Made by a program: the position numbers and the translations under genes. Source: Chitinophagales bacterium (lineage in GTDB: Bacteria; Bacteroidota; Bacteroidia; Chitinophagales; UBA10324). Taken from it: DNA of 50,689 nt. The stretch spans positions 1 through 50,689 of the forward strand of contig JANWWJ010000039.1 in the NCBI GenBank assembly GCA_025056305.1, in the 5' to 3' direction. Below are positions 1-50,689 of the stretch, one piece after another. The notes below the pieces were generated by a model. It did not search any database. It was not told where the DNA came from and saw nothing but the letters and a program-made list of their open reading frames with translations. Numbering within the stretch: the stretch's first letter is position 1; each line of letters starts with the position of its first letter.

Positions 1-120
1 CAACATCGTTTGGGCGGGTTGGGTTTTTCCACAAAAAAATTGCACGCACTCCTAAACCCCTTTTAAAAACCGGGGGGGGGGCCCCAATGGGGCCCGCCCC
101 TCGCTCTACTTCTGAAACTT
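1..120. other. low-complexity contig end, no gene
   Basis: This stretch holds runs of A, C and G, including ten G at 72-81, and a perfect inverted repeat (GGGCCCC, AAT, GGGGCCC) at 79-95. Such homopolymers are absent from the rest of the window except the opposite end. I read it as an unreliable contig terminus rather than a biological element. The first credible coding sequence is the leftward gene whose stop codon begins at 168. Confidence 0.55.
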
Positions 121-167
121 ACGCCGAAATCCTTTCTCTACTTCAGCTTAGCAATTACCGAACGGTC

Positions 168-1049
168 TTATCGGAACGAAACTTTACGGCTTACAACATC
201 CGACCCCTGCATTACCGTGACCAGATAAATTCCCTTACCAAATTCGTTGAGGTTGACAGATGTGTGATGACCGTCAAGATCTTGCGCTGCAACAACTTGG
301 CCGATTGCATTGGTTATGCGCAGTATAGCACCTTGCGGATGTTCTGCGAGAACATGAACAACACCCTCATAACCAAAAATGCGAACACCCATGGTACCTA
401 CCTGGGGCAGGCCTATGGTAGTGCCCGCTGTTAAGCCCACCTCAGGCGTTTGCTCATATGCATATTCCTTTAAGGTTAGCTTTTTGTCGGATTCAGATAC
501 TTCAGCGCGCATCCACCCATAATGGGTGCTGGTTCCATCGGGGGAGAAGCGCAAACCTACATAGCGGTCTCCGACACCTCCAATCCATTGCCCATAGGCA
601 CCACCTCCATAAGTGGACGCCAATGCCGCAAAAATGAAATATAAATTATTGTTATAAGAAAATACCAGGTCATTGATCACTTTCCAATCGTTATTGGCAT
701 CAATGACAGCACCTTCTTCCAGTGCTGAGGCATAACCGATTTTGAGCAGCCCTCCAATCGTATTGACGTAGCCAGCAAAGGCGTTTTGGTTGGTCGTGTA
801 ATAAGGATAAGGTGCCAGTCCTGCACGCCACCAGTTGGTGCCATAAGTGACTACCTTAAATTTAAAGTCTATATTTCCGTCGTTGTTGAGGTCGAGCGCA
901 AATTCATCGCCTACCTGAAGTTCGACATCAGGATCCAAGTCGGTATAAACAACCTGGCCCTGCGCCAAACTTGCCCCCGCTACCAGCGGTGCAGTGATTG
1001 CTGAATACTGTTTCAGCTTCTTCCACAGTGCGGCATTTTTTGGTTTCAT
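168..1049 (-). CDS. secreted protein with T9SS type A sorting domain
   Basis: A 293-aa exported protein. The N-terminus is basic, followed by a hydrophobic stretch and a likely signal peptidase site after about residue 30 (ASLAQGQ). A calcium-loop-like motif DLNNDGNIDF lies at 53-62. The middle part (about 150-190) has a pattern YVGLRF...HYGWMRAEV that recalls secreted PEP-CTERM/T9SS passenger proteins. The last ~75 residues match a type IX secretion sorting domain: an 'ILRITNAIGQVV' strand, then GIYLVTV and a terminal SRKVSFR. The sorting domain is normally cleaved and the passenger attached to the cell surface or released; that is family knowledge. The passenger's function is unknown. The start follows a promoter at 1067-1096, giving a leader of only about 10 nt. 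Confidence 0.85.
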   Translation of the reverse strand: MKPKNAALWKKLKQYSAITAPLVAGASLAQGQVVYTDLDPDVELQVGDEFALDLNNDGNIDFKFKVVTYGTNWWRAGLAPYPYYTTNQNAFAGYVNTIGGLLKIGYASALEEGAVIDANNDWKVINDLVFSYNNNLYFIFAALASTYGGGAYGQWIGGVGDRYVGLRFSPDGTSTHYGWMRAEVSESDKKLTLKEYAYEQTPEVGLTAGTTIGLPQVGTMGVRIFGYEGVVHVLAEHPQGAILRITNAIGQVVAAQDLDGHHTSVNLNEFGKGIYLVTVMQGSDVVSRKVSFR

Positions 1050-1066
1050 AAGCTTCGTATTTCAAT

Positions 1067-1096
1067 CAAAGGTAAATAAAGGTATTTGGAAGCAAA
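1067..1096 (-). promoter_or_regulatory. Bacteroidota-type promoter for the T9SS cargo gene
   Basis: Read on the minus strand, TACCTTTG (1067-1074) matches the -7 consensus TAnnTTTG. A TTTG (1093-1096) lies 18 bp upstream, close to the expected -33 spacing. Predicted transcription start is near 1060, about 10 nt before the ATG at 1049. This is the best two-box promoter in the window. Confidence 0.6.
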
Positions 1097-1128
1097 CAAA
1101 TATTTTCAACACTAATTAAATAGCTGCA

Positions 1129-3693
1129 TCAGGTGTGGGGTGCGGGCATTTTGTTTCGGTATAAAGAACGGTCCACTACAGCAGCCATCTGTTCCACATC
1201 TAACTCTTCATTCAAAAAGGCGGCTACTGTTTCGGCTGTTTCCAGCGGTTGAGCTATGGCATCGGCATAGCGCACGTGCAATACTTTCATGTTTGGATGC
1301 CGACGAAACATTGCCTCGCATTTTTCCAATTGCTTCTTAAATGCTTCTGCCAAAGCCAAGGGGTAGTTGGCCGGATTTTTGCCCAACATAATCTGTTGGC
1401 TGCGGATTACTTCATCCAAATCACGCTGCATAAAAATGATGCGGTAGTCGTATTTGGGCGGAAGGTTTACAAGCAAGGGTGCCACTATTTTCACTGCCTT
1501 ACCCACCGCTTCGTGAAGCCATGAGGCATCTGTGAGCAAACGTTTGGTTTTTTCATATTCATAATACCCTTTAGGATTGTTTTCATCTGCGGGTCGCTGA
1601 CCATCTGCCAATAAAGACATGCCCCCGGCAGCCAACATCTGCATCATCATGGAAGTGCCACTTCGAGGCAAGCCGGAAACAATGGTGATGGTTCCCTTAA
1701 TGCGCTCAGCTACGAACTGGCGATGGGCAGCAGCCTTATCCGGTTTCTTGAGATGCTTGTCATAAAGCTCGATCAGCCATAAATGCGCTTTTCGATTTCC
1801 GGGCATCATCGAGCAACACACCTCGAAGGCCTCGGCAGCTTTTTCATACCATTGCAGGTGCATGAGGGCTTCACCTAAACAATAATGAGCCTGAGGCTGA
1901 TGATACTGCAAGCCAATAGCCGTCAATGCGGCTTCCGCCGCTTCCTCGTAACGGCCTTGCCTCAGGTAAACTATTGATAATCCTTGATGCGCTGCAGGCA
2001 ACTGACTATCTAATGCCAAAGCCCGAAGAAAAGATTTCAGCGCATCGTCGTTGCGATGGGTGCGTAAATACATGCGACCTAAATGCACATGTACGTGGGG
2101 CAAGTGTCCGGATTTCTCTTCGGCCCGCTTCATCACTTGCAAGGCTTCCCGCGGTCGGCATTCCAGCAGCAACAGAGCTGCTTCCATCACATCCAGCTGT
2201 ACCAGATCAGCTTCTTTAAACTTTTTGACCTCTTCAAAGGCCACTCGGAATTTTTCGGCATCCCGCAGCTGTTGATAGCATCCCAACAGGCTCAAGCCGT
2301 AACGCAATTGTTTGTCTTCAGCATAAATCCGTTCCAAAATTTCTGCAGCGGCGGCAAAGTCGCGTCGAAACATCAGGATTCGGGCCCGATAATAATTCGA
2401 CTCTCGGGCATTCTTTTCCATAGCCCGCTTCTTGTCGGGACCTGGATCTTCCACATACCCTAATTCGATAAGCTGACGAAGTGCCTCTTGAGCGGTCCAA
2501 GGATCTTCTTGCTGCTCTGGTGGGTGCATACCGTGTGGGCCGTCTATAGCTTCCCAGCTTTCAATGAAATGTGGCTCGGGAGGTTGCTTGAAAATCTGCA
2601 ACAGGGGTTTGCCATCCATGTCTTTACCCACAGGAAGACCAAACAAGGTGAGCAGTGTGGGAGCTATGTCCAAAAGGGTGGCTCCGTAAATCCGCTCATC
2701 AGCAAGAATGCCAGGCCCTTTGCAGCATAAGATGCCGAAGGGCGCATGTTCAAAGGCAGGTCCGGCAGGTTCTTTGGGCAATCGGTTCGGCCGCAAATGG
2801 TCACTGTGAAAGCCATGATCACTCAGCAAAACAACTGTAGTGTCGTCACCGGCCAAGTTGAGCAGGCGCTCCAACATCATGTCATGGAAGCGATAGGCAG
2901 AAGTGACAACATCCTTGAACAGCCGATATAACTCATCGGGTATTCCCTTGCGTTGAGGTGGATGAAACTTCATAAAACCATGACAGAAATGGTCAATAGC
3001 ATCATAGTAAACAGCCATGAAGTCCCATTCAGTAGTGCGCATTAGATAGGTTGCCGCATTATGCACGCTGGCCGCATGTGCCAGAACATTTGCAATCATA
3101 TTCACGGCCGGCATGTAGCGCATGTCAAAATGGTTTCTGGCTTCTGGAATAAAAGGCAATAAATGTTGTTCGGTCAGTTCGGCTGGATGAACACGTAGCT
3201 CGGCTAATGTATCGGCCAACTCCGGGGGCCAAACCGAGCCTGGCGCCAGGGGCCACGGATCGACGTAATGCCCTTTGACCTTCTGATAAAAATTCGACAC
3301 CATGACGCCATTTATCTGTTCGGCTGGATGGCTGGGCCACCAGGCTACGACATTACACTTCAAGCCATTCTGAGACAAAATGTTCCAGATAGCTTTTACC
3401 TTGCGCGAGGTGCTTTGAACCGGTCGGATAGTGCTGTTCTGCACATCGGGCTCTACGAAGCCCAGCACGCCGTGTTTGTCGCCCAGTTTGCCGGTGGCGA
3501 TGGACGTCCAGAGAATAGGTGACAAGGGGGGATCCAACGTGGCAATGTTGCCCATCATCCCCTGATTGACCAAGCGCTCGAGCGTGGGCATCAAGCCCTG
3601 ATCAAGCAGAGGATTGATCACCTTCCAGTCGGCTGCATCCCATCCGATGAGCAGCACTCGCTTAGCGATTCGTGTGCCCATAAAACAACTCAT
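1129..3693 (-). CDS. phosphodiesterase/alkaline phosphatase-fold, TPR and sulfotransferase fusion protein
   Basis: An 854-aa three-part protein. Residues ~10-370 form an alkaline phosphatase-superfamily domain of the nucleotide pyrophosphatase/phosphodiesterase type. Likely metal ligands are D19 (GWDAADW), D234 and H238 (DHFCH), D292-H293 (SDHGF) and H316 (HAPFG); the nucleophile is probably T63 or S64 (WTSIATG). Residues ~430-650 are TPR-like helical repeats. Residues ~667-850 resemble sulfotransferases, with a 5'-phosphosulfate-binding loop GLPRSGTS at 674-681 and a 3'-phosphate site RDLDEVIRSQ at 757-766. There is no signal peptide, so I infer a cytoplasmic location. Substrate unknown. It overlaps the end of the upstream 84-aa gene, and ATG codons at 3693 and 3681 are both possible starts. 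The domain calls are firm; the joint function is not known to me. Confidence 0.85.
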   Translation of the reverse strand: MSCFMGTRIAKRVLLIGWDAADWKVINPLLDQGLMPTLERLVNQGMMGNIATLDPPLSPILWTSIATGKLGDKHGVLGFVEPDVQNSTIRPVQSTSRKVKAIWNILSQNGLKCNVVAWWPSHPAEQINGVMVSNFYQKVKGHYVDPWPLAPGSVWPPELADTLAELRVHPAELTEQHLLPFIPEARNHFDMRYMPAVNMIANVLAHAASVHNAATYLMRTTEWDFMAVYYDAIDHFCHGFMKFHPPQRKGIPDELYRLFKDVVTSAYRFHDMMLERLLNLAGDDTTVVLLSDHGFHSDHLRPNRLPKEPAGPAFEHAPFGILCCKGPGILADERIYGATLLDIAPTLLTLFGLPVGKDMDGKPLLQIFKQPPEPHFIESWEAIDGPHGMHPPEQQEDPWTAQEALRQLIELGYVEDPGPDKKRAMEKNARESNYYRARILMFRRDFAAAAEILERIYAEDKQLRYGLSLLGCYQQLRDAEKFRVAFEEVKKFKEADLVQLDVMEAALLLLECRPREALQVMKRAEEKSGHLPHVHVHLGRMYLRTHRNDDALKSFLRALALDSQLPAAHQGLSIVYLRQGRYEEAAEAALTAIGLQYHQPQAHYCLGEALMHLQWYEKAAEAFEVCCSMMPGNRKAHLWLIELYDKHLKKPDKAAAHRQFVAERIKGTITIVSGLPRSGTSMMMQMLAAGGMSLLADGQRPADENNPKGYYEYEKTKRLLTDASWLHEAVGKAVKIVAPLLVNLPPKYDYRIIFMQRDLDEVIRSQQIMLGKNPANYPLALAEAFKKQLEKCEAMFRRHPNMKVLHVRYADAIAQPLETAETVAAFLNEELDVEQMAAVVDRSLYRNKMPAPHT

Positions 3694-3916
3694 CAGGTGA
3701 AAGCGGCTTTTGACGCTGTTGTTTTGCTAGTTCGTTGCGTTGCTCCATTTCTTGCTTTTGCTTCAACAATCGCTCACGCAGAGCCTGCTCGTAACCGGTG
3801 CGCTGGCGGGCCTCACGCCAAACTTTTAATCCGATATCGCCCAGCGCCAAAAGGCCCAGCGATCCTTCCGGGGGAATATCCATCTCTTTACCTGAGGACT
3901 GATCAATGATTTTCAT
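3662..3916 (-). CDS. 84-aa protein of unknown function, coupled to the fusion gene
   Basis: I do not recognise this family. The protein starts with a polar segment (MKIIDQSSGKEMDIPPE), then a Gly/Leu-rich segment (SLGLLALGDIGLKVW, about 19-33) too polar to be a clear membrane span, then a highly charged predicted coiled coil rich in R, K, Q and E (about 34-70). No signal peptide. Its 3' end overlaps the start of the phosphodiesterase-sulfotransferase gene by 20-32 bp, depending on the start chosen there, which suggests translational coupling and a joint role. It is the first gene of a two-gene unit, with a -7 motif at 3948-3955. Coding status rests on the overlap, the promoter and a plausible composition. 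Confidence 0.65.
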   Translation of the reverse strand: MKIIDQSSGKEMDIPPEGSLGLLALGDIGLKVWREARQRTGYEQALRERLLKQKQEMEQRNELAKQQRQKPLSPDELFYGHTNR

Positions 3917-3947
3917 GTCGTAAAGGATCAGACTAATGTCTCGAAGC

Positions 3948-3955
3948 CAAAGATA
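3948..3955 (-). promoter_or_regulatory. -7 promoter element for the 84-aa/fusion gene pair
   Basis: On the minus strand this reads TATCTTTG, a full match to TAnnTTTG. The predicted start near 3941 would leave a leader of about 25 nt before the ATG at 3916. No good TTTG -33 box is seen at the right distance. Confidence 0.4.
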
Positions 3956-4021
3956 CCGATTCCGCTTGCCGGCATGGTCGAGGTGAGGAAATAAACCGTA
4001 AATAGAAAGCGAAGTAATTTT

Positions 4022-4747
4022 ATGAGGTATTCAATCGTATCTCATAGTATGTGGCTCACGAATTGTTTTTATGATATTATTCAACTGTTTTATCCGCGTG
4101 TCTGCGCTGGCTGTTTTCACTCGTTAGCAAGCAATGAGCAGGTGTTGTGCAGCTATTGTACTTATTTTTTACCAAGAACACGGTATCACACCATGAAGGA
4201 TAATCCCCTAGAAAAATATTTCTGGGGACGGATTCCGGTGCAACGGGCCACAGCCTTTTGTTTTTTTCAAAAAGGCAACAGACTGCAGCGGCTTATCCAT
4301 CAACTCAAATACCAAGGCCGAACCGATATCGGCCAATTTTTAGGTCGTCTTTTTGGGGAAGAACTGAAAGAATCTACCGACTTTGCCGGCATCGAGTTAA
4401 TAGTACCCGTGCCTTTGCATCGGTCGCGTCTGCTGCAGCGTGGGTACAATCAAGTGGACTTCGTCTGTCAGGGTCTTTCTGAAGCGCTGCAAAAACCCTG
4501 GTCGACAAAAGCTCTGCTTCGGGCCCATGCCTCTGAATCACAAACGCGAAAGGGACGTTTTGAGCGGTGGGCCAATGTGGCTGAGGTTTTCACGGTTCCA
4601 GATGAAACCTTGATTGCCAGCAAACACTTGCTCTTGGTCGATGATGTAATTACTACGGGTTCTACACTTGAATCAGCAGCACGCACTTTATTGGACAAAG
4701 GCGCAGCAAGTATATGCGTAGCTACACTGGGCTGTTCTGTTAAATAG
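4022..4747 (+). CDS. comF: ComF family phosphoribosyltransferase-like protein
   Basis: A 241-aa ComF/GntX-like protein. An N-terminal zinc-ribbon-like cysteine set (C28, C31, C43, C46) precedes a type I phosphoribosyltransferase fold with the PRPP-loop motif LLLVDDVITTGST near residue 210. The segment VPLHRSRLLQRGYNQ is highly typical of ComF. In naturally competent bacteria ComF helps handle incoming single-stranded DNA; the role here is inferred. The ATG at 4022 is in frame, but a second Met at residue 10 is also possible. The gene runs away from the 84-aa/fusion pair with 105 bp between start codons and is followed 38 bp later by a lipoprotein gene on the same strand. Confidence 0.9.
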   Translation: MRYSIVSHSMWLTNCFYDIIQLFYPRVCAGCFHSLASNEQVLCSYCTYFLPRTRYHTMKDNPLEKYFWGRIPVQRATAFCFFQKGNRLQRLIHQLKYQGRTDIGQFLGRLFGEELKESTDFAGIELIVPVPLHRSRLLQRGYNQVDFVCQGLSEALQKPWSTKALLRAHASESQTRKGRFERWANVAEVFTVPDETLIASKHLLLVDDVITTGSTLESAARTLLDKGAASICVATLGCSVK

Positions 4748-4785
4748 TTTCCAGCTTTGCAAATGCCGCATCTTTGTCGGGCAAC

Positions 4786-6180
4786 ATGAGAGCTTTCTGC
4801 TTTTTGTTTTTTCCAATAGCTGCCTTAAGCTGGACCTGCAGCAAGGATCTTGTAACGACCGACCCTGAGGACCGTTTAGCTTTTTCTACAGATACGTTGA
4901 CTTTTGATACGGTATTTACCACGCTGGGCTCTGCCACCCGCTATTTTACCGTGCGCAATCCTCATGAACGCAGTATTCGCATCAGTAAGTTATGGCTGGC
5001 CAGTGGCTCGCAGTCTCCTTTTCGCCTGAATGTGGACGGACAACCTGCCATCGAACTGCACGATTTGGAAATTCCGGCCGGTGACAGTATTTACGTGTTT
5101 GTCGCCGTTACTATTGATCCTACGGAGGAAAATAATCCTTTTGTTATCTACGATTCATTGCTGTTTGAAACTAACGGCAACATTCAACGCGTAACGCTAC
5201 AAGCCTGGGGACAGAACGCTCATTTTTTCTACGGTCAGATTGTCGGTACGCAAGACTGGTATAATGACAAGCCGTATGTCATCATCCACAGCATTCTGGT
5301 CGATACCAATGCCATCCTGACTATTCATGCCGGTTGCCGCATATTCCTGCACGCTGATTCTCGGTTTTACGTCGCAGGGACACTTCGGGTCTTAGGTCAG
5401 AAAGGCGATTCTGTAGTGTTTCGGGGCGACCGGCTGGAATCATATTTTGTCGATCTGCCCGGAAATTGGCAGGGCATCCATTTTCTCAAAACCAGTAAAG
5501 ACAATTTCATCGAATATGCCATCATCAAAGAAGCAATTGTAGGCATTCGAGTCGATTCGTTGAAAGTGACTGCTGCTCCCAAACTTACCTTGCGCAATTC
5601 CATCATTCGCCTGACGCTCTCCTCAGGCCTGCTGGGAGTGACGGCAGATATTTATGCGGAAAACTGTCTCATTCACAGTTGCGGCGAATGGAACGTTCAG
5701 CTAGAGTACGGCGGCAACTACGAATTTCAAAACTGTACGTTCGCCAATGCTTCAACTGTGGTTACACAGCATCAAAAGCCGGTGCTTCGCATGAGCAATT
5801 ATTATTATTACCGGGATGAAACCGGCGATCATTACAAGCTCTCCGATCTTCAAGCTGTTTTTGGCAACTGCATCATATGGGGCACGTTGCAGAACGAAGT
5901 AGATCGCGATGCAAAGGCCGGTGCTTCCTTTTCCTACAGCTTTCGTAACTGCTTGCTCCAGCTTGCCGACACGGTCAATATCAATCAACCTTCATTTGTA
6001 AACATCCTAAAAAACAAAAATCCCTTGTTTGTAGCGCCCGATTATGAGAAGCAGAACTATCGCCTGCAGGCCCAGTCGCCTTGCATTAATGCCGGCTATG
6101 ATAACGGTATTACCAGCGATTTAGATGGGCAGTCGCGCATACCTCCGCCCGATATCGGCTGCTATGAGTACCATGAATGA
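4786..6180 (+). CDS. beta-helix lipoprotein with choice-of-anchor Q-like C-terminus
   Basis: A 464-aa exported protein. The start is placed at the ATG at 4786; an in-frame TTG lies 12 bp upstream. A short hydrophobic signal ends in LSWTCSKD, so Cys18 is the likely lipidated residue (imperfect lipobox). An immunoglobulin-like region (about 30-150, with YFTVRNPHERSIRISKL) precedes a right-handed parallel beta-helix region (about 180-440). The C-terminal motif DIGCYEY, after DLDGQSR, matches the choice-of-anchor Q/beta-helix proteins common in Bacteroidota. No catalytic residues can be assigned, and I infer a cell-envelope location. Its stop codon directly abuts that of murB on the other strand. 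Confidence 0.8.
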   Translation: MRAFCFLFFPIAALSWTCSKDLVTTDPEDRLAFSTDTLTFDTVFTTLGSATRYFTVRNPHERSIRISKLWLASGSQSPFRLNVDGQPAIELHDLEIPAGDSIYVFVAVTIDPTEENNPFVIYDSLLFETNGNIQRVTLQAWGQNAHFFYGQIVGTQDWYNDKPYVIIHSILVDTNAILTIHAGCRIFLHADSRFYVAGTLRVLGQKGDSVVFRGDRLESYFVDLPGNWQGIHFLKTSKDNFIEYAIIKEAIVGIRVDSLKVTAAPKLTLRNSIIRLTLSSGLLGVTADIYAENCLIHSCGEWNVQLEYGGNYEFQNCTFANASTVVTQHQKPVLRMSNYYYYRDETGDHYKLSDLQAVFGNCIIWGTLQNEVDRDAKAGASFSYSFRNCLLQLADTVNINQPSFVNILKNKNPLFVAPDYEKQNYRLQAQSPCINAGYDNGITSDLDGQSRIPPPDIGCYEYHE

Positions 6181-6186
6181 TCATTC
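6175..6186. repeat. perfect 12-bp palindrome formed by two facing stop codons
   Basis: GAATGATCATTC is its own reverse complement. The TGA of the beta-helix lipoprotein gene (6178-6180) and the TGA of murB (minus strand, 6181-6183) lie back to back at its centre. With no spacer there is no room for a conventional terminator. The symmetry may be chance. Confidence 0.7.
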
Positions 6187-7230
6187 GCCTTCGGGTCCCT
6201 TCTTAACAAGGCCATTGCTTCCGATGATGTTCACTTCGGGTTCCAACCAGATGCCGAATTTTTCATAGACGGACTGCTGAATTCTACTGGCTAATTCCAA
6301 CAAATCGGCACCTGAAGCACCTCCATGATTGACCAATACCAGGGCCTGCCGTTCGTAAACACCGGCCTGTCCAAGGCGCCTGCCTTTCCACCCACATTGT
6401 TCGATAAGCCACCCTGCCGGTATTTTTGCCGTTTCTCCCTGCAGATAGACCGGCAAATCGCTATATTGGCGTCGCAGTCGTTCTGCATGCTGGAAAGCAA
6501 GTACCGGATTTTTGAAAAAGCTTCCGGCGTTTCCCAACTGCTCAGGATCCGGCAGTTTTGATTTCCGTAAGGCCACCACAGCTTCGAAAACCTGTTGAAG
6601 ATCGGGTTGAATAACTCGGCGGGATTCCAAAAACTGTTTCAACGCCCCGTAACTGAGGTTAGGCCGAAACCGTTTGCTGAGCTTCACAGTAACAGCAGTA
6701 ATGAAACAACGCCCATGAAGCTCATGCTTGAACACACTGTCGCGGTATGCAAATCGACATTGCTGCTGTTCATATATATATTTTTTTCCATCATCAAAAT
6801 AGATGAATTCCACCTGCCGGCAAATGTCTTTGAATTCCGCACCATAGGCTCCGATGTTCTGAATAGGTGCAGCCCCTACCGAACCGGGAATCAACGCCAG
6901 GTTTTCCAGGCCACTCCAGCCCGAAGCCACGCAACGACACACCAAATCATGCCAATTTTCTCCTGAAGCAACCCTTAAGGTAACGGACTCATCATCCTGT
7001 TCCACAATAGAAACACCGGTAAGTTGGTTGTGCAGAATCAGGCCTTCGTAGTCGGTCGCGAACAAGATATTGCTGCCGCCCCCCAGCACCAGTCGTTGTC
7101 CGTTCCAACATTCATGTTGCATCAGCGGTATGAGATCTTCGCTGTGCCGAATGCTGGCAAACCAACGTGCTTTAGCCTCTACGCCGAAGGTGTTGTACGG
7201 CCTTAACGAAACGTGTTGAGCCAGCGTCAT
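6181..7230 (-). CDS. murB: UDP-N-acetylenolpyruvoylglucosamine reductase
   Basis: MurB, 349 aa, reduces UDP-GlcNAc-enolpyruvate to UDP-MurNAc with NADPH and FAD in cytoplasmic peptidoglycan synthesis. The FAD-binding motif GGGSNIL (about 51-57) and the segment IPGSVGAAPIQNIGAYG are present. The catalytic serine lies in GNAGSFFKNP, and the C-terminal LEPEVNIIG holds the conserved glutamate. Length and features fit the type I form seen in E. coli. The start codon overlaps the stop of the upstream beta-helix/PA14 gene as ATGA, so the two are probably translated from one message. No other mur genes are nearby, which is unusual compared with the standard dcw cluster. Confidence 0.96.
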   Translation of the reverse strand: MTLAQHVSLRPYNTFGVEAKARWFASIRHSEDLIPLMQHECWNGQRLVLGGGSNILFATDYEGLILHNQLTGVSIVEQDDESVTLRVASGENWHDLVCRCVASGWSGLENLALIPGSVGAAPIQNIGAYGAEFKDICRQVEFIYFDDGKKYIYEQQQCRFAYRDSVFKHELHGRCFITAVTVKLSKRFRPNLSYGALKQFLESRRVIQPDLQQVFEAVVALRKSKLPDPEQLGNAGSFFKNPVLAFQHAERLRRQYSDLPVYLQGETAKIPAGWLIEQCGWKGRRLGQAGVYERQALVLVNHGGASGADLLELASRIQQSVYEKFGIWLEPEVNIIGSNGLVKKGPEGE

Positions 7231-9410
7231 GGATGGCTGGTTTTGCTGCGCAGGCGTAAGGAAAGTGCAGCCAGCCCGTCCAACTGTGCATACTCTATTT
7301 TTAGCCGATGCGCGCCCCCCAACACAGTCTGTACCACGTGGTGATACTGATCGGCATAAGGTGACTGAGGTTTGGTACTGACATCCAGCAACAAGCGGTC
7401 ATCGACATACAACCGTACGATATCGTCGGCAGTGAGGTGGATTTCGTATTCCCCTTGTGGAACTACCACAGTTCCTTCGGCCTTTAACGCAAAAGCGCCG
7501 TGCGCCAAAGAGGCATAGGGTACCTTCCACCAGACAAAGTACAAGTCATCAGTGGTATCGGTATGAACGGGTTGCCCCCGCAGAGCAGTGGTTAGTGTGG
7601 CTCCTGCGTTGTCGAATTTTACTTTTTTAATTCGGTAGAATTGCCGATGCCAAGTAATCGGATAGGGTTCATGCACAAATGTAAAGTCGAAGGGTCGCAA
7701 AATATCCGGTTTGAAAGTTCGGCCAAACTCATCTACCAGGGGTGGACCCAGGTATGCGCAAGTCAGGCGCAAGGGACCGTTGTAGCCTGCGACAATTCGT
7801 GCCTGAATGGTATCTGGTACGATACCACTGATTTTTGTGAGTTCTAAGCCCTGTGCTCTTCGCAGGCGCCATTTTCCGTCCGGCCCCAAGACACTCAGGT
7901 AAAGTCTGCCGTCCTTACCGATACTATCCAGCCAAAGCAGGGGGCGCTTGAAGTCGTACGGACCCCACTCAGTGATCCGGATATTGTGCTTGCCGGCCAG
8001 CGGATGAGGCGGTGGCAATGAAGCCAAGGTATCGACCTGATAGCGGGCCAACAGGTGCTGACGACGAACGCGTAAACCGGCACTATCGGACGTCCATGAA
8101 GCAGATTGCATAAAGCCGGTTTCTGCTGCCGTGTTGAAGTCAGCGTTTGCCCAGTTGTCGTGCCAGGTTACCTGCGATGTACGTCGGATGTCGGCTAAAT
8201 TTTTCACATTATTGAAAACATTATGTGTGATGTGGTATTGCCGGCTTTCGGTGTTGCGGTAGCGCACCAATTTCCACTCACCGGGCTGCTGCTCTCTGGC
8301 CCACAACTGAATCGCCGTGCCATCTTCAAAAAAAGCATTTGCCAACAGTTTATTGTTCTGCCCATGTTCTATTGCTACTGCAACGCGGTTCTGTGCAAAG
8401 TCATTAGCCGCTATGAGTGTACCATAACTATACCCACCCCACAGGCCGTAATCGCATCGATGAATGCGGTTTCCGACAATCAGGTTTTTGCTGAACGTAG
8501 CCTCGATACCATTGTTGGAAGCATCGCTGAAATCGTTCGCAACAATCAAATTATCGTTACATCCTCCCTGCCCCGTATCCATGGTGTATTGTCCGGCCCA
8601 AAGGAACAATCCATCACCACAATGGGTGGCCTGATTGCCAGCTATGACATTCTCATTACTCTGTTCGTACATCAGGATGCCGGCCGAATCCTGCCCTCTG
8701 TTGTACCGAAGGTGGCTGTATCCGCGGATGTTGAAACTGAGTTTGTTTTCATAGATGAGGTTACGGCTGCTGCGATAAAGGCCAATGCCGAGAGCAGAAT
8801 TAAAGGTGAATTCGTTGCCGTACACACGGCTTTCGTGGCACTCTGTCATCAGCAAGGCGCACTGACCGCCGGTGACCCGGTTGTTGCGAATGATTGCCCG
8901 GCTGCAGTTACGCAAATAAAGGGCTGCTCCATAGCGAAGCCATTCGTCGTTGTCGTTGCGGTGAAAACTCAGCCAATCGCTAATCTCTTCCCGCAACGGG
9001 GTGCTCTGCAGCCGCTGGCGATAATTGTAGCTGAGGTCACAGGATTCGATAACCAGGTCTTGCACGTTTACGGCGCGTACAGCGACTTTGTAGCCATGAA
9101 TGTGGGCCCCACGCAGAGTGATGCGGCGGCTGTTCTGAATTAAGACGGCAACTCCTTGAAATAGGTCGGGGCGCGTGGCCGGAATGCTGCTGCGCAACGT
9201 AGCCTGCTGAAAATCCACCACTATATCTTCCCCCTCGATAATGATCAACGGTGCATTCAGATCAGGGGAAGCATCGAGCACATATTCCGCTGTAACAAAG
9301 GTGCAGGAAGCCGTAATGCGCATGCCTGGTTGGGGAATAATCGGCTGTGCAAAGCCACAGGCAACCCCTTGCATGGCGACGAGAGCCAACAACCGATGCT
9401 TTCGCATCAT
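7227..9410 (-). CDS. secreted right-handed beta-helix protein with C-terminal PA14-like domain
   Basis: A 727-aa exported protein with a Sec signal peptide (cleavage near GFAQP, about residue 22). Residues ~80-400 carry irregular beta-helix repeats of the NosD/CASH type, for example NRVTGG, NEFTFNSALGIGLY, NKLSFN and NQATHCGDGLFLW. The C-terminal ~120 residues (GEYEIHLTADDIVRLYVDDRLLLD onward, in two parts) resemble a PA14 carbohydrate-binding domain. It is probably a periplasmic or surface polysaccharide-binding or -modifying protein; no lyase residues can be assigned. It overlaps murB by 4 bp, so a link to the cell wall is possible but only inferred. The start lies 31 bp from that of the divergent ctlX-like gene. 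Confidence 0.8.
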   Translation of the reverse strand: MMRKHRLLALVAMQGVACGFAQPIIPQPGMRITASCTFVTAEYVLDASPDLNAPLIIIEGEDIVVDFQQATLRSSIPATRPDLFQGVAVLIQNSRRITLRGAHIHGYKVAVRAVNVQDLVIESCDLSYNYRQRLQSTPLREEISDWLSFHRNDNDEWLRYGAALYLRNCSRAIIRNNRVTGGQCALLMTECHESRVYGNEFTFNSALGIGLYRSSRNLIYENKLSFNIRGYSHLRYNRGQDSAGILMYEQSNENVIAGNQATHCGDGLFLWAGQYTMDTGQGGCNDNLIVANDFSDASNNGIEATFSKNLIVGNRIHRCDYGLWGGYSYGTLIAANDFAQNRVAVAIEHGQNNKLLANAFFEDGTAIQLWAREQQPGEWKLVRYRNTESRQYHITHNVFNNVKNLADIRRTSQVTWHDNWANADFNTAAETGFMQSASWTSDSAGLRVRRQHLLARYQVDTLASLPPPHPLAGKHNIRITEWGPYDFKRPLLWLDSIGKDGRLYLSVLGPDGKWRLRRAQGLELTKISGIVPDTIQARIVAGYNGPLRLTCAYLGPPLVDEFGRTFKPDILRPFDFTFVHEPYPITWHRQFYRIKKVKFDNAGATLTTALRGQPVHTDTTDDLYFVWWKVPYASLAHGAFALKAEGTVVVPQGEYEIHLTADDIVRLYVDDRLLLDVSTKPQSPYADQYHHVVQTVLGGAHRLKIEYAQLDGLAALSLRLRSKTSHP

Positions 9411-9441
9411 GTGAGCGAACGAAAATAGTAACTTGCCTTTG

Positions 9442-10341
9442 ATGGATCAGAAAGCCTGTTGCGCCGACTCGGTGCTGATGGTGCGCCCCTCCTGTTTTGA
9501 TTTCAACCCCGAAACGGCAGCCACCAATCAATTCCAAAAGAAGCTCAAGAAGCCCGAATCCTTTTTGTTAAGGCAGGCTCAAGAAGAATTTGATTTATTA
9601 AAGAAAAGTCTTATACAAGGCAACATATTTGTCGTTGGTTTTCAGCAACCGAATTCCTGCCAAAGTCCCGACGCACTGTTTCCAAACAATTGGATTTCGT
9701 TTCATCCCGACCGGGTAGTGCTTTATCCGCTACAGGCAGGCAACCGACGAACTGAGCGGCACCATCATTGGGCTGCTCTGCTGGCCTCGGACAGACCCAT
9801 TATAGACCTCTCCGGATGGGAAGCGGAAGGCCTTTCGCTGGAAGGGACGGGCAGTTTGGTTCTGGATCGACAACACTGCATAGCCTATGCTGCCCTTTCG
9901 CCCCGCACCGATGCACGATTGGTACAGCTGTGGTGTCAACAACTCAATTACCAGCCCGTCATCTTTGAAACAGACATTCACGGCATCGGTCCTGTTTACC
10001 ACACCAACGTCCTCATGAGCTTGGGCCACCGGTTGGCCGTGCTTTGCACCGAAGCGGTTGCGGCACCTCATCGACAATATCTAATCGACTGTCTGAGCCA
10101 AACGCACGAAATCATTGAGATCACCCTTCAGCAAATGCAGCAATTCTGCGCCAACATCCTTTTGTTGCGCAACCGTTACGACCTACACTTTTGGGTGATG
10201 AGCGATCAGGCACACAAGGCATTTACGCCAGCGCAGCGGCAGCGGTTGGAGTCAGACGGCAATCTTCTCGCTGTACCCATTCCCACCATTGAGCAAGTAG
10301 GCGGAGGAAGCGTGCGATGCATGCTGGCCGAGGTGTTCTGA
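9442..10341 (+). CDS. ctlX: CtlX-type amidinotransferase-fold hydrolase (citrulline/arginine metabolism)
   Basis: A 299-aa member of the arginine deiminase/DDAH-like family, closest in pattern to citrulline hydrolase CtlX. Family landmarks are PDALFPNNWIS near residue 75, LEGTGSLVLD (acidic substrate-binding site), YHTNVLMSLG (catalytic His) and the C-terminal GGGSVRCMLAE with the nucleophilic Cys. Such enzymes hydrolyse citrulline or related guanidino/ureido compounds; the exact substrate cannot be read from sequence. The start is placed at the ATG at 9442, since an in-frame TTG 9 bp upstream gives no extra domain. The promoter must overlap the divergent gene, as only 31 bp separate them. 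Its stop lies 3 bp from that of purF. Confidence 0.83.
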   Translation: MDQKACCADSVLMVRPSCFDFNPETAATNQFQKKLKKPESFLLRQAQEEFDLLKKSLIQGNIFVVGFQQPNSCQSPDALFPNNWISFHPDRVVLYPLQAGNRRTERHHHWAALLASDRPIIDLSGWEAEGLSLEGTGSLVLDRQHCIAYAALSPRTDARLVQLWCQQLNYQPVIFETDIHGIGPVYHTNVLMSLGHRLAVLCTEAVAAPHRQYLIDCLSQTHEIIEITLQQMQQFCANILLLRNRYDLHFWVMSDQAHKAFTPAQRQRLESDGNLLAVPIPTIEQVGGGSVRCMLAEVF

Positions 10342-10344
10342 GCC

Positions 10345-12219
10345 TCACGTGTAGGCCCGCACATCTTTGCCCTCCATGTAATTGACAAACGCGCGATTGA
10401 CGACTTCAATGCCACCGGGGGTAGGATAGTCGCCAGAAAAATACCAGTCGCCACGATGGTCGGGGCAAGCGCGGTGCAGGTTTTCTATGGATTGGAAAAT
10501 GACCTGCACTTCGGCCTGCACATCGTTGTCGCGGATTAATCGGGCAATTTCCTCCGTTAACTCATCATCACTGACCAAATCGTAGAGCATTTTAACGGCA
10601 TTGTACGGTGCATGGGCTGTTCCGCTTAATTGCTGTTTGCATTGCTCATAAACCTCATCCAATTTGTTTTCCAATCCCTTTTTCCGCAGTAGAGAAATCA
10701 AGGCACGAAATGCAATGAAGTCATTCATCTTACTCATATCAATACCATAGCAGTCGGGGTAGCGGATCTGGGGTGCCGAAGAAACGATGATGATTTTACG
10801 AGGCCCCAGCCGGTCGAGCATACGTACAATGCTTTGTTTCAGTGTGGTACCGCGCACAATGGAATCATCCAGAACGACCAAGGTGTCTTCGCCGGCCCGA
10901 ATGCTGCCATACGTGACATCGTACACATGCTGGACGAGCTCGTTCCGACTGGCATCCTGTGTGATGAAGGTGCGCAGCTTCACGTCTTTTATTGCAATTT
11001 TTTCTATTCGTGGTTTGAGGGCCAGCAGCTTTTTCAGTTCAGCATCGCTCAACGGTTCTGAGCGAATGCGCCGGTATTTGTATGCCTGTAGGTGTTCTTC
11101 AATACCTTCCAGAAGTCCGTAGAAGGCCACTTCAGAAGTGTTGGGGATAAAAGAGAATACGGTGTTTTCCAAATCGAAATCAATAGCCTTGAGAACGGTA
11201 GGGACCAAAAAGCGGCCCAACCTTTTGCGTTCCTGATAGATCTGCACGTCACTGCCGCGCGAGAAGTAGATGCGTTCAAAACTGCACGCCCGGCGTTGGC
11301 GAGGGGCAAGAAGCTGTTCCACCGAAACCTTGCCTGCCCTATCAGCAAGTACTACCGCCCCGGGAGGCAATTCCTGCACGTGCTCTGCCCCCACATTAAA
11401 CACGGTTTGCAAGGCAGGCCGCTCGCTAGCTACAGCCAGCACTTCGTCGTTGTACAGATAAAAGGCCGGCCTGATGCCCCAGGGATCACGACATGCAAAA
11501 GTATAGCCCAAGCCGGTGAGCCCAGCCAGCACATAGCCGCCGTCAAATCGGGCTACTGCACGCCGTAAGGCGGCCACAAAATCCACATGCTCATAAAGAG
11601 CTGAAATGCTTTGTGCATGCGGATACACATGCTGCCGTGCCAGCTCGATTGCTCGATCCAATTCTGAAGCAACGCACTCTACAACAACGGCAGTATCAGG
11701 CCTGTCGGCAGCTGAACTGGATTGCTGGCATAGCGCTCGAATGTTGGTCAGATTAAAATTGCCGGCCATGAGCAGCGCACGCAATGCTGAGTTGGGATTT
11801 TGAAGAAACGGATGGCAGCTGTCGATTTCATTTCTTCCATATGTGCCATAGCGCAGATGACCCAGCAGTTGCTCTGCAATGAAGCTGACGTTTTTGGCCA
11901 GCCAATCAGCATCGTCGGCCAGCGGGGGGCTTGCATCTGCCACTTGGCGCACGCGCCGATAAATCTTTTGGAAAATATCGGCAATGGCTGTAGGGGAATT
12001 CGAGCGATAGCGGCTCATGAATCGGCTACCCGGAACCGCATGCAATTTGATGGATCCGATGCCGGCACCGTCCTGACCACGATTATGCTGCTTCTCCATG
12101 AGCAAATACAATTTATCCAGCCCGTACAGCAAGGTGCCGTATTTTTCCTTGTAAAAGGGCAACGGGCGCAGCAACCGGATCAAGGCCACGCCGCATTCAT
12201 GCCCAATAAAATCGCTCAT
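10345..12219 (-). CDS. purF: amidophosphoribosyltransferase, long Bacteroidota form
   Basis: PurF, 624 aa from the ATG at 12219, makes 5-phosphoribosylamine from PRPP and glutamine, the first committed step of purine synthesis. The N-terminal class II glutaminase begins MSDFIGHECG; Cys9 is the likely nucleophile, freed by removal of eight residues as in propeptide-bearing PurF proteins. The PRPP loop LVVLDDSIVRGTTLK lies near residue 440. At about 620 aa it is longer than the ~500-aa E. coli enzyme, with an extended C-terminus ending in DWYFSGDYPTPGG. A further upstream in-frame start at 12258 would add 13 residues that do not fit the family. It converges with ctlX (3-bp gap). Confidence 0.95.
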   Translation of the reverse strand: MSDFIGHECGVALIRLLRPLPFYKEKYGTLLYGLDKLYLLMEKQHNRGQDGAGIGSIKLHAVPGSRFMSRYRSNSPTAIADIFQKIYRRVRQVADASPPLADDADWLAKNVSFIAEQLLGHLRYGTYGRNEIDSCHPFLQNPNSALRALLMAGNFNLTNIRALCQQSSSAADRPDTAVVVECVASELDRAIELARQHVYPHAQSISALYEHVDFVAALRRAVARFDGGYVLAGLTGLGYTFACRDPWGIRPAFYLYNDEVLAVASERPALQTVFNVGAEHVQELPPGAVVLADRAGKVSVEQLLAPRQRRACSFERIYFSRGSDVQIYQERKRLGRFLVPTVLKAIDFDLENTVFSFIPNTSEVAFYGLLEGIEEHLQAYKYRRIRSEPLSDAELKKLLALKPRIEKIAIKDVKLRTFITQDASRNELVQHVYDVTYGSIRAGEDTLVVLDDSIVRGTTLKQSIVRMLDRLGPRKIIIVSSAPQIRYPDCYGIDMSKMNDFIAFRALISLLRKKGLENKLDEVYEQCKQQLSGTAHAPYNAVKMLYDLVSDDELTEEIARLIRDNDVQAEVQVIFQSIENLHRACPDHRGDWYFSGDYPTPGGIEVVNRAFVNYMEGKDVRAYT

Positions 12220-12307
12220 GTCGAGTAGCGGTAAAGTTAGAACATGCCCAGGGTACAAGCAGTGCGTCAGCCAACAGGGGTATTCAAAATCAATTACCTA
12301 AGCAGGT

Positions 12308-12315
12308 TAATTTTG
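12308..12315 (+). promoter_or_regulatory. candidate -7 element for the 117-aa membrane protein gene
   Basis: TAATTTTG matches TAnnTTTG. The predicted start near 12322 would give a leader of about 70 nt. No TTTG -33 box is seen at the right spacing, so this is weak. The divergent gap between the purF and 117-aa gene starts is 173 bp and shows nothing else I recognise. Confidence 0.25.
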
Positions 12316-12392
12316 CTTGCAAACCATCGATCAACGAACTTTAAGCCCTCTTGATTTTTGCCTTTGTGGTTAAACGCTAAAATGCTCAAACC

Positions 12393-12746
12393 ATGGATGC
12401 AAGTGCAGTACCGCTAAAAGTGAAACGTTTGTTGATTGCAGGGTTTCTGCTCACCTTGCCTACGTTGGTGTTTTGGACCGGCGTGGCCTACTCCGTTTTG
12501 ACGCGAAAGCATTCGTGGGTAGACGCCATGCTTGCCGGTAGCAAACTCAACCACATTTTATTGGTAGCGATCCTGCCGCTTATCAGCTTTGTTATAGCGG
12601 TAGCGTGCCGGCAGATCCTCAAACAGGTGGCTATCCAACGGAACCTTTGGCATCGCGAAACGGCTGAAATGAAAGCCAGCCAAAGTCTGATCAATTGGAA
12701 TGTGGTACTGTTTTCGGTAATGATCATCAGTCTGATCAATAATTAG
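12393..12746 (+). CDS. small membrane protein of unknown function, three predicted spans
   Basis: A 117-aa protein with hydrophobic segments at about 12-34 (RLLIAGFLLTLPTLVFWTGV region), 53-71 (HILLVAILPLISFVIAVAC) and 98-115 (NWNVVLFSVMIISLI). The central loop between spans 2 and 3 is basic (QILKQVAIQRNLWHRE). I recognise no family. Placement between purF and lpxH gives no functional hint. Its TAG stop overlaps the lpxH stop on the other strand (12743-12746, TTAG). The three well-separated spans and clean start make it a credible gene. Confidence 0.7.
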   Translation: MDASAVPLKVKRLLIAGFLLTLPTLVFWTGVAYSVLTRKHSWVDAMLAGSKLNHILLVAILPLISFVIAVACRQILKQVAIQRNLWHRETAEMKASQSLINWNVVLFSVMIISLINN

Positions 12747-13513
12747 GCTGTTTCTGCATACGTACACAGACGAACTTCCGTGCCATCAAAGACGGCATAG
12801 CTGTTGTAGTGAATCCAATCACCAAGGGTGATGAGGGTGCTGCCTCCGGGTAACGGAAAGGTCAGCATGAGGTGGCGATGACCAAAAATGAAATAGTCAA
12901 TAAATTCAGTTTGTAGTTTTTTGAATGCGTACTGAACAAGCCATTCCTGCTCAGGGCCGAGAAATTGCGCCTGTTCGACGCCGTTCAGTAAGCGATTATT
13001 GCGCGACCAGCGCTTGCCAAGCCACACGCCAAAGTTGGGATGAAGGCGGGCAAACAGCCACCGTGCAAACGGATTCCGAAACACGGTTTTCAACAATTTG
13101 TAGCCATAATCACCGGGACCTAATCCATCGCCGTGAGCGAGCAGAAATTTCTTTTGACCCAAAATCATATATTGAGGCTTATGATATATAAATGCGTGCA
13201 GTTCTTGATGAAAGTAATCGGTCATCCACTGGTCGTGGTTGCCGGTAAATATGTGTATTTGAATGCCCGCATCGCTGAGTTGAGCCAGCTTCCCCAGCAA
13301 GCGCACAAATCCGCGAGGTACCACCTGCCGGTATTCAAACCAGAAATCAAACAGATCGCCCAGCAAAAACAGATGATTGGCCTCAGCAGCGATGTGGTCA
13401 AGCCAACGCACAAACCGTTGTTCGCGCAGGCGGGAACTTACCGGATCGGGAAAACCCAAATGCAGGTCAGAAGCGAAGTAAGCGGTGCCGTTCAGCCGTA
13501 ATACCGGTTCCAT
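12743..13513 (-). CDS. lpxH: UDP-2,3-diacylglucosamine diphosphatase-like metallophosphoesterase
   Basis: A 256-aa calcineurin-like phosphoesterase of the LpxH group, which removes UMP from UDP-2,3-diacylglucosamine in lipid A synthesis at the inner membrane face. Metal motifs are in order: SDLHLG (about 15-20), GDLFDFWFEY (about 51-60), GNHDQW, AHGDGLG and FGHRH. The GDLFDFW form is characteristic of LpxH rather than of general phosphoesterases. It follows the LUD gene with a TAATG overlap, so the two are probably cotranscribed. Strict identification as LpxH rather than a close paralogue needs phylogeny. Confidence 0.85.
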   Translation of the reverse strand: MEPVLRLNGTAYFASDLHLGFPDPVSSRLREQRFVRWLDHIAAEANHLFLLGDLFDFWFEYRQVVPRGFVRLLGKLAQLSDAGIQIHIFTGNHDQWMTDYFHQELHAFIYHKPQYMILGQKKFLLAHGDGLGPGDYGYKLLKTVFRNPFARWLFARLHPNFGVWLGKRWSRNNRLLNGVEQAQFLGPEQEWLVQYAFKKLQTEFIDYFIFGHRHLMLTFPLPGGSTLITLGDWIHYNSYAVFDGTEVRLCTYAETA

Positions 13514-14157
13514 TACCCTTTAGGCTGATCGACAAAAAGTACCCACAGCTCCTTTGGACCGTGGGCTCCCAGCACCAATGTTTTTTCAATATCAGCCGTG
13601 CGGCTGGGGCCGGTGATGATGCTGATCATAGAGGGCGGCTGGTGACCATAGCGGTTCATCACCAGCTGATAAGCATCGCGCAGGTCATAAACCAACTGAT
13701 TGGCATATGCCAAAACCAGATGCACAGGGGGAAATATGCTTAACGCTCTCCCCGACTCCGTGCGTGAGGTAATCAGGATACTGCCGGTGCGGGCAATCAG
13801 CGCCTCACAGCTGGTAAGTCCGGCATCGGCTTTTTCCAGGTTGCGGCCAATGTTGAGTGGCGCCTGAACCCGCTCTTGTAGTTTCTGAATGATGGCATAT
13901 TCCCATACGAAAATGTTTTTCCACTTGCGCTGCTCGGCCAGTTGATTCAGGTTAGCTATGAGTTCTTTTTCGTCCTCGCAATAAACAAATTGCCCGTTGA
14001 TGGCGCTGAATTCATGTGCAAACACGATGTCGAGGCTTTCATCGGGCGGTGCGAAAACGGGCTGGGCCGTATCCACATTGCTGAACGGTTGCTCGGTAGC
14101 CGACATCAGCGCATGCCGAATGTTCTTGAGCACCTTTTCTTTTCCTTTGAGTTGCAT
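13513..14157 (-). CDS. LUD domain protein (LutC/YkgG-like)
   Basis: A 214-aa LUD-domain protein. The C-terminal segment TGPSRTADIEKTLVLGAHGP is the LutC hallmark. LutC acts with LutA and LutB in iron-sulfur-dependent L-lactate oxidation, but neither partner is present here. In Bacteroidota a lone LUD gene next to ftsH is, as I recall, a recurring arrangement, so the role here may differ from lactate use. It is 50 bp downstream of ftsH and overlaps lpxH by one base (TAATG). Cytoplasmic; no signal or span. Family assignment is strong; function is open. Confidence 0.87.
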   Translation of the reverse strand: MQLKGKEKVLKNIRHALMSATEQPFSNVDTAQPVFAPPDESLDIVFAHEFSAINGQFVYCEDEKELIANLNQLAEQRKWKNIFVWEYAIIQKLQERVQAPLNIGRNLEKADAGLTSCEALIARTGSILITSRTESGRALSIFPPVHLVLAYANQLVYDLRDAYQLVMNRYGHQPPSMISIITGPSRTADIEKTLVLGAHGPKELWVLFVDQPKG

Positions 14158-14207
14158 AAATAGCTGCCCCGATGCGTGAAGAAAAGCTATGAAATTTTTT
14201 AAAAAGG

Positions 14208-16253
14208 TCAGGACCGCTGATGTTCATCAACGGGTTCCATGCGGGGTTGCCCGTCGCTGCTTTCGGGCTGGCCGTTTGTGCTGTCAACAGTCCTGTCCTG
14301 AGGCATAGATGCAGCAGCCTCCGCTTGATGCTTTATGTCGTAAGGTCGTTTACCAATGAGTTCTTCAATATCCTGCTGAAATAAAATTTCCTTTTGCAGC
14401 AATGCCTGAGCCAGCCGCTCTAAACTTTCGCGCTTTTCAGTCAGCAAGTTTTTGGTTCGTTCATAGGCCTTGTTGATTAAGCTACGCACCTCTTCATCAA
14501 TGAGCTTTGCGGTTTCCTCACTGTAGGGTTTCTGGAAGGTATATTCCTGTTGGGGGTCGTAAAAAGAAACATTGCCCAGCCGCTCATTCATGCCATAGAT
14601 GGCGACCATAGCATAAGCCATTTTGGTAATACGTTCCAGGTCATTCTGGGCGCCGGTAGAAATTTTACCGAAAACAATTTCTTCGGCAGCGCGGCCTCCC
14701 AGTGCCATGCACATTTGATCGTACAACTGTTCGCGGGTGTACAGGTATTGCTCCTTAGGCAAGTATTGGGCATAGCCTAAGGCGGCCACACCCCGCGGCA
14801 CAATGCTCACCTTTACCAACGGATCGGCATACTCCAAAAACCATCCACAGATGGCATGACCGGCTTCGTGATAGGCAACGATGCGCTTTTCTTCTTCCGA
14901 AATGATCTTGTTTTTCTTTTCCAGCCCTCCGACCACACGGTCAATAGCATCCTGAAAATCACTCATCTCCACCTGCTTTTTGTTTTTGCGGGCTGCGATG
15001 AGGGCTGCTTCATTACAAACGTTGGCAATATCGGCTCCGGCAAAGCCGGGTGTCTGTGAAGCCAGGCGGTGGATGTCGAGGTCGGGTGCTACCTTAATGT
15101 TTTTCAGGTGAACTCGGAAAATCATTTCACGCCCTTTGAGATCAGGCTTGTCGATAGCAATTTGCCGATCAAAACGCCCTGGCCGCAGCAAGGCTGAGTC
15201 CAGTACATCGGGCCGGTTGGTGGCTGCAAGGATGATGACCCCGCTGTCGGTGCCAAAGCCATCCATTTCCACGAGCAACTGGTTCAAGGTGTTTTCCCGC
15301 TCATCATTGCCGCCGGTAAACATATTGCGGCCTCGCGCACGTCCTATGGCGTCGATTTCATCGATGAAGATGATGCATGGAGCTTTTTCGCGGGCCTGGC
15401 GAAACAGATCACGTACGCGGGAAGCCCCCACACCGACAAACAACTCTACAAAGTCGCTGCCGGAAATTGAGAAGAAAGGTACCTGCGCCTCTCCGGCCAC
15501 GGCCTTGGCGATAAGGGTTTTGCCTGTTCCAGGCGGTCCGATCAGTAAAGCACCTTTGGGAATTTTTCCTCCTAAAGCCGTGTATTTTTTAGGATTTTTT
15601 AGAAAGTCAACGATTTCCATGACTTCGGCCTTGGCTTCATCCAAGCCGGCCACATCAGCAAAAGTGACGTTGACGCGCTGGCCTTTATCGAATAAGGTGG
15701 CTTTGGATTTGCCGAAGTTGAAGATCTGCCCCCCCGGACCTCCGATACCGCCGGCCATTCGACGCATGATAAAAATCCATATCGCAACTACGATGACGAT
15801 GGGAATCAACACGCTGAGGATGCTGCCCCAATCCATGCTTTCTTCCGGATAGATTTGCACGGGCTGATAAGTGGGGTCTTTTTGCTTCAGCTCGCTTTGG
15901 ATCGCCTCCATCTTCCGTTCAAAGCCATCGGCACTCAGGATCTTAAACCGGTAATGTGGACCCGGATTGGTGGTATTGAACGGAGTGGTGGCTACCTCCT
16001 TGTATTTAGGATCGGACAGGCGTTCAGGCTTGATGTAAACTTTTACATATTCCCTATTGACGACGACGAGCTTTTCCACGTCGCCGGCCCTGAGCATGTT
16101 GCTTTCAAACTCTTCGAAGCTGATCAGCCGCGCCGAGTGTGTAAAAGGGATAAACTGAATAACGATCAGGCCTACCAGCAACATGCCGTAGATCCAATAC
16201 ATGTTGATGCGGCCTTTGGGCTTATCGGGTTTTTGCTGATTGTTCTCCTCCAT
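14208..16253 (-). CDS. ftsH: ATP-dependent zinc metalloprotease FtsH
   Basis: FtsH, 681 aa, is a membrane-bound hexameric AAA+ protease that degrades misfolded membrane proteins and regulators. From the ATG at 16253: span 1 at about 18-35, a periplasmic domain, span 2 at about 143-163, Walker A GPPGTGKT (239-246), Walker [10 protein letters not shown] (about 293-301), arginine-finger region RPGRFDR and zinc site HEAGH (462-466). The C-terminal tail is rich in P, S and Q, like many Bacteroidota FtsH. A TTG codon 9 bp upstream could add three residues. A candidate promoter overlaps the stop of rsfS, so ftsH may be made both alone and from the rsfS message. Confidence 0.96.
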
Positions 16254-16322
16254 TGCACGCAATAAAATCCGCAGTAGAAAAGACGACAGCAGCCGCCCCT
16301 ATACTGCTTGAAAAACAGAAAC

Positions 16323-16330
16323 CAAAATTA
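16323..16330 (-). promoter_or_regulatory. candidate -7 element for ftsH, containing the rsfS stop codon
   Basis: On the minus strand TAATTTTG matches TAnnTTTG, and its first three bases are the TAA stop of rsfS (16328-16330). The predicted start near 16316 gives a leader of about 62 nt before the ftsH ATG. No -33 TTTG at the right distance. Confidence 0.33.
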
Positions 16331-16744
16331 CGCAGAATGTTCCACCAGCTGGCCGTCGCTCCACAATTCTTCCAGCTGGTAAAAATGCCGCATCGGAGTC
16401 AAGAAAATGTGAACGACCACATCTACATAATCCAACAGCACCCATTGGAGATGCTCTATGCCTTCAACATGCCACGGCTCTTCCCCCAGCTTTTTTTCCA
16501 CAGCCTCTTCTACGCCCAGGGCTACTGCACGGACCTGGGTTGTGCTGCTGCAATCACAAATCACGAAATACTGAGTGACGGCCTCGGGCAGTTGCCGCAA
16601 ATCGATACTCACGACGTTTTCGGCTTTTTTAGCTAACAGAGCCTCGACCACTACTTCTACCAACTGCGGATATAAGCTCTGCTGGGCCGATCGGGCCTTT
16701 GCTTTCCTTTGTAAGCTTTTGATTGCGATGTATAATTTTTGCAA
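16328..16744 (-). CDS. rsfS: ribosome silencing factor RsfS (YbeB/Iojap)
   Basis: A 138-aa RsfS-family protein that binds ribosomal protein uL14 and blocks subunit joining when nutrients are short. The family core is complete: VVSIDLRQLP, TQYFVICDCSSTTQVRA, PWHVEG, WVLLDYVDVVVHIF and the C-terminal FYQLEELW. The start is uncertain. The frame has no ATG near the expected beginning; TTG at 16744 is used here, but it lies inside a -7 motif (16742-16749), so a start further downstream (for example TTG about 28 codons in) is possible. It heads a likely rsfS-ftsH-LUD-lpxH unit and diverges from birA, with which the 5' ends overlap as annotated. Confidence 0.88.
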   Translation of the reverse strand: MQKLYIAIKSLQRKAKARSAQQSLYPQLVEVVVEALLAKKAENVVSIDLRQLPEAVTQYFVICDCSSTTQVRAVALGVEEAVEKKLGEEPWHVEGIEHLQWVLLDYVDVVVHIFLTPMRHFYQLEELWSDGQLVEHSA

Positions 16745-17522
16745 AAATAGTCAAGGCTTCAGTGCAGTGGATGCAAAGCCTTTTGTTGTTCGCTTGCTTG
16801 AAGTAGAAGAAACCGATTCTACCAACAGCCTGCTGGAACGGCTCTCGCGCGCTCAAGAGTTGGCAGAAGGCACGGTGGTTTCAGCGCGCTATCAGACAGC
16901 CGGTCGAGGACAAGCCGGCAGGCAGTGGTACAGCGATGCAGGGTGTAACGTTTTGATCAGTCTATTGCTTCGTCCGGTTTTTTTGCAGCCTCGCCACCAA
17001 TTCTTCTTGAATCAGGCACTGGCCTTGGCGATCGCCGACACGGTGCGTCACTTCATGCCCGGTCATACTGTTGCCGTCAAATGGCCGAACGACGTGCTTT
17101 TAAACGGAAAAAAAGTTGCCGGCCTGTTACTGGAATGTCAACTGGAAGGCAACAGTTTTCGGCAAGTTATTTCAGGAATTGGCCTGAACGTAAATCAGCC
17201 GCAATTTCCGCCCTCCTTGCCCTTAGCTACTTCGTTTTTGCTGGAGTCTGACCGTTGGAATGATCCGGAACAAGTGCGTTCTCACTTGCTTCAAGAGATC
17301 GGCAACCGTTATGCTCAGCTCAGCCATGGTGCCTACGAACGTATCGGAAAAGAATATATGAAAAATTTATATGGGCTCGAACAAATGCTTGCGTTCCGAT
17401 CTGGAGATCGGCGTTTCCGGGGAAAGATAACCGGTCTTTCTGCTGAAGGAAAGCTGATCATTGACACCGGCGCTGAACATGAGGTGTTTGGTTTTAAGGA
17501 AGTGGAATTTTTGCAAAGCTGA
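16728..17522 (+). CDS. birA: biotin--[acetyl-CoA carboxylase] ligase, no DNA-binding domain
   Basis: A 264-aa biotin protein ligase. Motifs: ETDSTNSLLERL (substrate entry), the biotinyl-AMP loop GRGQAGRQWYSD, VKWPNDVLLNGKKVAGLLLE and GIGLNVNQ. It lacks the N-terminal helix-turn-helix of E. coli BirA, so it should only biotinylate carboxylase carrier protein and not act as a repressor. The start is the ATG at 16728, which overlaps the longest rsfS frame by 17 bp; a GTG at 16767 would give 251 aa and remove the overlap. The frame extends further upstream, but that part is antisense to rsfS and unrelated to the family. Confidence 0.93.
   Translation: MYNFCKNSQGFSAVDAKPFVVRLLEVEETDSTNSLLERLSRAQELAEGTVVSARYQTAGRGQAGRQWYSDAGCNVLISLLLRPVFLQPRHQFFLNQALALAIADTVRHFMPGHTVAVKWPNDVLLNGKKVAGLLLECQLEGNSFRQVISGIGLNVNQPQFPPSLPLATSFLLESDRWNDPEQVRSHLLQEIGNRYAQLSHGAYERIGKEYMKNLYGLEQMLAFRSGDRRFRGKITGLSAEGKLIIDTGAEHEVFGFKEVEFLQS
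16742..16749 (-). promoter_or_regulatory. -7 element upstream of or within the start of rsfS
   Basis: On the minus strand TATTTTTG matches TAnnTTTG. It would start transcription near 16735, just inside the longest rsfS reading frame, which argues for a shorter rsfS. On the other strand the same block (TATAATTTTTG from 16731) resembles a birA promoter with a three-base spacer and a TTTG at 16708-16711. Confidence 0.35.
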
Positions 17523-17923
17523 GCATTTGAGCTGCGTGGTTGCAGATGAACATGCTCATCCGATCCGCATTTTCTGATGAACGGTTGACATAAACTTTTA
17601 TTCTGAAATCTCTTAACCGACAGCACAACCATAAGGCCAGAAGTTTGGCCAGGGCATAAATGAGCCGTGTTTGCGGCCCAACAGCATTTTGATGAAATCT
17701 TATTCCGCTGAAGTGGCATCAGTTTCCGAAATAAAGAAGAGGGAGGGATAATGTTCAAATCCGCTACGCCTTAAAGTTGCTGACGGTCTATACCATAACA
17801 TCAGTACACCTTCTCAAATTCATGAGACGTAGAGGATGAGCCAAGTGCAGCTTGCTTTTTAAATCCACCTCTCTATCACGGTCCCCCATTACTGTTTATT
17901 TTGTATGCCACCAAAAACATGAT
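17523..17923. other. 400-bp intergenic stretch without a recognisable gene
   Basis: This is the longest gap in the window. I see no conserved coding frame, tRNA or known riboswitch. A short hairpin (GGCCA...TGGCC, loop about 6 nt) lies near 17635-17651. A CAAG/CTTG hairpin followed by CTTTTT lies near 17842-17861 and could be a very weak terminator. The long leftward frame covering part of it is antisense to birA and not supported. It may be an untranslated leader for dgkA, a decayed gene or a small RNA locus. Confidence 0.5.
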
Positions 17924-18292
17924 ATGGTTGTTCCGCAAAAAAAATCATTCGGGTCAAAGTTTGCCGTGGCTCTCGCGGGTCTTGTTGCGGCATGGCGCAC
18001 GGAACTCAGCTTGCGCGTGGAAGCCGCAATCGCTGTTGTTGTCATCGGCCTGGGCTGGTGGCTTGAGGTTTCACGTACCGATTGGTTATGGATTGTTGCG
18101 GCTATTGCCTGGGTGTTTATCTGTGAATATGTCAACACGGCTTTGGAGCGCTTGGTTGATACGGTAAGTCCGGGTTACAGTGCCCAGGCCGGCCACATAA
18201 AAGATGTTGCCTCTGCAGCGGTGTTGATTGCGGCCGCTGCTGCTGCCCTGATCGGACTGCTGGTCTTTGTGCCTTATTTGCAGAAAATATAA
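17924..18292 (+). CDS. dgkA: diacylglycerol kinase family protein (undecaprenol/diacylglycerol kinase)
   Basis: A 122-aa integral membrane kinase of the DgkA family. The hallmark ExxNTALE motif (CEYVNTALERLVD, about residues 67-79) and the basic IKDVASAAV segment needed for ATP and lipid binding are both present. Three membrane spans are predicted at about 31-48, 50-68 and 95-116. Family members phosphorylate diacylglycerol or undecaprenol; Gram-negative members without a dedicated MDO pathway may act on either. The start is set at the ATG at 17924; a further upstream start at 17852 adds 24 residues not typical of the family. An acetyltransferase gene follows after 16 bp. Confidence 0.88.
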   Translation: MVVPQKKSFGSKFAVALAGLVAAWRTELSLRVEAAIAVVVIGLGWWLEVSRTDWLWIVAAIAWVFICEYVNTALERLVDTVSPGYSAQAGHIKDVASAAVLIAAAAAALIGLLVFVPYLQKI

Positions 18293-18308
18293 GTGTTTCT
18301 TTGATTTT

Positions 18309-19484
18309 ATGAATCTGATTGAAGTCAGCAGCCCGCGGTTAGCCCGCCAGTTTCTGGAAATGCCGTTGACTATTTATCAAAACGATCCAAACTGGATTCG
18401 GCCGCTGGACCGCGATATCGAAGCCGTTTTCGACCCATCCCGCAACAAACGGTTTCAATACGGTTCGGCTCGTCGTTGGTTGCTTGTCGATAACGGTCAT
18501 GCTATCGGCCGCGTGGCAGCGTTTTATGATGAGAAAACAGCAACGCTTACCGAATATCGGGCCGGCGGTATCGGCTTTTTTGAATGCATCAACGATCAGC
18601 AAGCAGCAAACATGCTCTTCGATGCCTGCCGCCATTGGCTGGCCAGCCAGGGTCTGGAAGCCATGGACGGCCCTATAAATTTTGGGGAACGCGATGCCTG
18701 GTGGGGGCTGCTGATTGAAGGGTTCCAACCACCGGTTTACCGGATGAACTACAATCCCGCCTATTACCAGCATTTGTTCGAACAGTACGGCTTCCGGGAA
18801 TACTATAATCAATTGGTATTTCATTACCCAGTAAGCAAACCCATACCCGACGATTTTTACCAACGCGGCCAACGCGCTATGAAGCTCTTAGGCGTAACGG
18901 TAAAAAATCTGGAACAGATTTCCTTGAAGGAATTGGCCCGCAGCATTGCCCTTATTTACAACGAAGCTTGGGCACACATGCGCCATTTCAAGCCCCTCAC
19001 CCAAGAGCAGGTGCTGTGGCAACTGCAGACGTTGAAGCCGGTGATGGATAAAAAGCTTATCTACGTGGCCTATGCAGGTACACGTCCTATTGGTTTTTTC
19101 CTGATGATGCCTGATATCAATCAGATTGTAAAAAGACTTAATGGAAAATTCGGCTTGTGGGAAAAGTTGAAATTTCTGTGGTACCTGCACCGACGCAGCG
19201 TCAATCGCATTTTCGGCTTATTGTTCGGTATCGTGCCCGACTACCAAGGCAAAGGCGTAGAAGCAGCCATGATCATCGAGGCAGCCCGGATCGTTCAACG
19301 ACATCTGCGGCATTATCACGATATGGAGATGAACTGGATCGGCGACTTCAACACCCGCATGATCCGCATGGTAAGCAAGCTGGGCACCGAACTATGTCGC
19401 CGTTACCGCACCTACCGCTATTTATTCGATCCATCAAAACCCTTTTCCCGTTACCGCTTTGACGACGACGGCTCAAACGCATGA
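18309..19484 (+). CDS. GNAT-like N-acetyltransferase
   Basis: A 391-aa protein resembling large GNAT-fold proteins common in Bacteroidota. The C-terminal acetyl-CoA site is seen as VPDYQGKGVEAAMI (about 308-321), preceded by a strand pattern IGFFLMMPD. The N-terminal half contains GPINFGERDAWWG and PPVYRMNYNPAYY, features I associate with this family but cannot tie to a substrate. The ATG at 18309 is preferred over an in-frame upstream start overlapping dgkA. It follows dgkA by 16 bp and overlaps priA by 4 bp (ATGA), so dgkA, this gene and priA are probably one operon. Substrate unknown. Confidence 0.78.
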   Translation: MNLIEVSSPRLARQFLEMPLTIYQNDPNWIRPLDRDIEAVFDPSRNKRFQYGSARRWLLVDNGHAIGRVAAFYDEKTATLTEYRAGGIGFFECINDQQAANMLFDACRHWLASQGLEAMDGPINFGERDAWWGLLIEGFQPPVYRMNYNPAYYQHLFEQYGFREYYNQLVFHYPVSKPIPDDFYQRGQRAMKLLGVTVKNLEQISLKELARSIALIYNEAWAHMRHFKPLTQEQVLWQLQTLKPVMDKKLIYVAYAGTRPIGFFLMMPDINQIVKRLNGKFGLWEKLKFLWYLHRRSVNRIFGLLFGIVPDYQGKGVEAAMIIEAARIVQRHLRHYHDMEMNWIGDFNTRMIRMVSKLGTELCRRYRTYRYLFDPSKPFSRYRFDDDGSNA

Positions 19485-21967
19485 CTGATTCTCAGCCTTA
19501 CGCCCTCTATGCCGATGTGATTGTGCCTTTGGCTTTGCCTAAAAACTACACCTATGCGGTTCCCGATGAGCTGATAAATGAAGTAGCCATAGGCAAACGA
19601 GCCGAAGTGTCGTTCGGAAAGAAAAAGATTTATGCCGGCCTCATCAGTCGCCTGCATCACGATCCCCCGACAGATTATGCCATTAAGCCATTGCGCACCG
19701 TACTGGATGCACAGCCCATCGTTACCTCTCGGCACATTCAGTTCTGGAATTGGATGGCCGAGTACTACATGAGTACTGTGGGTGAAGTGATGCTGGCTGC
19801 CCTTCCTTCAGGCCTGCGGCTGGAAAGTGAAACCTTTTTGCACCTACATCCCCAATTCGACGGCGACATCAGCTCTTTGTCGGCTGAAGAGCAAAGATTA
19901 GTAGAATACATCAGCCACCGACTAAATGCCCGGCTGGCTGACCTGTTGCACCAATTTCCCCAAAAGCAGCTTTACAGCATGATTGATTCGTTGATGCAAC
20001 GTCAAATTATTGTGCTGAGCGAACAACTTCGTCACCGTTACGGACCCCGGCCTCACTTGGGCTATGTGCTGAATCCGCAGTATTCCGACAGCAGTAAGCT
20101 TTCAGCTTTGATTGATGAGCTGGAGCAGAGAGCGCCACGACAAATGGAGTTGCTTTTGCACTACCTGCAGATAAGCCGTAAAAAGGGAGAGGTCAGCTTC
20201 GGCTGGGTAGAGCGTAGCCGCTTATTAAACAAGAATCTTTCGCCAGCGGCGTTGCAGGCACTGATAGATAAAAAAATTTTGTTGATCGAGCAACGGGAGC
20301 CAGAAGTGTCTTCCGGTATAACCGATGCGGCTACGACATTCGCACTCAGCGATGCACAACAACGGTGCTTACAGCAATTGCAGCAATCGCTTCAAAAAAA
20401 AACCGTCACGCTATTGCACGGCGTAACCGGCAGCGGCAAGACCCATCTGTACATCCGACTCATAGAGCAACAGCTGCAACGCCAAAATCAAGTACTCTAT
20501 CTGCTTCCTGAAATCTCGTTGACGGCCCAGATGATTGCCCGCCTGCGCCAATCGTTTGGGGATAAGGTTGAAGTTTATCATTCACGGTTGACGGCTCGCG
20601 AGCGCGTAGAGGTGTGGCGGAAGATACTGCTGGGAACCTGCCCCATAGTGTTGGGAGCCCGCAGTGCCTTGTTTCTGCCCTGGACCCGATTGGGGCTGGT
20701 CATTGTAGATGAGGAACACGATGCCTCGTATAAACAAGACGAACGCGCGCCTTATTACCACGGCCGCGATGCGGCCATCTATCTGGCTCACTTGTTTGCC
20801 GACCGCTCGTGTCGTGTGGTGTTAGGGTCAGCCACGCCATCGCTGGAATCGTACACCCACGCCCGAAATGGAAAATATGGATTGGTCAGTCTTTCAGAAC
20901 GCTTTGGAGAAGCACAGCTTCCGCAGATCTTGCTCGTGGACACACGAAAGGCGCGCAAGGAAAAGAAAATGCATTCATTATTCACCGAAACATTATTGCA
21001 AGAAATAGAGCATTGTTTGTTGCAACGCCAACAGGTCATTTTGTTCCGCAACCGGCGTGGCTATGCACCTACGTTTGAATGTGACACCTGTGGTTGGCTG
21101 GCCCGCTGCCCGCATTGCGATGTATCGCTTACCTATCATAAGGTCCGTCAGCAACTGCATTGCCATTACTGCGGCCATCGACGATCGCCGTTTACCGCTT
21201 GCCCCGCTTGCGCCAGCACCCGACTGACCATAACTGGCTTCGGAACTCAGAAGGTGGAAGAAGAACTGGCTTTGTTTTTTCCCAAAGCAGTCATCGGCAG
21301 GCTCGACCACGATACTGCCGCGGGCAAGCAGCGCCTTCAGCGCATCATTTCTTCCTTCGAAGATGGCAGCATTCACATTCTGGTCGGCACGCAAATGATA
21401 ACCAAGGGGCTTGATTTCGGGCGCGTAGCCCTTGTCGGTGTTTTGGATGCTGACCAACTGTTCGGTTTTACCGACTTCCGCAGCATGGAACGCGGTTTTC
21501 AGCTCATGGTGCAAGTAAGTGGGCGGGCCGGGCGTCGCCAGCAGGCCGGTAAAGTCATGCTCCAGACCAGCAGACCGGAACAAGCCATCTATCAATATGT
21601 AATGCATCATGACTACGCTGGTTTTTACGAAGCAGAAATACAACGACGACGAACTGTTTACTTTCCCCCATTTTGCCGATTGATTCAGCTGACGTTTGCG
21701 CATCGCCAGCTTGCTTTAGCCGAAGAAGCAGCACGGCGCATAGCCGCTGCCTGTGCTACCCTAAGCTCCGTTAAGGTATTAGGGCCGGCTCAGCCTCCCG
21801 TAGCACGCATCAAAAACCGATACCGAGTTCAGCTGTTGTTGAAATTGCCCCACCGCCAACAGGTGCTTACCGAAACCAAAAAATTTTTGACCGTCCAAAT
21901 GCAGCAACTGGCTTTGCACCTTCAATTGCGCAAAGTGGAAGTCATCGCCGATGTAGATCCGCTTTGA
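19481..21967 (+). CDS. priA: primosomal protein N' (replication restart helicase PriA)
   Basis: PriA, 828 aa, reloads the replisome at stalled forks. The N-terminal 3'-DNA-binding domain (about 8-110, VPLALPKNYTYAVP) is followed by a superfamily 2 helicase: Walker A GVTGSGKT (313-320), DEEH box IVDEEHDASYKQD (about 409-421) and motif III GSATPSLES. Eight zinc-binding cysteines lie at about 534-577 (CDTCGWLARCPHC, CHYCG, CPAC). The C-terminal helicase motif GTQMITKGLDF and QVSGRAGR are intact. A nine-A run at 20394-20402 is within frame. It overlaps the upstream acetyltransferase gene by ATGA; its 3' end holds the tRNA-Lys promoter region. Confidence 0.97.
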   Translation: MTDSQPYALYADVIVPLALPKNYTYAVPDELINEVAIGKRAEVSFGKKKIYAGLISRLHHDPPTDYAIKPLRTVLDAQPIVTSRHIQFWNWMAEYYMSTVGEVMLAALPSGLRLESETFLHLHPQFDGDISSLSAEEQRLVEYISHRLNARLADLLHQFPQKQLYSMIDSLMQRQIIVLSEQLRHRYGPRPHLGYVLNPQYSDSSKLSALIDELEQRAPRQMELLLHYLQISRKKGEVSFGWVERSRLLNKNLSPAALQALIDKKILLIEQREPEVSSGITDAATTFALSDAQQRCLQQLQQSLQKKTVTLLHGVTGSGKTHLYIRLIEQQLQRQNQVLYLLPEISLTAQMIARLRQSFGDKVEVYHSRLTARERVEVWRKILLGTCPIVLGARSALFLPWTRLGLVIVDEEHDASYKQDERAPYYHGRDAAIYLAHLFADRSCRVVLGSATPSLESYTHARNGKYGLVSLSERFGEAQLPQILLVDTRKARKEKKMHSLFTETLLQEIEHCLLQRQQVILFRNRRGYAPTFECDTCGWLARCPHCDVSLTYHKVRQQLHCHYCGHRRSPFTACPACASTRLTITGFGTQKVEEELALFFPKAVIGRLDHDTAAGKQRLQRIISSFEDGSIHILVGTQMITKGLDFGRVALVGVLDADQLFGFTDFRSMERGFQLMVQVSGRAGRRQQAGKVMLQTSRPEQAIYQYVMHHDYAGFYEAEIQRRRTVYFPPFCRLIQLTFAHRQLALAEEAARRIAAACATLSSVKVLGPAQPPVARIKNRYRVQLLLKLPHRQQVLTETKKFLTVQMQQLALHLQLRKVEVIADVDPL

Positions 21968-21992
21968 TGGTGTTCAAGCTCTACGCGCGACG

Positions 21993-22000
21993 TACCTTTG
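21993..22000 (+). promoter_or_regulatory. -7 promoter element for tRNA-Lys
   Basis: TACCTTTG matches TAnnTTTG and lies 8 bp before the tRNA 5' end, so transcription would start at or just before position 22009. The -33 TTTG is not at ideal spacing; the nearest (21963-21966) is 26 bp upstream and overlaps the priA stop region. Confidence 0.5.
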
Positions 22001-22008
22001 CTTCATAT

Positions 22009-22081
<73 letters not shown>

Positions 22082-22105
22082 CAAGGCTTCGTATTCCAGA
22101 AAATA

Positions 22106-22627
22106 TCAATAATAAGGTCGAAGCAACAGATAAACAGCTACCCCGCTGACGGCCACATACAGCCAGAGGGGAAAGGTGATGCGTGCCAGCCGTCGATGTC
22201 GATCAAAACGTTGTTGGGTGGCATAAAACAGCGTAAACAATACCAGAGGCACAATTCCGGCGGCCAACACAACATGAGAAATCAAAATGAAATAATATAC
22301 AGGTCGTATCCATCCAGAACCACCGAAAGGCGTAGGTTCGGTCAGCCAATGGTAAATGACATAAGAGATCAAAAACAAAGCTGAAAGCACGACAGCGGCC
22401 ACCATGCACAGCTGGTGGGTATGCCTTCTTCCTTTTCGGATCATGACGTAACCGGTTACCAGTAGCACAGCCGTCATGCTGTTTAAGGTGGCGTTGAGGG
22501 CAGGCAGCAACCGTACATCGAAGCCTAAAGCGACGCCAGCCGGCTTTAAGTAGATCAATAGGACGACAAGAACAGGAATGAGCCCAGAAACGGCAATGAT
22601 CAGATAGCGTGCATTCCTTTCGTTCAT
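22106..22627 (-). CDS. DUF420 membrane protein (CtaM-like oxidase assembly factor)
   Basis: A 173-aa protein with about five membrane spans and conserved histidines (HTHQLC, SYVIYHW, ILISHVVLA, FDRHRRLARIT). The last two patterns are typical of DUF420. Relatives such as CtaM/YozB of Firmicutes are reported to be needed for maturation of heme A oxidases, and its place at the end of this oxidase operon agrees. It overlaps the SCO gene by 4 bp (ATGA) and is the last gene of the leftward run. The histidines could bind heme or copper, but this is inference. Confidence 0.85.
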   Translation of the reverse strand: MNERNARYLIIAVSGLIPVLVVLLIYLKPAGVALGFDVRLLPALNATLNSMTAVLLVTGYVMIRKGRRHTHQLCMVAAVVLSALFLISYVIYHWLTEPTPFGGSGWIRPVYYFILISHVVLAAGIVPLVLFTLFYATQQRFDRHRRLARITFPLWLYVAVSGVAVYLLLRPYY

Positions 22628-23256
22628 GACCGCATTTGGATAAGCAAGCGTCCGATGTCGTCGTAAAGCTGATCTATCGACTGTTTATCCAAGCCGTCAT
22701 AAAATCCGCGGATCTGCCCCATGGCGTCCACAAGTACCAGCCTGTTGGTATGGGTGAACTCATATCCGTAGCCGGCTTCTGGGGTATGCACCACCGGCAC
22801 TTTAAACCCTTCATTAGTCAGGAAACGTAACGTGGACGTGTCGGGGCGCAAAAAAAACCATTTACCCGAAATGGCGCCGTAACGGGCAGCATATTGGCGC
22901 AGCACCGGAAATGTGTCGCGCAGCGGATCTATGGTGAAGCTGACCAGAACCACGCGATCATCGTTGCGAAAGCTCTCTTGAATCTGCCGCATGGTCATCG
23001 ACAGTTGCGGACAAATGCTGCCGCAATTGGTAAAGATGAAATCAATGACCACCACACTACCCCGCAGATCCTGATTCGACAGGGAATCGCGCTCGCTGTA
23101 CGGACTCCTGAATTCCGGCATCGGCCACAAGACCGGAATCTGGTCGGCCTCACGTGGTGCCTGATCTAAACGATGTTTCCAATAGAGAAAAAAAACTAAT
23201 GGAAGACCGATAACAATCAAAAATGCAGAAATACGCAAAAGCCACCGGCGGTTCAT
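22624..23256 (-). CDS. SCO1/SenC copper chaperone for cytochrome oxidase
   Basis: A 210-aa SCO-family protein that delivers copper to the CuA site of oxidase subunit II. An N-terminal membrane anchor (about 7-25) is followed by a thioredoxin fold with the copper ligands C78 and C82 (NCGSICP) and H169 (FTHTNRL). All three ligands are intact. The periplasmic location is inferred from the anchor. It is cotranslated with the DUF420 gene (ATGA overlap) and follows the subunit IV gene by 25 bp. Confidence 0.94.
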   Translation of the reverse strand: MNRRWLLRISAFLIVIGLPLVFFLYWKHRLDQAPREADQIPVLWPMPEFRSPYSERDSLSNQDLRGSVVVIDFIFTNCGSICPQLSMTMRQIQESFRNDDRVVLVSFTIDPLRDTFPVLRQYAARYGAISGKWFFLRPDTSTLRFLTNEGFKVPVVHTPEAGYGYEFTHTNRLVLVDAMGQIRGFYDGLDKQSIDQLYDDIGRLLIQMRS

Positions 23257-23281
23257 CTCATATGCTTCAAGGTATTGAGTG

Positions 23282-23590
23282 TTAGTAACGCTTTAAGTAA
23301 TACCACCAGTCGCCTTCGACCAACAGCACCACCACGGCAAATAACATAAAGACCATGGGCAGCAATACCGTGATGATGAGGTACTTACGTTCAAACTTCA
23401 AGTGCATGAAGACGGCAACAATGTAAAAGGCTTTGGCCAGGCTGGCTAAAATATAAAAGACGTTAAGCAACATCTGCGGAACATGACCGGTTAGCGTCAA
23501 TGCCAGACCGATTTCCAAAATCGTCACAACCAAAAGGATCCAGAATGTCTTCCAGATCTCTTTGACCATGTCAAAACCTTCACGAACCAT
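23282..23590 (-). CDS. cytochrome c oxidase subunit IV, bacterial type
   Basis: A 102-aa protein with three spans (about 15-32, 40-60 and 70-90) matching small bacterial subunit IV/CtaF proteins of heme-copper oxidases. The segment FYIVAVFMHLKFERKYL is the family signature. The first ATG at 23590 is used; Met8 (23569) is an equally plausible start. It lies directly after the two subunit III genes (18-bp gap) and before the SCO gene, as expected for a structural subunit of this oxidase. Confidence 0.88.
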   Translation of the reverse strand: MVREGFDMVKEIWKTFWILLVVTILEIGLALTLTGHVPQMLLNVFYILASLAKAFYIVAVFMHLKFERKYLIITVLLPMVFMLFAVVVLLVEGDWWYYLKRY

Positions 23591-23608
23591 TCTTCAAAGT
23601 TTTTGAAA

Positions 23609-24274
23609 TCAAAGCAGGTAAAAGGCCATAAACACAAACACCCAGACCAGATCCACGAAATGCCAGTAAAGCCCCACTTTTTCCACCATTTCATAACTGC
23701 CGCGCCGGTCATATACACCGCGCAATACATTGATCAAAATGATGATGTTGATGATTACACCGGTGAAAACATGAAAACCGTGGAAGCCTGTGATGGTGAA
23801 AAACAGCCACCCGAATGCTGGAGCGCCAAAAGGATTGTGCTTCATCGTCATGCCGTGGGTGATCAGGTGCGTCCATTCCCAGGCTTGACTGCTCAAGAAA
23901 ATCAAACCACCCACAATGGTCCATGCCAGCCATTTGGCCACTTTGTACCTGTTTCGCTCGGCATTTCCGTAATGGACGGCCAGCACCATAGTAACACTGC
24001 TCATGATCAGAGTAAACGTCATGAAGCTGACAAAGCCCAGCGGCACTTCGACATTTTCCAAAAATGGAAATGACTTGAACACTTCCGTAGGCAAGGGCCA
24101 CGACTCATAGCTGAATCGCAAGGCCCCGTAGGTGATGAGGAACGCACCAAAGGAAAAGGAGTCGCCCACCAAGAAATACCACATCATCAGTTTACCCCAA
24201 CTGATGCGGAAGGGCGAAAATCCCCCCTGCCATACGTTGGGTTTCACAGACATGGTCAAGGAACTTTCTGTCAT
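23609..24274 (-). CDS. coxC: cytochrome c oxidase subunit III
   Basis: A 221-aa CoxC-family protein with five predicted spans, typical of the short bacterial form. Family landmarks are the span-end motif LYWHFVDLVWVFVF near the C-terminus and the ITGFHGFHV segment. Subunit III stabilises subunit I and supports proton uptake; it holds no redox cofactor. It is the second of two tandem subunit III-like genes (10-bp gap). This copy is longer and carries a polar loop (EVFKSFPFLENVEVP) between early spans. Confidence 0.93.
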   Translation of the reverse strand: MTESSLTMSVKPNVWQGGFSPFRISWGKLMMWYFLVGDSFSFGAFLITYGALRFSYESWPLPTEVFKSFPFLENVEVPLGFVSFMTFTLIMSSVTMVLAVHYGNAERNRYKVAKWLAWTIVGGLIFLSSQAWEWTHLITHGMTMKHNPFGAPAFGWLFFTITGFHGFHVFTGVIINIIILINVLRGVYDRRGSYEMVEKVGLYWHFVDLVWVFVFMAFYLL

Positions 24275-24284
24275 AAGCAGCCAA

Positions 24285-24854
24285 TTAGGAAACGCTCAGG
24301 TAGAGAAAGACGATCAGATAAAGCCATAGCAGATCCACAAAATGCCAGTAGGTGGCCAACAACTGCAAGCCAGCCAGTCGCTCTACACGGATGGCCTGGC
24401 GCCAACTGCGTACCAGCGATATCACCAGCATAACCACACCTCCCACAACATGGGCGGCATGTACGCCTGAAATCACATATAAGTAAGATCCCGATACGTT
24501 ACCGCTGAGCCGAATGCCTCCAGCCGTCAGTTGCTGCCAGCCCAAAACTTGCCCGATTAAAAACGCTATGCCCAGAATGGTCGTTGCCAGCAACCAGTTT
24601 AGATAAGGCTTCTTTTCAAGGCTTTTGTACGCCCTGACGGCAAAAACCATAGTGCCGCTGCTGAGCAAGATGACTGCCGTGTTTACCCAAAATATAGCCG
24701 GTATCGTAAACAACTGCCAGTTGCCTTTGCCTTTGCTCACCAACAAAGCACTGGTCAGGGCCGCAAACAACATGATGATGCTGGCTATGGCTAGCCATAG
24801 CATCAGGCGTAAGGCCTGGTAACGGTTTTCATCAGGCAGGGGTACGCTGGTCAT
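24285..24854 (-). CDS. second cytochrome c oxidase subunit III-like protein
   Basis: A 189-aa protein with about five spans and the subunit III motif TYWHFVDLLWLYL at the C-terminus, plus SGVHAAHVVGG mirroring the GFHGFH segment of the next gene. It is divergent from its neighbour, so the pair is an old duplication rather than a recent one. Tandem subunit III genes are common in Bacteroidota act-cox clusters. It overlaps cyoE by 4 bp (ATGA) and precedes coxC by 10 bp. Confidence 0.9.
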   Translation of the reverse strand: MTSVPLPDENRYQALRLMLWLAIASIIMLFAALTSALLVSKGKGNWQLFTIPAIFWVNTAVILLSSGTMVFAVRAYKSLEKKPYLNWLLATTILGIAFLIGQVLGWQQLTAGGIRLSGNVSGSYLYVISGVHAAHVVGGVVMLVISLVRSWRQAIRVERLAGLQLLATYWHFVDLLWLYLIVFLYLSVS

Positions 24855-25750
24855 AACTGTCGGTCAAAATAAACGGACAACTGCACCAGAGGCAAGTACA
24901 AAAAGGAGGCAAACATCAAACGCCGCGCCCATGCTATTGTGCCGGTGTACACCAGCTGAATAGCTACATACAGAAACAACAAGCTGCAGCCCAGATTGAC
25001 TATAAAAGAATTGATACCTGATACGCCAATTACACTGGGCAACACACTGACGGGCACCAACATCAGGGTGTACCATAGGATTTGAAGGGCACTGAAGCGA
25101 TTGCGTCCCTGACGCGATGGAAGCAAGTAGTAACCGGCTTTCAAATAATCGTCGTAAGCCACCCAGGCTACGGCCCAGAAGTGAGGAAACTGCCACAAAA
25201 ACTGGATTGCAAACAACAACCACCCCTCGGTGGTAAAGGTCCCCGCCGCACTGACAGCACCTATAAGCGGAGGCAAGGCTCCGGGCAATGCGCCTACAAA
25301 AACGGCAGCGGGGGTGAACCGCTTAAGGGGGGTATAAATAAACGCATAAACAATCAAAGCCAGCGCGCTGAGAATAGCGCTCAATGCATTAAAATAAACT
25401 AAAAATATCGTCAGCCCACAGAAAGCGAAAGTGCCTGCGATGAGCAATGCTTCGTTAATGCCCATACGCTCGGCCGGTAAGGGGCGGCCCCGCGTACGAT
25501 CCATGAGCCGATCATAATCTTTTTCAATAATCTGGTTTAAGGCATTTGAAGCCGCCGTAACCAGAAAGCCTCCAAACACCAACAAGAAAAACTGATTCCA
25601 GACGACGCTGTGACCTGAAGCCAACAGAAATCCGATGGCCGCAGAGAAGACCACCAAAACCGACAGGCGCAACTTTGTGAGCAAGGACACATCACGGATC
25701 CATGCCTTGATGCCCGGAAACGTCAGACTATAGACACGCGCAGGGTTCAT
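24851..25750 (-). CDS. cyoE: protoheme IX farnesyltransferase (heme O synthase)
   Basis: CyoE/CtaB, 299 aa, farnesylates heme B to heme O, the precursor of heme A, in the inner membrane. The prenyl-diphosphate-binding motif NALNQIIEKDYDRLMDRT (about 84-101) and the following TRGRPLP are intact; a second acidic motif YDDYLKAGYYLLP is also present. About nine spans are predicted. The next enzyme, heme A synthase CtaA, is not in this window. It sits between coxA and the subunit III genes, with an ATGA overlap downstream. Confidence 0.95.
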   Translation of the reverse strand: MNPARVYSLTFPGIKAWIRDVSLLTKLRLSVLVVFSAAIGFLLASGHSVVWNQFFLLVFGGFLVTAASNALNQIIEKDYDRLMDRTRGRPLPAERMGINEALLIAGTFAFCGLTIFLVYFNALSAILSALALIVYAFIYTPLKRFTPAAVFVGALPGALPPLIGAVSAAGTFTTEGWLLFAIQFLWQFPHFWAVAWVAYDDYLKAGYYLLPSRQGRNRFSALQILWYTLMLVPVSVLPSVIGVSGINSFIVNLGCSLLFLYVAIQLVYTGTIAWARRLMFASFLYLPLVQLSVYFDRQL

Positions 25751-25771
25751 GCCTGGATGGTCGCAATACCG

Positions 25772-27613
25772 TTAATGATGCAATTTTTCTTCGCCGGGAC
25801 GGTAAGGCTCTGTTTGGGGAATGAAATCATCACCGTTCTTGCTGTAGTCGTAAGGCCAACGATAAACCGTCGGTATCGGACCTTTCCAGTTGCCGTGACC
25901 CGGAACGATTTCTGTAGTCCACTCCAACGAATTGGATTGCCACGGATTTTTCACCGTGACCTTTCTGCCCCAGAATATGCTGTAAACAAAATTCAGGATG
26001 AACAGGATCTGCGCAAAGAACACCAACATGGCGGCATCCGTCATAAACCGGTTCATGTCACCATACATTGAAAAATTCTGATATGCGTCTAAAGACCAAA
26101 CGCGGCGCGGCAAGCCGATCAAGCCCATGTAGTGCATGGGCCAAAACACCAAATAAGCTCCTACCAACGTAATCCAAAAATGCACATATCCCAAGGTATG
26201 GTTCATGTAACGGCCAAACATCTTGGGGAACCAGTGATATACCCCCGCAACCATACCGAAAAAGGCAGATACCCCCATCACAATATGAAAGTGCGCTACG
26301 ACGAAGTAGGTGTCGTGCAGCGGAATGTCCAAAGCAGAATTACCTAAGAATATGCCGGTAAGCCCACCAGAAATAAACAGCGATACGAAGCCGATGGCAA
26401 ACAACATGGCTGGAGTAAAGCGAATGTTTCCTTGCCATAGTGTAGCCAGCCAGTTAAATACCTTCACTGCCGAGGGAACGGCTACCAACAAAGTGAGAAA
26501 AACAAATACCGAGGCGACAAATGGATTTAAGCCGGTAACGAACATGTGGTGCGCCCATACCACAAAAGCTAATATAGCTATTGCTAACATAGACAACACC
26601 ATGGCGCGGTAACCGAAAATGGGCTTGCGGGCATTGTTGGCGATGATTTCCGAAACCAGACCGAATGCCGGCAAGATGATGATGTACACTTCCGGATGAC
26701 CCAAAAACCAAAACAAGTGCTGATACAAAATGGCATTACCTCCCATTTGGTCGAGGTGCCTGCCGCCAATGAAAATTTCGTCCAAAAAGAAACTGGTGCC
26801 CAGGTTACGGTCAAACAGCACCAAGATGGCTGCACCCAAAAGTACCGGGAAGGATATAAGCCCTAAGATGGCTGTGATCAACAAGGCCCAAACCGTCAAG
26901 GGCAGGCGATTCATGCTCATCCCCTTGGTGCGCAGGTTCAACACGGTGGTGATATAATTAAGGCCTCCCAGCAGGCTGCTGATGATAAACAAAGCCATAC
27001 CGATCAGCCAGTAGTCGGCACCGGCCCGTGAACCGATGGAAGCTTCCCGCAAGCCGTTGAGGGGCGGATAAAACGTCCATCCTCCGTCGGCGGCCCCATC
27101 CGGGATGAAAAAGGAAATGAGCATGACCACACTGGCTGCAAAAAAGAACCAATATGAAAGCATGTTGAGAAAAGGTGAGGCCATGTCACGGGCGCCACAC
27201 TGCAGTGGTATCAACAGGTTGGCAAAGGTGCCACTCAACCCTGCCGTGAGCACAAAAAACACCAACAGCGTGCCGTGCATGGTCACCAGCTTGTAGTAGA
27301 ACTCCGGCGTGATGATGCCGCCGGCTGCCCATTTGCCAAACAATGTTTCCAGTATTGGAAATGACTGTCCCGGGTAACCCAGCTGCAGCCGGAAGATCAA
27401 CGACAACAAACCTCCCACAAAGGCCCAGAACATGCCGGTAAACAAAAACTGCTTACCGATGGTCTTATGGTCCTGGCTGAAAATGTATTTGGTTACAAAA
27501 TTTTCTTTGTGATGAGGAATGTGTTCCGGCTCCCGAATTTCCCCTTCTACCGTTTGAAAATGCACGTGATCGGTTACGGGGCTGCTAACCGCTGTTTGCA
27601 TTTCGTGTGCCAT
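25772..27613 (-). CDS. coxA: cytochrome c oxidase subunit I (A-type heme-copper oxygen reductase)
   Basis: A 613-aa subunit I that reduces oxygen and pumps protons. Heme a ligands H113 and H443, heme a3 ligand H441, and CuB ligands H306 (with the cross-linked Y310) and H355-H356 are all present. The GHPEVY form (E308) and D143 in the DMASP loop indicate the A1 subfamily with a full D-channel. Twelve or more spans. The gene starts 58 bp after coxB, the largest gap in the run, where a hairpin lies. cyoE follows after 21 bp. Confidence 0.96.
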   Translation of the reverse strand: MAHEMQTAVSSPVTDHVHFQTVEGEIREPEHIPHHKENFVTKYIFSQDHKTIGKQFLFTGMFWAFVGGLLSLIFRLQLGYPGQSFPILETLFGKWAAGGIITPEFYYKLVTMHGTLLVFFVLTAGLSGTFANLLIPLQCGARDMASPFLNMLSYWFFFAASVVMLISFFIPDGAADGGWTFYPPLNGLREASIGSRAGADYWLIGMALFIISSLLGGLNYITTVLNLRTKGMSMNRLPLTVWALLITAILGLISFPVLLGAAILVLFDRNLGTSFFLDEIFIGGRHLDQMGGNAILYQHLFWFLGHPEVYIIILPAFGLVSEIIANNARKPIFGYRAMVLSMLAIAILAFVVWAHHMFVTGLNPFVASVFVFLTLLVAVPSAVKVFNWLATLWQGNIRFTPAMLFAIGFVSLFISGGLTGIFLGNSALDIPLHDTYFVVAHFHIVMGVSAFFGMVAGVYHWFPKMFGRYMNHTLGYVHFWITLVGAYLVFWPMHYMGLIGLPRRVWSLDAYQNFSMYGDMNRFMTDAAMLVFFAQILFILNFVYSIFWGRKVTVKNPWQSNSLEWTTEIVPGHGNWKGPIPTVYRWPYDYSKNGDDFIPQTEPYRPGEEKLHH

Positions 27614-27646
27614 AAGCTTTCTTTTTTATTAACCAACTTAAAAAGA

Positions 27647-27682
27647 CCAAACACCTCGGTTGTTCAACACTTTAGTGTTTGG
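27647..27682 (-). repeat. inverted repeat between coxB and coxA, probable mRNA hairpin
   Basis: CCAAACAC (27647-27654) and GTGTTTGG (27675-27682) are perfect reverse complements with a 20-nt loop that includes the coxB stop codon. A competing short hairpin AACAC-TTTA-GTGTT lies at 27666-27679. There is no T-run after it on the coding strand, so it looks like an mRNA stability or processing element rather than a terminator. Confidence 0.45.
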
Positions 27683-28730
27683 CTCCTTTTTGCGCTTGTC
27701 CTTCACGTTCCTTTTTAAGTTGCTCACTCACCTGAGCAAAGCGCACCTCTTCCTCCGTCCCTTTCACATAGGTTTCGTAGAAAGATGGTTGGCTTTTTGC
27801 CCAGGCATCAAATTCTTCTTGCGTTTCTACGACCAAAATCCCCTTCATTCCATAATGGCCTGTGCCACAGAGTTGGTCGCAAACGATTTCGTAGTTAAAG
27901 TCCGGATTGCCGGTTCGTTCCCGCATTTCCTTGGTCGTGATGGTGGGAATGAACCAGAAACGCGTTACCAGTCCGGGCACGGCATCCATCTTGACGCGCA
28001 TGTACGGAATGCCGACGCTGTGGATCACATCTTTGGCCCGAATGCGCAGCAAAATCGGCTTGTTGACCACCGCGTGCATTTCGGTAGCCATGAAATCGTC
28101 GCGCGATGCTGGATCGTTGAAGTCAATACCTACTTTGTTGATGCCGCTGATGTACCGAAATTCAAAATCACCCAGCTTGTTATCAGGACCGGGATAACGG
28201 TAATTCCACAAAAACTGTTGGCCGGTAATTTCCACCACCATGCTGTCCTCAGGTTCAGGACCGGTGATTTGAAACCATCGGTACACGCCAATAATCACCA
28301 ATGTCGTCAATACGATGGCTGGAATCACCGTCCACCACATTTCAAGCTTGGTGTTTTCCGGATAATAGAGGGCTTGGCGCCCCGGCCGATGCCGGTATTT
28401 GTAAGCAAAATAGAACAACAAAACCTGGGTGAGCACGAAAATGATACCGGTAAAAAACAAGGTGATAAAAAACATACTGTCCAACCACCGCGCATGAACG
28501 GCTGCAGGTTCAATCCACAAATGATCGCGCATCGCCCACAACGAATAGCCCAGCGCAATAAAGCCCCCGATTAAAAACACCAACATCAATTTTCCCTGAA
28601 GCTGGTCATTGTCGGTGCGCGATTTTTCTTCGCCCCGCAAAATCGACACATATTCCATCATTCGTGCCAGCTGAAACACAACCAGCACAAACAGCACCAC
28701 CGCAATTGTGATCACTATGGTCGTCCCCAT
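27672..28730 (-). CDS. coxB: cytochrome c oxidase subunit II with CuA site
   Basis: A 352-aa subunit II. Four hydrophobic spans are seen (about 4-22, 47-66, 86-110 and 133-151), two more than in the mitochondrial form. A cupredoxin domain follows with CuA ligands H237, C284, C288, H292 and M295 (CDQLCGTGHYGM). There is no fused cytochrome c CXXCH, so electrons would arrive from a separate heme domain such as ActE or ActA. The C-terminus is a charged helix (FAQVSEQLKKEREGQAQ). It opens the oxidase part of the run, 24 bp after actF. Confidence 0.95.
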   Translation of the reverse strand: MGTTIVITIAVVLFVLVVFQLARMMEYVSILRGEEKSRTDNDQLQGKLMLVFLIGGFIALGYSLWAMRDHLWIEPAAVHARWLDSMFFITLFFTGIIFVLTQVLLFYFAYKYRHRPGRQALYYPENTKLEMWWTVIPAIVLTTLVIIGVYRWFQITGPEPEDSMVVEITGQQFLWNYRYPGPDNKLGDFEFRYISGINKVGIDFNDPASRDDFMATEMHAVVNKPILLRIRAKDVIHSVGIPYMRVKMDAVPGLVTRFWFIPTITTKEMRERTGNPDFNYEIVCDQLCGTGHYGMKGILVVETQEEFDAWAKSQPSFYETYVKGTEEEVRFAQVSEQLKKEREGQAQKGAKH

Positions 28731-28754
28731 ATCAACACATTAAATGTCAAAACC

Positions 28755-29963
28755 TTAGGTAGCATGGTGCACACTTTCCTGCAAGAACGGATGATGCTTA
28801 GGAACTAAGTTGGCTTTTCCAAGCTGCGCAAATGTAGTATAGAGAAATATTCCTGAATAGAATACTAAGGTACATAACTCAACGAGTCCAAACTGGGGCA
28901 GCTTCACAGTGCCCGGATAAACCATCAGATAAAAATCAATGAAATGACCTATGATGATGATGATGGCGGCAATAGTCAGCGTAGCCATATTTCGCTTGGC
29001 ATCACGGCTCATCAAAATCAGAAACGGTGCCAGAAAGTTTAATACGAATATCCCGTAGAACAGTCCCATGAAACGGTCGTACCGCATGCGGAAATAGGCC
29101 GTTTCTTCCGGGATGTTGGCATACCAGATCAGCATAAACTGACAAAACGTCAGATAGGTCCAGAAAATGCTAAAGGCAAACATCAGCTTACCCAAATCGT
29201 GCAGATGATTTTCGTTCACAAGACTTAAATAGCCCTGCTTTTTTAGGTAGATCACCACCAGGGTTATCACTGCCACACCGGTAACCCAAAAACTGGAAAA
29301 TGTGTACCAGCCATACATCGTACTGTACCAGTGGGTGTCAATTGACATCAGCCAATCCCACGCCGTCACCGAAATGTATAAGGCAAAAAACACCAGAAAC
29401 AGCGACGCATATGTGAGGTTGCTTTGGTAATAACGCAATCCGCCGTGCAGGTCTTCAAGTAGGGAATTCTGCCTCATTTTGTATGATAAAAAAATCAAGA
29501 TACCGACAAAAAAGACGAAGCGAATGAAGAAGAAAGGAAGGTTCAGATATGGTGTTTTTCCAGCTATAATTGGATCATGCGCAACAGCTTCGTGATCGGT
29601 CCAGTGGTAAAGCGGATGATGTCCATAAAAAAGGTTGGGCAACAACAAAACCAGTAACAACAAAAGGGCTGTTACAGGCATAAACATGCCTATGGCTTCA
29701 GGAATTCGCTTGAATACCGTGTGCCAACCACCATAGGCCACGTAGGTGGCAGCCTGAAAAAAGCAACTGGCCATGGCAATCCCCTGAAAGAAGACGGCTA
29801 TGGTGAGCAAAGCCGCCCAAAAGCGGGTGTGACCTTCTTCCCCCGGATACAAAAAATAACTGATGACGATACCCAACGCACCTACACCCATCAAGAGCAT
29901 ACTCCAAAACTTCTGGCGCGCCGTCATCACAAATTTTTCTTCGAACTGAACCGTAGTTTCCAT
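28755..29963 (-). CDS. actF: alternative complex III subunit ActF (quinol:cytochrome c oxidoreductase membrane subunit)
   Basis: A 402-aa integral membrane protein with about ten spans, the ActF relative of ActC (NrfD fold without cofactors). Landmarks are the segments AWDWLMSIDTHWYSTMYGWY and MLIWYANIPEETAYF. The start is placed at the ATG at 29963, 10 bp after actE; a longer frame to 30026 would overlap actE. It forms half of the membrane platform of alternative complex III and lies between actE and coxB, with no separate small actG between. Confidence 0.93.
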   Translation of the reverse strand: METTVQFEEKFVMTARQKFWSMLLMGVGALGIVISYFLYPGEEGHTRFWAALLTIAVFFQGIAMASCFFQAATYVAYGGWHTVFKRIPEAIGMFMPVTALLLLLVLLLPNLFYGHHPLYHWTDHEAVAHDPIIAGKTPYLNLPFFFIRFVFFVGILIFLSYKMRQNSLLEDLHGGLRYYQSNLTYASLFLVFFALYISVTAWDWLMSIDTHWYSTMYGWYTFSSFWVTGVAVITLVVIYLKKQGYLSLVNENHLHDLGKLMFAFSIFWTYLTFCQFMLIWYANIPEETAYFRMRYDRFMGLFYGIFVLNFLAPFLILMSRDAKRNMATLTIAAIIIIIGHFIDFYLMVYPGTVKLPQFGLVELCTLVFYSGIFLYTTFAQLGKANLVPKHHPFLQESVHHAT

Positions 29964-29973
29964 GGCTTTACAT

Positions 29974-30624
29974 TCAGGGTTTAGGAGTTGAAGCTGCTGC
30001 CGAGGAGGCAGCGGCTGCTTGTACACTGTCTAAATATTTTTTCTGCAGGCTTTTAACGTAATAGACAACCTGCCAGATTTCTTCAGGATTCAGCACCTTG
30101 CCATAGGCACCCATTAAGTTTTTTCCATAGTAAATACTGTAATACATTTTACCTTCCGGAAGGTTCAGAATATCTTCCCTGAAATAGGACGGTGGCGGTG
30201 GATAGGGGTTGACTACATTGGGATTTTCGACTATGCTGCCGTTCGCTTTTCCTTCAGGACCATGACAGACTGCGCAATAAATCACATAGTGGTGCTGCCC
30301 GGCCTTTAGATCTTCTTCATCCATACCTACCGGCATGAACCAGTGTTTTCCTGCCGAATCGTACCCTTGCGGGGTTTTGCTAAAATGGAATGGTTGATAC
30401 GGGCCTCGCGGAATGCTCCGCGGCACTGCCGGACGCGACGCCATACTGTCGGCAAAAAAGGGATTAATGCTGTACGTTTCGTAGGCCGTGCCATGAGCCA
30501 TGTCGGGCATGTACTCCCAGCCCGGTTTTGAGCGCGGATAATAACACGACGACCACAATCCCACCAGCAGAAGAGCTGTGCCGATGGCCATCGTCGGTTG
30601 GTATGCCCTCTGTTTACCTGTCAT
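29974..30624 (-). CDS. actE: alternative complex III monoheme cytochrome c subunit ActE
   Basis: A 216-aa exported monoheme cytochrome c. A hydrophobic signal ends in LWSSC with Cys27 as the probable lipidation site. The heme motif is CAVCH (117-121), and the likely axial methionine is M152 or M156-like in the GKMYYSIYYGKNLMGAYG region. The tail is an Ala/Ser-rich low-complexity stretch. It probably passes electrons from ActA to the oxidase on the periplasmic face. Gaps of 7-10 bp to both neighbours indicate cotranscription. Confidence 0.93.
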   Translation of the reverse strand: MTGKQRAYQPTMAIGTALLLVGLWSSCYYPRSKPGWEYMPDMAHGTAYETYSINPFFADSMASRPAVPRSIPRGPYQPFHFSKTPQGYDSAGKHWFMPVGMDEEDLKAGQHHYVIYCAVCHGPEGKANGSIVENPNVVNPYPPPPSYFREDILNLPEGKMYYSIYYGKNLMGAYGKVLNPEEIWQVVYYVKSLQKKYLDSVQAAAASSAAASTPKP

Positions 30625-30631
30625 GATTCGA

Positions 30632-31165
30632 TTAATAATGTTTTTCCATAATTCGTTCCTTCACTTCTACCGCACCGGCTTGCTTCAATACTTCCCGGAT
30701 GTGTTGGATGTCGGCCTCGCTCATGCGCGGTGTGATCTTAAACACGATGCCAAACAGGTGGCTGGTGGTGCGGGGATCAAGGCTTTCACGAAAGCGGCCC
30801 GGCCACAGGTGGCACAACACCAAGAACGCAAACGTCATCCAGAACGAAGCGTTCAGAACCGTAAACTCAAAGGTGATGGGGATAAACGCCGGAAAGGAGA
30901 AATAAGGCTTGCCTCCAAACACCGTGGGCCAGTTGGCCGTGAAGACCCACGTCATAAACCCTAAAGCAGTGAGGGCCGCTGCCGCACCTACCCAAAAGCC
31001 GCCGACATGCAGCCGCGATTCCCGCAAGCCTAATTTCTTATCCAAGCCATGCACGGCAAAGGGACTGACCACATCGTGAATGCGCAGGTTGTGGCTTTTG
31101 ACCTTGTCCACAGCCTCCAGCAGCACTTCCTCGTCGTCAAACAATCCTAGCAAATAATGCTTCAT
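30632..31165 (-). CDS. actD: alternative complex III subunit ActD (DUF3341)
   Basis: A 177-aa protein with two spans (about 55-77 and 98-120) and a C-terminal soluble domain (TPRMSEADIQHIREVLKQAG). The N-terminus YLLGLFDDEEVLLEAV is the DUF3341/ActD signature. It has no cofactor and contacts the two large membrane subunits in known complex III structures. It lies in the conserved C-D-E-F order with gaps of 7 and 12 bp. Confidence 0.93.
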   Translation of the reverse strand: MKHYLLGLFDDEEVLLEAVDKVKSHNLRIHDVVSPFAVHGLDKKLGLRESRLHVGGFWVGAAAALTALGFMTWVFTANWPTVFGGKPYFSFPAFIPITFEFTVLNASFWMTFAFLVLCHLWPGRFRESLDPRTTSHLFGIVFKITPRMSEADIQHIREVLKQAGAVEVKERIMEKHY

Positions 31166-31177
31166 AGCATCTGAAGT

Positions 31178-32596
31178 TTAATGATTGGCCGTCACGGCAA
31201 CAGCATGCTGTTGCCTGAGCTTCTCCAATTGATTCCGCTTGTGTTCTTCACCTGAGGTTTTTAAGATGTGTTTTATCTCCGCCATAGCAATGACCGGCAT
31301 CAGTTTGGCAAAAACCAGAAAGGCGGTGAAGAACAATCCCAACGAGCCAATGAAAAAGCTGATCTCAACCCAGGTGGGCTTATACATGCTCCAATTAGAG
31401 GGTACATAATCGCGGTGTATCGAGGTCACGATGATCACGAAACGCTCGAACCACATGCCCACGTTGATGACGATAGACATGAAGAATGTGAACCAGACGT
31501 TACGCCGCAGCCGCCGCACCCAAAACAGTTGTGGTGAGATGACGTTACACATCATCATGCTCCAATACGACCACCAATAAGGCCCCAAAGCCCGATTGGC
31601 AAAAGCATACTGTTCATAAGGATTTTGTGAATACCACGCAATGAACAATTCGGTCAGGTAGGCCAGGCCCACGATAGAACCCGTCAATACGATGATTTTA
31701 TTCATGCTTTCAATATGATCGATCGTAATATATTCCTCCAGCTTGAGCACCTTACGCGTTATAAGCATGAGCGTAAGTACCATGGCAAAGCCCGAGAAGA
31801 TGGCCCCGGCCACGAAATAAGGGGGAAAGATGGTGGTGTGCCAGCCGGGTATGACCGAAGTGGAGAAGTCAAACGACACGATGGTGTGAACGCTCAGTAC
31901 CAGTGGGGTGCTTATACCGGCCAAGACCAGCGAGAGGGCTTCATGACGCTGCCAGTGTTTGGCGGAGCCCACCCACCCGAAGCTGAGGATGCCGTAAAAA
32001 ATTTTAGCCCACCGCTTTTGGGCTCGGTCGCGAATGGTTGCCAGATCGGGAATGAGGCCGGTGTACCAAAACATAACGGAAACGGAGAAGTAGGTGCTGA
32101 TGGCAAACACGTCCCACATGAGCGGAGAGTTGAAATTGGGCCACAGTGGCCCACGCGTGTTTGGATAAGGGAGGTTGAAAAAGGCCATCCATACCCGACC
32201 CATGTGAAAGACCGGAAATAAAGCTGCGCAGATCACTGCGAAGATGGTCATGGCCTCGGCTGCCCGGTTAACCCCTGTTCGCCACTTCTGACGAAACAGC
32301 AAAAGAATAGCCGAGATGAGCGTACCGGCATGACCGATACCGATCCACCAGACGAAGTTGGTGATGTCCCAGCCCCAGCCCACAGTGCGGTTCAGGCCCC
32401 AAGTGCCGATGCCGAACCAGATGGTCCAACCAATGGCAAAAAAGCCCCACAACATCGCGGCGGCAGAGATGGAAAAAGCAACCCACCACGACCGTGAGGG
32501 CTTTGCTTCAACCGGTCGGCAAATGTCTTCGGTAATCTGCAGGTAATCCTTCCGGCCGTGAATCAGGGGGGGACGTATGTATGATTCTGGATGCAT
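31178..32596 (-). CDS. actC: alternative complex III membrane subunit ActC (NrfD/PsrC-like)
   Basis: A 472-aa protein with about ten spans, of the NrfD/PsrC family that forms the quinol-binding part of alternative complex III. Landmarks are FVWWIGIGHAGTLISAILLL (about 85-104) and HTIVSFDFSTSVIPGWHTT, which holds the conserved H and D near the quinol site. It has no heme. The C-terminal cytoplasmic tail is charged (HILKTSGEEHKRNQLEKLR). It follows actB by 42 bp and precedes actD by 12 bp. Confidence 0.95.
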   Translation of the reverse strand: MHPESYIRPPLIHGRKDYLQITEDICRPVEAKPSRSWWVAFSISAAAMLWGFFAIGWTIWFGIGTWGLNRTVGWGWDITNFVWWIGIGHAGTLISAILLLFRQKWRTGVNRAAEAMTIFAVICAALFPVFHMGRVWMAFFNLPYPNTRGPLWPNFNSPLMWDVFAISTYFSVSVMFWYTGLIPDLATIRDRAQKRWAKIFYGILSFGWVGSAKHWQRHEALSLVLAGISTPLVLSVHTIVSFDFSTSVIPGWHTTIFPPYFVAGAIFSGFAMVLTLMLITRKVLKLEEYITIDHIESMNKIIVLTGSIVGLAYLTELFIAWYSQNPYEQYAFANRALGPYWWSYWSMMMCNVISPQLFWVRRLRRNVWFTFFMSIVINVGMWFERFVIIVTSIHRDYVPSNWSMYKPTWVEISFFIGSLGLFFTAFLVFAKLMPVIAMAEIKHILKTSGEEHKRNQLEKLRQQHAVAVTANH

Positions 32597-32638
32597 GGTT
32601 TCGGCGGATTCTGTTTATCGGTTTTTGCTTTTCATCAC

Positions 32639-35600
32639 TCATCCATGGGCAGGCTGAGCTTGTTCAGCCGAAATGTTTTCTTCAGTTGTATTGCGTACTT
32701 TTTTTAAGTAAGCAATGCCAGGCTGGGTGTTGAGCTCTGCCAACACATAGTATGCGCGGGCGTCCTCATGATCTTTCTTAACGCGACTGCCTTCTTCCCG
32801 CAAGTTGCCGAACTGAATGGCATCCGTCGGACACGCGGTTTGACAGGCGGTTCGGGCATCGCCGTCGCGCAATGGTCGCCCCTGCATCTTGGCTTCCAGC
32901 TTGGCTTCCTGTAATCGCTGTACACAGAAGCTGCATTTCTCCATCACCCCCCGTGTCCGCACCGTAACATCAGGATTCAGCACCATGCGCGTTACCGCAT
33001 CATGCATTTGCAAATCTTCTATGTTTAGCGTAGGAATCTTCCACGGTTCGTTCCAAGGGAACACGTCTGCCGTGGTGTAATCCAGCCAGTTGAAGCGCCG
33101 AACTTTGTAAGGACAGTTGTTGGCGCAGTAGCGCGTACCGATGCATCGGTTGTAGGCCATCTGATTCAGCCCTTCGCTGCTGTGATTGGTGGCATTAACC
33201 GGACAAACGTTTTCGCAAGGAGCATTATCGCAATGCTGACACAGCATGGGCTGAAACACCACTTGCACTTGCTGGTAGTCAACGATTTCATCGTAGTCTT
33301 CCTCCTTGGTCACGAAACCTTTTTCTGAGGGGAAGCTGTAGTAGCGGTCGATACGCAACCACGTCATTTCGTGTATGCGCCGCACTTCGGTCTTGCCCAC
33401 TACTGGAACGTTGTTTTCAGCCTGACACGACACCGCACACGCCCCGCAGCCAATACAACTATTCAGGTCTATAGACATACCCCACCGAATGGCTGGTAAG
33501 GGATGTTCAGGGTAAAGCGTTTGAGCCCAGATTTCCTTGAGGTGCTCTTTCTTTTCCTTTCCGGCGTGTGGGTTGTTTCGATAACGGTTTAAAGTGGTTT
33601 CTTGAATGACATCGCGCCCTTCAAAGCTAAAATGGGTTTGGGTCATAGCAAGCTCATGCTTCTTTCCGGTTTTGCTGATTACCACCCCCGAAGCATGATA
33701 TTGCCTGTGCTGACCATTGAAGGTAACCCACGGATAAACGTTTACCCCTACGTTGTTCCCCGACCTGCCTGCATGAGTGCGGCCATAACCCAGGGCTACC
33801 GCAACGGTATGATCTTCTTGTCCGGGTTGAATGAAAACCGGCAATGTCAAGGTGGTTTCGCCCAGCGTAACACTGACCAAATCACTACGCTGCTCAGCTA
33901 CATCCATTTCTACCTGTAGTTCCTTAGCCAGCTTGGGAGAGATGCACAGATAATTATCCCATACCACCTTGCTGATGGGATCCGGAAGCTCCATGAGCCA
34001 GGGATTGTTGGCATAACGGCCATTACCGCTACCTACTTTTTCATATAAGTATAATTCAAAGCCATTTGCCTGCTGGGCGGCAGCCATGACAGCTTCGGTT
34101 GCTCCGGAAACATCAATGGCTTCCGGCATGCGCACGGCTGCAGTCGTTCTGACTTCCACCGCTCCTTCCTTGACCGCATTATCCCAGAAAGCTTGAAATG
34201 ACGTAAACGAAGATTGCAATGGGAATATGTTTTGCTCCCAGTACCGTTGCATATAGCTGTAAAAATCGCCGTTGATGCCGCACAGCATCATCAGGGTTTC
34301 TTGCGCTTGACGTGTGCGAAACAGCGGCCATATGACCGGCTGCGTCATCAGATAAAGGCCGTGGTAAGGCGAACAATCATTCCAACTTTCCAGATAGTGA
34401 TGGTCCGGAAAATGATAAGTGCACAGCACAGTAGTTTCGTCGATTCGGTCATTTAGCGACAATGTCAGTTCAACCTTGGGGATAGCTTCGGCAAACTCAA
34501 CGCCCCGGGGGTGATCGTAAACGGGATTGGCGCCATAAAAAATCAGTGCGTGAACTGCGCCCGACTTGAGCTCTCTGAGCAAAGTCTCCACTGGAGCATC
34601 ATTACCTTGATGCGCACGCATGTACAGGTCCATCCGCAAGGTGGAGCCATAATTACCCAGCATCAGGTTGATGGCGGCCACGATTTCTTGAACAGCCTGA
34701 TCGTTACTGCCGCTAACGACCAATGACCTACCCCTATGCGCTTTAAGGTCGGCAGCTGCACGGGAAAGTAAGGCATCTGCCCGGGCATTGATGGAAGGCG
34801 CAGGCTCTCCTCGCAGAAGGCGGTACAGCGCTACCGCCGCCACAGCCTCTTGTGACGGCTTCAGCACAGCCCGCTCATCGGCGTTGGCGCCTGTAAGCGA
34901 TAAGCATGCCTCAAACTGATAATGCCGGGACATTTGCGTGCGTTCCGGCGATACTTTGCGGTTTTGCACGTACTGACGCGCAAACTCTGTTGGGGACAAC
35001 CACGTGCCCAAAAAATCGGAACCTAACGAAACAATAACCTCAGCTTGCTCAAAATGATAGCCAGGGGCTGCATACACCCCAAACCACTTTTCGTGCGCTG
35101 CCGCCAGTGCCGCATGACTTACAGCGTCATAAATTACATGCCGACTGCCGGGAAATGCTTTAAGAAAATCACGAATCAATGCTTGCGTCGAAGGGCTCAA
35201 GATCGTACCCGTGACCAGTACGATGTTGCCACCCCGCGCCGAAATCTGCTGCAATTTGGACTTAAGCTCTTGTTCAACATCCGCCTGATTTTCCTTGCGT
35301 ACTTCGTTGCCCTGCACGGTAGGAAAATGCGGACGCGTGAGGTCATAGAGGGAAAGCACTGAGGCCTGGGCACGTGCGCTGGTCCCTCCAAACAAAAATC
35401 GGTAGGGAGACTGCGCCGAGATGTTTGCTGTGGTTGACGGCTCAATTTTTATAGGACGCCCATCGCGCACCTTCACTAACACGGGGCAGAAATCGTTACC
35501 ATCCACAAAAGTGGATGCATACCATAGGGCTTTGCCTGGAATCACCTCCTCCGGCTTGATCACGTATGGAATAGCGTGCTTCACCGGAATCCTGCAGCTG

Positions 35601-35797
35601 GCGGCCATGGCCGCTGCCGATACGCCAAACCCCATCAGGCGCAAAAAGTCGCGCCGGCTTTGGGGCTGCTTCCATGCCCCACTCCCCCACAACTCTTCAA
35701 CCGGAAGTTCTTCCGCAAATTCTCGATCGCGCTGCGCTATAAAATCAGGATCCTCTTTTAGTTCCTCTAATCCTTTCCAGTACTTTTTTTCTTTCAT
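32639..35797 (-). CDS. actB: alternative complex III iron-sulfur/molybdopterin-like subunit ActB
   Basis: A 1052-aa periplasmic subunit exported by the Tat route (SRRDFLRLMGFG, about 47-58). The first ~700 residues have the molybdopterin-oxidoreductase fold that in this family has lost its Mo cofactor. The C-terminal ~300 residues carry the iron-sulfur ferredoxin domain, with cysteine groups CIGCGACAVSC (near 780), CQHCDNAPCENVCP, CIGTRYCANNCP, and CSFC paired with CQTACP near 985. This fits three [4Fe-4S] and one [3Fe-4S] as known for the family. It starts 27 bp after actA. Confidence 0.96.
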   Translation of the reverse strand: MKEKKYWKGLEELKEDPDFIAQRDREFAEELPVEELWGSGAWKQPQSRRDFLRLMGFGVSAAAMAASCRIPVKHAIPYVIKPEEVIPGKALWYASTFVDGNDFCPVLVKVRDGRPIKIEPSTTANISAQSPYRFLFGGTSARAQASVLSLYDLTRPHFPTVQGNEVRKENQADVEQELKSKLQQISARGGNIVLVTGTILSPSTQALIRDFLKAFPGSRHVIYDAVSHAALAAAHEKWFGVYAAPGYHFEQAEVIVSLGSDFLGTWLSPTEFARQYVQNRKVSPERTQMSRHYQFEACLSLTGANADERAVLKPSQEAVAAVALYRLLRGEPAPSINARADALLSRAAADLKAHRGRSLVVSGSNDQAVQEIVAAINLMLGNYGSTLRMDLYMRAHQGNDAPVETLLRELKSGAVHALIFYGANPVYDHPRGVEFAEAIPKVELTLSLNDRIDETTVLCTYHFPDHHYLESWNDCSPYHGLYLMTQPVIWPLFRTRQAQETLMMLCGINGDFYSYMQRYWEQNIFPLQSSFTSFQAFWDNAVKEGAVEVRTTAAVRMPEAIDVSGATEAVMAAAQQANGFELYLYEKVGSGNGRYANNPWLMELPDPISKVVWDNYLCISPKLAKELQVEMDVAEQRSDLVSVTLGETTLTLPVFIQPGQEDHTVAVALGYGRTHAGRSGNNVGVNVYPWVTFNGQHRQYHASGVVISKTGKKHELAMTQTHFSFEGRDVIQETTLNRYRNNPHAGKEKKEHLKEIWAQTLYPEHPLPAIRWGMSIDLNSCIGCGACAVSCQAENNVPVVGKTEVRRIHEMTWLRIDRYYSFPSEKGFVTKEEDYDEIVDYQQVQVVFQPMLCQHCDNAPCENVCPVNATNHSSEGLNQMAYNRCIGTRYCANNCPYKVRRFNWLDYTTADVFPWNEPWKIPTLNIEDLQMHDAVTRMVLNPDVTVRTRGVMEKCSFCVQRLQEAKLEAKMQGRPLRDGDARTACQTACPTDAIQFGNLREEGSRVKKDHEDARAYYVLAELNTQPGIAYLKKVRNTTEENISAEQAQPAHG

Positions 35798-35824
35798 CAG
35801 GCCCGTGGTTACATCAATGAATCA

Positions 35825-37030
35825 TCAATAATGACAACGCTGACACTCATCACCGCCGGTCATCTGAGCGGTCACTTTCAGCGTACTATCTTTTTTCAGC
35901 TTTTCATGCAATTCCGTAAACATGGTATAGTAGGCATTGTCCTGAAACTGCACTTCAGTCTGGCGGTGGCAGTTCAGACACCAGCCCATGGACAAACTCG
36001 CATATTGATAAACTTTTTTCATGGATTCCACCGGGCCATGGCAGGTTTGACAGGCAATCTTTCCGACGGTTACATGCTGCGCATGGCTGAAATAGACATG
36101 ATCAGGCAGATTATGAATCTTCACCCACTGTATAGGTCTGTTATTTTCATAAGCGGCATATATCTTTTGGATTTCGGCTGTGCCTTCCGGTGTTCGCCCT
36201 TGTTGTACCGCCGCATGGCAATTCATACATGTATTGACGGTGGGGATGCCGGCCACCTTACTTTTTTCAGCGGAACTGTGGCAGTAACGACAATCAATTT
36301 TTAGAATACCCGCATGCAATTCGTGGGAAAAATTTATGGGTTGTTCTGGCGTGTAGTTTTTGCTCCGCCCCAATCGGATTGCACTATCGGCCAAGGTAAA
36401 GCCGAGCAGTCCAACGGCCACTAAACTGTAGAAAGCTATGGCTTTCGGACTACGCAGGCGTTGTCCCCAAGGTACGGGTTCCGGCATGGGTTCGCCGGTA
36501 ACTTCTGCGGTCATACGCCGCAATAACATATTGGCCCGCACTAAAGTCAAGAAAATGGCTAGCAGTACGGCGATAATCACGTACAACAGCATAGTTGGCT
36601 GCTCCCGAGCGGGAGCTGCTGCACCGGGACCCCCTGTCGGGGCAGCTGCCGCTGGCGCATCTTGTTCTACATAAGCCAAAATGGATCGAATGTCATCGTC
36701 GGTGAGGGACAAAAACGCAGGCATTTCATTGCGGCCGTATTCCTCCCAAATCGCAATAGCGTCTTTATCACCGGCAGCACGCAAGGCCGCATTATTTCTG
36801 ATCCATTCGATCAACCATTTTTCTGAGCGCTTCTGCGTGATGCCCTTTAAGGCAGGGCCCACCATTTTATTGGTGATGCCATGACAGGACGCACAGTATT
36901 GCTTAAATAACTTTTGACCTTTTTCTGCAGAAACCTCAGCTCGGGCCGGAAGAGTCAAGCATCCAATTAACCAAAGAAAAACAAACGTGAACCGGGCTGC
37001 TGCATAACAAAAGTTACTGATGAATCGCAT
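35825..37030 (-). CDS. actA: alternative complex III multiheme cytochrome c subunit ActA (six heme motifs)
   Basis: A 401-aa exported multiheme cytochrome. CXXCH motifs: C46, C247, C268, C327, C351 and C396 (six in total). The first sits in a separate class I cytochrome c domain (about 32-125), followed by an Ala/Pro linker, a membrane span (about 147-165), a second span near 197-214, and then the five-heme ActA core. ActA was first described as pentaheme, so this copy carries an extra fused heme domain. Start at the ATG at 37030; an upstream TTG adds two residues. First gene of the run. Confidence 0.95.
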   Translation of the reverse strand: MRFISNFCYAAARFTFVFLWLIGCLTLPARAEVSAEKGQKLFKQYCASCHGITNKMVGPALKGITQKRSEKWLIEWIRNNAALRAAGDKDAIAIWEEYGRNEMPAFLSLTDDDIRSILAYVEQDAPAAAAPTGGPGAAAPAREQPTMLLYVIIAVLLAIFLTLVRANMLLRRMTAEVTGEPMPEPVPWGQRLRSPKAIAFYSLVAVGLLGFTLADSAIRLGRSKNYTPEQPINFSHELHAGILKIDCRYCHSSAEKSKVAGIPTVNTCMNCHAAVQQGRTPEGTAEIQKIYAAYENNRPIQWVKIHNLPDHVYFSHAQHVTVGKIACQTCHGPVESMKKVYQYASLSMGWCLNCHRQTEVQFQDNAYYTMFTELHEKLKKDSTLKVTAQMTGGDECQRCHY

Positions 37031-37075
37031 GTACAAACCAGCTTACCCCAGGGCTTGCCTACACTGAGGGCGCGG

Positions 37076-37083
37076 CAAATTTA
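37076..37083 (-). promoter_or_regulatory. -7 promoter element for the act-cox operon
   Basis: On the minus strand TAAATTTG matches TAnnTTTG. The predicted start near 37069 leaves a leader of about 40 nt before actA. The -33 region shows no TTTG at the usual distance. The rest of the 195-bp divergent gap holds AT-rich sequence with no clear operator repeats. Confidence 0.4.
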
Positions 37084-37225
37084 GCTGCCGCCAAATTTTA
37101 TAGGTAGAAAAATGACAAAAATTTGACGATAGGAAGAAAGTGCTCCTGCGCCCTGTATTGAGCTGAGTCAAGTTCACGGGCACGATGCGTTTTTTGTTTA
37201 GCACACCTTTTGCAATTTCAGCATT

Positions 37226-38434
37226 ATGCTAAACACGGAAGTCATGCGCAAAAGGGTACCTTCGGTTTGGGTCGCAACGGTCATCATAGGCATTTTGGGA
37301 ACTGCTTGCCATACCGCCCAAACAGCGTATCGGGCAGGGAAGTACGAAAAATCTATTGAGGCGGCCGTTCGCAAGCTACGCCGCGATCGTACGGATGAAA
37401 AAACCATTGTCTATCTCGAAGCTGCTTATGATAAACTGTACCACCAAAAAATGCGACAGATTGAATTCTGGAAAAAAGAAGGTTTGCCTGAAAATGTCTT
37501 AGCCATTTATGATGAGCTCGATGAGCTTCGTTACTACCAAAACCTGATCAGCCCATTACTGCCCTTGTATATACCCAGCAAAAAGCGGCAAGCCTCTTTC
37601 AAGTGGGTTTCTGATGCCGATTATTTAGCGGCACGAAACCGAGCTGCCGAATATTTGTACGCACGAGCCAAAGGCTTGCTCGGCACCGGCTATCGGGAAG
37701 ATGCACGGCAGGCCCATGGCCTCTTGGTGGAATTGCAGGAAATCTACCCCAACTATCAAGATGTAGAACAGTTGTTGCGCCAGGCCTTGGCCCTAGGTAC
37801 CAACCGCGTGCTGATCTATGCCGTGAACAACAGCGGGGCTCCTCTTTTTGCTGAACTGGAAAAACACATCACTACCATGCCCGTTGGCGACTTAAACCGC
37901 GCCTGGGTCAGCTTTACGAATGTCTATGACCCGTCCGAACAATACGACTATCGCATCGTTTTAAACATCCGTGAACTAGCCGTTTCTCCCGATCTACAAT
38001 TGCCGCCCCGCATTTATACAGAAAGCAAACAAGTTCAGGATGGTTGGGAATTCGTGACCGACGCCCAGGGAAATCCGATTCAAGACTCCACGGGTGCGTA
38101 TGTGAAGAAGCCTCGGTACAAAACCATTTCATGCATCGTTTCGGAATATGTGCAGCAAAAATTTGCAACCATAGGAGGCTATGTGGAGTTTTACCGAGGT
38201 TCCGACCATGCCCTCTTGTATTCTTATCCGATAAATATTCATAAGATTTTTGAACATTATTGGGCAACGGCTAACGGAGACCTGGCTGCCCTTTCCGCCG
38301 AAAGCCTGGCCAAAGTCAAAATTGGCCCGGCTGTTTACCCCTCTGAGTTAAGCATGCTGTTGCAAGCAGCGGATGAATTAAAGTATCTCACCCGCAATAT
38401 CGTTTTGCAGCATATACATATGCTGCGCCAGTGA
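37226..38434 (+). CDS. lipoprotein of unknown function
   Basis: A 402-aa exported protein. A signal peptide ends in a good lipobox, ILGTAC, with Cys28 as lipid site. Met7 (37244) gives a neater signal than Met1. The N-terminal ~180 residues are helical with a TPR-like pattern (YRAGKYEKSIEAAVRKL, ARQAHGLLVELQEIYPNY). The C-terminal half is mixed alpha/beta, with VQDGWEFVTDAQGNPIQDSTG and IGGYVEFYRGSD segments. I recall similar lipoproteins in other Bacteroidota but no function. It lies between the act-cox run (divergent) and atpC (convergent, 3 bp), with no obvious link to either. Confidence 0.78.
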   Translation: MLNTEVMRKRVPSVWVATVIIGILGTACHTAQTAYRAGKYEKSIEAAVRKLRRDRTDEKTIVYLEAAYDKLYHQKMRQIEFWKKEGLPENVLAIYDELDELRYYQNLISPLLPLYIPSKKRQASFKWVSDADYLAARNRAAEYLYARAKGLLGTGYREDARQAHGLLVELQEIYPNYQDVEQLLRQALALGTNRVLIYAVNNSGAPLFAELEKHITTMPVGDLNRAWVSFTNVYDPSEQYDYRIVLNIRELAVSPDLQLPPRIYTESKQVQDGWEFVTDAQGNPIQDSTGAYVKKPRYKTISCIVSEYVQQKFATIGGYVEFYRGSDHALLYSYPINIHKIFEHYWATANGDLAALSAESLAKVKIGPAVYPSELSMLLQAADELKYLTRNIVLQHIHMLRQ

Positions 38435-38437
38435 TGC

Positions 38438-38692
38438 TTAGTGCAGCACCTCAGCAGCCGATTCGGCTAAGACGGTAACCCTGTTTTTCAACACTTCTAC
38501 CAATCCTCCCGAAATCTGGACCCGGTACTCTTTACCTGAGGCTGCATATCGCACCGTACCTGCTTTCAAAGCGGCAATCAGCGGAGCATGATTGCGCAAT
38601 ACTTGAAAACTACCTTCCGAACCGGGTAAGGAAACGGAAGTAACCTCTCCGCTGTAAATGCGTTGTTCCGGCGTAAGGATCTCTAAATGCAT
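38438..38692 (-). CDS. atpC: F1 ATP synthase epsilon subunit, short form
   Basis: An 84-aa epsilon subunit containing only the N-terminal beta-sandwich (EILTPEQRIYSGEVTSVSLPG, GSFQVLRNHAPLIAAL and ISGGLVEVLKNRVTVLAE in order). The C-terminal two-helix domain that brakes ATP hydrolysis in longer epsilon subunits is absent, as is usual in Bacteroidota. It follows atpD by 9 bp. Its stop is 3 bp from the lipoprotein gene on the opposite strand. Confidence 0.94.
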   Translation of the reverse strand: MHLEILTPEQRIYSGEVTSVSLPGSEGSFQVLRNHAPLIAALKAGTVRYAASGKEYRVQISGGLVEVLKNRVTVLAESAAEVLH

Positions 38693-38701
38693 GATGATAT
38701 C

Positions 38702-40234
<1,533 letters not shown>

Positions 40235-40247
40235 CTAACGCGGGCGG

Positions 40248-40255
40248 CAAAGATA
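40248..40255 (-). promoter_or_regulatory. -7 promoter element for atpD-atpC
   Basis: On the minus strand TATCTTTG matches TAnnTTTG, the same octamer as at 3948-3955. The predicted start near 40241 gives a leader of about 30 nt. No clear -33 TTTG. Confidence 0.42.
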
Positions 40256-40366
40256 GGCGTGGCTCGACAATCGTTTCATTGAGCTTTTGTTTTGCCTCAA
40301 TGGTGTGGAAACCACTTCTCTGCCCTGACTTTATTTTCAGCAAGAAGGTCCTGCATGCTGCTCCTG

Positions 40367-40374
40367 TAATTTTG
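40367..40374 (+). promoter_or_regulatory. -7 promoter element for the thioredoxin-like gene
   Basis: TAATTTTG matches TAnnTTTG. The predicted start near 40381 gives a leader of about 12 nt before the ATG at 40394. No clear -33 TTTG. Confidence 0.4.
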
Positions 40375-40393
40375 CTTTCCCAAATGGCTTCCT

Positions 40394-41806
40394 ATGGTGG
40401 TTCGTAGTGTCGTCTGGCTGGTAGTGCTGCTGATTGTGAGCCAGGCATTTGCTCAGAAAACCGGCTATCGCATTACCGTAAAAGTTCCCGCCATGAAAGA
40501 CTCGACCTGCTATTTGGGTCGTTACTATGGCGATAAACAATACGTGGTAGATACGGCCCGCTCCGATGTCGAAGGGATTGTGGTTTTTGAGGGTCAAAAG
40601 CCGCTGGCCGGCGGCCTCTACCTTTTTGTGTTTCCCGACCGCCGCTATTTTGAGTTTATCGTGGACCGAGATCAACACATGACCTTTGAAACCCAGTGGG
40701 ATGATCCCATCACCCACATGAAAATCAAAAATTCAACAGATAATGAATTGTTCTATGCATATCTGCGGCGTGCCATCGAACTTCAAAAAGAGTCTGCACG
40801 GCTGCAGGAGCAGTTGAAGCAAGCCACCACGGCCGCCGATTCATCAGCCCTGAAGGCACACATCCGACAGGTAGAAGAGCAAATTGTTTCGTATCGCCAA
40901 ACCTACATCCGCGAACATCCCCAAACCTTATTGGCCAAGATTTTTTTGGCCATGAACGATCCGGTGATTCCGGAGCCCTGGCCCACCTTACCTAATGGCC
41001 GACCCGATTCCACGTTCCCATATCGGTATTATAAAGCTCATTACTGGGATCATGTGGATTTGACCGACAACCGCCTGTTGCGCACCCCGGTGTTTGCTTA
41101 CCGCCTCAAGCGCTTTTTCGACGAGGTTGTTCCCAAAATTCCCGACTCGATAAAAGTGGAAGCCGATCGCCTCATTGCCAAAGCGCGGTCCGACAGCGAA
41201 ATGTACCGCTACCTCGTATGGTGGCTCACGTATACGTATGAGACCTCCAAAATCATGGGCATGGATGCCGTTTTTGTTCATATGATAGAAAAATATTATT
41301 TGAACGGGTCCGCCTGGTGGGTAGACAGCACCACGCTGGCCAAGATGACCGAACGCGCTCGCCGCATAGCGCCCAACTTGATTGGCAACACCGCTCCTGA
41401 GCTGGCTTTGCGCGACACCTCAGGCCGACTGCAGGTACTGAGCAAAATCCCGGCCCGCTACACCATTCTGGTTTTTTACGATCCTGACTGCGGCCATTGC
41501 CAGCAGGAAGTACCTAAAATCAAAGAGGTGTATCAGCGATGGAAAGATAAAGGCGTAGTCGTCTATGCTGTGGATATTGAAGTGGACACGGAAAAATGGA
41601 AAAAATTCATTCGCCAGCACCAATTGGATTGGATCAACGTGAGCGATCCTTACCATCAAAGCAATTTCCGACAATTGTACGATGTGTATTCTACACCGGT
41701 CATTTACATTTTAGATGAACAGAAGAAAATCCGTGCCAAGCGGATTGGCGCTGACCAGATAGAGGAAGTGTTACAACACCTGACTACGCTGCGGCAGAGG
41801 AGCTAA
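40394..41806 (+). CDS. periplasmic thioredoxin-like protein with DUF4369-like N-terminus (TlpA family)
   Basis: A 470-aa exported thiol-disulfide protein. Signal peptide cleaved near residue 20 (SQAFAQ). Residues ~25-115 resemble the DUF4369 beta domain (KDSTCYLGRYYGDKQYVVDT). The middle part (about 120-320) is helical, of the DUF5106 kind, and residues ~328-465 form a thioredoxin fold with active site C366-G-H-C369 and the cis-proline region YSTPVIYILD. Such proteins reduce or oxidise disulfides of envelope proteins; the target is unknown. Heme-protein maturation is possible given the nearby cytochromes, but unproven. Its TAA overlaps the next gene's stop. Confidence 0.88.
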   Translation: MVVRSVVWLVVLLIVSQAFAQKTGYRITVKVPAMKDSTCYLGRYYGDKQYVVDTARSDVEGIVVFEGQKPLAGGLYLFVFPDRRYFEFIVDRDQHMTFETQWDDPITHMKIKNSTDNELFYAYLRRAIELQKESARLQEQLKQATTAADSSALKAHIRQVEEQIVSYRQTYIREHPQTLLAKIFLAMNDPVIPEPWPTLPNGRPDSTFPYRYYKAHYWDHVDLTDNRLLRTPVFAYRLKRFFDEVVPKIPDSIKVEADRLIAKARSDSEMYRYLVWWLTYTYETSKIMGMDAVFVHMIEKYYLNGSAWWVDSTTLAKMTERARRIAPNLIGNTAPELALRDTSGRLQVLSKIPARYTILVFYDPDCGHCQQEVPKIKEVYQRWKDKGVVVYAVDIEVDTEKWKKFIRQHQLDWINVSDPYHQSNFRQLYDVYSTPVIYILDEQKKIRAKRIGADQIEEVLQHLTTLRQRS

Positions 41807-42459
41807 CCTTGCTCGGTTAAATATTCCAACACAAACGGATTGGTGCGCTTTTCTTCACCAATAGTAGTTACCGGCCCATGGCCGCTGTACACCTTCATAG
41901 CCTCTGGCAAAACCAGTAGCTTGCGCGTAATGGACTCCATGAGTTGGTCGTAATCACCACCGGGGAGGTCCACCCGTCCGATACTGCCGGCAAACAATAC
42001 ATCGCCGCCAATCACAAACTCATGGTCGTAAATCAGACTAACACTGCCCGGCGAGTGGCCCGGCGTGTGCATGACCTGCAGGGCGTTGTTTCCAAAACGG
42101 ACCACGTCGCCTTCCTGTAGATAACGGTCGGGCAGCGGCGAGGGTTCCACGGTCATACCATAAAAAGCAGCTGTAGCCGTGAGGTTTTCTAAAAGAAACA
42201 CGTCGTCGCGATGCATCAGCAAAGGAACCTGCCACGTTTCCTTGACCCATCGGTTGCCGAAGACATGATCCAAATGACCGTGCGTGTTCACCAACAAAAC
42301 AGGCTTTAAGGACCGCTCTTCGATGAATTGTTTTAATTGGCGGCGTTCCCACAAATGCTGACAGCCCGGATCGATGATCAGGGCCTGGCGTGTTTCATCC
42401 CAGATGACGTAGGTGTTTTCCAAAAAATCATTAAAGACAAAACAGTAAATCTGGATCAT
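41803..42459 (-). CDS. metallo-beta-lactamase-fold hydrolase (glyoxalase II-like)
   Basis: A 218-aa hydrolase with the zinc motif HGHLDH at 60-65, a third histidine in HTPGHSPGS, the bridging aspartate in GGDVLFAGSIG and a final histidine in YSGHGPVTTIG. The IGRVDLPGGD segment is typical of the YcbL/glyoxalase II-like group that cleaves thioesters such as hydroxyacyl-glutathione or similar. The substrate is not defined. No signal peptide. Convergent with the thioredoxin-like gene, sharing the 4-bp CTAA. Confidence 0.9.
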   Translation of the reverse strand: MIQIYCFVFNDFLENTYVIWDETRQALIIDPGCQHLWERRQLKQFIEERSLKPVLLVNTHGHLDHVFGNRWVKETWQVPLLMHRDDVFLLENLTATAAFYGMTVEPSPLPDRYLQEGDVVRFGNNALQVMHTPGHSPGSVSLIYDHEFVIGGDVLFAGSIGRVDLPGGDYDQLMESITRKLLVLPEAMKVYSGHGPVTTIGEEKRTNPFVLEYLTEQG

Positions 42460-42527
42460 GACCTTGAAGCAACGTTAAGGCATTTCAGGAACAAGCTTCA
42501 TTTTAAGTACTTTCGGAGAATCGAGTC

Positions 42528-45500
42528 ATGCGCACACGTTTGCGAAAAAGCAAAGCTACAATACGGCTTGGGCTGGTCTTGTTGCTTTTAGGGCATAGGG
42601 CATACCTTCCTGCGCAAACGCCAGATCAGCTCTTCGGGCAAAACCGCGTGCAATACAAAGATTTTGTTTGGAGTTATTACGAATCGGAACACTTCACCGT
42701 CTTTTTTTATCTCGGTGGTCAGGAATTAGCCCGCTTTGTTGTGCTTGATGCTGAGAAAACGTTGCCCTTAATCGAGAAGCAGCTGGAATACCGCTTGGGC
42801 GATAAAATCGACATCATTGTTTACAATACCATTGACGATTTAAAGCAGTCGAACATCGGACTGGGCTATGAAGCTGTGAACACCGGGGGTCTAACCCGCA
42901 TCATGGCCAACAAGATGTTTCTCTATTTCGATGGCAATTACCTGAACCTGCACCGACAGATCCGCGAAGGAATTGCCGGCATTCTGTTGCAAACCATGTT
43001 GTTTGGCGGGAGTGTTGGTGAGGTGGTTCAGAACGTAGTGTTGCTGAAAGTACCGCAGTGGTTCACCCATGGACTGAGCAGTTACATTGGCGAAGCCTGG
43101 TCGCCCCAGCTCGACAACCTGTTGCGCAACGGAATTAACAGCGGTCGGTACCGCAAGTTGAACAAACTCAGCGGCAGCGAAGCTCGGTACGCCGGCCACG
43201 CGCTCTGGTATTACATCGCTACCCGCTATGGCCCGAATGCCGTCACCAATTTGCTGTACATCAGTCGCATGAACCGCAGTATTGAAGCAGGTTTTACGTA
43301 CGTGTTCAACAAAGGTACCAAGGAATTTATTGAAGAATTTTATAATTATTACAAAAACCTCTTCGCCCAAGATGCTTCATTGCGTAAGGAAGCAGTCGGC
43401 CAGAAGATAAAATTATCGCGACCTGCCCGACGTCACCTTACCAGTGTGCACCTCAACAGCGACGGAAGCAAATTGCTGTATGTCGTGAATCACCTTGGCC
43501 GATATCGCCTCTATTTGCAAGACACCGGCACCCGTAAAAAAACCTGCCTTTGGCGCGGAGGATTCAAAACCACTGCACTACCGGTTGATTACAGCCAACC
43601 GCTGGTAGCTTTTGCTCCTTCCGGCGATGAACTGGCTCTATTGTTCTGGCGGAGAAACAAGAGCCGCTTGGTATTATTAGATGCACAAGGCCGCAAAAAA
43701 GAACATCTGGACCTGGTCAACTTTCAGAAAGTCTTCGCCATGTCTTATATGGACGCACATACGTTGGCGCTTTCCGCCATGAATCGCGGACAAACCGACA
43801 TCTATTTGTACAACCTTCGATCCGGGCGGCTGGAACAAATCACCAACGATCCTTTCAGCGACCTATCGCCGCATTTCATCCGGCTTCCTACCCGTCAGGG
43901 ATTGCTTTTTAGCTCCAATCGCCCGGTAGATTCGTTACGGCCGCCCATCTCCGACACCCTTCGGCCGCTGCACAATTTTAATCTGTTTTTTTATAATATA
44001 AGAAAAAAATCTACCCGCCTACTTCAAGTCACCCGTGATGACCTGGCTACGGAAACCGATCCCATTTCCTTTGGCAAACACTACTTCTCCTTTTTGAGCG
44101 ATGCCAACGGCATAGGCAACCGATTTGTCGGTTACATTGATAGTGTCTTTAGCCATTACGACCGCTACTATTTTTTCCCTGATTCCACCGTCATCAATCC
44201 CGAGTATCCGATCGACTCCCTCATTGCAGTAGGGGTGCTGCGGCCAGATTCCACAGCACAGGTACCGGTATTTCGAGACACTGCCCGAAGCTGGCCGGTA
44301 ACCAACACCGAATACAGCCTGCTGGATCAAGATGCCGCCCGGCGCGGCAACACGGTGGCTGCTTCCCGGATTGCAAACGGCCGTTATGAGGTAGTCCTCA
44401 ACGAGGTGCCCCGCGACACAGCACCCCAGCCTACGGAAGTACCGTGGACACCCTATCAGCGGTCGGTGGCGCCGCGCAGCAGCCCTGCTCCGCCTTCAGT
44501 AAAGCCAGCTACGCCGCAACCTTCTGAAAAAAGCCCCGTGCGTCAAGCCGACACCGTTGCCCAAATCAGAGAACCTTTTTTCATCAGTGAATTTACCGGT
44601 AAGCCTAACCGAATGCTGTTGGATACGCTGCCGGAAAAACACAAGGCAAAACCTTGGCGTTTTTCCCGCGTTTTGCCCTACAGCTTGCGCATGACTACCG
44701 CAACGATCACCACACAGCTGGATAACAGCCTCATCGTAACGCGCTATCAACCTTTTGACGCTTACGGTGGTCAATTCAGCAATCCAAACCTCAATGTTTT
44801 CTTTTCCACCACCGTAATGGATTTGCTGGAAGATTACCGCATCACTGGCGGTTTTCGCTTTCCGACGCAATTCAATGGCACAGAATATTTTTTCTTATAT
44901 GAAAACTTAAAACACCGTTTGGATAAACGTTTTACCGTGTACCGCAGATCGGTCAGCGTCGTGTACGACGCTACGCCCGCCTGGTACTTGCCAGTAAACG
45001 CCCGCTTACGCACCTATCTGGTCGATGCCTCATTTCGTTATCCGCTGGACTTTCTGCGCAGCTTTCGTTTCAGCTTTTCGTATCGCAACGACCGAACCAA
45101 TTACCTGGCTACCGACAGCTTCAGCCTGGGTTTGCCGCAGAGTTACGACGATTGGCTGATGACGCGCGCTGAATTTGTGTTCGATAATGCCTTAAAGCTG
45201 CAAACCAACATTTACGACGGCCTGCGGTTTAAATTTTATGTGGACGCGCAACGTCAAATAGATAGAAAAAATACTTATTTGTTTGCCGCCGGCACTGATG
45301 CTCGTGGGTACCTGCCTGTGCACCGAAATCTCATTTTGGCCTCACGGGTGCAAGCCGCTACCACATGGGGCGACCAGAAGGTGGTCTTTTTCATGGGCAG
45401 CGCTGAAAACGAACTGTTCCCCACCTTTGACATCAGCACCCCTGTGAGCAGAGAAGCGGGTTATGCCTTTCAGACGTTGGCCACCACCATGCGCGGTTTT

Positions 45501-45881
45501 CCCCAGAACGTGCGCAATGGAAACTCCTTCCTGCTGGTCAACTGTGAACTCCGCTGGCCCGTCTTCGCCTACCTGATCAACAGTCCTATTCGTTCGGAAA
45601 CGATTCGCAACTTCCAACTGATCACCTTTATCGATGCCGGCACAGCTTGGCAAGGGCTTAATCCTTATAGTAAAGACAATCCGTTCAACACCAAATATTA
45701 CCAGCAAGGACCAATTTTCGTTAAGGTGAATTATTTCCGCGAGCCCATGGTATTTGCCTGGGGCTTTGGTGCCCGCAGCACCCTGCTCGGTTATTTTTTG
45801 CGCTTAGACTATGCGCGCGGCTTGGACAGTGGTGCCTGGAAACCCTGGCGCTGGCATCTTTCCATCGGACTGGATTTTTAG
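42528..45881 (+). CDS. outer-membrane protein with PD40-like propeller, N-terminal degenerate peptidase-like domain and C-terminal barrel
   Basis: A 1117-aa exported protein. Signal peptide ends near LPAQ (about residue 30). Residues ~45-285 resemble the gluzincin-like domain found before PD40 propellers, with VPQWFTHGLSSYIGE; the usual HExxH is replaced by RQIRE, so it is probably inactive. Residues ~300-600 hold WD40/TolB-like strands (SDGSKLLYVVN, SGDELALLF, LSPHFI). A Pro/Ser-rich linker (about 640-690) precedes a C-terminal BamA-like barrel ending in a terminal Phe (SIGLDF). Function unknown; perhaps envelope assembly or adhesion. Confidence 0.82.
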   Translation: MRTRLRKSKATIRLGLVLLLLGHRAYLPAQTPDQLFGQNRVQYKDFVWSYYESEHFTVFFYLGGQELARFVVLDAEKTLPLIEKQLEYRLGDKIDIIVYNTIDDLKQSNIGLGYEAVNTGGLTRIMANKMFLYFDGNYLNLHRQIREGIAGILLQTMLFGGSVGEVVQNVVLLKVPQWFTHGLSSYIGEAWSPQLDNLLRNGINSGRYRKLNKLSGSEARYAGHALWYYIATRYGPNAVTNLLYISRMNRSIEAGFTYVFNKGTKEFIEEFYNYYKNLFAQDASLRKEAVGQKIKLSRPARRHLTSVHLNSDGSKLLYVVNHLGRYRLYLQDTGTRKKTCLWRGGFKTTALPVDYSQPLVAFAPSGDELALLFWRRNKSRLVLLDAQGRKKEHLDLVNFQKVFAMSYMDAHTLALSAMNRGQTDIYLYNLRSGRLEQITNDPFSDLSPHFIRLPTRQGLLFSSNRPVDSLRPPISDTLRPLHNFNLFFYNIRKKSTRLLQVTRDDLATETDPISFGKHYFSFLSDANGIGNRFVGYIDSVFSHYDRYYFFPDSTVINPEYPIDSLIAVGVLRPDSTAQVPVFRDTARSWPVTNTEYSLLDQDAARRGNTVAASRIANGRYEVVLNEVPRDTAPQPTEVPWTPYQRSVAPRSSPAPPSVKPATPQPSEKSPVRQADTVAQIREPFFISEFTGKPNRMLLDTLPEKHKAKPWRFSRVLPYSLRMTTATITTQLDNSLIVTRYQPFDAYGGQFSNPNLNVFFSTTVMDLLEDYRITGGFRFPTQFNGTEYFFLYENLKHRLDKRFTVYRRSVSVVYDATPAWYLPVNARLRTYLVDASFRYPLDFLRSFRFSFSYRNDRTNYLATDSFSLGLPQSYDDWLMTRAEFVFDNALKLQTNIYDGLRFKFYVDAQRQIDRKNTYLFAAGTDARGYLPVHRNLILASRVQAATTWGDQKVVFFMGSAENELFPTFDISTPVSREAGYAFQTLATTMRGFPQNVRNGNSFLLVNCELRWPVFAYLINSPIRSETIRNFQLITFIDAGTAWQGLNPYSKDNPFNTKYYQQGPIFVKVNYFREPMVFAWGFGARSTLLGYFLRLDYARGLDSGAWKPWRWHLSIGLDF

Positions 45882-45914
45882 CCTTTAACGCGGGCTTATA
45901 GCTTCGCCGGCGCT

Positions 45915-46841
45915 ATGCAGCAGCCCTTGCGTGACCATGCCTATTTGTTTACAGCCAACCTCATATATGCCCTCAGCTTCACCCTTGCCAAGGACATTGT
46001 CCCGTCTTACCTCAGCCCGTCGGCTGCCATTCTCGTTCGTGTCAGCATTACCGCCTTTTTGTATCTGTTGTTGGAGCAGCTCTGGGTGCGCCAACGCCTC
46101 GACCCTAACGACCGGCTTCGTGTATGGCTGTGTGGTTTGTTCGGAGTTGCTTTAAATCAATTATTGTTTTTTGAAGGCTTGGCTTTGACGGCTCCAATCA
46201 ATGCAGCACTCATCATGACCACCACTCCGATTTTGGTTTTGCTGCTTTCTGCCTTGTTTCGGGATGAAGCTTTTACATGGCTCAAGTTGATCGGCGTGCT
46301 AAGCGGAGCTGCGGGAGCGGTGCTGATTTTATGGTCCGGCAAGCAACTCATACCCCATGGCCAGGGTTGGCTGGGAGATGTGCTTATTTTGCTTAATGCA
46401 GCATCATATGCGGTTTATCTGGTCATGGTGAAACCTTTATTGTATCGCTACCATCCCCTCCTGCTGTTGTCGCGCGTATTCTTAATTGGGCTGGTTTTCG
46501 TAGCACCCGTAGGCCTCTCAGGACTTTTGCATGCAGGATGGAATTCCTTTCCATTGGTCATTTGGATTGAGCTGGCCTTCATCGTCTTTTTCACCACTTT
46601 TTTGACTTATTGGTTCAATATGAAAGCGCTGGTGCGTTCTAATCCCAGTCTGGTCGGAATATACATTTACCTTCAACCGTTATTGGCTACGACTATTGCT
46701 TTGTTGCTCAACCGCGACCGCTACCCGCCGCTTAAAATTGCTGCCACCGTCCTGATTTTTGCCGGGGTTTACTTGGTCAGCCAAAGCCGGCAGAACCAGA
46801 GGCATACAACACTGCGGACCAAAAATGTTCATGAAGAATAA
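45915..46841 (+). CDS. EamA family (DMT) transporter
   Basis: A 308-aa membrane protein with ten predicted spans in two repeated halves, as in drug/metabolite transporters. Landmarks: TANLIYALSFTLAKD in span 1, the span-end LNQLLFFEGLALTAPINAALIM, and the second-half YWFNMKALVRSNPSLVGIYIY. The substrate cannot be inferred; amino acids, nucleotides or drugs are all known for the family. The start at 45915 is 34 bp after the large outer-membrane protein gene, and yicC follows by 12 bp. Confidence 0.9.
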   Translation: MQQPLRDHAYLFTANLIYALSFTLAKDIVPSYLSPSAAILVRVSITAFLYLLLEQLWVRQRLDPNDRLRVWLCGLFGVALNQLLFFEGLALTAPINAALIMTTTPILVLLLSALFRDEAFTWLKLIGVLSGAAGAVLILWSGKQLIPHGQGWLGDVLILLNAASYAVYLVMVKPLLYRYHPLLLLSRVFLIGLVFVAPVGLSGLLHAGWNSFPLVIWIELAFIVFFTTFLTYWFNMKALVRSNPSLVGIYIYLQPLLATTIALLLNRDRYPPLKIAATVLIFAGVYLVSQSRQNQRHTTLRTKNVHEE

Positions 46842-46853
46842 AAACATATAATA

Positions 46854-47723
46854 ATGATTCTCTCAATGACGGGTCAAGGCAGGGCTGAACAACGGTCTGA
46901 CGGTTGGATTGCTCAAGCTGAAGTCCGATCGCTCAACAACCGGTTCTGGGACTTGAACTTGCGAGTGTCATCCGTATTGCGAAGCCGAGAAGCCGAAGTG
47001 CGTAACCTGCTGGCAGAACAGTTGCAGCGTGGAAAAGTGGATGCCGTGCTGTTGCTTACCTCTGCCAAGCAAACGGGCAGCCGAATCCATCTCGAAGCCG
47101 TGATGGCCTACTACGAACAACTACGCCCCTTGATCAAAAAATGGAAGGCGAAAAAACCAGATTTGTTGCCGACGCTGTTGCATCTACCCGATGTTTTACA
47201 GAGTAGTTCGGAAACTCTGGACGACCGGCAGTGGGCTTTGGTGCAACGGACCCTGCTGCAGGCCATAGAACAAGTTCACTTTTATCGACGAGAAGAGGGG
47301 AAGAAGTTAGAAACGGCATTACGCAGCCACACAGAAAAAATCCTGCAGCAATTGGATGCAATAGAGCCGCTGGAAGAGCAACGCCGCAACCTGGTTCGCT
47401 CCCGTTTGCTGCAACAGTTGGAGCAATGGCGCAGCGATGCTGGCTTCGATCCGACCCGCTTAGAACAAGAACTGATTTACTACATGGAACGGATGGATTT
47501 CACTGAGGAAAAAGTGCGGCTTAAAGCCCATTGCACGTTTTTTCTTCAAACATTAAGCGAGCCGATATCCAACGGCCGACGCCTGTCGTTCATCGCTCAA
47601 GAAATGGGTAGGGAAGTAAATACATTAGGAGCCAAAGCTTATCAGTCCGAGATTCAGAAATACGTTGTGTTTATGAAAGAAGAAGTGGAAAAAATCAAGG
47701 AACAGTTGCAGAATGTTTTGTAG
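46854..47723 (+). CDS. yicC: YicC family endoribonuclease-like protein
   Basis: A 289-aa YicC/YloC protein. N-terminal MILSMTGQGRAE and the EVRSLNNRFWDL segment, and C-terminal GREVNTLGAKAY and KEEVEKIKEQLQNVL, are family signatures. E. coli YicC is described as an endoribonuclease that helps degrade the small RNA RyhB. In many genomes gmk follows; here it does not. It is 12 bp after the transporter gene, likely in one message. Confidence 0.93.
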   Translation: MILSMTGQGRAEQRSDGWIAQAEVRSLNNRFWDLNLRVSSVLRSREAEVRNLLAEQLQRGKVDAVLLLTSAKQTGSRIHLEAVMAYYEQLRPLIKKWKAKKPDLLPTLLHLPDVLQSSSETLDDRQWALVQRTLLQAIEQVHFYRREEGKKLETALRSHTEKILQQLDAIEPLEEQRRNLVRSRLLQQLEQWRSDAGFDPTRLEQELIYYMERMDFTEEKVRLKAHCTFFLQTLSEPISNGRRLSFIAQEMGREVNTLGAKAYQSEIQKYVVFMKEEVEKIKEQLQNVL

Positions 47724-47773
47724 CCATGGATTTAACCCAAATCTTTAGGGTTTCTAACTAAATTCAAGGCGCG

Positions 47774-48283
47774 ATGCGGCCCTTGTTTTTGCTGATGACT
47801 GTGGCTGTTCTGCTGTTCAGCGCGGGGGGCTTTTTCGTGGCCTTTCATTTTGCCTCAGCGCTCATACGCGCCGACATGCAACGCATCGTGCGACAGGAGC
47901 AGGCACGGCTGCAGCGTTTTGAGTTTTCGGCCTCGGAATGGCAGCAAGTGCGGCGCAACAAGCGCGAGTTCTGTCTGAACGGGCTCATGTACGATATTGC
48001 TCAACTTGAAGTCGTTGGCGCGCGCATCAAGGTTTGGGCCGTTTGTGATGAGCGCGAGTCTCAGTTACAGCAACAACTATATGCCCGCTTTGGCTCGGAC
48101 AGCTCAGGAACGCCTCCGTCAACCCTTTGGCTACTTTCGCTTTTGTTCCAGCACGGCATTTTGCCCTCCATCGAAAATACCCTCACAGCATTCACTTTAA
48201 CAGGTCAGGTTAATTACGCAAGCAATTTTCCATACCTATTTGCCCCATTGAACTTGCCTTTTGTTCCTCCAGAGTCGGCATAG
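47774..48283 (+). CDS. small membrane-anchored protein of unknown function upstream of a TonB receptor
   Basis: A 169-aa protein with one N-terminal hydrophobic anchor (about 4-28) and a probable periplasmic domain. The pattern REFCLNGLMYDIAQLEV...VCDERESQLQQQL, with cysteines near 65 and 94, recalls a small single-anchor family that I have seen upstream of outer-membrane receptors in Bacteroidota (E-F, G-x-M-Y-D, then C/D-x-x-E). That link is from memory and not checked. It is followed by an intrinsic terminator and then the TonB receptor gene. Function unknown. Confidence 0.72.
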   Translation: MRPLFLLMTVAVLLFSAGGFFVAFHFASALIRADMQRIVRQEQARLQRFEFSASEWQQVRRNKREFCLNGLMYDIAQLEVVGARIKVWAVCDERESQLQQQLYARFGSDSSGTPPSTLWLLSLLFQHGILPSIENTLTAFTLTGQVNYASNFPYLFAPLNLPFVPPESA

Positions 48284-48297
48284 TGTTTCTTGACTTA

Positions 48298-48334
48298 TGC
48301 ACGCCCGAGCACCGGCACGGGCGAGCGTTTTTTT
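48298..48334 (+). terminator. Rho-independent terminator before the TonB receptor gene
   Basis: CGCCCG (48302-48307) pairs with CGGGCG (48318-48323) around a 10-nt loop. One A-A mismatch separates this stem from a further GC pair and a T-G pair outside. Seven T follow at 48328-48334. It lies 14 bp after the stop of the 169-aa gene, so most transcripts from upstream probably end here. It is the clearest intrinsic terminator in the window. Confidence 0.75.
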
Positions 48335-48373
48335 ATGATGTCGTCTTTCGTTTCAAACATTAAAAAACCAAAC

Positions 48374-50575
48374 ATGAAAAAACTTCTTTTTGCCTTTTCC
48401 TTTTTATTACCGTGGGTCGGTTGGGCTCAGGACGCCGAAACCGACACCACACGACGCCTCATTCAACTCAATGAGGTAGTCATTTCAGCTAACCGGGTTG
48501 AAGAAGCAAAAACGCAGGTGGCCCAACAAGTTGAGGTGATCACCGCCCGAGCTGTGGCTATCGGCAATCCGGCCACATCGGCCGACATGGTGATGCAAAC
48601 CGGGGAAGTACTGGTACAGAAATCACAATTAGGGGGTGGCAGCCCCATCTTGCGCGGCTTCGAAGCAGTCCGCGTGCTCTTGGTCGTTGACGGTGTCCGC
48701 CAAAACAATATCTTATTTCGCTCAGGCCACCTGCAAAACATCATCACCTTTGATCCGGCTATGCTGGACCGTGCCGAGATTCTGTATGGCCCATCATCGG
48801 TTGCGTACGGCAGCGATGCCCTTGGCGGGGTCATTCACCTTTTTACCCGCAATCCAAAACTAAACCTTACCGGAGGCCTTAACGTGTCGGGGAACTACGC
48901 CTTTCGCTTCGCCAGTGCAGCTTCTGAAAAACACGGCCATGTCGATGTGAACATCGGGGGCGCACGTTTGGCATCTCTGACCTCAATCTCCTACACCGAT
49001 TTTGACGATCTGATTCAAGGAAAAAAACTCAACGACATTGCCGACAGCATCTGGTTGCGGCCTTATTACGTTCAAACCTTTAACGGTAAAGATTCGCTGG
49101 TTAAAAACGACAACATTTACCGACAGGTTTACAGTGGATACCACCAATACGATGTATTACAAAAATTTATATTTAAGCAAAATAACCGCATTCAGCACCT
49201 CTTGAATTTACAGCTCAGCAATTCCAGCGATATTCCGCGCTACGACCGACTTACGGATCCGGACGGCAGCGGTGGGTTGCGTAATGCCCAGTGGTATTAC
49301 GGCCCTCAATATCGCTTGCTCGCCGCCTACGAGACGCACGTTCAAAGTAGCGGCTTTTTCAATAGCTTCCGAACTAACATCAATGTTCAAGACTATCAGG
49401 AAAGCCGACATCAGCGGCGCTTTAACCGGGAATATCTGCAGCATCGTACCGAAGATGTGCAAATTTTAGGCTTGCAATTTCACGCACGCCGGCAGAATGC
49501 ACGCAACGACTTGCGTGTGGGTCTGGAGGGATACGTCAACGATTTGGTTTCTACCGCCGAACAGACCAGTATCCTTACCGGAGAAACCAAACCTCTAGAC
49601 ACTCGGTATCCCGATGGCGACAATACCATGTTGCTTGTCGGCATTTATGCCACCAATACCTACCGCCTTTCTGACGCACTGGCTTTGAATGCAGGCCTAC
49701 GTTTGGAACACATTCGCCTCCACTCCACATTTGTCAGCAAGGACTTTTTCCCCTTTCCTTTCGATGAAGTAGAGCAAAGTCATTTACCGATTACCGGCTC
49801 GCTGGGCACAGTCTGGAATAATGACGGCTGGCAGGTGCGTACGGTGTTTTCCAGCGGCTTTCGTGCACCCAATGTGGACGACCTGGCCAAAGTGTTTGAG
49901 TCGGTTCCCGGATCTTTAGTAGTTCCCAATCCCGACATTAAACCGGAACGTACCTATAATGGGGAACTATCTGTAAGCAAAACCGTTGGAGAAATGCTGC
50001 AGGCCGAAGTCAGGGGTTTCTACAGTATGTTTCGCGATGCTATAGTCGTGGCTCCCTTTACTTTTAACGGCGAGGACAGCATTGTGTACGACGGAGAGCT
50101 CAGTGCCGTGCTGGCCGCTCAAAACACGGGCAAGGCTTTTATTACCGGTGGAAGCGGCAAGCTGTTGCTGGACCTTCCGGCAGGCTTTTCCGTTTTGGCC
50201 ACGGCCACTTACACCCGTGGACGCATTGTTGAAGCCGACAGCACCCGGCCATTGGATCATATTCCTCCCGCGTACGGCAAGTTTTCGGTCATCTACAACC
50301 GAAAGCAACTGCGCGCTGAAGCCTATTTGTTGTTCAACGGCGCCAAAAAGCTGGAGGACTATGGCGGCGGCGAGGACAACCTCAACTACGCCGTACCCGA
50401 CTTCGGGATGCCAGCCTGGCAAACTGTGAATCTGCGTGTTCAATATGAAATAAATCGCTATTTAACGGTTCAGGCAGCTTGTGAAAACCTTCTAGACGTC
50501 AACTATCGGGTTTTTGCTTCAGGCATCAGCGGACCGGGTCGCAATTTTATCCTTGCGGTGCGGGGCAGTTTTTAA
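48374..50575 (+). CDS. TonB-dependent outer-membrane receptor (hemoglobin/siderophore receptor type)
   Basis: A 733-aa TonB-dependent receptor. The start is set at the ATG at 48374, which gives a clean signal peptide (MKKLLFAF...GWAQ); a frame running back to 48290 would cross the terminator. TonB-box-like LNEVVISA, then plug domain (about 35-150) with GGGSPILRGFEAVRVLLVVDG and PSSVAYGSDALGG, then a 22-strand barrel ending in terminal Phe (AVRGSF). The plug motifs match receptors annotated for hemoglobin, transferrin or heme uptake; the ligand is not certain. There is no N-terminal carboxypeptidase-like domain, so it is not a SusC type. Confidence 0.93.
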   Translation: MKKLLFAFSFLLPWVGWAQDAETDTTRRLIQLNEVVISANRVEEAKTQVAQQVEVITARAVAIGNPATSADMVMQTGEVLVQKSQLGGGSPILRGFEAVRVLLVVDGVRQNNILFRSGHLQNIITFDPAMLDRAEILYGPSSVAYGSDALGGVIHLFTRNPKLNLTGGLNVSGNYAFRFASAASEKHGHVDVNIGGARLASLTSISYTDFDDLIQGKKLNDIADSIWLRPYYVQTFNGKDSLVKNDNIYRQVYSGYHQYDVLQKFIFKQNNRIQHLLNLQLSNSSDIPRYDRLTDPDGSGGLRNAQWYYGPQYRLLAAYETHVQSSGFFNSFRTNINVQDYQESRHQRRFNREYLQHRTEDVQILGLQFHARRQNARNDLRVGLEGYVNDLVSTAEQTSILTGETKPLDTRYPDGDNTMLLVGIYATNTYRLSDALALNAGLRLEHIRLHSTFVSKDFFPFPFDEVEQSHLPITGSLGTVWNNDGWQVRTVFSSGFRAPNVDDLAKVFESVPGSLVVPNPDIKPERTYNGELSVSKTVGEMLQAEVRGFYSMFRDAIVVAPFTFNGEDSIVYDGELSAVLAAQNTGKAFITGGSGKLLLDLPAGFSVLATATYTRGRIVEADSTRPLDHIPPAYGKFSVIYNRKQLRAEAYLLFNGAKKLEDYGGGEDNLNYAVPDFGMPAWQTVNLRVQYEINRYLTVQAACENLLDVNYRVFASGISGPGRNFILAVRGSF

Positions 50576-50689
50576 GCTGAGGTAAGAAAGGAGCGGGGGC
50601 GGGCGCCGGGGTTGGGGGGGCCCCCCCGGCAATAAAGGCGCCTGAAACCCCCCCCGAGTAAAAGTGGGAGAAACAAGAACGCAACCCAC
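50576..50689. other. low-complexity contig end, no gene
   Basis: After the TonB receptor stop the sequence becomes G- and C-run rich, including seven G next to seven C, and an eight-C run before position 50656. No reading frame or element is visible. It looks like a poor-quality terminus, as at the opposite end. Confidence 0.55.

Follow-up and report, generated by a model that had tools for sequence, protein, structure and literature searches.

The gene context of an unusual fusion protein suggests a bacterial system, so far undescribed, in which selected proteins are chemically marked ahead of their export. The fusion gene, which we call B, lies in a 50,689-nucleotide contig (JANWWJ010000039.1) of a Chitinophagales bacterium; this whole stretch is the window that we analyzed. 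B is preceded by a small gene, A, and followed by a gene for a secreted protein, C. The secreted proteins that adjoin B bear a tag, L-x-x-Y-S, in their signal peptides. Our best overall explanation is that B is the catalytic center of a dedicated pre-export modification system (probability of roughly 0.4). It is rather likely that, at the level of the system, A and B target cargo that bears the tag and do so before it is exported.

B is a single open frame on the minus strand (positions 1129 to 3693, 854 amino acids). The true start codon is likely to be the ATG at 3681, because it is near the start of most homologues and overlaps the upstream gene; B would then span 1129 to 3681 and encode about 850 amino acids. 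Pfam finds an alkaline-phosphatase/NPP-type hydrolase, then TPRs, and then a PAPS-type sulfotransferase, so the fusion of 854 amino acids described in the first-pass annotation is borne out. The AlphaFold model (pLDDT of 90.6) opens with the first hydrolase strand (residues 12-18) and has no N-terminal signal helix, in agreement with that annotation's view of B as a cytoplasmic protein. Whole-chain fold searches gave both hydrolase and TPR matches among the matches listed. A scan for promoters and terminators found no more than expected by chance (6 versus 5.1 and 7 versus 4.6).

The first-pass annotation had asked how widespread this domain order is. It is not unique to the window: all of the best 80 among 409 homologous loci (a ranking that favors full-length matches) share it, one of them as two adjacent frames. 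These loci are mostly from uncultured Bacteroidota; a carrier that has been cultivated is Portibacter marinus (locus L097). The homologues match B over its full length at 41-83% identity, which places the frame beyond chance. In an even draw across the phylum, just 2 of 395 genomes contained B. Because this draw yielded so few genomes with B, we used a draw at the level of the order (36 B-positive and 212 B-negative genomes, mostly drafts), and we also analyzed a set of 60 genomes (23 B-positive and 37 B-negative relatives). Our search of the open-access literature found no described protein with the hydrolase-TPR-sulfotransferase order, and looking there for the motifs and for TPR-sulfotransferases likewise turned up no paper. 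What is new is the gene context of B: the partner A, the tagged secreted neighbors, and copies of B whose hydrolase is dead.

The hydrolase domain covers residues 10-395 (2509 to 3666, minus strand), as judged from Pfam, fold matches, alignment with PhnA and NPP chains, and conservation. It matches Phosphodiest (PF01663) over residues 13-296 (6.6e-24), and its fold matches PafA and NPPs (Z of 25-27 over about 270-330 residues); these matches include PafA (5tj3: Z of 27.4, 330 aligned residues, rmsd of 3.8) and Xac NPP (7n1s: Z of 26.1, 271 aligned residues, rmsd of 2.6). The six metal ligands proposed in the first-pass annotation (D19, D234, H238, D292, H293, and H316) are present, and each is kept in 68 of 69 aligned B sequences. 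The sole exception is a paralogous copy that has lost all six ligands and the nucleophile. Both the residues and the fold place this domain in the alkaline phosphatase superfamily, with its two-metal fold.

The same annotation put the nucleophile at T63/S64, but the predicted nucleophile is S58 (codon 3520-3522). In profile alignments, S58 lines up with a Thr of Xac NPP and with a Thr of phosphonoacetate hydrolase 3szy for which 3t02 has Ala, and it is Ser in 68 of the 69 sequences, whereas T63 differs in 7 of them and S64 in 6; together, the alignment and the conservation rule out T63/S64. The first-pass annotation also raised the hypothesis of a sulfation-desulfation pair; we asked whether the domain might be a formylglycine sulfatase. 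These enzymes have the motif C/S-x-P-x-R, and the nucleophile stretch of B reads S-P-I-L-W instead. Finally, NPP/PhnA enzymes have a Thr nucleophile and an active-site Asn after HGI; B has Ser58 in place of the Thr, and Phe79, which is invariant (69/69), stands where PhnA has the Asn. Thus B shares its fold and the six ligands with the NPP/PhnA/PafA branch (PF01663) but differs in these two residues, in being cytoplasmic, and in its fusion to TPRs and a sulfotransferase. Although it may work like the NPP/PhnA branch, we refrain from classifying it as an NPP.

One proposed role for the hydrolase, raised in the first-pass annotation, is to clear PAP by stripping the 3'-phosphate from the PAP that the sulfotransferase domain makes. 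One chain does hold both domains, and the fold neighbors include nucleotide-active NPPs. However, such a role does not seem to be needed, as the PAP phosphatase family CysQ is already above its curated cutoff in 20 of the 23 relatives with the fusion, including the genome of the window. The invariant F79 in place of the Asn of PhnA also argues against PAP clearing, which would account for neither A nor the tag. We consider it very unlikely.

The TPR region (residues 398-663; 1705 to 2502, minus strand) is visible both as Pfam matches (around residues 423-646) and as helix pairs in the model. The sulfotransferase domain follows it (residues 666-846; 1156 to 1698, minus strand) and was delimited using Pfam, profile matches to SULTs and TPST, and conservation. 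Sulfotransfer_3 (PF13469) scores 49.2 bits (cutoff of 27; 1e-12), with the best stretch at residues 751-831, and Sulfotransfer_1 (PF00685) scores 21.4 bits over residues 670-846, just under its cutoff of 22. The two PAPS-binding elements reported in the first-pass annotation are well conserved. In the 5'-PSB (GLPRSGTS, residues 674-681), G674, R677, T680, and S681 are kept in 68 of the 69 sequences and P676 is kept in 67; in the 3'-PB, which includes R757 and S765, R757 is kept in all 69. The signature and the family scores both point to the PAPS-dependent sulfotransferase superfamily.

What might this domain sulfate? Profile searches of the PDB match it best to cytosolic SULTs, which act on small substrates (2zpt, 7.6e-7); TPST2 chains score 0.009-0.012, and the likeness to TPST is limited to the P-loop. 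PAPS sulfotransferases of this superfamily commonly use glycans and small molecules, and NPP- and PafA-like domains, which the hydrolase matches in fold, hydrolyze small phosphate esters and diesters. The SULT matches and these activities would suit an alternative in which B adds sulfate to a cytoplasmic precursor (a glycan, a lipid, or a small molecule), the hydrolase trims or transfers it, and the tagged proteins are later carriers or binders. However, when we clustered the neighboring genes (into families that carry no search annotation), no family other than A and C was present at more than nine loci, and this alternative leaves the link between the signal-peptide motif and B unexplained. 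We view it as somewhat unlikely.

Judging from conserved residues, both catalytic halves of B look functional, and we saw no sign of the incomplete site that would have undercut the first-pass annotation. APS kinase is present in all 23 of the B-positive relatives. Because the domain order is kept across the best 80 of the 409 loci, the idea that the hydrolase and the sulfotransferase serve one process is supported. The paralogs are lopsided: in five genomes with an extra copy of B, one copy has a dead hydrolase and an intact sulfotransferase, and the second copy retains the hydrolase. The sulfotransferase P-loop is clearly lost from the partner copy in just one genome (G036).

The first-pass annotation omitted both neighbors: the short upstream gene, A (3662 to 3916, minus strand; 84 amino acids plus a stop codon), which we identified by a motif scan and by alignment, and the downstream partner, C (168 to 1049, minus strand). 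A and B overlap by 20 bases, at the end of A and the probable start of B. Members of the A family have 50-90 amino acids and share the motif IPxEGSLGLLALGxxGLxAWRxKR, which in the window reads IPPEGSLGLLALGDIGLKVWREAR; charged residues come after it. An A homologue is directly upstream of B, on the same strand, at 72 of 76 loci. In the draw from the order, A is present in 34 of 36 B-positive genomes versus 1 of 212 B-negative genomes (Fisher P = 3e-38, which ignores the relatedness of the genomes). Similarly, in the set of 60 genomes, 9 families contain both B and A, and A is missing from all 13 families that lack B.

Pfam and NCBIfam gave no family at E ≤ 1 for the A of the window, and in particular no match to PEP-CTERM. 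Four A proteins were scanned, and two of them matched PEP-CTERM at no more than 15 bits, versus a Pfam cutoff of 20.7, so we do not consider A to be a PEP-CTERM protein. A has a conserved glycine-rich stretch, and its invariant residues are G18, G21, L23, A24, G26, and W33. Because none of them bears a hydroxyl group, A is unlikely to be the sulfated substrate.

C (293 amino acids, beginning 79 bases downstream of B) is a conserved neighbor. Its domain is found within 2 kb of B at 51 of 74 loci and is not within that distance at the other 23; a looser neighbor cluster is present in 62 of 81 sets, the window among them. One genome has as many as 24 matches to the domain. At a threshold of 1e-15, 12 of the 36 B-positive genomes in the draw from the order lack the C domain, and 10 of the 212 B-negative ones have it. 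The N-terminal domain of C has no clear match in the PDB, a result that does not imply a new fold. At the C terminus (171 to 407, minus strand), TIGR04183 scores 27.8 bits (cutoff of 23) and PF18962 scores 23 bits, under its cutoff of 27. The fold of this tail matches the C-terminal domains of RemA, NucA, and RgpB (Z of 8.5-9.4 over 66-74 residues), and a DUF3244 protein outranks them (Z of 11.1). C is therefore a predicted cargo of the type IX secretion system (T9SS) with a type A sorting domain.

The signal peptide of C (954 to 1049, minus strand) includes LKQYSA, with the tyrosine at position 15. This tag, which we analyzed with motif counts and a profile search, is present in 78 of 96 C frames but in just 2 of 112 other secreted-like frames from the same loci (the latter were chosen by a crude filter, and the C count leaves aside 6 of 102 frames in which the match started late). 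At E ≤ 0.01, a line set after the list was seen, the tag profile matches 20 of 23 genomes with B and 2 of 37 without it; the profile was built from motif-bearing C proteins at B-positive loci, so the matches there are partly built in. The three B-positive genomes without a match are G005, G039, and G044, and the two B-negative genomes with one (G008 and G011) are drafts from the same family (85% and 74% complete). Relaxing the line to the limit of the search (E ≤ 1) gives 22 of 23 versus 11 of 37.

Among proteins that contain the C domain, the tag is in 25 of 30 from B-positive genomes (five lack it, counting as a miss the row for L142, a spurious internal match) and in none of 10 from nine B-negative genomes other than G008 and G011. 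In this comparison, the regions were hand-picked from the match lists, rows that started past model position 25 were dropped, and the B-negative count leaves out three genomes with C domains (G450, G598, and G614). Most of the C proteins from B-negative genomes are more distantly related, so part of the difference could reflect common descent. The tag can accompany B independently of the C domain: G016 encodes a tagged protein of 412 amino acids (L160) that has no detectable C domain.

Another attractive site for sulfation is the tyrosine of the motif YTDxxPD, in the mature protein. We set it aside as a B-linked site because C-domain proteins from B-negative genomes carry this motif as well (for example, G535, G527, and G059). 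The tag accompanies B more closely than YTDxxPD does.

The position of the tag in the signal peptide and its tie to B, the TPR array, and the small size and conserved glycine-rich stretch of A would also be consistent with B being mainly an export chaperone or targeting factor of enzyme origin. In that case, the TPRs and A would bind the tagged signal peptide and set when it is exported, and any activity would be regulatory, such as a reversible charge on the tag tyrosine. Nevertheless, in both domains the catalytic residues rank among the best-conserved positions of B, and we consider a chiefly noncatalytic role quite unlikely.

Under our preferred reading, with B as the catalytic center, we infer that A and B work in the cytoplasm on precursors of surface proteins and recognize the L-x-x-Y-S signal peptide. 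The TPR superhelix would be the likely peptide-binding surface. The C-terminal domain would move sulfate from PAPS onto the cargo, most likely onto a tyrosine, which might be that of the tag itself or one nearby; tyrosine sulfation as the chemistry of B is a tentative prediction, less likely than not. The hydrolase, or phosphotransferase, domain (Ser58 and two metals) would perform a second step, acting either on this cargo or on a phosphorylated intermediate. After export by Sec, the cargo would be displayed via its T9SS tail or, for proteins with an IPTL-CTERM tail, by an exosortase-type route. A counterpoint is that the tag tyrosine sits in the part that is expected to be cleaved off, so its sulfation would leave nothing on the mature protein. 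A more specific scheme, which would amount to a new class of bacterial system for exporting and modifying proteins, would have the signal-peptide tyrosine serve as the recognition tag, and possibly as the sulfated residue, for a bifunctional B and its obligate micro-protein, with sulfation and the hydrolase giving a reversible license that times entry into Sec; we think this is unlikely.

If the preferred reading is correct, the A-B operon predicts the set of modified proteins (those whose signal peptide bears L-x-x-Y-S), the enzyme responsible, and its small partner. It would also be a case of a signal-peptide motif that is apparently tied to a specific cytoplasmic enzyme. A functional analogy is the accessory Sec/GtfAB system, in which streptococcal serine-rich repeat adhesins with a KxYKxGKxW signal peptide are glycosylated in the cytoplasm before export. 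There, too, a special signal peptide sends surface proteins to dedicated cytoplasmic enzymes, but those enzymes are glycosyltransferases, whereas the A-B system has a sulfotransferase/phosphohydrolase, Gram-negative hosts, and a different tag motif. The YSIRK-type signal peptides of Gram-positive surface proteins similarly have an early Tyr-Ser motif in a cleavable signal peptide; they differ in sequence and in phylum, and L-x-x-Y-S accompanies the A-B gene pair.

To our knowledge, few bacterial systems for sulfating proteins have been found. RaxX is the substrate of RaxST, which is not known to be fused to a hydrolase or TPRs. RaxST, from the plant pathogen Xanthomonas, is one such system to have been described; this PAPS sulfotransferase is encoded in an operon with export components and is proposed to sulfate a product that is later exported (PMC4216712). 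RaxST is a tyrosine sulfotransferase, whereas the B system has many cargo copies and tyrosine sulfation is a prediction. The RaxST/RaxABC system resembles the A-B system in linking a sulfotransferase operon to export and in having APS kinase in the set, but it is proposed to use type I export with leader cleavage, while the A-B system is associated with a signal peptide and with T9SS or IPTL-CTERM tails (PMC4216712).

The gene for the hydrolase-TPR-sulfotransferase protein (gene B) occupies a stop-free frame of 854 amino acids at positions 1129-3693 on the minus strand. Pfam places a type I phosphodiesterase/NPP domain at residues 13-296, TPRs at residues ~423-646, and a sulfotransferase domain inside residues ~670-846, so one chain does join the three parts, as the first-pass annotation had it. 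Its claim that B has no signal peptide was borne out by the AlphaFold model (69 sequences; mean pLDDT, 90.6), in which the chain opens directly with the first hydrolase strand. B probably starts at the ATG at 3681; the frame start at 3693 gives four additional residues, which are missing from most homologues. In structural comparison, the hydrolase domain matches PafA (Z of 27.4) and NPPs (Z of 25-27). When compared with the PDB, a profile of the sulfotransferase domain picks up cytosolic chains of the SULT type, with 2zpt as the best match (7.6e-7), and also the P-loop of TPST chains (0.009-0.012).

Across 69 aligned B sequences, D19, S58, D234, H238, D292, H293, and H316 of the hydrolase are each present in 68, as are G674, R677, T680, and S681 of the sulfotransferase; P676 is present in 67 and R757 in all 69. 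The hydrolase site had been described as intact with T63/S64 as the nucleophile. The other six residues stand, but S58 is the nucleophile: it aligns with the Thr of phosphonoacetate hydrolase 3szy and the Thr of Xac NPP, while T63 and S64 vary in the alignment. (3t02 has Ala at the 3szy Thr position, and the printed stretch is otherwise identical.) F79, which aligns with the Asn after HGI in PhnA, is invariant across the 69 sequences.

The window genome has one copy of B. Strong matches were found in 23 of 60 relatives (counting the window genome), in 37 of 248 genomes drawn evenly from the order, and in 2 of 395 genomes of a phylum-wide draw. One of the 37 (G470) has a lone sulfotransferase domain and was excluded, leaving 36 B-positive and 212 B-negative genomes. 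Stand-alone sulfotransferase-domain frames of ~383-395 amino acids, akin to the C-terminal domain of B, lie at L166:1340-2491, G016:C202, G470:C329, and G498:C486. Scanning GTDB with two hydrolase-domain patterns gave 409 relatives, and we retained the best 80 loci, mainly from uncultured Bacteroidota and also from Beggiatoa-type Gammaproteobacteria, a Nitrospirae, and others. The B frame has 800-960 amino acids in 78 of the 80; it has 1054 in L091, and in L058 there are two adjoining frames, split right before the sulfotransferase domain. The domain order, unfamiliar to the first-pass annotation, is kept in these best 80 of 409 (split in L058) and is not unique, so it is a widespread, conserved architecture rather than a local oddity. 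No description of the architecture or its motifs was found in the open-access literature searched, which lacks most subscription journals.

Five genomes from two families (G016, G036, G486, G498, and G513) have a copy of B that has lost all seven hydrolase residues and keeps all nine inspected sulfotransferase positions (L098 and L168 are one locus, counted once). In two such copies, beyond the 69 sequences, the F79 position is Leu or Tyr. All five genomes also hold a copy with an intact hydrolase, so hydrolase activity can fall to a second gene. Among these intact-hydrolase copies, that of G036 has a clearly degenerate sulfotransferase P-loop; P676 and S765 are altered in G016, just P676 in G486 and G513, and no inspected position in G498. 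In at least one genome, the same thus holds for the sulfotransferase activity. In three genomes, a protein of ~1120-1140 amino acids lies beside the paired copies (L105:5674-9036, L166:3441-6815, and L167:2925-6341); the one that was scanned, from L105, is an FG-GAP/UnbV_ASPIC protein.

Upstream of B is a small gene, A (3662-3916, minus strand), which overlaps the probable B start by 20 bases and encodes the motif IPxEGSLGLLALGxxGLxAWRxKR. G18, G21, L23, A24, G26, and W33 are invariant over 48 aligned copies. The window's A matched no Pfam or NCBIfam family at E ≤ 1; some of its relatives have subthreshold matches to sorting-signal and other models. A lies directly 5' of B on the same strand in 72 of the 76 loci where the sequence upstream of B exceeds 400 bases (all except L024, L042, L059, and L080). 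Of the five genomes with a hydrolase-dead copy, four have A next to that copy, and G486 has an intervening gene. Among the 60 relatives, 22 of the 23 with B and none of the 37 without it have A; in the 248-genome draw, these numbers are 34 of 36 and 1 of 212. The sole B-negative match (G554) is weak and within a 559-amino-acid frame, and the B-positive genomes without A (G004 and G494) are drafts with completeness of 72% and 82%. A is apart from B in the G027 and G053 assemblies. At L162:2061-3014 (plus strand; G053:C148), an in-frame fusion links the first half of A, as far as EGSLGLL, with a protein that looks secreted and has an IPTL-type tail by eye, adjoining a tagged protein of the C family (described below); this is a possible link between A and cargo.

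Apart from A, the commonest neighbour of B is the family of C (168-1049, minus strand), with 98 frames in 62 of 81 sets (the 80 loci plus the window; loose clustering); the next families reach at most 9 sets. C has a signal peptide and a T9SS type A CTD, plus a beta-rich domain for which the PDB gave no clear match. With a stricter domain profile, C is found no more than 2 kb from B in 51 of the 74 loci with sufficient sequence downstream, in 43 of them downstream on the same strand, and often in tandem copies. The window genome has 4 matches and other genomes up to 24. C is not limited to B-positive genomes: at 1e-15, the 248-genome draw has it in 24 of the 36 genomes with B and in 10 of the 212 without. 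B is present with no C match in G016 and G036, and in G016 and G053, neighbours of B carry IPTL-CTERM signals instead. IPTL-CTERM matches over the cutoff near B, within the window's order, are at L109:3754-4986, L109:6387-7532, L107:7388-8605, and L106:2375-5104.

C signal peptides share K-L-x-x-Y-S-A-x-A, in which the tyrosine is invariant because rows were selected by it. A looser pattern for this tag matches 78 of 96 C frames versus 2 of 112 other secreted-like frames (chosen with a crude filter) from the same loci. At E ≤ 0.01, a 30-position signal peptide profile, made from B-positive loci, has matches in 20 of the 23 relatives with B and in 2 of the 37 without it; at E ≤ 1, where the search was cut off, the numbers are 22 and 11. 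The two B-negative genomes matched at 0.01 (G008 and G011) belong to the same family as the window genome; both are incomplete drafts that hold several C copies, and B may be absent only through assembly gaps. The tag is on 25 of 30 C-domain proteins sampled from B-positive genomes, 7 of 8 from G008 and G011, and none of the 10 taken from nine further genomes without B. Since most of these ten are more distant members, shared ancestry could account for some of the difference; B-negative G535 has a close C member (5e-41) that lacks the tag. The tag also occurs in G016 and G036, which have B but no C match. Of the two tagged G016 proteins, L107:7385-8605 resembles C weakly (30.9 bits) and bears an IPTL-CTERM signal, and in L160:746-1984 no C domain could be detected. 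The tag, more than the C domain, thus tracks B. We rejected YTDxxPD, past the cleavage site, as a B-linked site: it is also kept in B-negative genomes.

Other genes were noted. In gammaproteobacterial loci, a neighbour carries, in one chain, a reverse-transcriptase-like domain, a signal-like segment inside the protein, and an extracellular part with some likeness to C (L055:12971-14644, minus; L063:13113-16775, plus; L072:29-9352, minus, first 900 amino acids scanned; L085:12759-15179, plus). RVT_1 is over its cutoff in all of these except L085, and PADLOC's RT_UG4 matches L055 (3e-86) and L063 (9e-66). By eye, the catalytic boxes are FMDD, FMDE, YMDE, and ILDH, respectively, so three of the four look altered. 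In the window, a protein at 9433-10341 (plus strand) matches the DDAH_eukar model over its full length (PF19420; 1.2e-76); the family takes its name from the eukaryotic dimethylarginine hydrolase.

The simplest reading of the tag, the gene pair, and the enzyme families is that cytoplasmic B would meet tagged precursors ahead of Sec export and modify them, with PAPS as the donor. All 23 relatives with B and 29 of the 37 without it have APS kinase. The main argument for an earlier proposal, that the hydrolase domain clears PAP, is gone, because CysQ is above its curated cutoff in 20 of the 23 B-positive relatives, including the window genome. Tyrosine sulfation is our favoured candidate chemistry, given that B is a member of the PAPS superfamily and that the tag has a tyrosine. 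Known sulfation sites are marked by nearby acidic residues (PMC6272617); by that rule, YTDxDPD is a better fit than the tag, which speaks against the tag itself being the sulfated residue.

Overall, the first-pass observation holds in part, and its interpretation is supported in part. The components are of known kinds, and the system that they would form appears to be undescribed in the literature searched. We file it under pre-export modification of surface proteins, itself a known kind. A precedent is RaxST, which is proposed to sulfate a product before its export (PMC4216712), as we propose B may do.
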